DNA of 64,000 nucleotides from Trileptium ribeirensis. Taxonomy: Eukaryota > Nematoda > Enoplea > Enoplida > Thoracostomopsidae. The stretch is taken from positions 1 through 64,000 of the forward strand of contig JASANE010028077.1 of NCBI GenBank assembly GCA_030248225.1. Reading direction: 5' to 3'. The stretch's first letter is position 1. The number at the start of each line of letters is the position of its first letter. Both the position numbers and the translations under genes were made by a program. Shown in pieces: positions 1-64,000 of this stretch. The notes beneath the pieces were generated by a model. That model saw only the letters and a list, made by a program, of their open reading frames with translations. It searched no databases and was not told the origin of the DNA.

Positions 1-2
1 CC

Positions 3-221
3 CGCGATGATCACTTCAAGCGACAAGATAATCGGGTGGAGCACTTCAAAACATTCAACAAAGTCATTGGGTATCGAGGATGGACGGGTGAACCAGGCTC
101 CATATTATGTGTGGTGACAGAAGGCAATGTAGTCATAACGGCATTCGTCTACGACCACCCAGTTCATGCGCGGCGACGAAAATATCAATTGGTGCATCAA
201 TATGGTGCTAAAATGGAATAA
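3..221 (+). CDS. C-terminal fragment of unknown ORF, open at window start
   Basis: An open frame runs from the window edge to a TAA at 219-221, giving about 72 residues. The tail is basic (an Arg-Arg-Arg-Lys run near the end) with a Gly/Trp-containing stretch before it. I do not recognise a domain. It is followed by an AT-rich stretch, an AATAAA at 337-342 and a hammerhead ribozyme motif on the same strand. It may therefore be the last coding part of a plus-strand retroelement or a transcript end; this is inference from position only. The frame is short, so coding status is uncertain. Confidence 0.35.
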   Translation, partial: RDDHFKRQDNRVEHFKTFNKVIGYRGWTGEPGSILCVVTEGNVVITAFVYDHPVHARRRKYQLVHQYGAKME

Positions 222-336
222 ATGAAGATATTTATACTTTATATGTTGTGTGTATGTATTATACTTCATTTGTATATGTTAATATTTATATTTTATATGT
301 ATATATTATACTTCATTTGTATTATTGTGTATTATC

Positions 337-342
337 AATAAA
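337..342 (+). promoter_or_regulatory. Canonical polyadenylation signal AATAAA
   Basis: AATAAA sits 116 bases after the stop of the upstream ORF and three bases before the hammerhead ribozyme motif. In an AT-rich region such a hexamer can arise by chance, so function is only suggested by the position. Confidence 0.3.
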
Positions 343-344
343 GA

Positions 345-403
345 AAAACGTAGCGGTAGCCTACAGCCGCCTGATGAGGCCCTTGGTACGGCCGAAACGT
401 TTT
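345..403 (+). ncRNA. Type III hammerhead self-cleaving ribozyme motif
   Basis: All three stems and the full catalytic core can be read. Stem III is AAAACG (345-350) paired with CGTTTT (398-403). The cleavage dinucleotide is UA at 351-352, so cleavage is predicted after 352. Stem I is GCGG (353-356) with CCGC (367-370), closing a 10-base loop. The core is CTGATGA (371-377). Stem II is GGCC (378-381) with GGCC (390-393), closing an 8-base loop. The second core element is GAAA (394-397). All pairs are Watson-Crick and no core base is missing. Hammerhead ribozymes in animals are known from satellites, Penelope-like elements and retrozymes. The host element here is not identified. Confidence 0.85.
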
Positions 404-856
404 AACTTGCAATATACATATATGTATGCTATATATTCGTGATATAATATCCTTGGAACAAGTACCCGGCACACGCTGACACCATGGTACAACCTGCCAC
501 ATACATAATTACCTGTCCCAATTAGAGCCCGGCACCCAACTAATGACCCCATCAACAAAAGTAGAACTTAATGACCCGATAAATAAAATTACAGCGTAAT
601 GATTCGCGAAAATTTTGGCTCCTCGGCTCCTCTGTGTTCGTATTCCTCCTACTATACTACTTTGCATGTCTGTATTTATATATACAATAAACATCTATAC
701 ATATGCATGTATGCTAAACATATATACCTATATACATATATACATATAAATAAGAGTAATGCCCAACACATGACTCACCACCCCAACCTCTCCGGGAGGG
801 GGGGTAAAACCGCTATTTTCTATCTACTGTTTTCATTCTATCTGGTTTTCTAGCCA
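404..856. other. AT-rich spacer, no supported gene
   Basis: This holds TATA/ATAT-rich simple sequence around 660-750 and a G-run followed by TAAAACC near 798-812. I found no match to the other side of the retroelement that would mark it as an LTR. Confidence 0.4.
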
Positions 857-1064
857 TCAGTTCAGGTGATCAACGACGAAATTCTTATTAATTGTCGGTT
901 CTTGTAAAAAATTTGCATTGTTATTAGAGCATTTCCATGCTTCCGGTAACTCAAGTTCCATAGAACATGGTGGTATTCTTACCTTTCGCAACATATGGGA
1001 TGCGTGAAATAAAAACCGGCATGGGCTTCCTGAAATTCGGTCGACCAAGCGGTCATGTTAGGTT

Positions 1065-1340
1065 CTAGAACCCAATAAGGTGGTGGGGTGGTACGATAGA
1101 AGTTGCGGGATCCGACAGTAGATAATCAAACGTTTTCATATATCGTCTCAATCGCCGTAAAACATGGCGAGGATAATCTAACCCTCGATTTTTCACGGGT
1201 TTCTTCCGTAGGGCAGATAAATATCCGCCCAAAACGCCAACAGTTTTAGTGTGAGGGGTAATCAAACAAGTAGCCATTCGAATATGAAATTCCATAGCTG
1301 ACTTTGAGCCAGCTACGGACGAAATAATCATGCCTTTCAT
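1065..1340 (-). pseudogene. Possible C-terminal continuation of the NADAR ORF
   Basis: A 91-residue frame begins just after the NADAR frame stops, and a second 63-residue frame (1048-857) follows it. Both have a mixed, protein-like composition, with a basic Arg/Lys cluster in the first. I recognise no domain. They are listed because they sit in line with the retroelement's last ORF and may be its decayed tail. They could equally be chance frames. Confidence 0.25.
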
Positions 1341-1346
1341 AGAGCT

Positions 1347-1989
1347 TTAATAACGGGGCGGAATAAGAGTTGTAGGCCATGAGGCAAATCCGTCTCTTTG
1401 GAAGGTACGGACTTCTTGCAATAATCGTCCCATTATGTTGTGATAGTTCCTTGGGCTGAGGTCCATTCGAAAATCTTGCGATCCAACGCCACTTCTCCAA
1501 AAGCTATCGGTATAATTAGCTTCCAGTAGCTGGGCGTCTCTTGTGGATAATAACGTATTCTTAAAAACAGCCAAGTTAAACTTGCGAAGTAATACGGCTC
1601 TCATTATGTGAGACAGTACGGGACGAAGGAGTTGGGTATTTACTTCATCCAAAAATTCTTGTTTGTTTCGTCGGGCAATGAATTTGACATCTCGAGCTCC
1701 CAATTTAACATCTTCATTGTCTCGTCGAGCTTGATGCTCGTTGAAAAGGTAAGTGACGAGTAATTGGTATCCTTGGTCCGTAGAGTTCCGTAGAACTATA
1801 GTCGATGGGGTAATGTTGAATTGTTTGTTCGAGGGAGGCCATGTTTGACAACTTAGGCCATCGAATGCCTTTTGAAAGAAAAACTTCGATCGGCTTCGAA
1901 TTGTCGATAAAGTAATATGGCATGAAAACGAGATTTTCTTTTGATCTGCTAACATCAGCAAGTTGCTTTGGTCCTTTGAGGTAATTCAT
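1347..1989 (-). pseudogene. NADAR (YbiA-like) domain protein, frameshifted
   Basis: Two overlapping frames, 1989-1714 and 1961-1347, together read as a NADAR domain. The first has the family's opening block (Phe-Leu-Ser-Lys followed by Leu-Ser-Asn-Met). The second has the NSTDQGYQ block that matches the 'S-x-E-Q-x-Y-Q' core, then a LFNEHQA helix and ARDVKFIARR. Near its C-terminus are EANYTDSFWRSGVG, in the place of the family's 'D-x-x-W-G-x-G' motif, and IMGRLLQEVR, its usual last helix. NADAR enzymes act on ADP-ribose N-glycosides, including ADP-ribosylated guanosine. The Glu of the core is Asp here and the first Gly of the W-G-x-G motif is Arg, besides the frameshift, so this copy is probably inactive. 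It is the last clear domain of the retroelement. Confidence 0.75.
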
Positions 1990-2070
1990 CTAGAATTAAA
2001 TACTTCGTCGTTACTGACGGTTCTTCTGGGTGGTTTGGGTCGGAGCTCAAGGTTTGTGACGGGATTATTA

Positions 2071-3244
2071 TTAATCAACGACGTCAGGACGGCTAGTGTC
2101 GTCCTCGACGGGGTGGCGATCGCGGTGTTTGAACGGCTTGAAGTCCAAGGTCTTCAGGACGCAGCGGTGTACGTCGTCCCCATGGGTAGTTCGGAATTCT
2201 TTCGTGGTGGTGTCCAATAGTATGTTCGACTCCAGGTTGGTCCATAAAATATAAATAGGGCGAATACAACGTTTGGCTTCCTGATTGTCCGTCGGAAGTA
2301 TCGACATGTGTCGTTGGTCGGGAAGCAAAAGTTTGGAGTAGGTCGTTGCGTCCTTCTACGAAATGCTTCAGCGGTCGGAATTGTATCCATCGGTTGACAA
2401 CGGCGGTCTCGGGCATGCCTATGTGGCATTTCACGGCGATTGGTTTCCATGTTCTTTCTTCGGGGAGGTTTATTTCTTCTAGTTACAGCTACTGGGTGTG
2501 TCCGGTTTACATTATCTTGCGACATAATCGGTCTACGTAGGTTATAAGTATTCGTTGCCATTTTTGGTGTCATTGACGGTCCAGATCTGGTCAAAGTAAC
2601 GTAAGTTGCGCTTTGCGTATGCCTAGGTGCGGTCGTAATTGCGGTTGCTCGCTTAGTATTATTAAAAGTGCTTGGATTCACGTGTATACCACGTTGCGGA
2701 GCAGGATCTTGCCTGCACATAGAGATTGCGGTGAAGCGTTCAGGGTAGACTCGTCACTGCTGAGTACTCGGGCAATTCCTTGTCTAATTCTATTTATCTC
2801 CGGCTCTGGTTCTTCTGATGCACTTTCAATTACGTACTATTGTTTGCTTTGGAAGTCGGCCACGACGGGCCTACTGATTGTGTCCTCCAAAAGGGATTGG
2901 ACCTGCTTGTATACGAAGTGTGTGGTCGTTGGTACGGGTGATGTGCTTTCTGCGAAGCGTTGAAAACGTTCAGTTGCAGTCTGAGAATTTGTTTCGGTTC
3001 CTTCTAGTGCTCTATGTCTTCGTTCCTCTTCCTCCGCTAAGAAGTCTATTACGGCTTCTCTAGCTAGTTTTCGTCCAGTGTGTCTTCCTATAAACGCCGT
3101 TTCTGGAGTGGGGAAGGTTTTTTGTGTTGTCTTAGGTTGTCTTGGTATTTTACCTGATGGTTCAGATTGGGTAATTCGGGATCGAAAATGGTAAGGTCCA
3201 ACGTGATCATATCTAAATAATGGGGAAGGTAGTGCAGGTCGCAC
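2071..3244 (-). pseudogene. Decayed middle part of the post-pol ORF, unknown
   Basis: Frames at 3244-2837, 2720-2154, 2434-2093 and 2328-2071 overlap and hand over to one another, as expected of one long ORF with several frameshifts. The first frame is charged and helical (a run of Glu/Arg around the middle); the later ones are Pro/Thr/Arg-rich. I recognise no domain. The reading leads directly into the NADAR frame, so this is probably the N-terminal half of the same protein. Which frame is used at each point is uncertain. Confidence 0.4.
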
Positions 3245-3300
3245 GGGAGATAAGTCATTCCGTGGAAGAAGTCGACTAAATGAACGAGGTTGAGTGACAG

Positions 3301-4205
3301 CTAATTAGGTTCGGAATCCATAGAAGCATTACTGGAATAATTCTGATATAGGGAGTCGTCGGGGGATGGTACACGATATCGGGGAATTGGTTCGCCTTCC
3401 GCTATTCCTAAAAAAGGCGCAGGCTGTATGGGTTCTTCACGGTACGTATATTGGGATAGCGCTGGTACGCGTACATCCTGCACGAGGGCAGTAGGTGGGG
3501 TTGAGGTAACATCAGCAAATGCGGTAGATCCTCGCATTGAAGTAGTGGCCATAGGTACCGGCTCACTTGATTCTGGTGAATTCATGGTGACTGCAGGATC
3601 TTGTTCGGGGTGTACTACAGCAGGATAATCGGGACCTGGCGCACAGGTGGCAGCTAATTCTAAATCGCAGCGATATGGACTAGTTAGATATGGTGGCGTC
3701 CGGTGAGGGATTTGTCCTTCCTCAGCGGGGAAGCTAAATTGGGACGTAAGGATCGGGTTTCCAAACTCATTGAATCCTTCAAAATTAGGTAATAATAGTT
3801 CATCAGCTCGGCGGTATTCTTTCCGCGTTATAGGTACTGCATGCTCGCCATATTCAGGTAAAGATCCACTGTAATTATCCCCACATAAGGTAATTGAGAT
3901 GGGTCTCGGGTAATGAGTTCTTGGGAAATTCCGGGCCAATCATATTGAGGCGTCCGGTTAAGGTCAACAACTGATAATCGGTTTGATACATTCGTATAGA
4001 TGGCGGCTAAGTGAATATCAGCTAGGGCTTGGGTTAAATTCGCTGCTGGCTCTGTTTCCTTCGCTAGTTCGGTTTCATCCGCTTGTTCGCGGGAACGATC
4101 AGGAGCAAATGATTGTCGCATTTCAGCTATAGGTTCGGGATCCGCGACTTGGACCACGCGGATAAACAGACGATCGGCGCTGATCGTTTCAGTAGGATAT
4201 TCCAA
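3301..4205 (-). pseudogene. Disordered ORF immediately after pol, unknown
   Basis: Frames 4205-3828 (125 aa) and 3939-3301 (212 aa) overlap by a frameshift. The ATG at 4205 lies 44 bases after the end of the pol frame (4249). The protein is rich in Pro, Ser, Thr and Glu, especially in its last 120 residues, and shows no membrane segment, signal peptide or zinc motif. This is the place where env usually sits in errantivirus-like elements, but nothing here looks like a glycoprotein. Function unknown. Confidence 0.45.
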
Positions 4206-4248
4206 TGTGGTTTTTCAAGTGTTCATCAGGAATCTCCTGTAATGGATA

Positions 4249-5105
4249 TTAAATACCTGGGAAAGTACGAAGTAGGCGGTAGCAGGGTTTAGTATGATTA
4301 AAATGCACAAGATGCCTTTTCGCATGACTTTGCGCTGTAAGGCGTGTTCCGAGACACGGCGGTATGACCTTAAAGTCCACACCACCTTTGTTTAAGTTTA
4401 CGCGACAAGCCAGTGGTTGTGTGGTATCGATATACCCACATTTCATCTCCAACTTTATATGGAGAAATTTTAGTTTTCCGGTTATAATATTGCTTACGGT
4501 GTTCACGGGCGGCTTGCATCGAGCGGTATGCATTTTCTCTAATGGTGACAAGCCATCTCTGGACATTGGTGCGATAGGCTTCAGCTCCGGGGTTTATTTC
4601 ATAGTGAGGTTGGTGAGGTAATATCTCCTGGAACTCGGGGGTAACATCGGTGCACCAACAGAAAAGGAGGGTATCGAGTGGTTGTATGCACAGATGAGTT
4701 ATGACATTATACAATACGATAAAAGTTCATCCCAGGTTGTATGGTCATCCGTAGGTACGGCTGCTCGTAACAGGAAAATAAGCTGCGAACAAATCTCTCT
4801 ATTTCTCCATTGACTTTCGGGTGATAACTTTGCGTTTCACGCTTGAAGATGCGTAGTTCAGTGCATAGGGCTTGCATAAGGTCGGAAATGAAACATCGAC
4901 CTTGGTCGGATACTAGTTCAGCAGGTGCGCCACGTCGGCAGACAACCTCTTTAATAAATACTTGGGCTACAGTGCGAGTTCTTTGGTTGGGGATGGCGAC
5001 GGCAATAATAAACTTGGTAAATTGATCAATAAAAGCAAGAACGTACTTATTTTCAGTACGGGATTCAACTCGAATATCAAGGATGTCAACGTATATCCAA
5101 TGCAT
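4249..5105 (-). pseudogene. Gypsy-type integrase core and C-terminal domain
   Basis: Frame 5105-4707 holds the DDE core: an Asp in VDILDI near the start, an Asp in VSDQG, and a Glu in NGEIERF with 35 residues between the last two, the D-x35-E spacing of retroviral and gypsy integrases. All three acids are present. Frames 4714-4370 and 4566-4249 carry the C-terminal part, including the KVGDEMWVY stretch and a VHFN-TKPCY ending typical of gypsy pol. They are broken by at least two frameshifts. The enzyme would insert cDNA into the host genome; this copy is not intact. Confidence 0.85.
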
Positions 5106-5150
5106 AGGGACATTAGCTTGAGGTAACTCGCCTAGGACAGCTCGGACATA

Positions 5151-5384
5151 CTAAGTTAAGTTACGAGACTTTTGGTAGGTTTCACATCCCTTTACATAAT
5201 CTTCAACATATTTACTCATATTTTCCCAATAATAAAATTGCTTAAGTTTACTCATAAGTCGTTCAAGGCCAGGCTGGCCTCGAAATAGGGTATCGTGCTC
5301 ATGCTTCAGGATATGGGGAACAAGTCGACGGGAAACACATAGTTTGGGGCGATGATCATTTGGCAAGGCTGGGTGCAGGTACAA
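5151..5384 (-). pseudogene. Integrase zinc-binding (HHCC) domain, two ligands lost
   Basis: A 77-residue frame has the layout of the gypsy integrase N-terminal zinc domain: a first His in the LKHEHD segment, a Gly-x-Pro-Gly turn, the FYYWENM helix, then a Cys pair region. The second His is Gln (RGQPG where family members have G-H-x-G), and the last Cys is Tyr (CETYQK), so zinc could not be held. It abuts the integrase core across a frameshift. Confidence 0.8.
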
Positions 5385-5426
5385 TATATGTGTTGAGGGC
5401 AGATACGGTAATGATGGGATTCTAAT

Positions 5427-5621
5427 TTAAGTGACAGCCGTTTTGGGTTCGTCGGGAAAAGTTCCCTTTTGTAAATATGTTCGAATAGGTCCAAATTTGT
5501 CATCTTGTTGCTGTAGTCGAGGTATAATAACTACTACGTTCTTGTCTGATTCTTGGCTAAAGTGTGGTAAGTATAAACTTTCTCCAGTGTCTTTCACCTG
5601 TTCAGGTTTTAATAGAACCAT
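5427..5621 (-). pseudogene. Linker between RNase H and integrase
   Basis: A 64-residue frame lies between the RNase H tail and the integrase zinc domain. It has a run of hydrophobic residues (VVVIIPRL) followed by polar, Gln/Asp-rich sequence. It has no catalytic motif of its own, and the call rests on position and strand. Confidence 0.5.
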
Positions 5622-5762
5622 ATGGCTCTCATAATCATATCCTACTTAGATTAAGGCATCGAAAGTTTCTTGGGGAATCATCTTGAGGTGGATCAGGTGC
5701 ACTCAACGGGCCAGGGTTTTGGTCACTAGAATCTGATTCAGGGCTTCCTATAACTCCTGAGT

Positions 5763-6212
5763 CTATAATGACACAACATTGAGGGTCATTAGCTGGATCG
5801 GGTTCGCCATAAGTGTCCTACGTAGTTCCTCGGAGAGTTTAGGTACTTCTGCATTAGGCAGCATTTGTTTCAAATTTCTAAGGGTTTGTTTAACGAACTC
5901 ATCGTTCGCGGCTGTTTGTTCAGGGGTTTCATCCTGTCTTTTACGACTAGAACCACTTTTACGTGACAACATTGCCACTCTTTTACGACATTCTTCCTCT
6001 TCGTCCAGTTCATTATCAGAAGAGAATGACAACTCTACATCGTGTCGTGGGTCTCTAAAGAGAACATCATCGTTTGCGCTGGCCTTACCAGGCCTGTAGG
6101 TAATCTGAAATCCACCAAATTCCATTAATAGCTCATTTCTCCATTGGGTCAAGCGCGAGTTTCGCGGACGCAGATCAAAAAGAGCCTTAAGTGGCTTTTG
6201 GTCAGTTTCCAC
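5763..6212 (-). pseudogene. Gypsy RNase H C-terminal half and connection
   Basis: The frame opens with METDQKPLKALF, matching the 'T-D-H-K-P-L' block of gypsy RNase H with the His changed to Gln. RLTQWRNELL and YRPGKASANDDVLFR follow, as usual at the end of the domain. The remaining 100 residues are charged (an acidic run, then an Arg/Lys run) and make up the connection towards integrase. A frameshift separates it from the upstream RT/RNase H frame. Confidence 0.8.
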
Positions 6213-6319
6213 ATGGAATTCGTGTCCTAACAGGTCTAAAATGCAATGCGGCCCAACGTATAGTTAGGGCTTGTGTTTCAATAGCGTGGTATCTGCGTTG
6301 GTGATCCAGCAAGGATTTA

Positions 6320-6724
6320 CTAGCATTCGCTATGGGTTGTACTCCTCTCTCGGTTTTCTGTTGACAAGACAGCTCCTAGTGCGTAAGCAGAGGCATCCGT
6401 CTGCAAGACAAACGGCTTAGTAAAATCAGGGTACATTAACAAGGGTTCTTCAACTAAGGCTTTTCGTAATTTATTGAAAGCTTCTTCACACTGGGGTGTC
6501 CATTTGAATTCAGTGTCTTTTCGGCGAAGGGTGTTCAGGGGTTCATAGAGGTCTAAGTAACGGGGTATAAATTTGTGGTAATATCCAACGAGACCTAGAA
6601 AATTTTGGAGTTGCTTCAGGGACTCGGGGCGTCTATAATTATGTATAGCAACGGTCTTTTCGGGATCCGATCTTACTCCATCATAACTAATAATGTGTCC
6701 TAGGTACTTAAAATGTTTGCCCAA
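6320..6724 (-). pseudogene. RT thumb and RNase H N-terminal half
   Basis: The frame starts with KHFKYLGHIIS, the conserved RT segment after the catalytic site. It continues through the thumb (FLGLVGYYHKFIPRY) and reaches the RNase H start, where FVLQTDASAYALGAVLS holds the first catalytic Asp. It ends soon after, where a frameshift begins the next fragment. Confidence 0.9.
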
Positions 6725-6824
6725 ATTGGAATTTTGATGGCTTTAACTTAAGACTGGCTTTTCGGAATGGGTCCAATACAGTGACCAAATCTACTACTAG
6801 GGGAAAAGATATTGTCGATATATA

Positions 6825-7154
6825 TCAAACCCATTCTAGTCCTTTGAGTACTATTGACATGCATCTTCGAAAGGCTCCGATGGAAGAGTTAAGACCAATG
6901 GGAAGGACATATTCGTATTGTCCATGGACGGTAACCAAAGAGGTCTTCTCTTTCGTTTCGGGATGAAGTTCTAGTTGCCAAAATCCTTTGTTTAAGTGCA
7001 ATCTAGACATAAATTTAGTGTCTCGGAGACATCCTAAATTATCATCAATGCGGGGTAGAGGGTATACATCCTGTTCGGCTACTGTGTTCAACTTAGGAAA
7101 GCCGTCACACAGGCGTAGTGTTCCGTCGATAACGTATACTATGGGCGATCCCAA
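6825..7154 (-). pseudogene. Reverse transcriptase fingers and palm, catalytic Asp lost
   Basis: The frame carries the gypsy RT blocks in order: DGTLRLC-GFPKLN, YPLPRIDDNL, SRLHLNKGFWQ, TSLVTVHGQYEYV, and GLNSSIGAFRRCM. In motif A the invariant Asp of S-R-L-D-L is His (codon CAC at 6998-6996). Beyond the frameshift, the 'Y-x-D-D' site reads YIDN (about 6811-6822), so its second Asp is lost as well. Two of three catalytic acids are gone, so the copy cannot be active. Confidence 0.9.
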
Positions 7155-7255
7155 GGGGAATCGGAGGGTTTGATTAATCCGGCTTCAGCCATGTTATTTA
7201 GTTCCCCTCGGAGGGGTCTCTCAAAGAGTGGACGATGCGGAACTTGTTTAATGGG

Positions 7256-7909
7256 TCAGGCGTTTCTCGTATTAATCTTATGTTGATGTATGCCACATCG
7301 GACCAGATCAAATGAATGGGTACTAAAGACGTCAGAATTTTCGGAGATCACTGTTTTGAGTTCTTTCAGCTGGAAAGGGTTCATGGAAATATTAGAAAAG
7401 TTAATCTCGCTAAGGATTTGGATCGAGCGTTCGGTGTCGATCGCTTTCTTTTCTTCGTTAATTACTTGTACGGCGTTATCGGTAGTTAGACCTAAATTGT
7501 TGCACTGTCTAACGCTTTTGGGCAGTTCCAAGTTCAACGGGTTATTATCTCGGTCGTATACAAGGTCAACTTCGGAGTTGTCAAGGATTTCAATATGTCC
7601 GATTGTTTGTCCTGCGTGAATCGCTACAGGGAGGTATCCGAAGTTCATGATGGCTATGGGGATTAATCGCTGTCTTGTTAGAACCAGGGAGTGAGCGATT
7701 GCTAAATCAAGGATTAACGGGTCAGGTACAAATAATGCTTGACCTATAGGAGGTTGGGCGATCTCTGGTATGGCATTGATGGATACCTCGGTGTTAGTAG
7801 GAACTTGAACGTATTGGCGACTCCCGACGTTAATAACGGGTGGGTGGTAAAAAATGTGGTAAAAAGACCATAAAATCGGTTCCCAAAATACATTCATAGG
7901 GGGTGTCAT
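7256..7909 (-). pseudogene. Pol segment between protease and RT
   Basis: A 217-residue frame joins the protease to RT. It has the VQVPTNTEVSI and FVPDPLILDL stretches and ends in an ENSDVFSTHSFDLVRCGIHQHKI segment, which corresponds to the 'V-F-S-x-x-x-x-D-L-G-x-x-x-x-x-x-H-x-I' block preceding gypsy RT. It is probably part of a Gag-Pol polyprotein. The length of intact frame shows the decay is uneven. Confidence 0.8.
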
Positions 7910-7922
7910 TAGTGACTTGGAA

Positions 7923-8330
7923 TTAATAAAGTATGGTGAGGGTTCCTATAGTTGTGGGTACTTTCACTACTCCGCTTATGGAAAGTTCTTGTTGCGTAAC
8001 GGAAACTATTCTCGTATTGGTAGACTTGCAGGGCATTAGTCTTAGTAGGGCGGCAGTAGCTTGGGATAGAATGGAGACGTCTGCTTCTGGGTCAATAAGG
8101 GTATTTACGGATGTTCCGAGCACAGTAGTATTGATAATTAACGGCGTGTTAGTGGCTTTAATAGCATTTACTCGTCTGGTTACGATATCAGAACGAGATC
8201 TACCACGTAGTCGAAGGATGGGGCTACCAAATAGCTCTCTATCGCCGATAAATACCAGTCTTTCATCGGAAGGGGCGCTTGGAGTAGGGTCTTTTTGTAT
8301 ATAACGACGTGGAGTTCTACGGTTCTACGA
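7923..8330 (-). pseudogene. Retropepsin-like aspartic protease, active-site triad altered
   Basis: The frame at 8123-7923 reads VNTLIDPEADVSIL where retropepsins have 'D-T/S-G-A-x-x-S'. The Asp (about 8093) is kept but Thr-Gly is Pro-Glu. The later VVKVPTTIG segment fits the flap and following strand. Upstream, to about 8330, an open stretch in the same direction (FIGDRELFGSP and onward) gives the usual pre-protease region. The enzyme would cut the Gag-Pol polyprotein. With the DTG motif changed, this copy would not work. Confidence 0.75.
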
Positions 8331-9720
8331 GTTTTATCAGGAGATGGTAAAGAGGCTATACTTTCGGCTTTCTTAAGTGGCATCATGGCGTGAGCTTCGA
8401 CGGCATTGGATGTGGTAGATGCTTCGGATGAAGACATCTTCCAGTGAGTGGTCGGTGTGATGGTTGGCAAGTCGGCTTCCACCAGGAAACCATCGGGGTA
8501 AGCAGTGAGTGCAATGAAGAGGTAACTTACATTTATAGATACTATATCCTAATACAATGATGCCTATCACTATAATAATTATTGCGTATGGGGAGAGTCC
8601 GGTATACTCAAGTGCAGGAAGGGCTATAACATTGTGTAGCTTTTCCTTGGCTATCTGAGCAATTTGTAGGTTGATTGCCTTAGCATTTTCTAAAGAGCTC
8701 CATGTAAGTGTTTTAGCTGGGTACTAGACAACTGGTCTAAGGTAATGTTAGGGCCTATTTTAACCATTAATTCCTCAGATTGTAACATGCCGGTTAGCAT
8801 AAATGATCCTACAGTTAACTGTGTGAATTGCCATGTGGAATCCATACGACTCCATGTTCTGGTACTATTCGGCTTTATCCTTGTGTGATGTGTGAGAAAC
8901 ATCGTTTGTTAGTGATTACAAGTCTTTCCTCCGAAGTTCGGAGCGGAACTCCTTGCATGGTAGTGTAGACATCGGCATCAATGTCAAGTGGTCCGATTAA
9001 AGAACGATTCTGGCATTTCGATTTGGTATACTCAGAGACAAAGTCATCCGAGATGATCAAGTCAAGACAATGAATGCGTTGGTCAGTTACTAGCGCAAAA
9101 TGCAACGCCTGGGTGGCGTTTACAAGCGGCTAAATGGAATTAGAAATAATATATATTATAATTAGAAATGGACATTCCCATTCCTAAGAATCCTGATACA
9201 GCTGCAGTGGCGATTGCAATAAGCGTAACAAAACGCTTGTTTCTCCTAGGTTCATTATGACAGAAATGTCGGTTGTTATCACAACACGAGCGCATAAGGT
9301 TGGAAGAGTAGCTAATATCTAGAACTCCATTGTAGGTTTCACTTAACTCAGTTCCTAATACTCGCAGAGTCTTATATAATTGCGGATCAGTCGTACAGTT
9401 ACTCCAATAGAAACAATCAGATGAACATGTGCCATCAGTGTCGTACAACAGCCAAAAGTGGCTTCGTTCGAAGGTGCTCTCATATCAGGTCTCAATGTTT
9501 TAAGGTCAACTGTAAAACTACGGGTATGTGAGTTGATCTGACGTAATCACTAATCTTTGGGGTTCGACTACAATTCTACTTGAGAATTTACTACTACTCC
9601 TAGGCAAGATATTTTCTCACTTATCGGTGTCGACACGGCATGAGTGGTTGAAATCAATGCTAACCACACAAACGAAAAGAACTCCAAAAAGGCTATTGAC
9701 TAAAGTACTAGTCCTATATT
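8331..9720 (-). pseudogene. Envelope-like class I fusion glycoprotein, upstream of pol
   Basis: Read on the minus strand, the parts are: a hydrophobic signal-peptide-like segment at about 9710-9655, a Cys-rich ectodomain (many Cys in 9448-9240), a furin-type site RNKR at about 9241-9230, then a long apolar Ala/Gly-rich stretch (to about 9165) placed like a fusion peptide. Frames 9105-8875 and 8902-8690 hold a Cys-bearing ectodomain with an NxT site. An Ile/Val-rich transmembrane segment follows at about 8600-8550, with a short tail that runs into the pre-protease region. At least four frameshifts break it. The length from cleavage site to anchor is about 190-210 residues. I cannot assign it to a named envelope family. 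Confidence 0.65.
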
Positions 9721-9760
9721 CAACTAAAGGTTTAATCGCATTTAGTGTCTTTTGAGTTTC

Positions 9761-10036
9761 TCAAGGACTGATTCTGCTTCTACCTATATCCTGAAAGGGA
9801 AGATTTGTGCCTTCGTTAATTCGACCGTCAGTCATTTTAGATTCGGTGTCGGGTTCATCAAGATAGTTCTCCATCGCATCAGCTAACTGCTGGTCAAGGT
9901 CTTCTACTGGGGTACTTACTATCGGAGACTCACATTTTAATGTGGCTACGGGGTGTCTTAAGAGACGTAACTGGACTTCTAACAAGTTATGACGATCGCG
10001 TCGATGAGGCTCGTTCTCAAACTCAGCGTGTTCCAA
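9761..10036 (-). pseudogene. Short acidic ORF upstream of env-like region
   Basis: A 91-residue frame with a basic N-terminal half (His/Arg-rich) and an acidic second half (many Asp/Glu). I recognise no domain. It lies directly before the env-like signal peptide on the same strand. Confidence 0.35.
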
Positions 10037-10266
10037 TAGGTGATGTGCAACCTTATCTGCTGGGATACCACTAGTGTCCTGGTTTCGGAAAACAACGTCT
10101 AACAGGTAATCAGCTCGTGGAGTTCAAGATTACTATTACGATAGGTTACTCTCGCCGACTGCGTTCTCAATCCAATAAGATATGACCAACGAGACCAAAT
10201 GGTTCCATCTACATTGGTAAAGGCACAAATAGTGAATAATGTGCCGGTGTTACTCCATCTTACTAA

Positions 10267-11051
10267 TTATCCGTCAAAATAACATTCACTCTGGGGAGGA
10301 ATTGATGACTTATAGTGATTAATATAGGTTTCTGTACAATTCTGACAAATGTGTCGGTAATTTAACGCAGCCTTATAGGTTTCCTTCATGACCTGGCGGA
10401 GCGTGTGGCCATTCACGCATTTACCCACCAACTCTACAAGAAGTTCCAGGGAGGCTACGGCTACTACACTCAGGTAAAGTCCTATAGTTCTATGTTCTAT
10501 CAGTGAAGCTACGCCTAGTAGGTAATCTAGGGCGGTAGCATCCCATTTAAGTTCTGGCTGACTACACGCATTAGAACGTATCTCGAACAATCGAGCTAGA
10601 TTGTTCAATTGCTCTACCACAATAAGGGTACGTCGATAAAAGAGTATTCCTGGTTTCTAACCGTTCTTCGATTCGGTCTCCCGAATTGGGTTGAAATGGA
10701 GTAAATTCTATACGCGGATAATGGTATTTCATCGTTCTCACTTGATCTCTGGGAATGGTGAACATGTATTCCGGTCCTAACAGTCTTATGTTCTTCGTCT
10801 GTCATCGTTCTCAAAATTCCAAGTTCAATAGGTACGTTACTGTCAAAATCCAGTTGAAATAATTTGTACAATCGTTCATCCAGTTCGCCTAATCGTTTCG
10901 CGTTCTCAGCGTCCATATAGTCCATTAAAGTCTCTTGTGTCCAACTAATGTCCATATAATTACTATTTACAATTTCGGATTCCTCGGAGAGTGGACTAGA
11001 AGGCTCTATATTCATAGCTAGAGTACAAGTTCGAGAGATTCGGATCTGCAC
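10267..11051 (-). pseudogene. Unknown ORF pair, possible Gag-derived or accessory protein
   Basis: Frames 11051-10614 (145 aa), 10765-10571 and 10620-10267 (117 aa) overlap and hand over to each other, consistent with one frameshifted protein. The last frame is helical, with an apolar stretch around GLYLSVVAVASLELLVELVG, then a CQNC pair and a second Cys near the end. It might be a capsid-like helical domain or a membrane-associated segment; I cannot tell. No database family comes to mind. Confidence 0.4.
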
Positions 11052-11640
11052 CCAATTCTACATCCCTTAACTCATTTTCGAGAGGCATGCTTGGCACTCC
11101 TTCGATAGGATCCTCTATTGGCGCTGAATCTTCGCTATGCTCGAAAAGTTTAGCAACTTCTCGATCACACTCATTACTTTCACTAATCTCTTCGCTATTA
11201 AGCGGTTCTTCACAATTACTCAACTCTTTACTTATATTATTCTCAACTACTAACTCAACGTTACTCGCTTGCATAAATTTTCTTGTTTGGCGATGACAAT
11301 CCCATAGTCGTGCCGAGTTCCACTCGTGTGCAGGCGGAATGCTTTGCCCGCGGTAGTAGTATCTATAGGGATCGAGCCAGTTTGCCCAAAATTCTTCCTC
11401 ATCTTCATTTCTTGATTCAATACTACTACTATCATTAATATCTTCTGTATCTGAAATCTCAAAATCTGCTCTAATCTGAGCATCAATTTCATGATCATTT
11501 TCGTCTTCACTAAACTTACTCACTTTACCTAATTCAACTATTTCGTTCGTATCATTTGACTCAGCCGCTTCAACGACTGCTTTCGATTTATCTACCGCAT
11601 TAAAACTATTACTTTCATTCGCTCCAACGAGTTCTTTTAA
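10996..11640 (-). pseudogene. Highly acidic disordered ORF
   Basis: The frame 11523-10996 is open for 175 codons. Upstream to about 11640 there is more open sequence of the same kind. It is dominated by Asp, Glu, Ser and Asn, with one aromatic patch (Trp-x-x-Trp, Tyr-Arg-Tyr-Tyr-Tyr) in the middle. No domain is recognised. Composition suggests a flexible linker or an acidic N-terminal region of the next ORF. Confidence 0.4.
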
Positions 11641-11914
11641 ATTTTAAATCATATACTTTACTCAAATCAGCTATATTAACTAAATATTCGGTTCTTGCGA
11701 GTCTATTGGATTGTAATCAACTTCGGACACAGAATCACCAAAATCAGCAATGGTTTCAACAACTTTCACAGCAACAACATTTAAATCAACAACTTCAACA
11801 GCTTCCATTGCATCAATACCAACGACATTTAAACCAACAACATCCACAACATCCTTATAACTATCCTTAATAATTCTGTCATTCCTACCGTTATTATTAA
11901 CATCAATTTTAACT
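11641..11914. other. Spacer with AACA/TTCA-rich simple sequence
   Basis: The plus strand reads as degenerate repeats of 'caacaactt' and 'ccaacgaca' type. On the minus strand this gives Val/Asp/Glu-rich low-complexity peptides with stops. I see no gene I can support. Confidence 0.4.
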
Positions 11915-12334
11915 TTATACTTTTAAACTAATTTCATCAAAATTAACTTTAACTTTATCATTAATCAATATAATTTCATCAACAGGTCTGTCGCTTCGCG
12001 CTCCAACGACGGTGGGTGCAGCCTCACCGAGTGTCGACCAGTCAAATTCTAGCAGATGATCTACTACGACGGTGGACGCATGTGGTAACTCACAGTGTTT
12101 CATCAGGTCAAATTCTATCACCCCATCTACTTCACTCTCATGCCTGGATGGACCCCAAGCAATAATTTCAGCTCCAACGATCGCATCCGCTTCATGGGCA
12201 CGAACGGTCGTGAATCGCTCGCTACCTACACGTGGGCACGGCCAACAAGGACAGTCCCGGTCAGCATCAAGGAAAGACCCAATGACTGTAGAATCCCTGG
12301 TCAGTGAGGGCGGGAAATTAACCTCCTGTCCCAT
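11915..12334 (-). pseudogene. Unknown ORF in 5' part of the retroelement
   Basis: An open frame of 139 codons in the element's orientation. It has a short Cys cluster (CPCWPC) near residue 30 and is otherwise acidic and Val-rich. The motif VVGAxS/E recurs three times at roughly regular intervals, suggesting degenerate internal repeats. No domain recognised. Confidence 0.35.
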
Positions 12335-12501
12335 AACAATATTCGCCGGTTTAAAATAGACTTCATCGCTGTTCTCTCAAGCGCGCCTAAGGGGGGATAC
12401 ACACGACACATCACATTCAACAGGACGACTGACGTTGCCTTCCGCCCACTCACATTCACAACATACGACTCATGACACGAATATACACAATCCTTATTAT
12501 T

Positions 12502-13053
12502 TTAAACGGAACTAGGACTGATCGCTACCGGCTGAGCTCTTCTATTATTACTTATGGCTGAACGACCTATATATGTATAGGACCCGGTCGCGACAAGCGT
12601 TGCCGCTCTTGCGGGATACATCGGCGTGGCCGGAATCACGTCGCTACAAGCGTTACCACCCGCCCTGACGACAGTTATGCGGGATACATCGCAGTGGCCC
12701 ATATTCTCTCTCACACAACTAAATGGGCCAGTCTCAGAGGAGGAATAAAAATTAAAAGTATTATCATCAACATCAATCATCTTCAAGGACTTGCGGATCC
12801 CGGAAATCCTACAGGAGGTGGTCTTAGGGGACATACCGGCATAAATATCAAACCCACACGGACGTCTCTCTTCGGCGCCGGCTATCGGACCACACTGACT
12901 TCTCTCCTCGGCGCCGGCTACCGGACCACACAGACTTCTCTCTTCGGCGCCGGCTACCGGAAAATTATCAGAACCACACGGACTTATCTCTGCGGCGCCG
13001 GCTACCGGAAAATTATCACAGACTCTAGTAATACAATCCTCTACTACATCCAT
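12502..13053 (-). pseudogene. Unknown ORF with VAGAEER repeats
   Basis: A 183-codon frame whose first 65 residues contain five copies of a short unit built on PVAGAEERSxCG, matching the DNA repeats at 12863-13020. The second half is Ser/Ala/Val-rich with no known motif. It is part of the 5' accessory block of the retroelement. The repeat may have grown by slippage, and the coding status of the whole is uncertain. Confidence 0.4.
12863..13020. repeat. Degenerate tandem repeat, GCGCCGGCTAYCGG core
   Basis: Four copies of a 33-60 base unit share 'ctctcttcGGCGCCGGCTAYCGG' in variants. The core is self-complementary around GGCGCC and GCCGGC. It underlies the amino-acid repeats of the overlapping minus-strand ORF. 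Confidence 0.75.
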
Positions 13054-13091
13054 ACACTCATTTACTAATTTCCTACCTGCCTTATAACTAT

Positions 13092-13481
13092 CTACACTAT
13101 GTACAAAAGATTCTTCGTCAGTTTCGAGCGAATGTTACAAATTACAGACAATCCCTTTAACAAACATCCCTCTTTTTTGTATTTTTCTACTTTATGGCTA
13201 TTTACAAATTCGTCCTCACAGTCACAATACGTCCATTCACGTTCATAAATGTCCTCGTCTACGTCGATCAGTTTGTCGGCGGTAACATAGTCGGTCGAGT
13301 GCCACGATTCGTGGCTCCGAATGTGACACATAGCATCGTCAAACGGAGTGGTCACGATCACGTTCACGTGTCGAGCGGGCATATCACCACCATCAGCTTC
13401 GTCGTAGTCCATACAGTCGACCCTAGCGGTTAAATAACCGTCACTGTCATACTGTTCGTCCGTTACAGCAATTGCGTTCAC
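13092..13481 (-). pseudogene. Unknown acidic ORF
   Basis: A 129-codon frame with many Asp/Glu and His residues and scattered Cys (CDCEDEF). It ends with a basic, Leu-rich tail. I recognise no domain. It lies between the nucleocapsid-like ORF and the repeat ORF in the same direction. Confidence 0.35.
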
Positions 13482-13532
13482 AAGCCCAGACTGTTCACCA
13501 AACCTTAACTTATTCTGAATTATTCCTAATTG

Positions 13533-13930
13533 TCATCTCAAAATTTGTAATCTATGGTTCGTCGCGGGACTAGGATCTCTAGCTCCGTTATGACGGGCTG
13601 CATTGCAATTACATTGGTTACGACGGCGATTAATAGCGCCATTTCGCTGATCGGGTCTATCTCTCATCTGACCGTAATTATTCTGGAACTGTGGTCTATT
13701 CATGGGATACGCACGTCGCATTGACATGTGATCATAACGTGTGCGCTGGAATGCGTTATTCTGCGGCAGGCGATTGTTAAATGTGTTCATCGGTCCGTTT
13801 ATAGGACCATCGGAATAACTTCGCATATTATTGTTCGGACCTGGAAATGGTCGATACGGCTGACCGTTAATGCGACTATAATCGGGCCGGCGCGCGCAGT
13901 CAATACGACCGATAACGGCGAATACATATT
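13533..13930 (-). pseudogene. Gag nucleocapsid-like Asn/Arg-rich ORF
   Basis: The frame is open from about 13930 and has an ATG at 13826. It is rich in Asn, Arg, Gln, Pro and Met, with many RPxF/NNR clusters. Near the end the sequence CNCNAARHNGARD resembles a CCHC zinc knuckle that has lost its first and last Cys (Cys-x4-His spacing is kept). These features suit the nucleocapsid end of Gag, which would bind RNA. No capsid domain is seen upstream, so the element is probably truncated or too decayed there. Confidence 0.5.
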
Positions 13931-14754
13931 AATACAGGTGCAAATTTGTGAGTTTACATTGGGTACAACTCCTAATTTCGAGGGTGACGGTGTAACATTT
14001 TGTTTCCTACACGCATACGTATGTATGAACGGTAACCGCGGGTACAATAAGTTTTCAACAGGCTAATCGTAGTTCCAGGTTCCTGTGAAATTGTCCTTCA
14101 AATACGGTAACAAAGATGCGAAATTTAGGCTTCGATTTTTACTCATTTGCAACCTAAATAAATACAAAAGCGGACTTTTTCTTATCCATGATTATGAGCC
14201 AGAATAGATTCAAAATGGGCAGCGTAAAATCTTTCCTGAGCGGCTTGGAGGTCCCGGTTGGCAAAGATTGAAACCGAATTTTCTAACATTTCAAACTTTC
14301 CTATCACAGAATTTACTGCTAAAATTTAATATGTGTTGTGTACATTAATTGTACTTTATCAACACTAGGAATATTGATATTTCAATTTGACGGCCAAATT
14401 TGTGCATTTTAAGAAGACGCTGGATAGAATCGGATCCAGAGAAAAGTACTAAATCGTCGGTTTTGAGTCTAAAACGGTGTTCACTCAGGACCTTCGTTCA
14501 CGTTCGGCTCGGCGGAACGATGCTCTAAATTGTTACCAAAAACTAAGGCTATACAATAAGTGGAAAAGAAATCCTACATACTAAACTCTGAAATACAAAT
14601 TCGGATATTCCACTTCCCAATATGGGTCCGCTGGGTGATATTCGGTTCGTTTAAGGCGTATATTTATCCAGTCCATTAAACGGTTCCACATATACTCTTC
14701 CTACACTTACGGGAGCGTTGAAGGCGTTGCCTTAGCCTTCAATTTTTATTATTT
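13931..14754. other. No supported gene; probable 5' flank of the retroelement
   Basis: Mixed AT-rich sequence without long frames. I compared it by eye with 230-860 for an LTR match and found none. Confidence 0.4.
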
Positions 14755-16490
14755 AAAACGATCACATAAACGTAACTTAGTGTTCGTAAACAATTCGATG
14801 CAGGTCGAATGGTTCACAAGTACAAATCATGCCATTCAACTTTGACAAAGACAATTGTGGTAAACGACGGCTCAGCGCGAAAAAGCTATATATGGGTCGA
14901 CAAAATTTTAGCTAAACTCTTAATTCGTCCTATGTTGGATTTCTTAATCTTGATAACTGAATACTTGCTTGATCTTTAATCGAAAACAAGAAATGCTACG
15001 CTTAAGCGTGCGAGTAGGCCACTGCCGAAGCAATAAACCGCTCTGGAGCTATTCCAAACTTCCAAAACTTCAAATGGGCCAAAAGACTTAGCTACTTAAC
15101 TAATTTCTCAACTAATTGAATGCCTTAACTTAAATTTTTGTAATAGAAGTCACTTTACGATCTCTTCGGATCGCTCATCATCGCTACTACGCGACGGTAC
15201 TAGTGTGGGACGAGAGACGAGTTCAGGCGCGTCCCTAATTCAGCAAGTTCTGTGCATCAAGTTAGCCTATATTAGTCGGTAGTGGAACTACATTTGTGAG
15301 CGGAGCTTGGGCTGAGGCATTACGAATGTACGCAATTTTATGTTCTTCAAATAGCTACATTGCATAGGGCATAGGGCTTTATCTTTGGTAAAAATATTAT
15401 ATTTGAATTCTTCGACCCAAAAAACCTATATTGGTTTGATCGAAACGATTCTATTTCAATAAATAACACAAATATCGCAAAATTCTCTATTTTAGCTGCA
15501 TAAGCTTAACTAATTAGCTAATTACTAATTAACCACTCAAAATTTTTCAATCCCAAATATCAGGTGCACACTTGACATGATAGGCTTTCAAAGTAAAAGT
15601 TTTTTAAATTCGGCTCAGTGGTTCTTGAGATCCGTCGGACCGAACGAACGACCGAACGGACGGACATCAACTTTTTTGGTAACAGACAGAAAATAAAAAA
15701 GCTTCGCTCAATTAATTGTGAGACTATATGGTACAATTGTGCAAATTTATGCCAACTCAGGAGCATGGGAGCAGGGGTTAAAATTGTATCCAGCTACGCG
15801 AAAACTTATTTGGGAATAAGCCTAAAAGTAGCATTGTCTTGTAGGTCATCGGCACTACCCTAAAGATACTTGTGCTTTAGGTATTTCAACTTTAAACCGG
15901 CTCTCGGACAGAGTTCTACTTGCTATTCAATTTTTATCCAAAGTTTCTACAGTTCCTACCTATCCAAAGTGTCCGGGAACGTCGGATCTACCGGTCAGTA
16001 TAATCGTAATAAGTTTTCCTTTTGAAGTTAGCTCGGTTTATGCCCTTAAGCTAATCGATTTTCTCGGTTCCAACCAAGATCCTTAGCACAGTACATCGAA
16101 ATGGAGGGGCAGACTTATACATTTGAATTTCTCAATAATTTGCCAGCCTCTCGCTGTGAAATTTTGCACAGGGGCTGGGTTCGACCTATTTTTTCATTTC
16201 ATTAGGACAGGGTCAACGGTCCTCACAAAAATTGGTCCGTCGGGCCGGGACCCGATATCTTATCTAGCAATATCGCTAAATTTTATACACAAAAAGTTTC
16301 CCACTGCCATCAAATTTACCAACTCTGGTAAATTTGATATTTCTATCGAGGAAGCACAATATCGGAGTTTCGCGCCTCCGATAGCTTTCGTGCTGCCCTG
16401 ATGACTTTACGATAGAGACAGAGAGAGAGAAATATGGAGCTGAAAGCTTGGAAAATACGTGCTAAAGGTAAACCAAAGCCTACTTTGCGT
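14755..16490. repeat. Tandem duplication, copy 1 (with insertions)
   Basis: Blocks at 14755-15273, 15737-15880 and 16096-16490 match, in the same order, blocks at 16499-17032, 17057-17178 and 17186-17580. Identity by eye is high (long runs such as gtcctatgttggatttctta are shared exactly). Copy 1 differs by carrying a dispersed repeat (15274-15708) and extra sequence at 15881-16095. No protein is evident in the unit. Confidence 0.85.
15274..15708 (+). mobile_element. Dispersed repeat inserted in tandem copy 1
   Basis: About 435 bases nearly identical to 25020-25450, beginning TAGTCGGTAGTGGAACTAC. They end after a GGTTCTTGAGATCCGTCGGA block, a GAACGAACGGACGGACAT-type tract and an A-rich 'cagacagaaaataaaa' stretch. 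The tandem partner at 17030 lacks it, giving an empty site for comparison. The 3' end style (short tandem motif, then A-rich) suggests a SINE or truncated non-LTR element, but no tRNA-like head is seen. Confidence 0.8.
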
Positions 16491-16498
16491 TCATTACT

Positions 16499-17580
16499 TA
16501 AAACGATCGCATAAACGTAACTCAGTGTTCGTAAGCAATTTGATTGATTTGGAGTTTCGAAAGGTTCACAAGTACAAATCATGTCATTCAACTTTGACAA
16601 AGAGGATTGTGATAAAGGCTTAGTGAGGAAAAGCTATATACGGGTCGACAAAATTTTAGCTAAACTCTTAATTCGTCCTATGTTGGATTTCTTAATCTAG
16701 ATAACTAAATACTTGCTTCATCTTTAATAGAAAAAGAGAAATGCTACGCTTCAGCCTGCGAATAGGCCACTGCCGAACCAATGAACTGCTCTGGAACTAT
16801 TCCAAACTTCCAAAAGTTCAAATGGGCTAAAAGACTTAGCTTACTTAACTAATTTCTCAACTAATTGAATGTCTTAACTTAAATTTTTGTAATGGAAGTC
16901 ACTTTACGATCACTTCGGATCACTCATCATCGCTACGACGCGACGGTACTAGTGTGAGACGAGGGACAGTTCAGACGCGTCCCTAATTCACGAAACAACA
17001 AGCGAATTCTGTGCGTCAGGTTAGCCTATATAAATTGTGTGGCTACACGTTACATTTGTGCAAGTTGATGTTAACTCCGGGGCATGGCGCAAGGGTTAAT
17101 TGTATTCAGCTACGCGAAAAGTTATTTGGGAATAAACCTATAAATAGCGATGCCTTGTAGGTCATCGGCACTACCCTATCGAGTCCATCGAAATGGAGAG
17201 GCAAACCTATAAATTTGAATTTCTCAATAATTTGCCAGCCTTTCGCTTCTGTTTTTCTAATGGGTTCGACCTAGGTTTACATTTTATTAACCTCCTCACG
17301 GAACGGTCCTCATAAAAAATTGGACCGTCGGGCCGTGACCCGATATTGCATCTAGCGATATCACTAAATTTTATACACAAAAACTTTGCCACTGCCATCA
17401 AATTTACCAACTCTGGTAAATTTGATATTTCTATCGAGGCGGCAGCATATTGGAGTTTCACGACTCTGATAGCTTTCATGCTGCCTTTATGACTATACTA
17501 TAGAGACAGAGAAAGAGAAATATGTAGCTGAAAGCTTGGGAAATACGTGCTAAAGCTAAACCAAAACCTACTATGAAAAT
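16499..17580. repeat. Tandem duplication, copy 2
   Basis: Second copy of the unit starting at 14755, lacking the 435-base insertion. It also has small internal differences, such as 'caatttgattgatttgg' in place of 'caattcgatgcagg'. Confidence 0.85.
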
Positions 17581-20468
17581 GTCTATACTGCGAAGAAATG
17601 TATGAACTTTGTGTAGTCCCTGAGCGTCTTTTGCGCTGCTCGGGTCTGCATTTTTCATAATTTTTAACGGGCTTAATAGCGCAAATGGAAGGCTTAACGA
17701 GCCTCTATTTGTAGATTATCAAAGTTCCTTTAGGGAATTTTGAGTTACAGACGATTGAAGTTTTAAGTGGGGGCGGACCACTGTCGGGTCACCGGGCAAA
17801 CGAACCCGGTCGAATTTGTTTGATCTTAAGGTATTATTCTAAAGTTCCAACAGGACTATATATCCTAACAAATTTTAAGCGAAATTCCTGGAGGAAATGT
17901 CAAGATATTTTAAATTTACGTTTATAGTAGGGGCAAGCCCTTTCGGGGTCGTCGGGTTTGTGATTCCGACGCGATATTGCTACATTTTAAGGTTGAATTC
18001 GTTAATAAACATTCCTGCGTAGAAACGGTCAAAGTTTCAGCTAAATTCCTGGAGTAATTTTGAGGTTATGGCAAATTTTCACTCTGAGTGACCTCTCTCA
18101 CTCTCTAGACATTAGATTAACAAATTCGGTTGCGGATCGATTGAATTCTTGGCTCAAATTAAAAGCTTAGATCACTACTAACATCCTAACAAAATCTTGG
18201 CAAAATTGCTGGAAGGAAGAGTGTGCCGAGTAAATTTTGTCGATTACGAGTAACTATTAATAGTCATTCCGATCACCATTTCGCAACGATACCTTCCCAT
18301 AAAATGTATTATTTCTAACGGTACTGCCTAATGAAATTTAAATTTAGCAAACAAGGCCAACGATGGTAAGGAGCTTTATTCCAAATATTCTTTGAGGAAC
18401 GTTTTATTTAACCTCGGTCAACTCAACTGTCACATTCGGACTACTAACTCTACTCAAGAAATCATGGAAAATAAATCTATACGCGAGTGTAGTGTTTATT
18501 TATGCCTAAAACTCATAGACCGAGGGAGGTTCAGCATAACTTTGTCTATTTAATGAATTCTTTAGAAACGGCCAACAATGGCTATGGACCTGCGGGACGA
18601 GCTAGGACGGGCTAGACTATCATGTAAACTAAAGTACGGACAGGGAGTCCTTGGTGGCTTAACATTACAGCTAATCAACACGAACTCTCAACTCTATTAG
18701 ACATTAACTACTCTCCGGGCTTATGCTATCTAACGTCAGTCATACTCATTTACTAAACTATGCCTCCCTGTCCACACTTACATAGTCGAATCCGATCGGT
18801 CGACGTCCATCGCTCGTCCATCGATTCGCAAAGTCACAACGAGAAAGCCAAAGAGAAAGAAATAACCGATAAAGTGAAATCGTAAGTACTGAAGAGCGAC
18901 AGATCTACAAACCGACCTCACTCTGCGCTGCCGAAGTTAAACTGAAGCTTGCTAGTTTGATCGACGCCGTTTAAATAGCTTAATTAGCGGCAATTAAATT
19001 GATTTATGTGGCCATTAAAATTTTATTAAAAGTGCTTGGTCAGCACTTTTAGGACGATTTGACCCCGACTGTTAAGCTTAAATGTAAACTTTCTTATCAG
19101 CACGAATTCTATAAATTTCGGACCAATATTATATCAAATTTCCATATAATTTAGATGATTTACCACCGTTTTATATAAAACTTTTTTAAATTTATAATAC
19201 ACTTTCTAGAAACTTCTTGTTTGATCGATAAATATAACAATATGGATTCTCAGTGGAAACCATAGCGCGTCCTTTAGTTTATTTCGGTCTCAGATGCGAC
19301 CGTTATTTTACAGGCAAATAAACCCCTATACTTTCCATAGGGTTTGTATTACTTTATCATTTGAAATTTCAAATTTTCAAATCTATTTTATATAAAATTT
19401 ATATTAACTTAGTATCAAGTTTATATTAAGCTTGAAAGGACAAGCTTATTTACTTAAAAGTTTAAAATTCGGTGGTCTGACAAGTATTAAAGCTAAGTTT
19501 AATATTAGCTTCAAATTTCCAAATTTATTTTATATATAACTCGTACCCAGTTTTATATTAAAGCTATATTTACTCAAGAAGATGTTCCCGGACAACTTTA
19601 ATATTCAGCTAACTATAAATTATATATTAATTTGATATAGAAGCTTTGGTTGCTTACTGATAAAACGTTTCTCGAAACTTCTTCATCAAACCCTGAACCT
19701 TATATAAAGTTTATCCCAACTAAATTCACGATTGTTTGCTCAGTAAGTATATTTATATAAAGTAAGCCGTCGTTTATGGCGATTTATAAATACAAACGCT
19801 GGGCGTTCACATCCAGCTCATGAATTTGAATTTAAAATTTATATAAATATGTATTTATTTTATATAAACTTATATATTAACATATATGCTTATATACTTA
19901 CAAGCCAGCTTTCAAAGAAACAGACGCGGCTTAAGTAAATAAACAAGGGGCAGAGGAGCAAAAAGAGGGTCCTATTCCCTCAGTGATGGCCAGAGTACCA
20001 AACGAGTCTCGGATTCGGATTCAGTTCGTCCATCCGAGCATTTTGATATGTAACAGGTCCATTTTTGGACGACAAACGGGGGGCTCATCGTAAATATCAT
20101 AAATAATTAAAGTGTTTGCGCGGCCCGCGCGGGTTCGGGCTGCCTTTTTGTGGAGTGAGGAGCACATATTTGTGTCGGATTTGACAAGGGGAATCTAATG
20201 ATGGGTTACACGCCTTTCGAGGCAAATTTCTGCGATTTTCACGGGAAAGGGTACCCAAAAGTGGGCACAGCGGGTCCGTTCCGGGCTCAAACGCAAGCCT
20301 CGGATCCATGGAATTCAGCGATGTCCTCTATATATTTTTGTGTTGAATTGTGACATTTTAAAACTCATTTTATTTTGACAAATCTCCAGTGTCCATGATA
20401 ACATTGACCACAGGAAATTTTGATATTTTACTTTCCGTGCTTATATTTTTCGAAAATATTACTTATTT
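17581..20468. other. AT-rich intergenic region, no supported gene
   Basis: No frame above 60 codons is convincing. 19000-19900 is very AT-rich with repeated TATATAAA and AAATTT blocks. 17900-18100 has 'cctggaggaa' and 'cctggagtaa' phrases repeated in similar contexts, hinting at an old tandem structure. Confidence 0.5.
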
Positions 20469-20549
20469 GCTGTTCGCTATAGGGCGAACAGCCATCATTT
20501 TTCTGGTCCTCACTCGTGAGGACGGTCGTGACGGGTTTCCGTCACGGCC
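20469..20549 (+). other. Three consecutive perfect hairpins
   Basis: Hairpin 1 pairs GCTGTTCG (20469-20476) with CGAACAGC (20485-20492). Hairpin 2 pairs GTCCTCAC (20506-20513) with GTGAGGAC (20516-20523). Hairpin 3 pairs 20524-20534 with 20539-20549 (11 pairs, one G-T) around a GTTT loop. Three strong stems within 81 bases in AT-rich DNA are unlikely by chance. They could be a structured RNA, the end of an element, or decayed cloverleaf-like sequence. Confidence 0.7.
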
Positions 20550-20804
20550 AATCTTTTCTACCAGAAATCGGGGTGAATGTCACGGTCCTAACAGACGGGT
20601 AGGGCTTTTCTTATGCTTATCGGGGTGTTCAGGGAGTCGTACTTATTCGCGGGTCTGGTATGGCAAGAGCTCACCAAACCCGAACGTTCCTACATATAAA
20701 AATACTAATTTATGTGCGCTAAATCGCTAATTCCTCTCTAAAAACCAGCCTAATAAAAACGGGTTACTCAAGGACATATTACACCTAAACAATTGGAGAC
20801 CCCA
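20550..20804. other. Spacer up to transposon element 1
   Basis: No gene is seen. Ordinary AT-rich sequence lies between the hairpin cluster and the left inverted repeat of element 1. Confidence 0.4.
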
Positions 20805-21150
20805 GGGCAAAAAGTAGCTATTTAACATTTCACAACTTTGAGACAAAAAAATTTTTCATTAGAAATTTTTGCACATGATAACAAAACTTGTGTTGTCAGA
20901 ACATAACATACTACATATCGTTCAGTATTTTTGTAGGGGTCTAATTTTCACCCACAACACCCTGTTCCGGAACTACACCTAACTTAATGTGGAAAATGTC
21001 AATTAGCTACTTTTTGCACTGGAGCCAAATGTATCTTCATAAGGTTCTTTTGGTCAAAAAGCAGCTATTTAACCAAAAATATCCTTAATAATGATGATAA
21101 CATCAAAAAACAGTACTAACATGGCAGAAGTCCGTCAGGCACAGTAATTG

Positions 21151-23734
21151 TCAATCAGACTCTGAGGCGACATCATCAGCTCCTTGTATTGCGGTGTAGA
21201 AGCTTCGCGCATAGCGGTCGACATATTTCAGTTGTTTCTGCAGGTCCACCAGCTTTTCTTGTTTGACTGCCCGTCCGGCCGGCTTCTTCACCACCTCCAG
21301 TAGGTCGCCAAGCTGGTCGCCGATCCCTGATGGAACCCGCTTTTTATGTCCACCGTCTCCCACGGTTCCGCGGTGTTCAGTGAAAGACGGTATTTGAACT
21401 GGCCAAAGGTATCGACCATAACCCAACGCACATCCGCCTTAAACGGCACCTTTTCGCCTGCCGTGTTCTTGACGCGACGAATTAATCCCAGCTGTTTGGC
21501 CAGTTGCTGGATATCGATGATGCCGTGGGCGGCGTTGACGACATGAAATGGGTTTTTCGTCTGTGCCTCGGCCATAATATTGCGATATTCATCTGGGAGC
21601 AAGACTTTTTCCCGCTTGCGTACTACTTGTTCGATATGGCCGAAATCGCGATCACTGTCTAAGCGAGAATGTCCAATCTCCGGAAACTTGTGTTCGATGA
21701 CGTCGAATCGACCGATGCGAATAAGGTACTGCCAAAGTACTATGATGTAAAAGTTTTTATTTTGGCCCGAGCAGGAATCTGTCCAAGCCACCAGCCGCCT
21801 ATGATGTCGAAAGGCATCGTCTTCGGTGAATATCAGCACCCCAGATGCAATTTCTGACGCTCCCCGACCGAATTCATTTTCCGTCCAAGTGTACATATAC
21901 CCTCGACCCCGGTGCCGGTACTTACGTCGACGGCGTGGATGCCAAGGTTGTACAGCCATAGCTGAAGCAAATAGAACGCTTCGGGCACAGCCAGCTTTGG
22001 CAACGGAAGGGTCTTCTGAAGGTCAAATGTAATAAATAAGCTGTCGCCACCAGCCGCTCGCGCCCGGTCCTGCTGCATCGCGTCATACGCCACCCTTGCT
22101 GCTTCGCAATGTTCCTCATACCCGTCACCTTTTGCTTCACAAACACTGCAGATGTCTGTCCGCGGATGGGAAAACGACAAGTTGAATTCCGTATTGAACA
22201 CTTCGGTGTAGTACCATAATGACACTGCATGTGGGTGCGCGTCCAAATACATCTTATACATACTGCTAATCGACAAAACGGGACTGAGATACCGGCGGAG
22301 GGGGTTTTTTGCTCTGGAATAGTGGCTTGCCACCGGCGGGAAGCTGGCTATATGATCAATCACAGTTTGACGAACTTCTTTTGGAACGCGATTGGGTCGG
22401 TTGGCATGCTTTCCCGTTGCTGATGGTAGTAGAGCCGGGTTACCCTTTTTGATTGTGGCAGAGCGGATTTTTTTGATGGTGGCAGTGCTAATGGCGAGAA
22501 GTCGAGCGAGGGCCGGCTGACACACTGCAAATTCTTTGTCGCCAATAGTAACAAAACTGTGCCAAGTACCCGTTCTGATTGGCTCATCTTTTTTTGTTCG
22601 CTTCACATCTTGCCGCCGTTGAGTTGAATAGACAAATTGACGTTTCCCGTTCTTGTCAAGTTCGTGGTGGTAGTAATCGAAGATCGCCTGTCTCATTTCA
22701 CTGTCGATCTTGGTGTTGCATTTGTGGAAGCACTCTTGTCCTTCACAGAGAGGAATGTTCATTGGAGCCGTCTTTCCGGCGATTTCCTTGCCTTTCGCAT
22801 TACAGTGCGGAAGGCCCCTTTGTACAGATTCCCGAAGCAAATTTTTCTTCCAACGAGTCGGATCCCGCGCCCGCTTTCGCGCACGACCACGTGCGCCACC
22901 GGTACCACCTTCGTCATTGTGACCGCTGTCGTCATCTGGACCACCGTCACCCGCGGGACCACTTTCGTCATCTGGACCACCGTCACCCGCGGGACCACCA
23001 TCACCCGCGGGACCACTGTCGTCATCTGGACCACCATCACCCGCGGGACCGTTCTCGCGCGAGAGCTTGTCGCCACCACGGCGACGTCTGGCGATGCGGC
23101 ACCCCTTGCGTCGCTTCCTTGGTGGTGTAGGAAGATACTCCGAGTCTGAGCTAGATTTACTAGAGCTAGACTGCGTTGCTTTTCGTGGCAGTGCTGTGAA
23201 CCGCTGGGAAGTGAACGGCGCCTTGTCAACCATACTGTCATAACGATGTATCTGCATTCCACCTACGTAGATAGCGCCGCCATCGCTGTCGTTGTCGTCT
23301 TGATCATCGGCGCTAATGCGGCCGTCGCTGAGGCCGTCGATACTGTTCGACACAATTGATGCCAAGTCTACCACCTTGAGCGAGGCTGACAATGTTGTTG
23401 CAATGTTTGATGGGAGCGTCGGTATTGCTTTCAATGTGTCAATGATGTCATATCGAGAAGTTTCTGCGTCGTACCAAATTAAGCAGTCGATTCCGTGTTG
23501 CATATTTTTGTTCCGGACTCGGAGCAGTCGAGGAAGATGTTTCCCGTCGAAGGGAATCAGGGACGATTTTGCTACGTACATGTAGGTGTCATCTCCGAAA
23601 TAATAGATAAAAACTTCTCCATGCTTTTTAGCGGGTCCTTTATAGGCGCTACCTTCAGGTTCGATGCTGACGGGCAAATGCGTGCGTGCCAGGCACGAAT
23701 GCCAAAATAATGAGCCGATTTTATATGCCATCAC
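21151..23734 (-). pseudogene. PWWP-domain putative transposase, RNase H-like core
   Basis: The frame 23734-21833 gives 633 residues; the reading then passes to 21959-21288 and to 21426-21151 through two single-base frame changes (about 21900 and in an A-run near 21345). Order: a PWWP-like domain at residues 4-63, a Ser/Asp-rich linker, basic clusters (RKRRK at 206-210), a Gly-Pro-Asp repeat at 228-280, a Cys-containing region at 330-342, a helix-turn-helix-like segment near 404-424, and a CSVC motif at 529-532. A probable RNase H fold follows: Asp571 in ITFDLQK, a second Asp in AWTDSCSGQNKN, and Asp residues in SRLDSDRDFGHIE. This matches a family I recall as a domain of unknown function (DUF7869-like) found widely in invertebrates. 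It would cut and join the ends of element 1. The two indels may be decay or sequence error. Confidence 0.8.
22879..23055 (-). repeat. GC-rich coding repeat (Gly-Pro-Ala-Gly-Asp-Gly)
   Basis: Alternating 'ccgtcacccgcgggaccac' and 'tcgtcatctggaccac' units, 15-18 bases each, encode GPAGDG and GPDDDS blocks in the element 1 protein. All steps are multiples of three, so the frame is kept. Confidence 0.8.
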
Positions 23735-24077
23735 TATATATTACACTTTTTATTACGATCTACTACTATTTAGTGCTCACACAGATATTATTTCTAAACA
23801 CATGTTTTCTATTTATGGTTCGAACCCAATGATTTTGAAGGGAAACAACAATTTACACGTAAAAAACTGGTCTGGCGGTGCTACTTTGCTTTGGTTTTAA
23901 CCCAGCCATTTTTAAATGGCATATTTTGTATGGCGAATGCATGGTGTGTATTGGATTTAACCTAGCTACATTTTCAATCAAAACTATATTCCTAGATCAT
24001 TGGGTTCGATATTGTCATTATTATATTTATTTATATCTATTGCATTATATATAATAATTATTTTTATCTTTTTAGTA

Positions 24078-24240
24078 TATTATGAGTTATATATATTGTG
24101 AATCATTGTCGTTGAGAAGCCGACGATTTGTCAAAGTATGAGTTATAAGTTGCTGATAATTGTCGCTCAGAAGCCGACGAGTTGTCCAAATATGAGTTAT
24201 AAGTTGCTGATCATTGTCGCTCAGAAGCCGACGAGTTGTG
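24078..24240. repeat. 54-bp tandem repeat, about three copies
   Basis: ATTGTCG recurs at 24105, 24159 and 24213, each followed by a GAAGCCGACGA block and separated by 'atgagttataagttgctgat'. It lies in the untranslated part of element 1, upstream of its gene (which is on the minus strand). Confidence 0.85.
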
Positions 24241-24640
24241 AAGGCCGTGAATTAGCCTGGCGTATGCTATAAATAGTAAAACAAACAAATTCTTGGTTGG
24301 AATTACAAATATATTAAACTTAAACGTTAAATACTGGCGTTTCCGAGGTTCATCATGTTTTAATAATAATAATATATTAGTTTAATATTATTATAAACTG
24401 TCTTGCATAGATTTGGAATTGTGAATGTTGCATCTGCGTAGGGCAAAAACTAGCTATTTAACAAAAACTTTGACAAATAGATGCTTTTTGCACTGAGGAC
24501 CCATTGGAAATTCACCAGTGCAAAAAGTAGCTATCTAACGTATTGTCACATAGCTACTTTTTGCACTGAGCATAGTCTTCATTATGTCAATTAGATACCA
24601 CTTCTCGATTCGAATTTCTGCAAATAGCTACTTTATGCCC

Positions 24641-25019
24641 TTGAAACCATGCCCATGTGAAAGAGCGTAAAAATATGTATAGTAGGATATTTAAGTCAAA
24701 ATAACCAAAAATGTCAAATAGATATTTTTTGCCAAATAAATATCAAAGGTACACCAAAATATAACAATAACCATAGAAATAACATGAAAATCCAATGGAA
24801 TTACATAAAGATGTGTGCCTTTATGGTCGTAATCCACGAAACGAAATTGGTATAAATATGGTATGATGAATATATATACAGGTAGAACAATACACATACG
24901 ATTAAGGGTACAAATCGGATATACGGAATCGATATAATAAAGTTATCAATCCGAATATGTGTGTTTAAGAAAAACGATATGAATGGGTATATAACAATCG
25001 AAATGATCACGGTGATAAC
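24641..25019. other. AT-rich spacer, no supported gene
   Basis: Two overlapping hydrophobic frames on the minus strand reflect ATA-rich composition only. Confidence 0.4.
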
Positions 25020-25450
25020 TAGTCGGTAGTGGAACTACATTTGTGAGCGGAGCTTGGGCTATGGCATTACGAATGTACTCAATTTTATGTTCTTCAAATA
25101 ACTACATTGCATAGGGCTTTATCATTGGTAAAAATATTATATTTGAATTCTTCGACCCAAAAAACCCTATAATGGTTTAATCGAAACGATTCTATTTCAA
25201 TAAATAACACAAATATTGCAAAATTCTCTATTTTAGCTGCATAAGCTTAGCTAATTAGCTAATTACTAATTAACCACTCAAAATTTTTAATCCCAAATAT
25301 CAGGTGCACACTCTGACATGATAGGCTAACAAAAAAGTTTTTTAAAATCGGTTCAGTGGTTCTTGAGATCCGTCGGACCGAACTAACGAACGGACGTACA
25401 TCGACTTTTTTGGTCACAGACAGAAAATAAAAACGTTTCGCTCGGCTTCG
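25020..25450 (+). mobile_element. Dispersed repeat, second copy
   Basis: Matches 15274-15708 from TAGTCGGTAGTGG onward. The 3' end carries an extra CGCTCGGCTTCGCCTCG stretch that the first copy lacks, so the first copy is slightly shorter at that end. No coding capacity. Confidence 0.85.
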
Positions 25451-26324
25451 CCTCGCTCCGCTCAATAAACGGATCAAGTACGCGAAGGGTGCCTTTATGG
25501 CAAACAAACAGAATGCTACAAATAATAACAATACCATACAAATTATATACGCCAATGAGTGCCTTTATGGCAATACAAAACGGTATATGATACGACAAAT
25601 AACAGTAATGATAATACAACAAGTATCCATTCCTGAAATAGTAACACTACCCATTCTGATCACGAAAATGTCGGCGGTGCAGGCCAACTACTTGAAATAA
25701 ATATAGTTGCATAGCTAGACTATCGGGTCTAGTGATACTTGATTTACGATGTACATAGAGATAATCAAATCTATTCCAATTACATATGTATACACTTGTA
25801 CGGAGACGGGGAAATGGCTTCGTGTCCTTTCGGAGCCATTCACGTAGGGTAATCCACTTCGAGAGATATCCGTGGCTAAATTTGTAAATGTTGGCCATTA
25901 GACTGTGGCCAAGATTAACCTATCTTGTAATGATCCAGGATGGATCTGTTACACTAGTAACTTGCATACAAAGATGAAACGGAGCAATCGTGGTTTCATT
26001 TGTAAGTTATCACTTTGTTTAATCACCTGTAACAGGCGGTGTTTGATGTAAATACAAGCATAAAGCCTATTGAACCCTGAATTCATTTAAAGTTCTAAAA
26101 CCTCGTCGACCCTAAACCCATCGAAAACAATTGACATCGCGGATATTCTTGATGACCTGTACGCAATACGTAACCAGACAAATGAAGACTGGCTTATTCT
26201 GTTCATTGACGCTAATCCCAATGAAAATACATAAAATAAGCACCCTGCACTGTACAACAGACAATGTATAATTCTGGAAACCAGGTTCACTGACCCTAAA
26301 CCCATTGAAAACATCTGAAAAGAC

Positions 26325-26327
<3 letters not shown>
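25451..26327. other. No supported gene
   Basis: Between 26090 and 26320 two partial copies of 'ctaaacccatcgaaaac' and 'ctaaacccattgaaaac' occur about 175 bases apart. Similar phrases recur near 36710 and 38900. Otherwise nothing stands out. Confidence 0.4.

Positions 26328-26411
<84 letters not shown>
26328..26411. repeat. (TA)n microsatellite, left of hAT-like copy 1
   Basis: An almost uninterrupted TA run. It continues as (TA)n at 27586-27642 on the far side of the element, as expected if the element entered a TA microsatellite. Confidence 0.95.
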
Positions 26412-27582
26412 CAGGGAGTAACCGGAATTCCGGTTCCGGTTCCGGCGAAAATCGTGTTCCGGTTGCGGTTCCGGCAAAGGGCAAAAACCATACCGGAACC
26501 GGAATTCCGGTTTAAAAATTTTGTTTGAAATTTTCCACGTTTTTTGCTTCATCCTGTAATCCAAACATATGTAATATATTATACAATGATCAAGCTCCAA
26601 TACAACCAAGCAAAAGAAAAGATTAACTAACCAATTTGCCCTGTGAAACGTAAGTAGGGCACATAATTTGAGCAGGAATTTTTCATAATAACCTGTAGCA
26701 GTTTGTTAAATCAAAGCCAGGTCGATGCTTGTAGCAGCTATTTTACACATCCAGAAGTCTGTGGGATACGTTTGAATTAAACCGGTCCAACTCGCTAACA
26801 GAGTATGGCTTACGCAGAAGTACTTAGGGTATGCTTGGCTAACATAAATTGCGTCAAGCACCCGCCAGTGCGCTTGTAAACTCGGTAAATCAGTCTAAAT
26901 TGAAGTAAACTAACATTATCTGCAACGCAGCTAGAAACTGCTTTCTTGGCAATGAACTGTATTTATTGTAACTGTGCGAGCAGTATCACAGTGTGTCTCA
27001 TTTATAGCATTCTGATTAGAAAGTTATTATCATTATGCTCTAACTGACGGGCACTGTTTGTCCAACGCTAGCCTAACCAGTGTCTCTGACCACTGATCAG
27101 AAAATTACCTTCTAACTATTATTTTCTCTTAGAATCATATAAACCAATAATTTTAAGTTTCCTACAGAAGAACATGCAACAGACGTATGTGTAGTAAAGG
27201 GAGGCGACTGGAGACAGAGCGAAAGTGTGTATTCTACGCTCCTACCTTTGTAAGCACATTCGATTTGCTGCAGTATACGCAATGGTGTATAGTGGAAGAC
27301 ATTTTGTGCTCTGAATGTCCAAAAACCGACATATTTGATCGATAAATAAATATTATTAGCTTCCTCAGTCTTTAAAGTTTCAGAAAGGCAATAATACCAT
27401 CGCAATACATTAAGTTTAATGTAAAAGTTATTTTTAATACATTTTAAATCCACTATACCTTAATTTCTTCCGTCATCTGTTTTACTATATATAAATTTCG
27501 AAGACTAGGTTCCAGTTCCGGTTTAAATGGACGGTTCCGGTTGCTGGTTCCGGTTCCGGTAAATTTCGGTTCCGGTTATTCC

Positions 27583-27585
<3 letters not shown>
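26412..27585 (+). mobile_element. hAT-like non-autonomous element, copy 1
   Basis: The left end reads CAGGGAGTAACCGGAATTCC and the right end in reverse reads CAGGGAATAACCGGAACCG. Both are followed by iterated TTCCGG/CCGGAA. Flanks are ATATATAT on both sides, consistent with an 8-bp duplication though not provable in a TA repeat. 1174 bases with no gene. Two other copies are at 34924-36597 (interrupted) and 60429-61768 (inverted). CAGGG ends and 8-bp duplications fit the hAT superfamily. Confidence 0.8.

Positions 27586-27642
<57 letters not shown>
27586..27642. repeat. (TA)n microsatellite, right of hAT-like copy 1
   Basis: A pure TA run directly after the CCCTG end of the element. Confidence 0.95.
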
Positions 27643-27646
<4 letters not shown>

Positions 27647-28886
27647 TGATGTACTCTAAATAACCAACAGGTGGCATTTGTTTAGCATACGAAAAACCAA
27701 TATACCAATATAACTGATGTCTTGTCCGAAATTATAATACATAAGTAAACAAATACTTAAACAATTTGGGAATCTGGTTCATTGATCATACTCTAGATAA
27801 CAAAACCACCGTGTTCGACACGCTTGATAACCCAGATAACCCAGCAGATCCTTATTTGACATCACAAACACACTAATAATATAACCAAATTTTAAAATGT
27901 GTTAGCTCTGGTACGGGGTCAACACACCATATTGGGCTTACAGAGGACCAGCCGATGGTTCCACAAATACCGTGATGAACTGATTCCGGATACAGATCTC
28001 CTTTACAAAATGACGCCTTTATCTCGACATATGGACTGCGACATAGGTACTAGTATGGCCAAAATTAGCAACAAAGTGCCCTTAAAACAGTAGTTGATCA
28101 TTTTTGGCTGGGAAGGTGACGTAGAAGCTACTAGCGTTCAGCTAAAGTGCACATCATGATCACTTTTCCATGTAACAAAAAATACCGAAATCCATTAACC
28201 TGAGAATATGTCATATAAAAATAACACGATACTCAATAAAATTTTTTTTACAATTTTCTCTGCAGCGCATACAGTGGAAACTCTTCTCGCTCCGTTTCAA
28301 AAATCACTATAATACATGTCGTAAAACTGCTCAATAATTCAAAAATACTGTTCGTGCGCGAAGTCGCTACTTGCTACTCTTGCCACGCATCGGAAAGGAA
28401 ATTGATCTACCGAATTTTAACCACATCCAATTTTTCCTCTTCCTTGATCGGATTTCTCCTGTTTTCCCTGTATTAGCTGTTAAATTACCCATTTTCCTGA
28501 TTTCTATGTTTTCCCAAGTCGCGCGAGAACCCTGACATTATTGTAATTGCCACAATGGCTGACAACTCATGGCTAACAAGACTGAACTTTCCGGTTTTTT
28601 TCTAATGAGGTAGCACAACTCAAACTGACCCTAGTCCGAGCGCGACGGAGTTGCTGCCTGGATAGCTTGCTGCCCTGGCACGAGTATTGCATATCCTTTC
28701 TCAGTGTAGTATAAAATGACGTCCAAGCACAATACTTAAGTACGCAGGCCTATAGCAAAAAACTATAAAGATAAATGCCAAACGTTTGACCACAATCTAT
28801 GCACTATTTCCGAACAAAAAATGACACAATTCAACAAAGTACTACGGGTTGGGGTGTCACTACGTGATATTCATTTGTGAAACAGC
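27643..28886. other. No supported gene
   Basis: A short dispersed block near 28262-28300 resembles (inverted) 32188-32226: 'ttttgaaacggagcga' followed by 'agtttccactg' and 'gcgct'. The rest is plain AT-rich sequence. Confidence 0.4.
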
Positions 28887-29610
28887 TAGAGGTGAGATTT
28901 TAAGCCCGTAGCCCGGCCCGGCCCGCGTTTCGAAACGGGCCGGGCCGGGCCTACTTTTTCAGAAAAAGCCCGTTTAGGCCCGTTGGAAAACACAATCATT
29001 TTATACATTTTATGTGGTGATGGTCAGTCACCAATGTTTCCAATTATAACTTAGATTCGAGAATTTGGATCTCAACTGCCTGGCGCCACTCATATGGACG
29101 CATGTTATTTGTATTTTTGGGTGGGTTGAGCTTTTCGTTTTTATCTTGTGTGTGTATGTTATGTTGTGTCTGTGAACATGTTGTGAACATGTTTTGCACT
29201 AATTTAGAGTGAATCGGTTTCAAAAGCACCAATATACGAATTCTAATTGGTTATGAGTAGTTGAAACTGTCACGAGTAGAGGGTACCATTTTATAAATTT
29301 GGAGAACCCCAGGGACCCCACCTTTGATACACTCCGTCATTTGATTTCAGTCCTCAACATCGAATGCAAATTGAAAGTGTCATATAAACAGTTTATTTAA
29401 ATTAAAACTATGTGTTTTTCATTAAATTAAAAAAATGGAAAACGGGCCTAAACGGGCCGGGCCAACCTTATTGGCTAACGGGCCGGGCCGGGCCGGGCCT
29501 GCTTCAGTGTTTAACGGGCCGGGCCGGGCCTAAATTTTTTCGACACGGGCCGGGCCTAACTTTCTTGTCAACGGGCCGGGCCTGAAAATCCAGGCCCGTT
29601 CTCACCTCTA
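28887..29610. mobile_element. hAT-like MITE with GGGCCGGGCC iterations
   Basis: The ends are TAGAGGTGAG (28887-28896) and CTCACCTCTA (29601-29610), a perfect 10-base inverted pair. The flanks GAAACAGC at 28879-28886 and at 29611-29618 are a perfect 8-bp target duplication. Inside both ends AACGGGCCGGGCC-type units are iterated about ten times in opposing orientation. 724 bases with no transposase, so it must rely on enzyme made elsewhere. Confidence 0.92.
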
Positions 29611-29618
29611 GAAACAGC

Positions 29619-32600
29619 CTTAGAACTGAAGAAAAAATTTCTAAAACAGGTCAACAATGTTTCAATATACTTCATCATACAAACTAAATAGAAACGCCAT
29701 GCAAAAGAAACCAAATCAAACTATCCTGCGGTAACTATACCTTTATATAGTGACGAATAATTATAATTTTTGAACTCCGAATGATAAAGCATGTCAATGA
29801 ACATTGTTGGAGTTCCATATACAGCTGTGCATCTAAAACGAAAGTACAATGCTCATATATTACGCATGGTCAAAATTTTACTTAGATATTCCAAGCGCAA
29901 AACTGACTGCAATAAAAAGCTGGTTGCATTTTTTGTGAGTTCTCAGTGTTACATCTTGGGTGGAAACAACTAAAATTTGGCTACAACAGAGCCATTACAA
30001 CACCGTACTGAAACGACCTCTGCCAGTTAGGTATTCGCTTGCCAAAAAAGCGGCAATCTTTCTGGTGCGTAGGGTACGTCAGAACAGTAACTTCAATTCG
30101 ATTATTGCAACTGGTGGAACTTACTAAGTCCAAATGGCCAGCGCAGTCAAAATACAGTAGTGGGTTTGACTGTGGTGAACCGCCTAAAACAGTGGTGCGG
30201 CTGGACCAGTCCGCATCGCAAATCATTTCGCCCGGACCAGTCCACCCTTAATTTAGAATATTCTGAATAAATCAAAAATAATTTGTCAGTTCCACTTACG
30301 TTAACTTTTTCTCTAACTGATACACGTTTCTTTTCATGACACTAAGAGCAAGAAAAAGAAAAACCTCAGGCTGATGTTTTCAAACGCAATATTAAAATAT
30401 TACAGTTTACATTATAATTAAGGTTATCGTGTTACATATACAAATATATTGGGACGTAACTGCTGCCTACAATAAAATTCTGTAACGCGGACCGCTATGC
30501 AGCTGAGTTAACTAAATTTTTAGTTAACAGTATGTTTTTATTTAGTCACATATAGGATTAAGAATGAAATGAAATCTATCCGCCGTCCGAAAGGTAACAG
30601 TAATAATACTTTGATCATAGTGTAATTACATTTGAATTTAAATCATTGCATAAGCTGCGTTACCGGGCTCCACAAGTACGTAGGGGGGCTGGCATTATAA
30701 AATGTCCACCGGTTCGTAACCCCTGGAAAAAATTTTGGACTCATCTGGTTCATCGCCACTTGGTCAAAATATTTTTGTTTCCGCTCGTTAAAAACACTAC
30801 CAAATGACATACAATTTGCACAAAAATTTCGTGCCGACGACAAAAATTTCGTGAATTTTGTCAAAAGTTTTTTCAAAATGGCTTTTTTCGCTCTTTCAAA
30901 ACGTATTGGAGGCGCTTCTGATACGATTTTAACCGTTTTTCTCCTGTAGAAATGCCCCCGCCAAAAATTTCCCACCCACTAGTCCGAACCTAGAGAGGGG
31001 CGGTTCATGAGCCGTGGCAAAATTTTCAGCGACCGAAGAGGCCAAATTTATATCATCTTATTGCGACTCCAGAACACCCGAGGCGGCAGAGGCACCGTTA
31101 AACAGTAAAAAAACATTGCAATACAGAGGTTATTTTCATTGAATGTTTGGTTGTGTTTGCTTCAACCAAGAAATCGGAGGTTCTACACCTTAGCAAAAGT
31201 TTATAAATTGGACTGCACCCCAAAATCGGTAGCTGCGAGAGGCTTGTGTGGCGCCACAGTGACACCTTCTGGAAACTGGGTAACCACAGTCCAAAAACAG
31301 GGGGTTGGTGCAAAACCATGTTCGGCAGTTTTCCATGATGATGGGGAATATGGTGAGCGCCCTGCTATTCTTTAGTTTTCTATCACCTAGTAGTATTAAT
31401 TAATCAGCTAGTATTTACTAAGATGCTAAATAATTATTGTCAAAATAGGGATCGCTGTTGACAAAATAGGGTCCTCCATTTAACCACACTGCTCAGGAAG
31501 CCATTTGACATCATAGACTGAATCTGGAATACGGCCGGTCCGGAGCGGCCTATCTTGGACAGGTCTGGACGACTTCTGTCAAATGAAACTGCATCACTAG
31601 TTGTAACTCTATTTATTTGCTCCTCGATCGATATTCGCTCACTCGAAAAGGAGGCCGTAATGTCTGACGCGAAATCTCGATTAGCAGTACAGCTTTCAGT
31701 AACTAGCAATAACCTAATCGTATGGCACATAATTTAATGTCAAAGAGAGTAATTTGTGATATATTCATTTATTTAGGCACTAAATATTATCATCATCTGG
31801 TCCACACGATGTCTATTTCCGACTGCAAGACTAAAATAATATTTTATTGTAATAATGGAGTTATACATTACACTACACACTTTTCTTGCTGAATAGCTTG
31901 TAGGCAAGGCAAAGCTTGGAACGACGCCGACGGGAATACTGATGTTGCACCAGTGATAGCTGAAGAAAGACTGGCAAGTACGCAACCGAAACAGTGATAT
32001 AGCGGAGGAGCACAGCATATTACATCTTTCTGAAACAAACATATTATTGCTAAAATATCTTTAAAGCAAAGCTTTCACCCAATAAATTTTAACTAGAGGA
32101 AAAAATGCCCTATACGGGCAAGAAAACGAAATGCTTATAAATTTGAAAAGTGCTGGAAAAATGCTATTTTATTATTATCATTGAAACGGAGCGACCGAAG
32201 CGAGCGGAGTTTCCACTGAGGGCGCTAGGGAAAAAATAGTGTAAATTTCTTTTTTTGCCCGTTGCTATCATTCATGATAAATTTTCGGATGGACGGATTT
32301 CAACAATTTTGTTTAACTGCAAAAGTAATGACGAATTGCTCTTTAGTTGAACGCAAACTGCTTCAAACCCATCTTCCTGGTCAAAAACAGGGTTTTAAGA
32401 GTTCTTTGCCTAATCTGGCCGTAAATGCAACAGTGTTTCGCAGCCCATATCGCTGGACATAGGACTCGCATCGAAAAATGAGACCTCCAGCATAAGGTCT
32501 TTTGGGTCCACAGGTGGGTCTGAACCCAAATATTTTACGTCGACCCAAAGATTTTATGCTGGACCCACGGCAGTTTCGGGTTCGGAGGCATAGGATCAGC

Positions 32601-33627
32601 TAATAAATTCTATTACAAAGTGCAGGCTTTCAGCCGCTTGTCCTTGTATATAGTTGCTTCCTGGTAGTTTCATAAAGATTTTTTGTGGGACCACTCTCTG
32701 GCCGTTGTAGGTCCGAATATGGTTAGTCGACCCTTGCCAGAAATAGCAGTTATTCAAATTTCGCAGTGTTATCGCTTGTTTTTACATAACAATAAGTACC
32801 TATTAGGTTATCAAGCATGCTGGGTACGGTGCTTTTGCTATCGAGAGTCCAACTTGACTATACTGTACCTTTTTATGGGGTTGCAAGGGTATTATTACTG
32901 TCGACGTACAATTTCAAAAATATATTTGTCTATCTTTTGTGGGCACGGCATCAAGAATGGTCTATATAGGTATTTCTAAAGGCTGAATACATTGATTTGC
33001 TTATCTAGATTCCATCATCGGTCATATTTCCTGCCTTTGAATGGATTTAGGGTTGATGTACCGATTTTCCAGAATATAGTCTGTCTTCAATTGTTTGGTT
33101 ACGTATTGGTTACATGACAACATTCTCTGTATAGGTTGTCTAGTAGGCTGAATACGATGATTTGGTTATCAGAACGTAGTGGAGATTATGTGTTGCATGT
33201 GTGAAAGCTTTTAAATTCCGTCTGTGATGCTCATAATGCGCGTGAAAACTCAAGATGACTCCGCCAACCATTGTATTTTGTATTTTTGAATAAAATTTGT
33301 AACGGAAAGCTTTTTGGTCAATTGAAATTAGGTATAAAACTGTTCGCGAACACAGCGCTAGCTCACAATTTTGTGTTCGCGAAAATTTAAGTAAAATTAC
33401 CCAAATTTTTGAGAACGGAAATTTGTTGATTTGATTGTGACGTCACATTTGCATTAAATTTGTTCGAGAACACTGCATAATCCAAATTTAAATGATAATG
33501 CATTTGGGAACAGAATTTCTGCAAACTGAAATCGCCAAAATTCTGTTCGAACACAAGGTCTAATTTCTGGCACTTGAATTTGGTTTTGGCAATTTTCGGT
33601 TTGCGAAAAATCGAATGAAATTAAGCC
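29619..33627. other. Long region without a supported gene
   Basis: Frames of 60-110 codons occur but none resembles a known protein. 32183-32230 has 'gaaacggagcgaccgaagcg' followed by 'gagtttccactgagggcgc', a dispersed phrase also seen near 28290 and 59030. 32505-32580 is an imperfect palindrome built on 'gggtctgaacccaaa' and 'tttgggtcgacg'-like arms. Confidence 0.45.
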
Positions 33628-33988
33628 TGTTTTCCGTAACAAGGATTTGCGATTCGATATCGGTAATGACAGAATAGGATTGTTGGGCGGTTTCACCTAA
33701 AGCTTACTCACGCATTATGGCACGTTGACCTTGCGCTACTAATGTTGTGGCCATCACCAATATTGGTAAACCAGCAGCCACGCCGTCACAGGCACCTTGT
33801 AATAAAAATACAGACCCGGCCGAAATTGACTAACTACGCATTGCATTGCATTGAGTAACATTGCCAATTTTCGGTTAGAAAAAACCCGAATGAAATTTAG
33901 CCTGTTTTCCGTAACAAGGGTTTGCGATTCGAATAGGATGGTTGGCGGAGTCACCTTAAGTTTACTCATGCATAACTCGGGAACGACT
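33628..33988. repeat. Two copies of a short dispersed repeat
   Basis: A block starting GTTTTCCGTAACAAGG, then 'tttgcgattcga' and 'tcacc..aagtttactca', occurs at 33628-33719 and 33903-33988. A third copy (35084-35160) interrupts the hAT-like element at 34924. The third copy's clean presence within that element shows it moved after the element did. Confidence 0.75.
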
Positions 33989-34329
33989 TAACCGATTTTC
34001 CCGATCTTGGGCCCACTCGAACAGGTATATTCGATTTACGGTGTACATCCCAGAACGCTTTTCATTTGGGGTCTGGTTCCGGGATCAAAATTGATTTTTT
34101 ACCCCATTTTAGTAACCTTCATTAAACCAAGGTTATTTTTATCTTAACTTTCAAATTTTTTTCTCTGGTTGGTTTTATTAATAGTAAAATGACAAATGCC
34201 GATGCCACTTTTCTTGTTTTTCGAGTAAGGTTCCGGTGCTGCAGTTATGTGGTTTGAGGTATGGCACCCTCATGGTTCCTCGACCCAAAATTAGAAAATT
34301 TGCTCTGATGTGCTGGGCGGCTGATAAAT

Positions 34330-34922
34330 TTCCCTAGAAAGTTTTCGGGCATGGGAAACTCATTGCAGGCGTTGGTTTTACTCTGCGACCAATGGTTCAT
34401 GGTTCCATCGGTACGGGGCTATGGTGCCCCCTTGTTTCAGGGTCAAAGGTCAAAAAGAGGTTTTTACACCATTTTAGTGTTCTTCACGGAAGCAAGGCTG
34501 AAAAGTTTCGCTTGGGAGTTTTCGGGCATGGGAAACTCATTGCCGTATTGGTTTTACTCTGGGACCCATGGTTCCATGGGTACGAGGATATGGCGCCCCC
34601 TTGGTTCAGGCCAGAGATCAAAAAGATGTTTTTACACCATTTTAGTAACTTTCGCGGAAGCAAGGTTATTTTTATCTTAGCTTTCGAATTTTTCTCTGGT
34701 TGGTTTTATTTCCGATGCCTCTTTTTTGTTTTTCGATTAAGGCTCCGGTTCATCGTGTTTGAGGCATGGCACGCTCGTGGTTCCTCGACCCAAAAGTCGA
34801 AAAATTGTTCTGACGTCCTGGACGGCTGAAAATCTGAAAAGTTTTACTTGTTGTTTTATGGAATAGGAAACTCACTGCCAATGTTGATATTGCTCTGCCA
34901 CCCATGGTTCCATGGATACGGG
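34330..34922. repeat. 185-bp tandem repeat, two clear copies and one divergent
   Basis: GCATGGGAAACTCATTGC recurs at about 34350 and 34535, each followed by 'ttggttttactctg', a 'ccatggttc' block and 'tttttacaccattttagt'. A weaker copy begins near 34860. Open frames across it are by-products of the repetition. Confidence 0.75.
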
Positions 34923-34923
34923 G

Positions 34924-36597
34924 CAAAGAATAACCGGAACCGAAATTTACCGAAACCCAAAACCAGCAACCGGAACCGTCCATTTAAACCGGATGAGGGA
35001 ACATGGTATTCGAAACTTATATATAGTAAAACAGATGAAGGTACAATGGGTTTAAAATGTAGTAAAAATAACTTTTACATTAAACAAGGGTTTGCGATTC
35101 GATATCGGTAATGACAAAATAGGATAGTTGGCGGGGTCACCTTAAGTTTACTCACGCATTAATGCATTGCGATGACATTATTGCCCCTCTGAACGTTTGA
35201 AGAGACCGAGGAGGCTAATATTTATTTACCGATCAACATATCGGTTTTTGGACCCCAGATCAAAAATGCCTTTCACTATAAATCCTTGCGTAAATTGCGA
35301 CAAATTGAATGTGCATGTAACGCATGGAGCATAGAGTAGACTTTGCTCGGTCTCCAATAGCATGTCTTTGGTAGACAATCATGAAATTATGGGTTTACAT
35401 GGTTCTAAAAGAAACTAAAAGAAGGTACTCTATAAAATTCTGATCAGTTGTAGTCAAAGACATTGTTTAGGCTAGCGTTGGGCAACCAGTGCCCATCAGC
35501 TAAATGATGATGATGACTTTCTGATCAGTATGGTATAAATGGGACAAACTGTGATACTACTCGCACAGTTTCAATAAATGCAGTTCATGGCCAAGAACAC
35601 AGTTTCAGGCTGCGTTGCGAGTATCAGGGTGGCCGCTGGGCCCTCGAGGTAAAATTCAGGGTTTTTCAGGGTCCTCAACCGTGAAATTCAGGGTCATATA
35701 TAATGTGATCGTAACACTTTTAGCTTGGGGCACGAAAAAGCTTGCAACAGCCCTCTGAGATGCAGCTGCACGTTCCATGTTCTGATGTGCTTTCGAATGT
35801 TCTGATGGCTGCGTAAATTGTCGAGATCGCCTTTGGAAATGTTGATTTCCTTGCAACAATAATTGCATTTTGCAAAGAATGGACGTCCCGGTACAGCTGC
35901 GACCCATTTCCCAAACTCATCATGCTTAGTCCAAGAAAACTGAAATTCCCGGTGGATTCACACGTTCTGCGATGAATTGATTTTTTATCGTATTAGAAAA
36001 GCAAAAATAAGCATGGACCCGCGAAGTTTGTCTTGGCATCAATGAATGAAGATTATGTGGTTGGGATGGAGTCAGCAGCATTGTGCACGATTCAACTAGC
36101 TATGCATTGTACGCCAACGCTGCTGCAAACGGGAGGACAGTGAGCCGGCAGGCACTGTAGGGGACGGCTAAATTAACTAAATTTCGACAAGTCCATGCTT
36201 ATAAAATTCGATGCTTTATTTTCAGGTTTTTAGTATTCTATCTTGATCATACATAGGGTCATTCTGCTCAATCTGCTATGTTCGGCGCAGACATCAATCT
36301 TCTATTTCTTAGACCTATTTTCATGGGTTTTTCAGGGTTTTTTGGCCATTTCAGGGTTTTTTCAAATTCAGGGTTTCTCAGGGTTTTTCAGTGTTTTCCA
36401 GGGCTGCGGCCACCCTGGAGTATATGTTACTTTGCTCCAATGTAAACAGATTTACAAAGTTTACAAACACAATGGCTGGTGCTTGACGCAATTTATGTTA
36501 GCAAAGCTTACAGATTAGTATTTCTGAATAATCCATATTCTGTTATATACCGAGTTGGGCCATTTTAATTCTAAAATACACAACAGACTTCTGACAG
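34924..36597 (-). mobile_element. hAT-like element copy 3, interrupted twice
   Basis: Matches copy 2 (60429 onward) from AGAATAACCGGAACC through 35083. It resumes at 35161, is broken again at 35625, and resumes from 36418 to about 36597. The first break is a 77-base dispersed repeat; the second is a complete small transposon. The far end is missing. Confidence 0.75.
35625..36417. mobile_element. Nested small transposon with CAGGGTGGCC ends
   Basis: The left end CAGGGTGGCCGC and right end GCGGCCACCCTG are inverted with one inserted context base inside. Flanks are GAGTAT at 35619-35624 and 36418-36423, a 6-bp direct repeat. Comparison with copy 2 of the host element gives the uninterrupted order. 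'aaattcagggtttttcaggg' phrases are iterated at both ends. No gene. CAGGG ends suggest hAT, but a 6-bp duplication does not fit hAT well. Confidence 0.8.
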
Positions 36598-36830
36598 GGC
36601 AAAAAGACGTAGGTGTACCTATGCTTCACCACGTTCTGCAATCTCGATAGAGTCACTAGTCTAAGTTCAGCACGAGTATGTTATGCCCTTTAAGACGTTT
36701 TTATTGGGTTTAGGGTCAATGAACTCGATTTCCAGAAAATAGTCGTGAGTAGTTTGGTTCACGGAATCAAAAATAGTCTATATGGGTCATTTCATGAACC
36801 CATGTACTTTTGAAACACCATTTTTGAAGC

Positions 36831-37137
36831 CTGGCCTGTCCACAGCCCTCCGAAAAATGGGGGGACCCCATGTTCATTCTCGGAGGAAAATTAAAAGTGG
36901 GGGGATAAATTTGCTTAAAAATACGAAATATTTCCATATTTTCATGCCTTTTTACGAATGTATTTTCAAGCTAAAAATTTAAAAAACAATTTGCAAACAA
37001 AAAACATAAATTTTCAGACATAAAAAATTTTTGGAATTAGTTGAACACGGGGGTTTCGGCCGAGTGGGGGGACGGACATGGGGGATTTCGAAAGTGGGGG
37101 GTCCCTCCACACCCCCCACACACTGTGGACAGGCCAG
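36831..37137. mobile_element. MITE with CTGGCCTGTCCACAG ends, copy 1
   Basis: CTGGCCTGTCCACAG at the left and its exact complement at the right, with flanks GAAGC (36826-36830) and GAAGC (37138-37142). The interior is rich in GGGGG and holds 'catgttcattctcgg' and 'ggacatgggg'. No coding capacity. Relatives are at 51340, 54399 and 59105. Confidence 0.88.
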
Positions 37138-37600
37138 GAAGCCAAAATGAAACGTCTTCGTATGTACAGCGTCTAGACCCCTTTCGACATAAAAAACCTT
37201 GAATTTTTCAAATATCGATGTCTCTGTGTAAACCGAGCTAGCTGAAACTTGCTGTAGGTGTCGCAAAGGGTACCCCTGGAGATCAAATTTTGATCCGAAA
37301 TAAGTCATTATTATGTAGGGTAACGCAGTGACATGTGAACCATGTTGTGCTTGTATGTAAGTCGGACCAAAAGGGTAACGATCAAGCCATTTGGAGGACT
37401 TGGGACATAAAATCGGCGCAACCATATGGTCTAAATATGCCAAAAAAATTGACCAATTTAGAACAAGCCTGTCGGAGAAGTTTTTCTAGCGCAACGGAGA
37501 CAGCACCTACTGATACCATTTTATGCTCACAAGCCAACCATCAGTGAGGGATGTCCGACAAAAAATTTCAGGCGGATCCTTAGGATTTGTAAAAATTGGC
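37138..37600. other. No supported gene
   Basis: Frames here follow no known protein. Sequence is ordinary between two G-rich elements. Confidence 0.4.
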
Positions 37601-38335
37601 ACCCCTATATGTGTTAGTCGGGGGCTACACCTGAGGTCCGGGACTACACTTCAGGTCGGGGGGCTACACCTTCCTACAACATACATTGCGTGAAACAGCT
37701 ACTTCGAGAGATTCTAGATTTATTTTAATACGCTGCTGCTGTAACACAAACACAACTGATCTATGATTAGCTTACATTTAGGTGATAATATCAAGGACAA
37801 TGCGAAGAATAGATGTGCGGGCAGGCAGAAAGGTTAGCTAGCTACCCAGTTAACAGCACGGCCCCATATCATGGTGCAATGATGATGAACTTATATACTA
37901 CTATGGTTCTAGCGACCTTCGGTTTCTTTCATTATACATGTGGTCGGGGGCGGGGGGGCTACCGGTCAGGTGGGGGCTACACGTCAGGTCGGGGTGGGGA
38001 TACATTTTCATTAAAGATTTTTAATACATGGGTCGATTCTAGTGAGGCAATACTGTGTTTCTATCCAGTCTATTGTAACACCGTATGCTAAATTTGGCTT
38101 TTTTAAATTTAATTTTCGCAAGGTCTGGGGGGGGCTACATTTTGCATACCTAATTTTTGGCATTTTCTGACCTTCGACCTCATAATCAAACAATACATGG
38201 ACAGACGCTGATATTCTTTTTTTCAATAACACCTGTACTGATTACGGTTGCCGTTATATAGTATTTTTGACTTAGTGCAATTTGACGATACTTTGACCAG
38301 ATCCGACCTTGGGTGGGGGGCTACATGTCACGAAA
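37601..38335. repeat. Iterated GGGGGGCTACA motif region
   Basis: Variants of TCAGGTCGGGGGGCTACAC occur at about 37618-37670 (three), 37945-38003 (three), 38125-38140 (one) and 38312-38325 (one). Between the clusters the DNA is not repetitive. The clustering at two sides of a 300-base core resembles subterminal repeats of a DNA transposon, though I could not fix its ends. Confidence 0.6.
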
Positions 38336-38659
38336 AAAATTTTCGGAAGCTTGACGTCAGCTTCCGTGTCGATGCTTACTCCCAAATTTCTGCGGAAAAA
38401 TAAGCAAATACCAAATAAAAATGGAACCACGCTCGCTCCGTGTCACCCTCACGTACAAGATTATAGTTATACTAAGAATATTGTTATGGTATAAAAACAG
38501 TGTGTTACTAATAGCTTGTTTTATCGCCAAGATGGTGGATTCTGCGTGTTAAATGTGTAATTAAGAGATGTACACATCCATCAGCCACCGAAATCAGCCA
38601 AGTGGCTTGCGTAGTTGAAAATGTATACCCGATTATTCCGCTCGCAATGTGCAAATACA

Positions 38660-39070
38660 TAGGGGATTAATCACTCTGAAAAATGAGACCAAAAACATCC
38701 ATTTTTGAGGAGAATCATTATTTTCGTGTATTTTGGGTCCCATGAGCCCATGTAAAAAACGTTTTGACCCTACCTGCAACGTAAATGATGACATCAGCAA
38801 AGCAATACTAGCTACACGGAGGATGAATTGCTCTACAAAATGAGATCAAACACCTACATATCTCGAGCGGTAGCGCAGATGTTACCATTTTCGTGTATTT
38901 TGGGTCCATTGACCCCATTGAAAAACCCTTCATGACCTAGCCCTGCACCATAAATAATGACAATAGCAGCACACCATTAGCACATATACAGACGTTCAGT
39001 ACAAAATGAGACCAAAAGCAACTACTTTTCGTGTAGTTTGGGTCTCATGGGCCCATTAAGAGGACCACGC
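38660..39070. repeat. Degenerate satellite, about 160-bp period, three copies
   Basis: AAAATGAGAYC recurs at 38681, 38838 and 39003, each followed after 40-60 bases by 'ttttcgtgtattttgggtc' or a close variant and then a 'gaccccatt'-like phrase. Copies are clearly diverged. Confidence 0.75.
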
Positions 39071-40690
39071 AGCAAAGCATTATGTACAGTCTTATAGAAG
39101 CTTTTTGCTCTACAACAGCAGAATTTAAATCAAATATCTACACCGGTTGTCGGGTTGCAGTTAATAAGTAATATGATTTTTTGGGCCTCTTCTGGATCCG
39201 ACCCAAGCCATTTGTCCTGTTTTTTTGGGAAATTATATTGGAATTAGGCTTGGCGCCTAACTAAAGCGCACAAATACAAGTTTCAAGTTTTCGAATTAGG
39301 TATCGCGAGAATCAATCAGTCCAAGCAAAGTTGAGCTATGCGGTCACCTTAAAACCCCAATGGTAGACGTTGTCAAATTTTGGAACTATAAAGGCTAGTA
39401 AGAATATTCTTCGCTTTGCTCGTTTCACTCTGTACACTCAGAATTCAATAAAATTTTTGTGAAATTTATTTACTATTCTGAAAAAAATTACTGCACCCGC
39501 AAATTACGTAACTTTGTTATGTAATCATGAAAAATTGAAATGAAATTATTGATAAATAATAAATAAAATTGAATCGTTCAAAACCAACTAACGTCAGAAT
39601 ATTCACCGCGCCCACTAACAAACAATGCATTGTTGACGACATTAAAGTGAGACAATGTCGCACCTTTCGGGTTACCAGTCGTACCCTGAAAGGAAGAATT
39701 GGAAAACACAGTAACGAATTCTATACGTGATTGTGCCCCAAAGAGAAATTCCTAAATAACGATGCAACGCTCCTCAATATCAGTTTACATTGAATTTTCA
39801 ACATATATACTGATTTGTGCCCAACCCGTGAATGCTACATTCCGCACAGAGATATACACCAGTTGACTAACATTTGATATCAACTACGTAATATCATAAC
39901 ATTACAAACAAAAGTCCACTGTGAATCACTAAACAATTCAACCGAGTCCAAAATAAAATAATGTGGTTGACTGCGCAACGAAATCCTAGGGAGGCAATAA
40001 TCCCACTGTTGTGACAAAGTTTCTTTATTTCTAAGCTTCGTTTGTTTTCTTTGTAGTCTTGCAATAAATTAGTTTTCTTCACATTCATAAGCTGTTATTG
40101 CAGCCAAGTTTATAAAATTTTGACACAAAATCAATAAAACAGTGTTAATTAAACATTTGTAATGCTAGTTTATGAACATACATGCGCTAAATTTAGGTGC
40201 ACAATATAGTCATTATTTTGTTATTTCCGGTAAAAAATTCAAAAATTTTACAGTCCAAATAAACTCGGATGAATTGTAGTTTCGCAATAAATTAGCTTTC
40301 TTCACATTCATAAGCTGTTTGCAGCTCAGTGTATAAAATTTTAAAGCAAAATGAATAAAAATAGTGTTAATTAAACATTATTTAATGCTAGTTCCTGAAT
40401 AACGCTTTATTTACGTGTACAATACAGCATTTATTTTGTTTATTCCGGTAAAAAAATCCAAAAATTTTACAGTCCAAATAAACTTGGATGTTTTTCATGT
40501 TCACAACACAAAAACACTACTCATACCTCAGAACGTTATCCAAAAAAATCGCATCACGTGAAAAAATACCATTATAATACACAAAACAATATAAAAAATG
40601 AACAAAATATGAAAATAATTAATGAACTACAGATCATCCACTTTGAACCGAAGGCAAAGTATAAAATTTCCTAGAATTTTCTCGATGCTA
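39071..40690. other. No supported gene; two related AT-rich blocks
   Basis: The block 'gcaataaattagttttcttcacattcataagctgtt' at 40061 recurs at 40286, with matching following sequence for about 190 bases. This is a local tandem duplication. Nothing coding. Confidence 0.5.
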
Positions 40691-40938
40691 CATACAGTTA
40701 CAATCAGAGTGCGCATAAAATCGAACGCACACAAAATCGAACCATAACGCAATCGATCGATCTTCGTTTAAACGAAATTCGTTCAATTAAACGCAAACAA
40801 ATATTTTTCATTAAGAAATGTTCTATTTTAACACAATCGAAATTCGTTAAATTAAACAAGAACTAACATTTTTTATTAAATTATTTTTTACATTGACGCA
40901 ATCTTCGATTTTTGAGCACTTAATCTGATAAAAAAATT
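40691..40938. mobile_element. Possible degenerate MITE with ATCGAT/ACGAAAT interior
   Basis: The interior holds self-complementary phrases ('aatcgatcgatcttcg', 'ttaaacgaaattcgtt') like those of the MITE at 41923. Candidate ends TACAGTTACAATCAGAGTGC and the reverse of 'gcacttaatctgat' match only loosely. Weak call based on similarity of style. Confidence 0.35.
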
Positions 40939-41922
40939 TGTTTTGAAGTGTAAAACCTACAAATTTGAGAATGTGTGGACGGTGCTAAATTTGATGCGGC
41001 CAGTAATTTTCTGGGCCAGGCAGTAAATTTGTGGAAGCTAGTAAATTGCACACACTCAGTAATTTCCCAGGTGCAATCAAATCAACACTCATTAATTCTT
41101 ATTTTAAGAAACAAATTTTACCACCCCCTCCAGTTTTAATGTGAATCATCAACAACTCACACAAAAAGGAAAATTTCTAATCAACTTTACAAAATTTATA
41201 TCTTTACCAGACAAACTTTTTACTCATAACTGACTAAAAAATGCATTGTCATGTCCCTAAACTAGAGGTGAGAGTTATGGCTAAGCTCAACTCTAGAGCC
41301 GTGCGGGACCTGGCTTGCCTTTTCGTGAGTCCAAAAGTCCCAAAGCCTAAGATTTATGTGTGATAGCCGAGCCTAGTGTATATTGAAAAGATTATAATTT
41401 CTGACAATGTTCTTTATACGCTTTTCAATCAATATCGACAGAAATCATGTTAGCTTGTAGTTTATAGTGTATATGTAAATAAATCAAATTATCGTTCTTC
41501 GCTTTGTTTTCAAAACATTGTATTACATAGATACGCAGAAATTTTAGCACTTAACGTTGTACAAACTTGAGAAGCGCCCAGCCATGTCTTTATCCTAGCT
41601 GGTTCAACTTGAGCAAGTAAAAGTTAGACAGGTGAATTATAGAATTAATGTTTATATCACTTGTATTAATATTCCAGAAACTTGTAGAAGCCAAGTTTTT
41701 TACTCGTTTGTTTCGCGCTCCGCATTTCACGATATACCTAAACCCAATACAAACAAAACTCTTGCCAAATGCATGTCCAGTGAAAAGTTTGGTGTAGGTA
41801 TGTAATCAACCGTGGCAGCAACCCACGCAGTTGCATAGTTTTAATTAGCAGCTACAAAACTCATATTGCTCTATAAAATGAACCTAGTATCACCATATTT
41901 TGAAATTTCAAAATAGTAAGTA

Positions 41923-42174
41923 CAGTCGCGGCCAGAAATAAGTGCATTCGAAAACGATCGAAATCGCAATCAATCAAAAATTCGATTGAACTCAATCGAT
42001 CGAAATTTCGTTTAATCGAAACAAAATCGAAATTTTAAAATTTTGGAATAAAACTAATAGCACGAAAAGCGAAAACAATCGAAATCGATCGAAATTTCGT
42101 ATATTTGAAATCGGTCGAAATTTCGTTTAATCGAAATCGATCGATTATATTGCATTTATTTCTGGCCGCCACTG
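41923..42174. mobile_element. Tc1/mariner-type MITE, TCGATCGAAATTTCG interior
   Basis: The ends CAGTCGCGGCCAGAAATAAG and, in reverse, CAGTGGCGGCCAGAAATAAA, are inverted and flanked by TA on each side (41921-41922 and 42175-42176). The interior is made of degenerate 'atcgatcgaaatttcgttt' units, which are self-complementary. No gene. Confidence 0.9.
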
Positions 42175-44351
42175 TAGTTGACTGTTTAGTCTATAAGTGA
42201 AGGACACAAAATTAAGTTTTCAGCTGAGCCATGACACGAGACGTTTCGACGAAGTTGTAAGTTTGAGTTATGGGGACCGGTAGCCGCAAATTTTACAAAA
42301 AGAAAAGTAATAATTCTTCGCTGACTATCAGAATTCAGTAGTTATGAACACAAACACTTGCAGCTATCGACGCTCGATACTCACAGTTTTCTCGCCCAAA
42401 GCTAGCACCATTATTTCTGGCAAGTATTGTAGTATCACTGGTCTATTAAGTCTAGCAACACCTTATACCAGGCAAAAAAGCTGTGAACATGTCTTACAGA
42501 AGTGAACTGAATATTGACAGCGTCGTCAGACTGTATCGCGGGTGTAATTTCGTCTAAACGATGGCGCGATAAAGAATCGTCAGCTGCAAAAATATCGTCA
42601 AAATTCCAGCACCCCCTGAAAAATTATGAAACTAAACAAACATCTTAACCACAAATGTAATGTAACTGCAAAAAATTGAAAATTACGTAGTTATCAGGGA
42701 GTAATCGGAATTCCGGCTCCGATTCTGGCAAAATTTGGGTTCCGCTTACGGCTTAAATTCTTGTAGGAATAGAAGTCCCGGTTTCATATCTTTCGTATAT
42801 CTGCATGGCGTATTGTCTAATGATGGTTTCCATTTCTAGTCAAAATTAGCTAACTGAAACAATATTCTTAATGACATTTGTATAACATAAAAACGAAACA
42901 AATTCCATCTTTGTGTTCTCTCAGGTACCTTTGATTCGCTCTTTTAATTTCCTAATGCACATTTATCTCGACCTTTATTAAACAGTTTATAGGGCACAAA
43001 AATCACGCTAACCAGTCAAACACTAGCATATTTACAGTTTCCTTAGTACTGCGCAGTCCAGGATTTATTAACTATACCGTTATTAACCTTACAGTCCAGG
43101 GTTATTTCACGCTACGATGACCTTTTGGTCGGGGGGTAAAACTGGATATTTTGGCCAGTAGCACGTAAACGTGCAGGGAAATGGTAAAAATGTTATTTGC
43201 GCTAAGAAGCGTCATTAGTTAGCTAGTTCAAACAAAAAAAATTTCGGCTTCACGCACGCCGTAAGAGGCTGGACATCCACATATGTCCCAAATTGACAAA
43301 AATCGTAATGACTAATTTTTCGACCTCTTTTTTTCGGGTAGTGACGTGGCTCCGTGCTCGTAGTTATGGCCCAAATTCTTTTCTATGCAGGATTAGTCAG
43401 GTCTACACAACATTTTTAATTGCACGATTTTCAAATCTACTCCAATCATGGAGAGTGACAGCTGTCGATATGGCATGAACCCCAGTTTTACCCCCCCCCC
43501 CGACCAAATTCCTTTTTTGGTCATTGCTCGTTACTTATGCATGGTACATAAACGTTGTTCATATATCATACCTGTCCTCTGGATGCCTTTTGAAAAAATA
43601 TTAACCCAGGTGCTTGCTGTTACTTACCCCAGCGCTAGGGTCAAAAGATCGATTTTAGCACATTTGATTACCCCCCCCCCGACCGTTGCTAGTTAGGGGT
43701 ATCGTGGAGTCAGTAGAAGTCAATTAATTTCTCTGTTATGGTTCTTTCCAATCACGAAGCGAATGGTGAAACGACCTGATCTCTATCTCGTTCCCGACCT
43801 GTTGATCTCAGGCTTTTACCCACCCCCGACCACACTTTTACCCCCCCCCCCCCGACCACCACCAAAATGTGGAAAAATCGAACATATGATGTTATTTCGA
43901 GGAAATTTCACGCTTTTGGTTCATAACACATTGTGGCAATACATTTCGACGACATATGTCGCAAAATTATTTTTTGAAAAAATTTTAAATTTACCCCCCC
44001 CCCCGACCATGGTATCAGGCATGTACACTGGCAGTTGACATGGGCTGCCATTTGGTACCCCTCATAGTGGAAATTGTGATATAGGACTGTGTTTGAATAA
44101 CTTAACCATTCGTGCCCTATTATAGGCTCACAAAGATAGTATTAGTGTAATAAAGTATATAATTTACGTATAGTATTAGTAGTAGCGGATATATATGACA
44201 TGTCTTCGGATGACAGTGACTACCGGCCGCAACAGTCTAGCGAGGACGAACCTTGTAGCGATGGCAGCAGCAGTCAACCCGGCCCATCTTCCGGGCACCG
44301 GCGACTTCGCATCAGATTTAAACCACCGGCAGCAAAGAAACAATATTATGG

Positions 44352-44500
44352 GTGAGATTAACATTTTTTATTTCACAATTGATTTTTTCAGTGTAACTGT
44401 GCGTGACTGTCGCTTTTTTAACTGTAGCTTTTTTCAGGATAAACGAACACATGGATATTATTGTATTGTTATACTTAATTTAGCTTGTTACATATTGCAG
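44352..44500 (+). other. Intron 1 of element 2 gene
   Basis: Starts GTGAGA and ends TTGCAG after a T-rich stretch. Removing it joins two open frames in phase. Confidence 0.7.
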
Positions 44501-44672
44501 AAAGCGGATCAGTGGCGAAAAACTGGAACAGTGGAAAGAAAGTGAACACATTCGCGAAGGTGCCCGAAAGAAGAAAAAAATTGAGCAGCCCGTCACTGAA
44601 TTGGATCCGAATACACTGGCCAAACGTCGGGAAAAGGGAAGACTCAAATACGCAAGACGGATGGCGAAGCAA

Positions 44673-44807
44673 GTGAGGCTCGATCAATTTTATAACAATA
44701 ATGTCTGGCGGTACCTGATTACATTGCCGTATTATTGTCGTTAACATAACATAATCTCATATTTTTAGAATGCTATTTACTTTTTTCGGCTTGTTGGTTA
44801 TTTATAG
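44673..44807 (+). other. Intron 2 of element 2 gene
   Basis: Starts GTGAGG and ends TTTATAG after a pyrimidine-rich tract. It lies between codons, so the frame is unchanged. Confidence 0.7.
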
Positions 44808-44903
44808 GGAAAGCTCGTCAAGCACCAGAAGGCAACGGGAAATCAACAGCATTCGTCAGCAGCTGATTCAACAACAACAGTGCCGTCGGTAGCACGGGAC
44901 ACG

Positions 44904-45455
44904 GTGGCGTCGTCTGGTAGCGGGGCAGTGGCGTCGTCTGGTAGCGGGGCAGTGGCGTCGTCTGGTAGCGGGGCAGTGGCGTCGTCTGGTAGCGGGGCAG
45001 TGGCGTCGTGTGGTAGCAGGGCAGTGGCGTCGTCTGGTAGCGGGGCAGTGGCGTCGTGTGGTAGCGGGGCAGTGGCGTCGTCTGGTAGCGGGGCAGTGGC
45101 GTCGTCTGGTAGCGGGGCAGTGGCGTCGTCTGGTAGCGGGGCAGTGGCGTCGTCTGGTAGCGGGGCAGTGGCGTCGTCTGGTAGCGGGGCAGTGGCGTCG
45201 TCTGGTAGCGGGGCAGTGGCGTCGTCTGGTAGCGGGGCAGTGGCGTCGTCTGGTAGCGGGGCAGTGGCGTCGTCTGGTAGCGGGGCAGTGGCGTCGTCTG
45301 GTAGCGGGGCAGTGGCGTCGTGTGGTAGCGGGGCAGTGGCGTCGTGTGGTAGCGGGGCAGTGGCGTCGTCTGGTAGCGGGGCAGTGGCGTCGTCTGGTAG
45401 CGGGGCAGTGGCGTCGTCTGGTAGCGGGGCAGTGGCGTCGTCTGGTAGCGGGGCA
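44904..45455 (+). repeat. 24-bp coding minisatellite, 23 units
   Basis: Exactly 552 bases made of 24-base units of the type GTGGCGTCGTCTGGTAGC plus GGGGCA, encoding VASSGSGA. Variants are confined to a TCT/TGT (Ser/Cys) change in a few units and one GGG/AGG change. Such uniformity implies recent expansion. Confidence 0.97.
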
Positions 45456-47979
45456 GTGGCGGCTGTTATGGCTGATAGCGGTACGGCAATAACACCTAGA
45501 CCATCTCCTCTACGACGAATAGGGACAAGTCAATATTGGCGTAATCGGCGCGCCAGTGAAATGCGATCGCTGAGGCAGCAGATGGCACAGATGAAGCAAC
45601 AATTGAAAGCAGCGAACCTACGATACTACAAGGCAACTCGGAAGTTGTCGCGGTCACGTTCAAACACGTCGTTCTCCAGTGGCGACACAAGTGGTAGTTT
45701 TTTGTCGCCTCGCTACGCATCGACGCCGTATGATTGCGGCGGTCGTGACGCCGATCGCCATGACGATGATAGATACGATTGTGATGGCCTGCATGAAGAT
45801 AGCCGCGATGATAGTAATTGCGATCCTGCTGATGACGAGTTAACGCCTGGCAAGGCAGCACGGCTGATCATGCAGAAATCCCCTCGTACAATAGAACGAA
45901 CATTGACCGGGGCGCGTAGCCGGCGACAGAAGCGATTCCTGACGCAGTTTATGTATGTTCTGTTTGAGAAATTCGCGTCCGAATACCCCGACGTTAAAAT
46001 TGGCTATACCTCTTTCACTACGCTAAGGCCGAAACGCGTCATGCAGTTCTCTGAGTCCGATCGATCCGTGTGTCGGTGCATATATCATGAAAATTCACAG
46101 TACCAGCTTACAGCCCTGTTCAATATCGGTCTCGTTTCTACGAAAAGCTTGAACGTAGCAGTCGACGAAATGATTTGTCGCCGGGCATCGGACAACCCGG
46201 TCGTGCTGGAGGAAACCCCTCAGTGTTTTTGCGGCAGTGTGACCACTGCCGGTACAGCGACTTACATGGTTTGGTGACGGCCAGCGAGGCATCAATGGAT
46301 AAACCTGTGCACTGGGAACGATGGCGAACGGACCCCAGCGGCCGCACCGAGTTGCATACAGTCTCGATGACCGAAGATGACTGTCTTCAGGACCTCGTGA
46401 ATTATATGAATAGCCACTTTTTGCCACATCACTACCACACCATCATGCAATTCCGAGCCGTCAAAGCTATCAGGACTCTGCAGCCACCAGGAACACTTCT
46501 AATTCAAGCGGACTACGCGCAGAATTATGCCTGTTCGTTGCAGAACGCCATCTACGCTCATCATTGGCACCATCATAGTGTCACTTTGGTGCCCTTTATG
46601 AACACTTTCTATGGCCTTGCAGGTAACGCTAGTAGCGGCGCCGGTGAAAGTAACAACAAAAACGATGCAGCCGACGCGGCGGTGGCGCCGACCACCTCAA
46701 CAATGCCAGTCGTCCAGTGTGTCTCGCCGGTGGCATAGGTGGCCATGGCGGTGGTATCAAGGGTGCCTCAGTGGTGATACTTTGTGTGGCTGTGATACTT
46801 GAATGACTTAAAAAGTGAGAATATCTTACATACCGTTTTCAATGTAATGGTGGTTAAAGTAAAGTTTTTAAGCTATGCTGGTTAAACACGGTCGAATTGG
46901 CCATATCACATTTTTACCCCCCACCCCCGAACACATTATTTTTTTGCGAAAAATAGAGTGGATGATATGAAAAAGGCCACTGGGTGTTGTTTCTAGAATT
47001 TATGAGTGGTTTTGAACGAAAATAAATAATTACCCCCCCCCTCAACAAACTTTATCCCCCCCGACCACAAGCAACTTCCGGCATTCTAACATATCTGGCA
47101 ATGGGTATGTTGTGAATTTTTTTTGCATAACACTTCCCCCAGGCTAAACTATCGATATAAATAGCTACCGTTTATGGCCGCTTCGTTTCCATTTAATAAC
47201 CGGTATAAATCGGCCATGTTTTAAAAGTGTTAAATTTGACCTAAGAATAGGCATAAAAAGCTTAATTTTTGATATACGGAGTTCCGCATAACGTCATTTT
47301 GACCGCGCTGACGGGCTGCACGAGATACGATCACAAAATCGAGGCTAGATGCAACCTGGAGCATACCAGAGGCCATTTTATGGTACCTTGCGGAGCAGCA
47401 GGGGGTGGTATTTGGGAAGCCATAGCATAAAAACGGTTAAAAAATTTACTATAACGACCTCAAATTACGGATCCTTGATGTTTTTTGGTCATAGGGTGTA
47501 AAAATGAAGATAATCGGAGCCAAAAAAGTCATTAGTCATTTTTTCTGGGGCAAAAGGTCATCGTAGCGTGAAATGACTCTCCAACGATTCCATGTTAGTA
47601 ACTTACGACAAACTATACTGTCAATCAAGTGTCTTTATCAGTTAATTCGAATATACTTGTGAGACCATAACAAAGACCGCTTCGAGTATTCCATCTCGCA
47701 ACAGTAATTCACTCTGGCAGGAACTGGGGCGAGTACAGATAGTCTGTGTTAATTGACTTCCTAATACGAGGTTCGAAGCTGAGCTTCCTTCCAAAGATCT
47801 TTTAAATTTCCAGAAAAGCAATTATACATCCACAGCTCATTAAAGAAACAATGGCTGTAATTTTTAGCACACATTACTGGCTTCTCATAAGTGTCGAAAA
47901 GGCGTAGGCGGTGTCGAGAAACTGTCAATTCTTGCGAGATCTGTGAAATGTGTCCTTTTCAGTTATCCATAATACACGT

Positions 47980-48520
47980 GACAGTGCTACACACCCTTAG
48001 ATCGAGAATTTTTCCCCAGACTGGACAACACCATCCTTATGAGCTCAGAAGCTTTGATAAAGCTCACGTTTTGGTTTCGTGGTGCAAATTTGATAAATTC
48101 GCGGTTATGTGGTTTTCACGTTATTAATGTTCCCACTGTTTGGGACGTTTGTCCCCTGTATTCGCGACCCTACTGTGTAAACAGTCAAGGTTACACCCAT
48201 ACAGTAAATCAATTGCTGAGAGTGTACGACACACCCTTAGCTACTGCATTTTTTCTTTATAGCGTCGGACACACCATTAGCTACCAAGTTGGTGGCGCGA
48301 ATCAATTGCAACGGACACCTTCTGTAGCTAATGCGGTTTATTAATCATATGTGTTGTGTAGTATTTTTTAATACTCGATAATTGTATCTAGGCCATATGA
48401 CTGTTGATGAAATAATGTCGTACACTGTCAATAAAACTGCAAGAAGACATGTTGTGCTTGACACGTCGAAAAATGGCAATACACCCTAGCTACCTTTAAA
48501 AATTGAGAAAAACACAAGGG
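47980..48520. repeat. Iterated ACACACCCTTAGCTAC motif
   Basis: Variants occur near 47985, 48229, 48268, 48312 and, inverted, about 48480-48530. A GTTTGGGACGTTTGTCCC phrase at about 48136 has a partial inverted counterpart at about 48577 ('ccaaacgttggggaca'). This may be a small element within the host hAT-like element. Confidence 0.5.
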
Positions 48521-49171
48521 TGTGTAAGACACTTTGATGGTGATAATGTGCCTGATACTGTGTGGTGTACATAGGTTCCAAACGTTGGGGACATTATAGC
48601 GTGAACGCCGCATTAGTTTCAGCGGGATTCTTCCACCAATCATACAGGGCATCTTAACGTAATAACATAAAAAGGTAAGCGGTAACATTAGTTAGAAATT
48701 TATACATTCGCAATAGGAATATAATTATTTTAAGAAAAAATATTTATGTTGTAGGGTTCTAATGCCTGCTGAATTGGCTGCTTCCCACGTAAGTACAATT
48801 GCATTTATCGTACGCAACTACCAAACTTGTACGGGAAATGAATGGGCCCCATCTAGCCATCAACGTACAACTAAGTATTGAAAAAATTCCAAAATTCTCT
48901 TGCCCTAACGTAGCTTTTATCGCGCCAAGAAGATCATCATAGGGGTAACGAAACACCCAACGTATTTTTAAAACAACGACACCGTCGTGTTTAAGTGGTA
49001 AAATAACCTTTTATCCCCATCAATCACCCCAACAAACCAGGCACTCATTAATACTTCTTTGAATTTCGCCTTTTACTTGCAAGATTAGGTTCTAGTTCTG
49101 GTTCCGCAAAAAATCGAAGTCCCCATTGCGGTTGCGACTAATTTCTGTTCCGGTTACTCACGGGTAATTAT

Positions 49172-50174
49172 ATAAAAAATATACAACGACAGTAACGTTA
49201 CTACCCAACATGTTAAGTCATACGTTATGAACGATTTATTAAAACTTATGTTTATAAAATCATACAGCAATGTACACTTTTTATATGATTAATATAAGAT
49301 GTTGTTGCCAAACAGTTTCTTATTTGTATAATTTTTTAGCAATGGCGTACCCAGGCGGTCTCGATTCTCTCCCCTGTTCCTTCATCTAATTGTTTAAGCT
49401 TCATCACGTCGTCGAAAGAGAGGATGAATTACGTCAAAAATTTGCAGCCTGAAGGAGTAACTTACATCAAATGTTGGCGAATTTTATATACCTACATGAA
49501 TAATTGCTAAATTTGTTAGTCAAGAAAGTAACAATGCACCTTTTTCGTTTCTAGGTACCCCAGACTGTATAAAATAAAAAAGCTTGTTGGACGCCTATTT
49601 TAGACGTCCTGGCTACGCCTGTGTCTTTTGAAAATTAGCAAATTCATTTGAATACGGAAGAAATTAAACACATGACTTGGCACAATTTATTAGACAGCTA
49701 CTGTTGACCCATAGTGATCCTGATATAACAACGTCTGAACAATACGTCAACTTATAATAAAATAAAAGTGGGGAACAAATAATGCTTCACTTACAAGCTA
49801 ACATTATAATGCCAACTAACCTTTTTCGCTCTTCGCCCATTGATATAATATGCTTCAAATTGGGATACCTAAACACGAAAAAACTTCTGTTTATATGGAT
49901 CTCTCAGACTAAAAGTGTAACCAGAAAGGAAATAATTTTACATTAAATGTCTTTTCCGCAATTTTTTTTATTTCAATAAACAAATTTTTTTTCAAGAAAC
50001 GACAAAAACGTATGTGTTTATTTTTGATTATCCTTTAAAAAAAATTTGCATGCCCATGCACATACGAAGGAGTTGCGGGTTTGGCCATGTTGAACACACG
50101 GAGTCACATATGTTCCAGTCTTTACAACAAATACAACGCTATATGAACGGAACAGCAGAGTTATACTAACCTGA
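49172..50174. other. No supported gene
   Basis: AT-rich sequence with no long frame and no clear repeat boundary. Confidence 0.45.
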
Positions 50175-50535
50175 CTTTTCCAAAGAGTGGAGCTGGCTTT
50201 TTAGGTGCCCCCTAAAAAAGGAACCCCACCGGTTGCCCCCCCCCCCGGAAAATGTCTCTAGCGAAATTTTTGCCTCCCACCCCCATCCCGGTAAAAATAC
50301 CCCCGATGTTATACAAACTTGACAAATTTTTTGTACAAATCCCTAGATTTTATAAATTTCGAGAAAAAAATTGGTTGAATACTTGATTTTTGCGCCATGT
50401 CTGAGACAATAACAAATTCGCTAAAAAAATTAATTTCTAAGCCGGAGGTGTCTCCCGGCTCACGCCGGGGGTCCGTTCATGCGCCTAGCAAAATGAGGTG
50501 CCCCAGATCAAGGAGAAGAGCCCCGGTTCATGCCG
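50175..50535. other. G/C-run-rich block, possible small element
   Basis: Contains TTTTTAGGTGCCCCCTAAAAA (near-palindrome), a run of twelve or so C at about 50236, and 'tcccggctcacgccggggg'. It is out of keeping with the AT-rich flanks. I could not define matched ends. Confidence 0.4.
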
Positions 50536-51339
50536 CTGGCAAATTTTTTGGGAATAGAGAAGTAAGGTAACCAGCAGCGATCTTCAAACAATAAATTTTC
50601 AAACTTGTTCTACTTACTATTGAAATAATACGTGCTTGCCTGTGAAACGCGCTTAACGTTTCTAAGAACACCTGTACATAAATTTCGAGTTTTTCAAATT
50701 TATTGCCATTTTGTAAAATATCATCAAGCGATAAATTTTACCTTCGCAATCTCTATATAAACAGTAAAGTTTCAAAGGTAATGCTGCCACCATTGAAAAA
50801 GACCGATAGAAGCCCTGGTATCATACACTCTTGTTTAAACCGACATGTAAAAATCATGACTTAGTTGGAGAGACATGATTTTCAGTCACCGCTATTTGTG
50901 TAAGATATTTCGAACATTTCCTTATACAGAGCAGGCTTATCTCATGTTTCAAAAAGCCTAAAAGCTCCCAAGTCGGTTTGGCGCTTATTATTCTTAAACG
51001 GAAATTAGTATTTAAACATATTTCGCTGCTCCCAGCAAGTGAATAATAATAGAACTTTACTATAGCGTGTTGCTCTAAGAATATCACATTTAAATTTAAT
51101 CAATCCCAACGCACTACCAAAGAAAGATGCAAACTCTCACATGCTACAAAATAATGAATACAATATTCTATCACTGTAGTTAGTGCAATCCTCTTACTTG
51201 CGATCGCTAATCTGTCCAACTTCAGACGTTGCAATTTCCGGAATCAGATGAAAAATTGTCTCATAATAGTCCGAGTTTTTGAACTTTTCTGATATAATGA
51301 GAGCACTCATTTCAACCTGCAACATGAACTGTAGAAACT

Positions 51340-51466
51340 CTGGTCTGTCCACAGCCCTCCGAAAAGTTGGGGAACTTTGGCCCCCCATGTTCATGCCGAG
51401 TGGGGGCGAAGATAGAAGGATTTGGAAAGTGGCGGTCCCCCCATCCCCCAACCGTGGACAGGCCAA
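51340..51466. mobile_element. MITE with CTGGCC-type ends, short copy 3
   Basis: The left end CTGGTCTGTCCACAGCCCTC and right end CCGTGGACAGGCCA match copies at 36831 and 59105 with a few changes. Only 127 bases, with an internal 'ccccccatgttcat' phrase kept. No target duplication remains. Confidence 0.75.
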
Positions 51467-51733
51467 GGAATACACGTACACTAAAACGACATCTGTTTAT
51501 TGCTAATAAACGCAGTTACTTCGGAGCAAAGTTCACGCTGAAACCTATCAATATGTTCACACCAGGGTTTTTTCAAATATCCACGTTTTCCGTGAGTTTT
51601 TTTTTATTTATTCTGGGCATTTAAAAATTGTGCTTTGTAAAAAAAATTGAGCTTTTCGGACTTTTGCTGTGTCTTCCGCACTGGAAATGTATAGTCACGG
51701 ATAGAGTTGCATAAAAGCCCATGCACACACACC

Positions 51734-51962
51734 TACAGTACTCGCCAGAAATGAGTGTCACATTTCGAACGAACGAACATCGAACAGAAATCGAACAAAA
51801 TTTATTTATTCTCGAACACTTTTCGAACAAAGTTCCAACAGCTTTCGAACAAATTTAAAAAGTGCGCCAAAATTTCGAACACGTCTCGAACAAAATTCGA
51901 ACAAAATTTTGAATTTATCGACCGAACATCGAACGAACAGCACTCATTTCTGGCGAGTACTG
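51734..51962. mobile_element. Tc1/mariner-type MITE, TCGAACAAA interior
   Basis: The ends CAGTACTCGCCAGAAATGAG are perfectly inverted over 20 bases and flanked by TA at 51732-51733 and 51963-51964. The interior is a run of 'ttcgaacaaa' units. No gene. Confidence 0.93.
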
Positions 51963-51964
51963 TA

Positions 51965-53296
51965 AATGTGTTTAAATGCATTTGCCTGAGTGTGCGTTTA
52001 AACGAATTTACGCGCTTGTGCAGTTAATTCTGTACGTCACTATAAATATTACTGTGGACGCAAAAATTAATCGCTTTGGCTAAAAACTGAACCCTAAGGA
52101 AAACGCATGAGGGTTGCCACAAACGAGAAAAAACTGGAAAACAATAGAAATTAAAAGAGAGACCGAAAAACAGAAAACTGCAAATAAAATAGAAATTTAT
52201 CATTTAACGCTGGAGATATATTTTTATTTGTCAGTAGCTCAGTCTTTGTTACCGCTAAGAAATTAATAACGAACCACTATGCAAAATACTTTTATCGAAA
52301 ACTCTGCTGTAAATTTTAACACTAAAAATAAATTTTTGGCAATTTTTTTAAAGTTGTGGTGTTTCGCCTCCTACCAGTGCGCATTCCAAATTGCAACGTT
52401 TCAGATTACCTAACGGAGCGGACACATAATGCCGCGCAAGGCAGTTAAAGCTTAAGAGAGGGACAACTGTGCGCGGCGATAGCCGTACTAGAGGGAGGTC
52501 AAGTCTACTGGAGCGGTTCACGATTGCTTCGCGGAAAGGGGTGTTGGGGCGCCAATATTTATGCTTCTTAATAGTCGCTACACTGTATTAGCAAGATCCC
52601 TGTTTGACTTGTGTGATTACTGAGTGGCCATACAGTGCAAAAGGTAACTCTGAAGTAAAGTCAATACTAATACATGGGGACTGCTGACACAACGAAGCTT
52701 CAATTTTTCAACTTCAAAGTCGTGTTGAGGAGGACTGCATGCTTAAAACACAAAACCGTGCCTTCGGGTAAGAGATCGCACTGTTCAACAAGCCGCAGGC
52801 CATATCGAAAATGAATAATGAGATTTTAACAGATATACTGATTACGGAAGGTTGACTCAATTAATTAAAAAAACTTCCCTTCAATTATACCGAGGACAGG
52901 CATTCATCCCGCACGCGTACGTATACAAATAAATTATTAATGCCAATATAACGTGTGGCTGTACATTTCACAATTACGTTAACTACAGGGAAAATTGCCC
53001 TGAACAGGCAAGAAAAAAGAAACCCCTGCGCGCACTAGGAGTATTGTTTCTTATACTGCAGTGAAAAATGTTAGTTTCATTTTTTTATTATTATAGCAGT
53101 GGTGAAGCTGAAATTATTGCGACAACCAGTGTATTGTATTGGAAAAATGCTTTGGTTAAATGCTACTTTAGGTATTTTGCTTAAAATGTAGTTGCTAAAA
53201 TTACCGTAGACTAGCCTATAGGTAAAACCCTGTTGTGTACCTGCCATGAAATTGTTTTAAACGTGTATCCATCCGCTGAAATCACCCACGTGGTAT
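51965..53296. other. No supported gene
   Basis: 52370-52560 is less AT-rich and includes 'gcgcggcgatagccgtac'. 52985-53045 ('ttgccctgaacaggcaaga') resembles 32107-32130 ('tgccctatacgggcaaga'), a short dispersed hairpin-forming phrase. No frame is convincing. Confidence 0.4.
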
Positions 53297-53926
53297 AGAA
53301 TATCTTACATACCGTTTTCAAGTTAACCATGCTGGTTAAACACGGTCGAATTGGCCATTTCACATTTTTACCCCCCCCCCCCCCCGCCAAATTTTACCAC
53401 CCCCCGACCACCAGCTACTTCCGGCATTCTAACATATCTGGCAAAGGGTATGTTGTGAATATTTTGCATAACACTTCCCCCAGGCTAAACTATCGATATA
53501 AATAGCTACCGTTTATGGCCGCTTCGTTTCCATTTAATAACCGGTATAAATCGGCACCATCGTGTTTTAAAAGTGTTAAATTTGACCCAAGAATAGGCAT
53601 AAAAAGCTTAATTTTTGATATACGGAGTTTCGCATAACGTCATTTTGACCGCGCTGACGGGCTGCACGAGATACGATCACAAAATCGAGGCTAGATGCAA
53701 CCTGGAACATACCAGAGGCCATTTTATGGTACCTTGCTGAGCAGCAGCGGGGTGGTATTTGGGAAGCCATAGCATAAAAACAATTAAAAAATTTACTATA
53801 ACGACCTCAAATTACGGATCCTTGACGTTTTTTGGTCATAGGGCGTAAAAATGAAGATAATCGGAGCCAAAAAAGTCATTAGTCATTTTTTCTGGGGCAA
53901 AAGGACGTCGTAGCGTGAAATGACTC
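53297..53926 (+). mobile_element. Right-end fragment of an element 2 relative
   Basis: Aligns with 46817-47579 from 'agaatatcttacatacc' to the terminal inverted repeat, with high identity. It keeps two poly-C subterminal motifs (about 53367-53390 and 53396-53409). The left end and gene are missing. The loss of the left part means it could only be mobilised with another end nearby. Confidence 0.88.
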
Positions 53927-54398
53927 CTGGCCAATTGCCATTTTAGCGATTGAATGTATTATTATTTATCTCATTTGAAAAAATCAACAATGTAAGAAAA
54001 AGGGTAATAACCAGGGGTTGACTGTCCTAGCCATCTTCCAGGGTGATTTTAGAGGTTGGATGCACGATTAAAACATTTATTTCGAATGAAATTTGCAATA
54101 TGGCAGGTACACAACGGGGGTTTCCCCTATAGTCCAGTCATAGTCATTTTAGCGACTACATTATTTTATAAAGCATTTTTTCCAAAATACCTAGAGTACC
54201 AATTACCAAAGCATTTGCAAATACCCTGGCTGTGGCAATAATTTCAGCTTGACCACTACCCACCGGGAGCAACCATTTTTCAACTATCTTTATTACCACT
54301 ACGTGAAGCAGTATAAGTATTATATCTCAAAACACCAAAATGGCTCAAACTAACACAGAGTTTAAGATAACAATTTTAACGATCTATGATTACTATCT
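53927..54398. other. No supported gene
   Basis: Plain AT-rich sequence between the element 2 fragment and the next MITE. Confidence 0.4.
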
Positions 54399-54880
54399 CT
54401 GGCCTCTCCACAGAGGCCCCCCAGAATTTTCGATCTCCCAGGAATTCGGCGTTTCCCCCTCTCCAGGTCAGGCCCAGTAAAATTTTGGCTTCCCCCGGGT
54501 CCATTTGCCCAGCGCCCACATGTGTTTTGAGGCGACACCAAAAATGATCATCCTAACAAAAAACGGTTATAACAAAAATCAATACAACTACTTATATTTG
54601 GACTATTTATGATAAAAAATTATGTAAAATGAAGTGCGGCCTTCAGAAATACGCACTGTAAGTACTTAAATAACGAACGTGCAACAAAAAAGATATACAT
54701 GTTGTACATGCATTAAAAACACGAAAAAAGCAATTATAAAAACCCCAGTGACCTGAGGTGGTTTTCCACGAAGTAACCTGGAGAAAATTCCGCAGGTATT
54801 GTCAGTTTCCCCCCAAGTTGGAACTGGAGGCCCCAGCTCAAAGCCCCCATCTCAAGTATTTGGTCTTGTGGAGAGGCCAG
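54399..54880. mobile_element. MITE with CTGGCCTCTCCACAG ends, copy 4
   Basis: The left end CTGGCCTCTCCACAGAGGCC and right end TTGTGGAGAGGCCAG are inverted. Flanks TATCT and TATAT match at four of five bases. Subterminal 'ccccccagaa'-like and 'cccccatctc' phrases are present. It is a related subfamily with TCTCC in place of TGTCC. Confidence 0.75.
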
Positions 54881-55740
54881 TATATCGACACCCAAAGTTA
54901 CTATTTCCACCCAGAACAACCATTTTTCAGCCATCTGTATCACGTTACATGACTGAGTGCTTGCCTGATGCGAAAACACTCCGGAAAATAGCCAAATATA
55001 GATTTTTGCCATTTGTGGCGCAATGCACGCACATAAAGTCAAAAAACGCCACCAGTTTAAAAACTATCTCCCTGAAATTTACGATGCGCAACGTTCACAA
55101 AAAGCATAGTCACTGCTATAGAACATTTTTCATAAGTGTAGCAACAGTTCGTTTCATTGTTACTACAGAATTGATGTTATAGTCGTTCCAATTGCACAAC
55201 ATTTATAGTGATTGTGCAAGCTATCGATACAACGAGCAGAAGTTGATGTAGCAATATTTAGTGTTATTAATACAAATTTTGTAGCAATAGCGTCCGTAAT
55301 TATAACCAGATCTGTAGCAAAAGGTGAGGATATTACACTTACCTGTAGTTTAGGTATTATATATCAGTGTCAGTGTTACATATTACAATAAATTCAATCA
55401 GAAAAGTTTTTGCACAGTTGGCCGATACTTGAGGAAGCCCTGCGTCGTTACACTAGCACATTTTCAAAAACATATAACATGCAACTTTGCAATATTTCAT
55501 TTATTCATTCATCTGCTTATATCAGAATTTATTAAAAATAGAACATGTGATTCGGTTATCGAGAAATAGATTACAAATGTCACCGTATATCATTTATAAT
55601 AAATGTTATTTGTGCGTATTCTCTATTATTCGGTAGCTAAGCGTGACAATAATTACGCGGAACGATGTTTGTTCCTATGCAACATCATGCACTGCCATTC
55701 ATAAAAATCGTCAATTGTTACGCTCACAATTTTATATATT
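54881..55740. other. No supported gene
   Basis: AT-rich, no repeat or frame worth reporting. Confidence 0.4.
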
Positions 55741-56149
55741 ACCGGGTTTTTTTCGGGTCCAAATTCTAGGGGGAGCCCAGGGGTGGTGCCCCTCAAGCTC
55801 GGGGGGGGCACACCATTTTAGGGGAGGGTGAATGACACATAATATACATTATATATTTATGCCGTACACTACCCAGCGGATCGTAGCTACCGCTATGCGT
55901 TGTTCCAAATCCCTACATGTAAATTTAGACAGCGATAGACCTATAAACTATTTTGTGTATAGTTAATTTTAGGTATGTCAGTCGGTATGCTAATGGTAAC
56001 TATAATTTTTTTAAAATAACATTTTTAAAATTCTCGGGGGGAACTCGAAATTCCAGGGGTGGTGGTTTAGGGGGAGAGGAGGAGGTTTAGGGGTGGTGGA
56101 GCCGGGTTTAGGGGTGGTCCCCCTTAGCCCCCTGTAAAAAAACCCGGTA
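55741..56149. mobile_element. MITE with ACCGGGTTTTTTT ends
   Basis: ACCGGGTTTTTTT at 55741-55753 and AAAAAAACCCGGT at 56137-56149 are a perfect 13-base inverted pair. Flanks TATATATT and ATTATATT match at six of eight. 'aggggtggtg' phrases are iterated inside both ends. No gene. Confidence 0.78.
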
Positions 56150-59104
56150 TTATATTGTACAATTATATATAAATCTAGAAGAAAACTCATAACCACGTAT
56201 ATTTAAATTCACTGTGTCCCAACATATCGTAACTGTAATACAACATCCTGATTATTCTTACATTATATATCGGTCATTTACATCATTGATAACTAGAGTC
56301 GGCCAAAACTCCGTTAACAATATTAAAAGCAAACTATACATATAGCAGGCGAAAATGCAAAATTTGACTTACTATTTCTTGAATATACTTTTATCAATAA
56401 AACCTAACCAAGCTAAGGTAACGGTGAGAGGACCCAACTCGCCATACCATAATAGATGTTCAAGGCCCGTCGGTTCAGGGCAGATGGTTCCCAGGGGCGT
56501 ATGGGGTGGGACTTGATCAGGAGGACAAACCATAAATTTTCCGCATAGCCCCTGATTTTTCCTCATGTTTCCACCAATCTGAGCTATGAGCCTGAGTTTA
56601 AAAATGCCCTCAAGAAGGAAAATATTCAAAAAGTGAATGTGCTTATAGGAAGAGTGCATTAGAGAAGAGTAGGCACTCATAAGCTTTTTCTTGCTTTTTT
56701 CGATTTTTACAGTCCGAACAGGGCCATTCAAAGTCATCTTGACGAAACAGGTCTCCCCTAGGTGCCAAGAAACAAAAAGTACCACAATCACATATTACTT
56801 AGGCCCAGTTTCGCTAAATATTAAATCGTGTTACTTAACTACCTGTTATTCGACAAACTTTAATAAATCCCAGAGTCAATCGTTCTATTCCCTTATCTTT
56901 TAGCATATTATGTTGCAGAATAATATTATATCTCTGATTTTAGGTCGTCCTCGCGTACACATATTCCTAAACCTGAAAAGGTTATTTAGAGATGCCAGTG
57001 TAACCCTAATATTCTTAACTTTTTCTCTTATCACTAAGACCCCGGGGGCTGCCTCTCCCAACTCCCCGCTGAAAGATTCCCCGGGAACAGGGACTTTGCC
57101 GCCCGGACTCCCTACTAAGCTATTTTCCCACTAATCCCGAGAGCTGTCGTGACTTTAAGTAAGACTAAGCTTAATACATGGCATAAACTACCCACATTAT
57201 CACATTTTTCTTCTGCATCACAAATTCCGGACACCATATCTCAATATGCCTACACGGACGCCACCGATATCCCGCTTTGTAGTATCGGCTTACATCTATA
57301 ACATATCCAAATTTTAGCCAAATCTATTAGCCCGCTCAAAAATTACGACCCTGAACGCAAAAAGTCCACAATTCTCATATTTTACAAAATCGGCATCAAC
57401 CCTGAAAAGGGGGGTCTTCTGAATCCCTTTACCAGATAAGACCTCGAATTATGTTTCATCAGAAAGAACGGAAAAAATTGATCGCTGGGGTAAGAAGAGG
57501 AGGAACCTTAAGCGAAGCTTTGCCAGAAAAAATTGCAAAAAAAGCCTCTAAACCCCCAAAAATCCCAATCAAAGAATCCTAAACCAGCGTGAAGGCGGTT
57601 TGTTCATGAAAAGGGCGACCCTGGACTTGAAGAGACCTCTTTAGGGGGTGAGAGATGATTGGGGGTCCAGAGACTAAGGGGGCTATTCATGAAAAAATGG
57701 TGGGACCCTTCGCTAATTTTTTGCCCCCCCCCCCCGGCTTTGGAGGGTCGATTGTGGAACTTCCTTGCACTGTAATGCTAACCCTTGTTCGACGGCGCGG
57801 GCGTTTCCGGCATGAACCACCCAGCTTTTATTTTGGGGAGGTGGTCATCATGCAGCTCGGAACCCGCCAACGCCCAATTTTTGAGGGGGTCGGTTGAACC
57901 GGTAGCTGCTTATAAACCGACTCACCGAAAACGCCCACGTAATCAAATAAATTTTACATGGTTTAGTACATCAGTAAAAATGTTTTGTGGTATTATCGAG
58001 CAAAATTTGGTACTAAACAAATCATCTTGACGAGAGCTATCCAGCGAACACAAATTCAACTGTGAATTTCCACCAACGCGCGAACCCAGGGCCAAAAAAA
58101 CAATTTTTCAGAGATCTCGGGGTCAAACATGCTATAAATTGTGTGTTCTGTTGTCATAGAACGTACAATTCTGTTGTCTGCAACAAGGTCTTGTAATTTC
58201 TCTTAGAGAAATCACAATTTCTCCGTATAAATGATTGCAAATACAATTAGCTGTCAGAGGATATCAGGAAGTCTTGATCCCTCATTCAGGACGCATCAAT
58301 GAAGAAATTCCTAATGCATGATACCACTGCTGCAGCTTATAAATTGCACGTACATTGAGTTAAACTATAGCTTACTTTTCGCAAACAGTAATCGAGTTCG
58401 TTGGGTCTATATGCAGGATTAACGCACACCTATAACATAATGGGCAATCTATTAAAAGTGACAGAGAAATCACAATCTAATTCAATTTTTTCAGTTCGAA
58501 TACAACACCATGATAGTTCTCATTCCACTGATATATAACTGGACGCCATTTTTCACCATGTCATAAACAGCTAACAGAACATTTGTTCGATTCGAACTAT
58601 TCCTAGCCAACCACACCGAGACCTCATGTGATTATTGAATATTACATAAAATGGTATATTTCGTTACTCATTAGGACGCTGAAATTAGGACCTGGCTGAA
58701 ATGCTAAATTGGAGAAGAAAATATTTTGGAATTTTATTGTAAGCTGAGAACATACCGAATCTATAGGTTTTCGGTGTCCTAAATAGTATTACGATTAATG
58801 TAACTGTATTTATAATTTTTGGTTTATACAAACCGTTTTTGATTATTGCCGCTGCGGATTTCTAAACCAAGTTACGCAAATACACAAAGATTTGGGTAAT
58901 GAAACCAAGAGACGTAATCACACCGTTTCAACCCCACGGATCTGATTAAAAAGTTTATAAATTTCTTAAAATATGGTCATTTCATTGAAAGATACTGACT
59001 TCATAGTGAATATAGGTTTTTTTAACGGGGAGAGCGAAGCGAACAGAATATCCACTGAAGGTGCTGAATGAAAATCGTGACAATTCCTTGTCTGTAGCTG
59101 TTAT
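56150..59104. other. Long region without a supported gene
   Basis: 57000-57130 and 57380-57740 hold GGGGG/CCCCC runs like those in the nearby MITEs, but without matched ends that I can define. 59015-59075 carries a dispersed 'gagcgaagcgaacagaatat' then 'ccactgaaggtgct' phrase. Confidence 0.4.
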
Positions 59105-59532
59105 CTGGCCTGTCCACAGCCCTCCGAAAAGTGGGGGGAACTTCGGGGGGCCCCCATGTTCATTCTCGGGGAAAATTTCAAAGTGAGGGGAACTTCGGGG
59201 GGCCCCATGTTCATTCTCGGGGGAAATTTCAAAGTGGGGGTGATAAATTTTGCTTAAAAATACAAAATATTTCCATATTTTCATGCATTTTTACTACTGT
59301 GAACGCACTTTCAAGCTAAAAAACAATATTTTAGCATTAGTGGTAATTAATGTTTAAAAAAGAATTTGCAAACAAAGAACATAAATTTTCAGACATAAAA
59401 AATTTTTGGAATTAGTTGAACATGGGGGTTTCGGCCGAGTGGGGGGGACGGACATGGGGGAAAATCTCACGAACATGGGGAGATTTGGAAAGTGGAGGGG
59501 GTCCCCCCACCCCCCCACTGTGGACAGGCCAG
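59105..59532. mobile_element. MITE with CTGGCCTGTCCACAG ends, copy 2
   Basis: Perfect 15-base inverted ends with flanks GTTAT at 59100-59104 and 59533-59537, a clean 5-bp target duplication. An internal 'cttcggggggcccc..catgttcattctcgg' unit is duplicated in tandem (59147 and 59185), which explains the greater length than copy 1. Confidence 0.93.
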
Positions 59533-59537
59533 GTTAT

Positions 59538-60428
59538 TAAAAACTCATCTTCGAGTAGATGGATTCCGACAAAATTTTTTTGTTCGATAACAATAGTGAT
59601 AATGATTAACCCTTTAATTAAACGAGAACTACTGCTCTGACACCATCTTCCGAAATGATTTTAACGGTTTCTTTGCCAATAATTATGGCCTTGGGGACAC
59701 CAGCGTTTCACAGCATATACATATCTCGCGACGCAGGCCTCGCATTGAAAAACTGAGGCCATTACAGAATTACAGATAGTTAGCATCAAACAGTGGGTAG
59801 TTACTTCTGAAACACCCTGTACATTATGCATCCATTTGTATCTAGTACGAAGTTAATAACAATACAGATAGCATTTAAAATACAAACGTATGATATAAAA
59901 TTTCGATGACAAATAACCATGTTCCTGTTGGATCATAATTTACGTCGTTGTGTATATTTATCGCCTATGCGTCTTCTAACAGCGCATATACAAAGAAGCG
60001 ATAACAGTACATTACCAAATAATCTAAAGTCGATATATCTATTACCAACCAGTATAAGACCAGACATAGCACTTGCAAACTGAGTCAGCACCCACTCGTA
60101 GTAATTAGGAGACCAGATTCCAATCCGATCTTTAGGTTTGAGACCAATAGCAAGAAGACCCGAAGCGAAGGATTTTGCCTAAAATCAAGCGGAATTAAAT
60201 CCACAGAAGCCACCCATACTGATTTAATAAATGAAGAATAAAAACAGAAAGTAACCCTAATTCAAAATCATATTAAGAATAGCTATTCAATTTAGCGGCA
60301 TTGCAAAATTTTACAAATGCAATTCAGAATAACACTACTAATTCATGTCAATGCACATTATGAGCAATTATTAAAGACGAAAGGTATATCCGGATTTCGC
60401 TATACAGCGGGAGTAGCAGGGTATCTGC
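59538..60428. other. No supported gene
   Basis: AT-rich, with no clear repeats. Confidence 0.4.
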
Positions 60429-61768
60429 CAGAGAATAAACGGAACCGGAACCAGCAACCGGAGCCGTTCATTTAAACCGGATCCGGAACCTGGTCTTCGA
60501 AATTTATACATAGTAAAACAGATGATGGAAGAAATTAAGGTATAGTGGATTTAAAATGCATTAAAAATAACTTTTACATTAAACTTAATGTATTGCGATG
60601 GTATTATTGCCTTTCTGAAACTTTAAAGAGACTGAGGAAGCTAATAATGTTTATTTATCGATCAAATATATCGGTTTTTGGACATTCAGAACAAAAAATG
60701 TCTTTCACTATACACCACTGAGTATACTGCGTCAAATCGAATGTGCTTACAAAGCTTGGAGCGTAGAATACACACTTTCGCTCTGTCTCCAGTCGCCTAC
60801 CCTTACTACACATACGTTTGTTGCATGTTCTTCTGTAGGAAACTTAAAATTATTGGTTTATATGATTCTAAGAGAAAATAATAGATAGAATTTAATTTTC
60901 TGATCAGTGGTCAGAGACACACTGTTTAGGCTAGCGTTGGACAAAACAGTGCCCGTCAGTTACAGTACTCGCCAAAAATGACCGTCGCATTTCGAGCAAG
61001 CGAGTTCGAGCGAGTCGCGAGCGAGTCTCGAGCGAGTGGCTCGCTCGAGATTTCGCAACTATTTAAATTAATAGAAAATTCTATTTTTAGAACAAATTTA
61101 TTTCGAGCGAGTCGCGTGCGAGTCTCGAGCGAGCGACAGTCATTTTTGGCGGGTACTGTAGATCATAATGATGATAACTTTCCAATCAGAATGCTATAGA
61201 TGAGACACACTGTGATGCTGCTCGCACAGTTTCAATAACTACAGTTCATTGCCAAGAAAGCAGTTTCTTGCTGCGTTGCAGATAACGTTAGTTTACTTCA
61301 ATTTAGACTGATTTACCAAATTTACAAGGCACTGGCGGGTGCTTGACGCAATTTATGTTAACCAAGCATACCCTAAGTACTTCTGCGTAAGCCATACTCT
61401 GTTACCGAGCTAGACCGGTTTAATTCAAACGTATCCCACAGACTTCTGGATGTGTAAAATAGCTGCTACAAGCATCGACCTGGCTTTGATTTAACAAACT
61501 GCTGCAGGTTATTATGAAAGATTCCTGCTCAAATTATGTGCCCTACTTACGTTTCACACGGGAAATTGGTTACTTAATCTTTTCTTTTGCTTGGTTGTAT
61601 TGGAGCTTGATCATTGTATAATATATATTACATACGTTTGGTTTACAGGATGAAGCAAAAAAATGTGGAAAATTTCAAACAAAATTTTTGAACCGGAATT
61701 CCGGTTCCGGTATGTTTTTTGCCCTTTGCCGGAACCGCAACCGGAACCGGAATTCCGGTTACTCCCTG
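60429..61768 (-). mobile_element. hAT-like non-autonomous element, copy 2 (inverted)
   Basis: Reverse-orientation copy of 26412-27585, starting CAGAGAATAAACGGAACCGG and ending CCGGTTACTCCCTG. Flanks GTATCTGC and TTATCTAC match at six of eight. It contains a complete TA-flanked MITE at 60963-61158 which copy 1 lacks. Confidence 0.85.
60963..61158. mobile_element. Tc1/mariner-type MITE, GAGCGAGTCGCGAGC interior
   Basis: The ends CAGTACTCGCCAAAAATGAC and, reversed, CAGTACCCGCCAAAAATGAC, are inverted. TA is present on each side (60961-60962, 61159-61160). Copy 1 of the host element at the matching place has a single TA, directly showing TA duplication. The interior is built of CTCGAGCGAG/GCGAGTCGCG units. 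Confidence 0.95.
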
Positions 61769-62045
61769 TTATCTACTGAACCCTAATGGCCGCCTCGTCT
61801 CGCGGAAAGTTTGACGCCCTTAAATATTTAATTCTGATCCCAAGATATTTTACCTAAGATGGGTGTAAAATGCATGTTGCTTATTGCGCACATAAATCAC
61901 AAATAACGCTGTAATGCTGATGCATAAACCTATATATAAAGCCATACATACATACATGACGACACTTTTGTGCTATACATAATTATTTGCTCACTAGAAG
62001 TATATGCATAATATCAAAGCACACAATGAATAAATTGAAGGGTTC

Positions 62046-64000
62046 AGGGCAAAAAGGTGCTAAGTGCCATTTTTTGGAATTTTGGGATTTTTACACTATT
62101 TAGGTCCAAATTTCACGATCTTTCCGCTCAAAAAGGTGATAAGTACGTATTTCGCGTGGTTAGGCAGATACATACGGCAAAAACGAGGTAAGTACATAAT
62201 TTCGACAAATTTTCCGAGCAAGAAGGTGCTAAGTGCATAGACGTGTACTTAGCACCTTTTTGCACACGAAGTGTGAAAAGCCAAAAGGTGCTAAGTACAG
62301 AGAAATTCGTTTGCATTACTTTAAAGAAGGTCAATCAGCAAAATAAGCACAAAGTGTAATACATTTTGTTTCAGATATCAACTCATCTACGAAGACGAAA
62401 TGCCGACAATACCACCACAGAAACTACATTATTATTGAAATGCTGAACGTTATAGTTATAAGGAGCGCAGTACATTTGACTAAACTAGTGCTTCCACGAA
62501 AAGAAAACATAGCTACAACAAGCTTCTTGAACATATGTTTATCTGTTGCCTATGATTTGCTTTTGAATGTTTTGAGCTATTTGTTTGTTACGATGATTCT
62601 GCTTATGAGAACAAATGTACTTCGCTCCTCATAACATTTCAGAGTTTTTAAATAATAATGCCGAGTTTCATAATGCGCGATATTGTCTGGGTCAAATGGC
62701 GGAAAATCAACTACCCTTGCTACGTCTGCAACCTCTCGACGTTCGTTGGAAAACCGCCCAAAGGAAAAATCCTGGTCGAATTCTTCGGTTATACCAAAAG
62801 TCCATACGCGTGGGTACTCCCAAGGCAAATAGTGGCTTTCGAAAACTGCCAAGTTCGCTCGTTCCTCCAAGATCGTCGCGTATCCAAGTGCATTGAACAC
62901 TTGAAGGATTTTTGTCTGGATGAGGGTGGTTACGACTCTCTTCTCGCAGTTTTGGACGCCAACGCCTTGCTTAACGATTTGATAGGAACTGGTGCGGCAG
63001 GTGGTGAAAATGACGTTCTCGCGATAGACATCAGCGACCCTCATGAAAGCAAAGATGAAGCGGATGCTACTGCTAATATCAGCATGGGCATTCTTCCTGC
63101 TGGCGGGCAGGACCCGGCGGAAACTCCAGCCTCCAGCCGTAGTCCATGCCGAACCCGGGAAACCTGCTTCACGACAGCTAACGAGGATAGCTCCGAGGTG
63201 TTAAGCCGTGGCCGTCACAGGATCAAACGAACTACAACAACAAAGGGGTTCCATATGACACATCGACCAGGTCCGCCCCCTCACAAGGAGCGCCGAACCT
63301 CAATTCCGCAACCCTGTAGTGACCAATCCGATGAATACATCCCTTCGCCGCCTCGCGTAGCTAGAAAGCGGAAAGGAAAGACGAGCTTTCATGCGACATC
63401 TTCACCGGTGCCGCGTCCAACAGTAACGCCAATCCCTCGTAGCGGAGATCCAGAATTTGAAGGTTTCGAGTTGACTGACAGCGAGCGCTATGTGGAAAAT
63501 AATACAAAGAAGACGACCCGTCGGCGATCTAGGAATCCAAAAGTTTGGCTGAAAATGTCCGCGCGGCTGCTTATAACAGCAGCGAAGCTTACGAAAACGC
63601 TAACAAAACGTTAATTCCTACGCAAGGAAATGCTGTCGGTAAGAACTTGTGCCACAATGATCATAAATCCTGTCGATTTAAATGCAATGACATTGACAAT
63701 GAATCCTGGACGCGCATTTTTGCGGAGTATTACAGCCTTTCTAAGTCGGCAAAAGAGATGTTTCTGTACGGCCTGCAAACCAAGACCGAAATTAAACGGC
63801 GACGAAAGGTTACTGCAAAGCCTCACAGTGCCAGCTGGTCCTACCATGTCACAGTAGACGGAGCACGACGAAGGGTTTGCCACTCCGCTATCTGCAAACT
63901 ATTGGACGTCAGCAATAAACGTTTCGAGACCTTGCGGAAGTAGTCCGGCAGCGAGGTTTTGCCAGTGGCCGATCTACGTGGCAGGCATGCAAACAGACCG
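62046..64000 (+). mobile_element. DNA transposon element 3, left part (runs off window)
   Basis: Starts AGGGCAAAAAGGTGCTAAGT. The motif CAAAAAGGTGCTAAGTAC is iterated at 62050-62068, 62129-62147, 62178-62195, 62219-62238, 62246-62264 (inverted) and 62282-62298. A plus-strand gene for a PWWP-bearing putative transposase follows. The opening bases AGGGCAAAAAG are the same as in element 1, but the iterated motif differs. The right end lies outside the window. Confidence 0.8.
62658..64000 (+). pseudogene. PWWP-domain putative transposase of element 3, partial
   Basis: ATG at 62658. Residues 6-66 form a PWWP-like domain (DIVWVKW, then VEFFGYTKSPYAWV). An acidic, then Ser/Arg/Lys-rich linker follows, including SDEYIPSPPRVARKRKGK, comparable to the SDSEYLPTPPRKRRK segment of element 1. 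The frame passes from 62658-63614 to that of 63545-63943 at about 63545. The second frame has a Cys-rich segment (CHNDHKSCRFKC) and a VCHSAICKLLDVS helix-turn-helix-like stretch, as in element 1. A TAG at 63941 interrupts the frame, but it continues in register to the window end with a HANRP segment shared with element 1. The RNase H-like core lies beyond the window. Confidence 0.75.

Follow-up and report, generated by a model that had tools for sequence, protein, structure and literature searches.

The element at ~20795-24733 of the analysed window (64,000 nucleotides of contig JASANE010028077.1 of the nematode Trileptium ribeirensis) is very probably a degraded eukaryotic DNA transposon with terminal inverted repeats (TIRs), and its DUF7869-family protein is, with the same high probability, the RNase H-fold DDD/E transposase of this transposon. 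What the computation shows comprises the copies and their ends, the protein family with its predicted fold and conserved acids, and matches to PWWP. The features of TIR DNA transposons found here are inverted repeats that lie at the homology edges and enclose a gene, multiple copies in the genome, and, in the models, an RNase H-fold protein with the three acids. A previous sequence-only reading had described 20805-24640 as a complete transposon coding for a transposase with a PWWP domain and an RNase H fold. The role proposed for the protein is supported by the copies, the ends, the predicted fold, and the conserved acids, whereas completeness is not: the gene of this copy, here called Element A, is broken and its right terminus is truncated. 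The features of Element A and of a second element in the window, Element B, are collected in Table 1.

Table 1. Coordinates of the features of Element A and Element B in the window
Feature	Position	Strand	Basis or remark
AATT adjoining the left terminus of Element A	20791..20794	.	sequence
Element A	20795..24733	- (gene strand)	extent by comparison with other copies; right terminus truncated here
Left terminal inverted repeat	20795..20823	+	inverted match and copy comparison
Two left subterminal motif copies	21001-21017; 21054-21070	-; +	motif search
Gene frame 3, C-terminal tail	21151..21345	-	48% identity to P0002 over 21345-21196
Gene frame 2, remaining DUF7869 catalytic core	21345..21902	-	60% identity to P0002
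Proposed third acid	21630..21653 (DSD Asp 21651-21653; GHIE Glu 21630-21632)	-	P0002 D534 and E541; counted by hand
Proposed catalytic Asp 2 codon (AWTDSCSGQ)	21777..21779	-	P0002 D492; counted by hand
Gene frame 1, 633 aa, first ATG 23731	21833..23734	-	PWWP-like N-terminus, low-complexity linker, conserved Cys/His region, catalytic strand 1
Proposed catalytic Asp 1 codon (ITFDLQK)	22022..22024	-	aligned to P0002 D410; codon counted by hand
PWWP-like region, residues 34-68	23531..23635	-	Pfam, below cut-off
Four right subterminal motif copies, 24443..24564	24443; 24475; 24520; 24548	+; -; +; -	motif search
Internal subterminal motif copy, formerly taken as the right end	24622..24641	-	19/20 inverted match to left end
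Motif copy of the right terminus, lacking its outer bases here	24708..24733	-	motif search and copy alignments
Element B, same design, different family	62037..64000 (on to ~65.53 kb of contig)	+	left terminus GAAGGGTTCAGGGCAAAAAGG; right terminus by eye
Six Element B end-motif copies, 62049..62296	62049; 62128; 62177; 62218; 62247-62263 (-); 62280		motif search
Element B gene frame 1, PWWP domain	62658..63614	+	Pfam E 1.6e-6
Element B gene next frame, onset of DUF7869-family homology; stop codon 63941	63572..64000	+	

The inverted ends proposed earlier proved to be a real pair (20804-20823 and 24622-24641, 19 of 20 bases identical) that is rare by chance, since dinucleotide-shuffled versions of the window (20 shuffles) contain on average 0.05 inverted pairs of such quality lying 1-8 kb apart. 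In the real window there are 17 such rows, of which two belong to Element A; the others come from other repeats, and many overlap. The motif GCAAAAAGTAGCTATTT, searched with up to three mismatches, occurs 10 times in the window vs. 0.37 expected; as the previous reading held, eight of these copies fall within 20805-24640, and another one lies just beyond, at 24716-24732. The right end at 24640 is ruled out by the homology extending to 24733. In all three aligned copies from other contigs (C14796, C11986, and C591) the right homology edge falls at 24732-24733, beyond which C11986 and C591 continue for ~12 nt to ...GCCCTGGGGTCTTC and C14796 to the variant ...GCGCAGGGGTCTTC. Because these copies stay homologous to Element A up to this edge and then continue ~12 nt further, the right end of Element A is placed at 24733 as a truncated terminus, and the motif copy ending at 24641 is internal. 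Judged from the other copies, the full terminus would be GAAGACCC(C)AGGGCAAAAAG or a closely similar sequence, the outermost bases of which are missing from the right end of Element A. On the left, the alignment with C14796, the only one of the three copies that reaches this edge, begins at 20797; the terminus at ~20795 reads GGAGACCCCAGGGC in Element A and GAAGACCC.. in C14796.

Several other repeats were observed in the window. Another inverted-repeat element (43098-47580; 30-nt arms, 93%) surrounds a gene on the plus strand (from 44880 to 46277 and beyond) that codes for SSGSGAVA repeats and a DYAQNY...QNAIYAHHW motif and matched none of 121 DUF7869 homologues. Its right end, judged by eye, recurs near 53.3-53.93 kb, and the element therefore represents a repeated family. 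A third exact copy of CAGGGCAAAAAG was found at 36595-36689, where it spans 95 bp to an inverted TGCCCT; it is possibly a miniature non-autonomous relative, or a chance occurrence. The region 26400-35240 holds several inverted repeats, some of them rich in TTCCGGTT, which is also present near 61.7 kb. An open frame at 1347-1961 encodes a NADAR domain (Pfam E 7.9e-10).

The source genome contains further copies bearing these ends; a search of it (687,459,628 bases in 20,229 contigs) gave 30 matches from 26 candidates, window included. C14796 carries a full-length copy of Element A at 88% identity, and partial copies at 86-93% were found in C11986, C591, and C6852. The remaining matches show 65-78% identity and mostly cover the gene region, and two short ones are limited to the end-motif stretch, one in the window itself (83%) and one in C11986 (70%). 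No relatives were confirmed in viral and genome contig collections, from which records very near the window may be excluded.

A related subfamily with sharp ends comprises five copies, L021-L025 (contigs C12404, C52, C259, C829, and C6192), that are 95.0-99.1% identical pairwise over ~4.3 kb. They start with GAAGACACCAGAGCAAAAAGTAGCAGATCGACA and end with its near-perfect complement, L023 being without the outer GA at the left. The left flanks differ in all five copies, and three copies have both ends and flanks on the contig. In L025 (C6192:1) the contig ends exactly at the right terminus, and L024 (C829:1) extends off its contig, as would happen if the assembly breaks at near-identical copies; the true copy number may be higher than counted. 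The identity of 95-99% suggests recent movement. At least L021 retains a stop-free DUF7869 frame of 593 aa, which makes transposition testable. The closest homologue among those listed, P0002, matches L021, L024, and L025 each in one piece, whereas the genes of L022 and L023 look broken, since P0002 matches them in three pieces each. L026 (C19973) represents a further family of the same design, compact at 2.87 kb, with termini GAAGAGCCCAGTGCAAAAA and an open DUF7869 frame of 597 aa; inspection by eye of its frames of at least 90 aa revealed no PWWP.

It is extremely improbable that these loci are a host PWWP gene family spread by segmental duplication, with inverted repeats that arose by chance. 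PWWP is, it is true, mostly a host chromatin domain, but the homology stops sharply at the same termini in different flanks, shared flanks were not seen, end motifs are iterated, and two independent families display one architecture in the same window. The second of these is Element B, where GAAGGGTTCAGGGCAAAAAGGTGCTAAGT heads a group of six related motif copies. Its gene continues beyond the window with DUF7869-family matches as far as contig position 65258, followed by further right-hand motif copies at 65309 and 65520; it is broken too, by one frame change and a stop codon. Since two different families share this architecture in a single window, there is strong evidence that the ends and the gene belong together.

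The gene of Element A, described previously as single, is the only one recognised between the ends, but it occupies three consecutive frames rather than one, which P0002 matches at 44, 60, and 48% identity with frame shifts near 21.90 and 21.35 kb. Because these matches span three frames, either this copy is broken or the assembly contains indel errors, and an intact protein cannot come from Element A as read. The motifs ITFDLQK, AWTDSCSGQ, and SRLDSDRDFG were all found on the minus strand of Element A. The DDE/D-like arrangement of acids claimed for them is retained in part: the motifs are present and the Asp residues conserved, but the Glu seven residues after the DSD Asp rivals the latter and is at least as good a third acid. 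Both residues lie on the last core helix of the predicted model (D534 and E541 of P0002), and each is conserved in 54 of 54 members of A1, the 54- and 89-sequence sets having been chosen from the 121 homologues partly for the presence of motif strings. The DSD Asp as the sole third acid was rejected, the Glu being conserved to the same degree. The 121-row alignment includes truncated proteins; in it, D410 alone is invariant, D492 is conserved in at least 90% of rows, and D534 and E541 in less than 90%. The exact string FDLQ occurs in the frame of the related gene L020, not in those of L021 or L026.

The Element A protein belongs to the Pfam family DUF7869 (PF25273; E 1.1e-8, 35.4 bits vs. the cut-off of 26), as do L021 (33.7 bits), L020 (45.2), and L026 (32.7). 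An initial protein search was swamped by the low-complexity linker (1 match among 8000 candidates); the main search, with residues 290-600 of frame 1, gave 137 proteins at E <= 0.001, 120 of them listed. The named sources among the listed homologues are all insects (e.g., Ceutorhynchus, Diatraea, Acanthoscelides, and Spodoptera), and most homologues come without a named source. Pfam DUF7869 matches were obtained for all 54 A1 members and for 51 of 67 other homologues. None of the 25 of 38 families listed for A1 at E <= 10 is a Pfam transposase model. Matches to the KDZ-associated Pfam CxC3 (one A1 and one A3 member, E 0.015 and 0.018) and to the IS481 transposase of NCBIfam (a single member, E 0.012) were taken as chance. 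A PDB sequence search returned nothing at E <= 1. Pfam itself gives no function for DUF7869; the present analysis links the family to mobile ends and a predicted DDE fold.

The AlphaFold2 models of two homologues, whose secondary structure replaced a Chou-Fasman estimate, predict an RNase H core with the three acids positioned as in DDE enzymes: read from the secondary structure, they stand at the end of strand 1 (b1), just after strand 4 (b4), and on the last core helix (aC). For each model, every one of the 50 listed structural matches is a DDE transposase or a retroviral integrase. In Foldseek, the best match of the first model has E 1.9e-4 (TnsB), Argonautes being also listed, and the second model gave nothing at E <= 1e-3, with HerA-NurA first and Mos1 second; taken by itself, Foldseek lends weak support to a predicted DDE fold. 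A viral structure search found nothing at E <= 1e-3. The predicted models thus show the RNase H-like sheet expected by the sequence-only reading, with the acids placed in keeping with the clustering it called for; neither of the two conditions which that reading had named for its refutation, a lack of further copies with these ends and a lack of such a sheet and clustering, was observed.

The predicted fold also bears on the possibility that DUF7869 serves as a mere passenger or accessory, with a different transposase mobilising the element in trans, a reading that we consider quite unlikely. Non-autonomous elements are common, the gene is broken in Element A and looks broken in Element B, L022, and L023, and the transposase role of DUF7869 is a predicted one. 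Against this, DUF7869 is the sole gene recognised between the ends in Element A, Element B, and the L021-type copies, both ends and the gene recur jointly, and the protein has the predicted catalytic fold and conserved acids of an enzyme that itself does the moving.

The PWWP part of the earlier description is weak for Element A and clearer for some of the related genes. PWWP matches were found beside four DUF7869 genes of this genome, with scores above the Pfam cut-off (25.6 bits) in two, Element B (28.9 bits) and L021 (E 1.7e-10, 41.7 bits), and below it in L020 (E 1.1e-4, 23.1 bits), which is known here from the gene alone, no element ends being identified, and Element A (E 0.015, 16.2 bits). 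In L021 and L020 it lies ~0.95 kb upstream of the DUF7869 frame (593 and 629 aa, respectively), in L021 as a separate open frame. We infer a probable spliced PWWP exon in these two genes and an intron-free form in Element A. PWWP was detected in none of the 121 public homologues (54 scanned at E <= 0.01, 67 at E <= 0.05), the scans covering all but 17 of the 137 main-search proteins; this negative argues only weakly for absence, because many homologues lie on contigs of a few kb, where a separate exon would be missed. The PWWP region of Element B had no match among 80 candidates from the protein database. One homologue carries an HTH_psq domain (E 3.1e-9), which fits with swappable DNA-binding modules.

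Target duplications were observed in some copies and not in others. AATT stands on both sides of L021 and L022, a perfect duplication in two of the six copies with both ends readable; L026, of another family, has GATT at one side and AATT at the other, and none was found in L009, L023, or Element B, the right terminus of which was placed by eye. For Element A, the ends proposed earlier show a duplication no better than chance (295 of 500 random placements were equally good). AATT, which makes up 1.1% of the 4-mers in the window, adjoins the left ends of both Element A and Element B. Being self-complementary, it can be read as a part of the inverted repeat in L021 and L022; L024 (AAAT) and L025 (CAAT) of the same subfamily count against this. 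We consider a 4-bp target duplication likely rather than proven, because its length was chosen after seeing the data.

The DUF7869 elements were compared with known groups. Mariner elements have a TA target duplication and a paired HTH N-terminus. The DUF7869 protein shares 6-11% identity with the Mariner/Tc1 catalytic domain (Mos1, SETMAR/Metnase), and its elements differ in the AATT flanks found instead of TA, the conserved Cys/His N-terminus, and the iterated subterminal repeats. The second D and the E lie ~36 positions apart in retroviral integrases vs. 49 in DUF7869, and the DUF7869 gene was accompanied by neither a reverse transcriptase nor LTRs. Clusters of short subterminal repeats near both termini are typical of hAT, P, and MULE elements; DUF7869 elements likewise have short end-motif clusters there, and no hAT, P, or MULE model is among the 25 of 38 Pfam families listed. 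KDZ, Novosib, Academ, Zator, Merlin, and Sola were compared through Pfam models only.

Eukaryotic DNA transposon superfamilies are counted at 20-24 in the parts of the catalogue papers drawn on here (Kojima: PMC12730594, PMC9587614, PMC10045372), and the DUF7869 elements were set apart from Kolobok, CMCT, and IS3EU by excerpts of these published descriptions. Kolobok elements are alike in their 5'-RR..YY-3' termini (here GA..TC) and in a 4-bp duplication, which is likely here; as excerpted, they have a TTAA target and C/DxxH between the second D and E (PMC9587614), whereas AATT, not TTAA, stands at both ends of L021 and L022. C/DxxH, shared by the hAT, P, MuDR, Kolobok, and Dada group, is absent by eye from P0002 and the A1 consensus, where the site reads PExGH, though single members may differ. 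The CMCT group (EnSpm, Mirage, Chapaev, and Transib) is described in the same excerpts as having C(2)C and H(3-4)H between the second D and the last E and mostly 5'-CA termini (PMC12730594); neither pattern was seen by eye in P0002, and the DUF7869 terminus is GAAG. Nor does this terminus match the TAYGG..CCRTA that, with a 6-bp duplication, is given there for the fungal IS3EU families (PMC12730594).

Quite possibly, the DUF7869 proteins of beetles, moths, other insects, and many unnamed sources serve as transposases in an undescribed superfamily of cut-and-paste elements, marked by GAAG termini and a preference for AATT targets; one lineage in this genome would have captured PWWP, which could direct insertion to marked chromatin. 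It is also possible that Repbase or Dfam already lists the superfamily, and that the literature searched does not connect its name with DUF7869: some of the 20-24 superfamilies are hardly described in the portions of the sources consulted, and the RR..YY termini with a likely 4-bp duplication are Kolobok-like in form. On the other hand, no mention of DUF7869 or PF25273 was found in that literature, the Kolobok (TTAA) and IS3EU (6 bp, TAYGG) descriptions, as far as excerpted, do not match, and a Pfam transposase model is missing from the families listed.

With DUF7869 as the transposase, we infer for motif binding, catalysis, excision, and target choice the following course, most likely of the cut-and-paste mode. 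The iterated GCAAAAAG-type motifs, which cluster at both ends, would be bound by the conserved N-terminal Cys/His region, and the protein would pair the two ends. Two metal ions would be held by D, D, and E (or D) for cutting at the GAAG terminus; joining to a target, apparently AATT with cuts staggered by 4 bp, would follow. Insertion may be guided by the PWWP module, through attachment of the complex to chromatin.

For a Pfam family filed as of unknown function, these data indicate a likely biochemical function, the cutting and pasting of DNA. The DUF7869 elements represent a source of repeats that annotation could overlook or count as host genes. Lentiviral integrase borrows the PWWP tether of LEDGF, which directs insertion; where PWWP and a DDE enzyme are encoded together, the element would naturally have such a tether of its own, of interest for targeted insertion.
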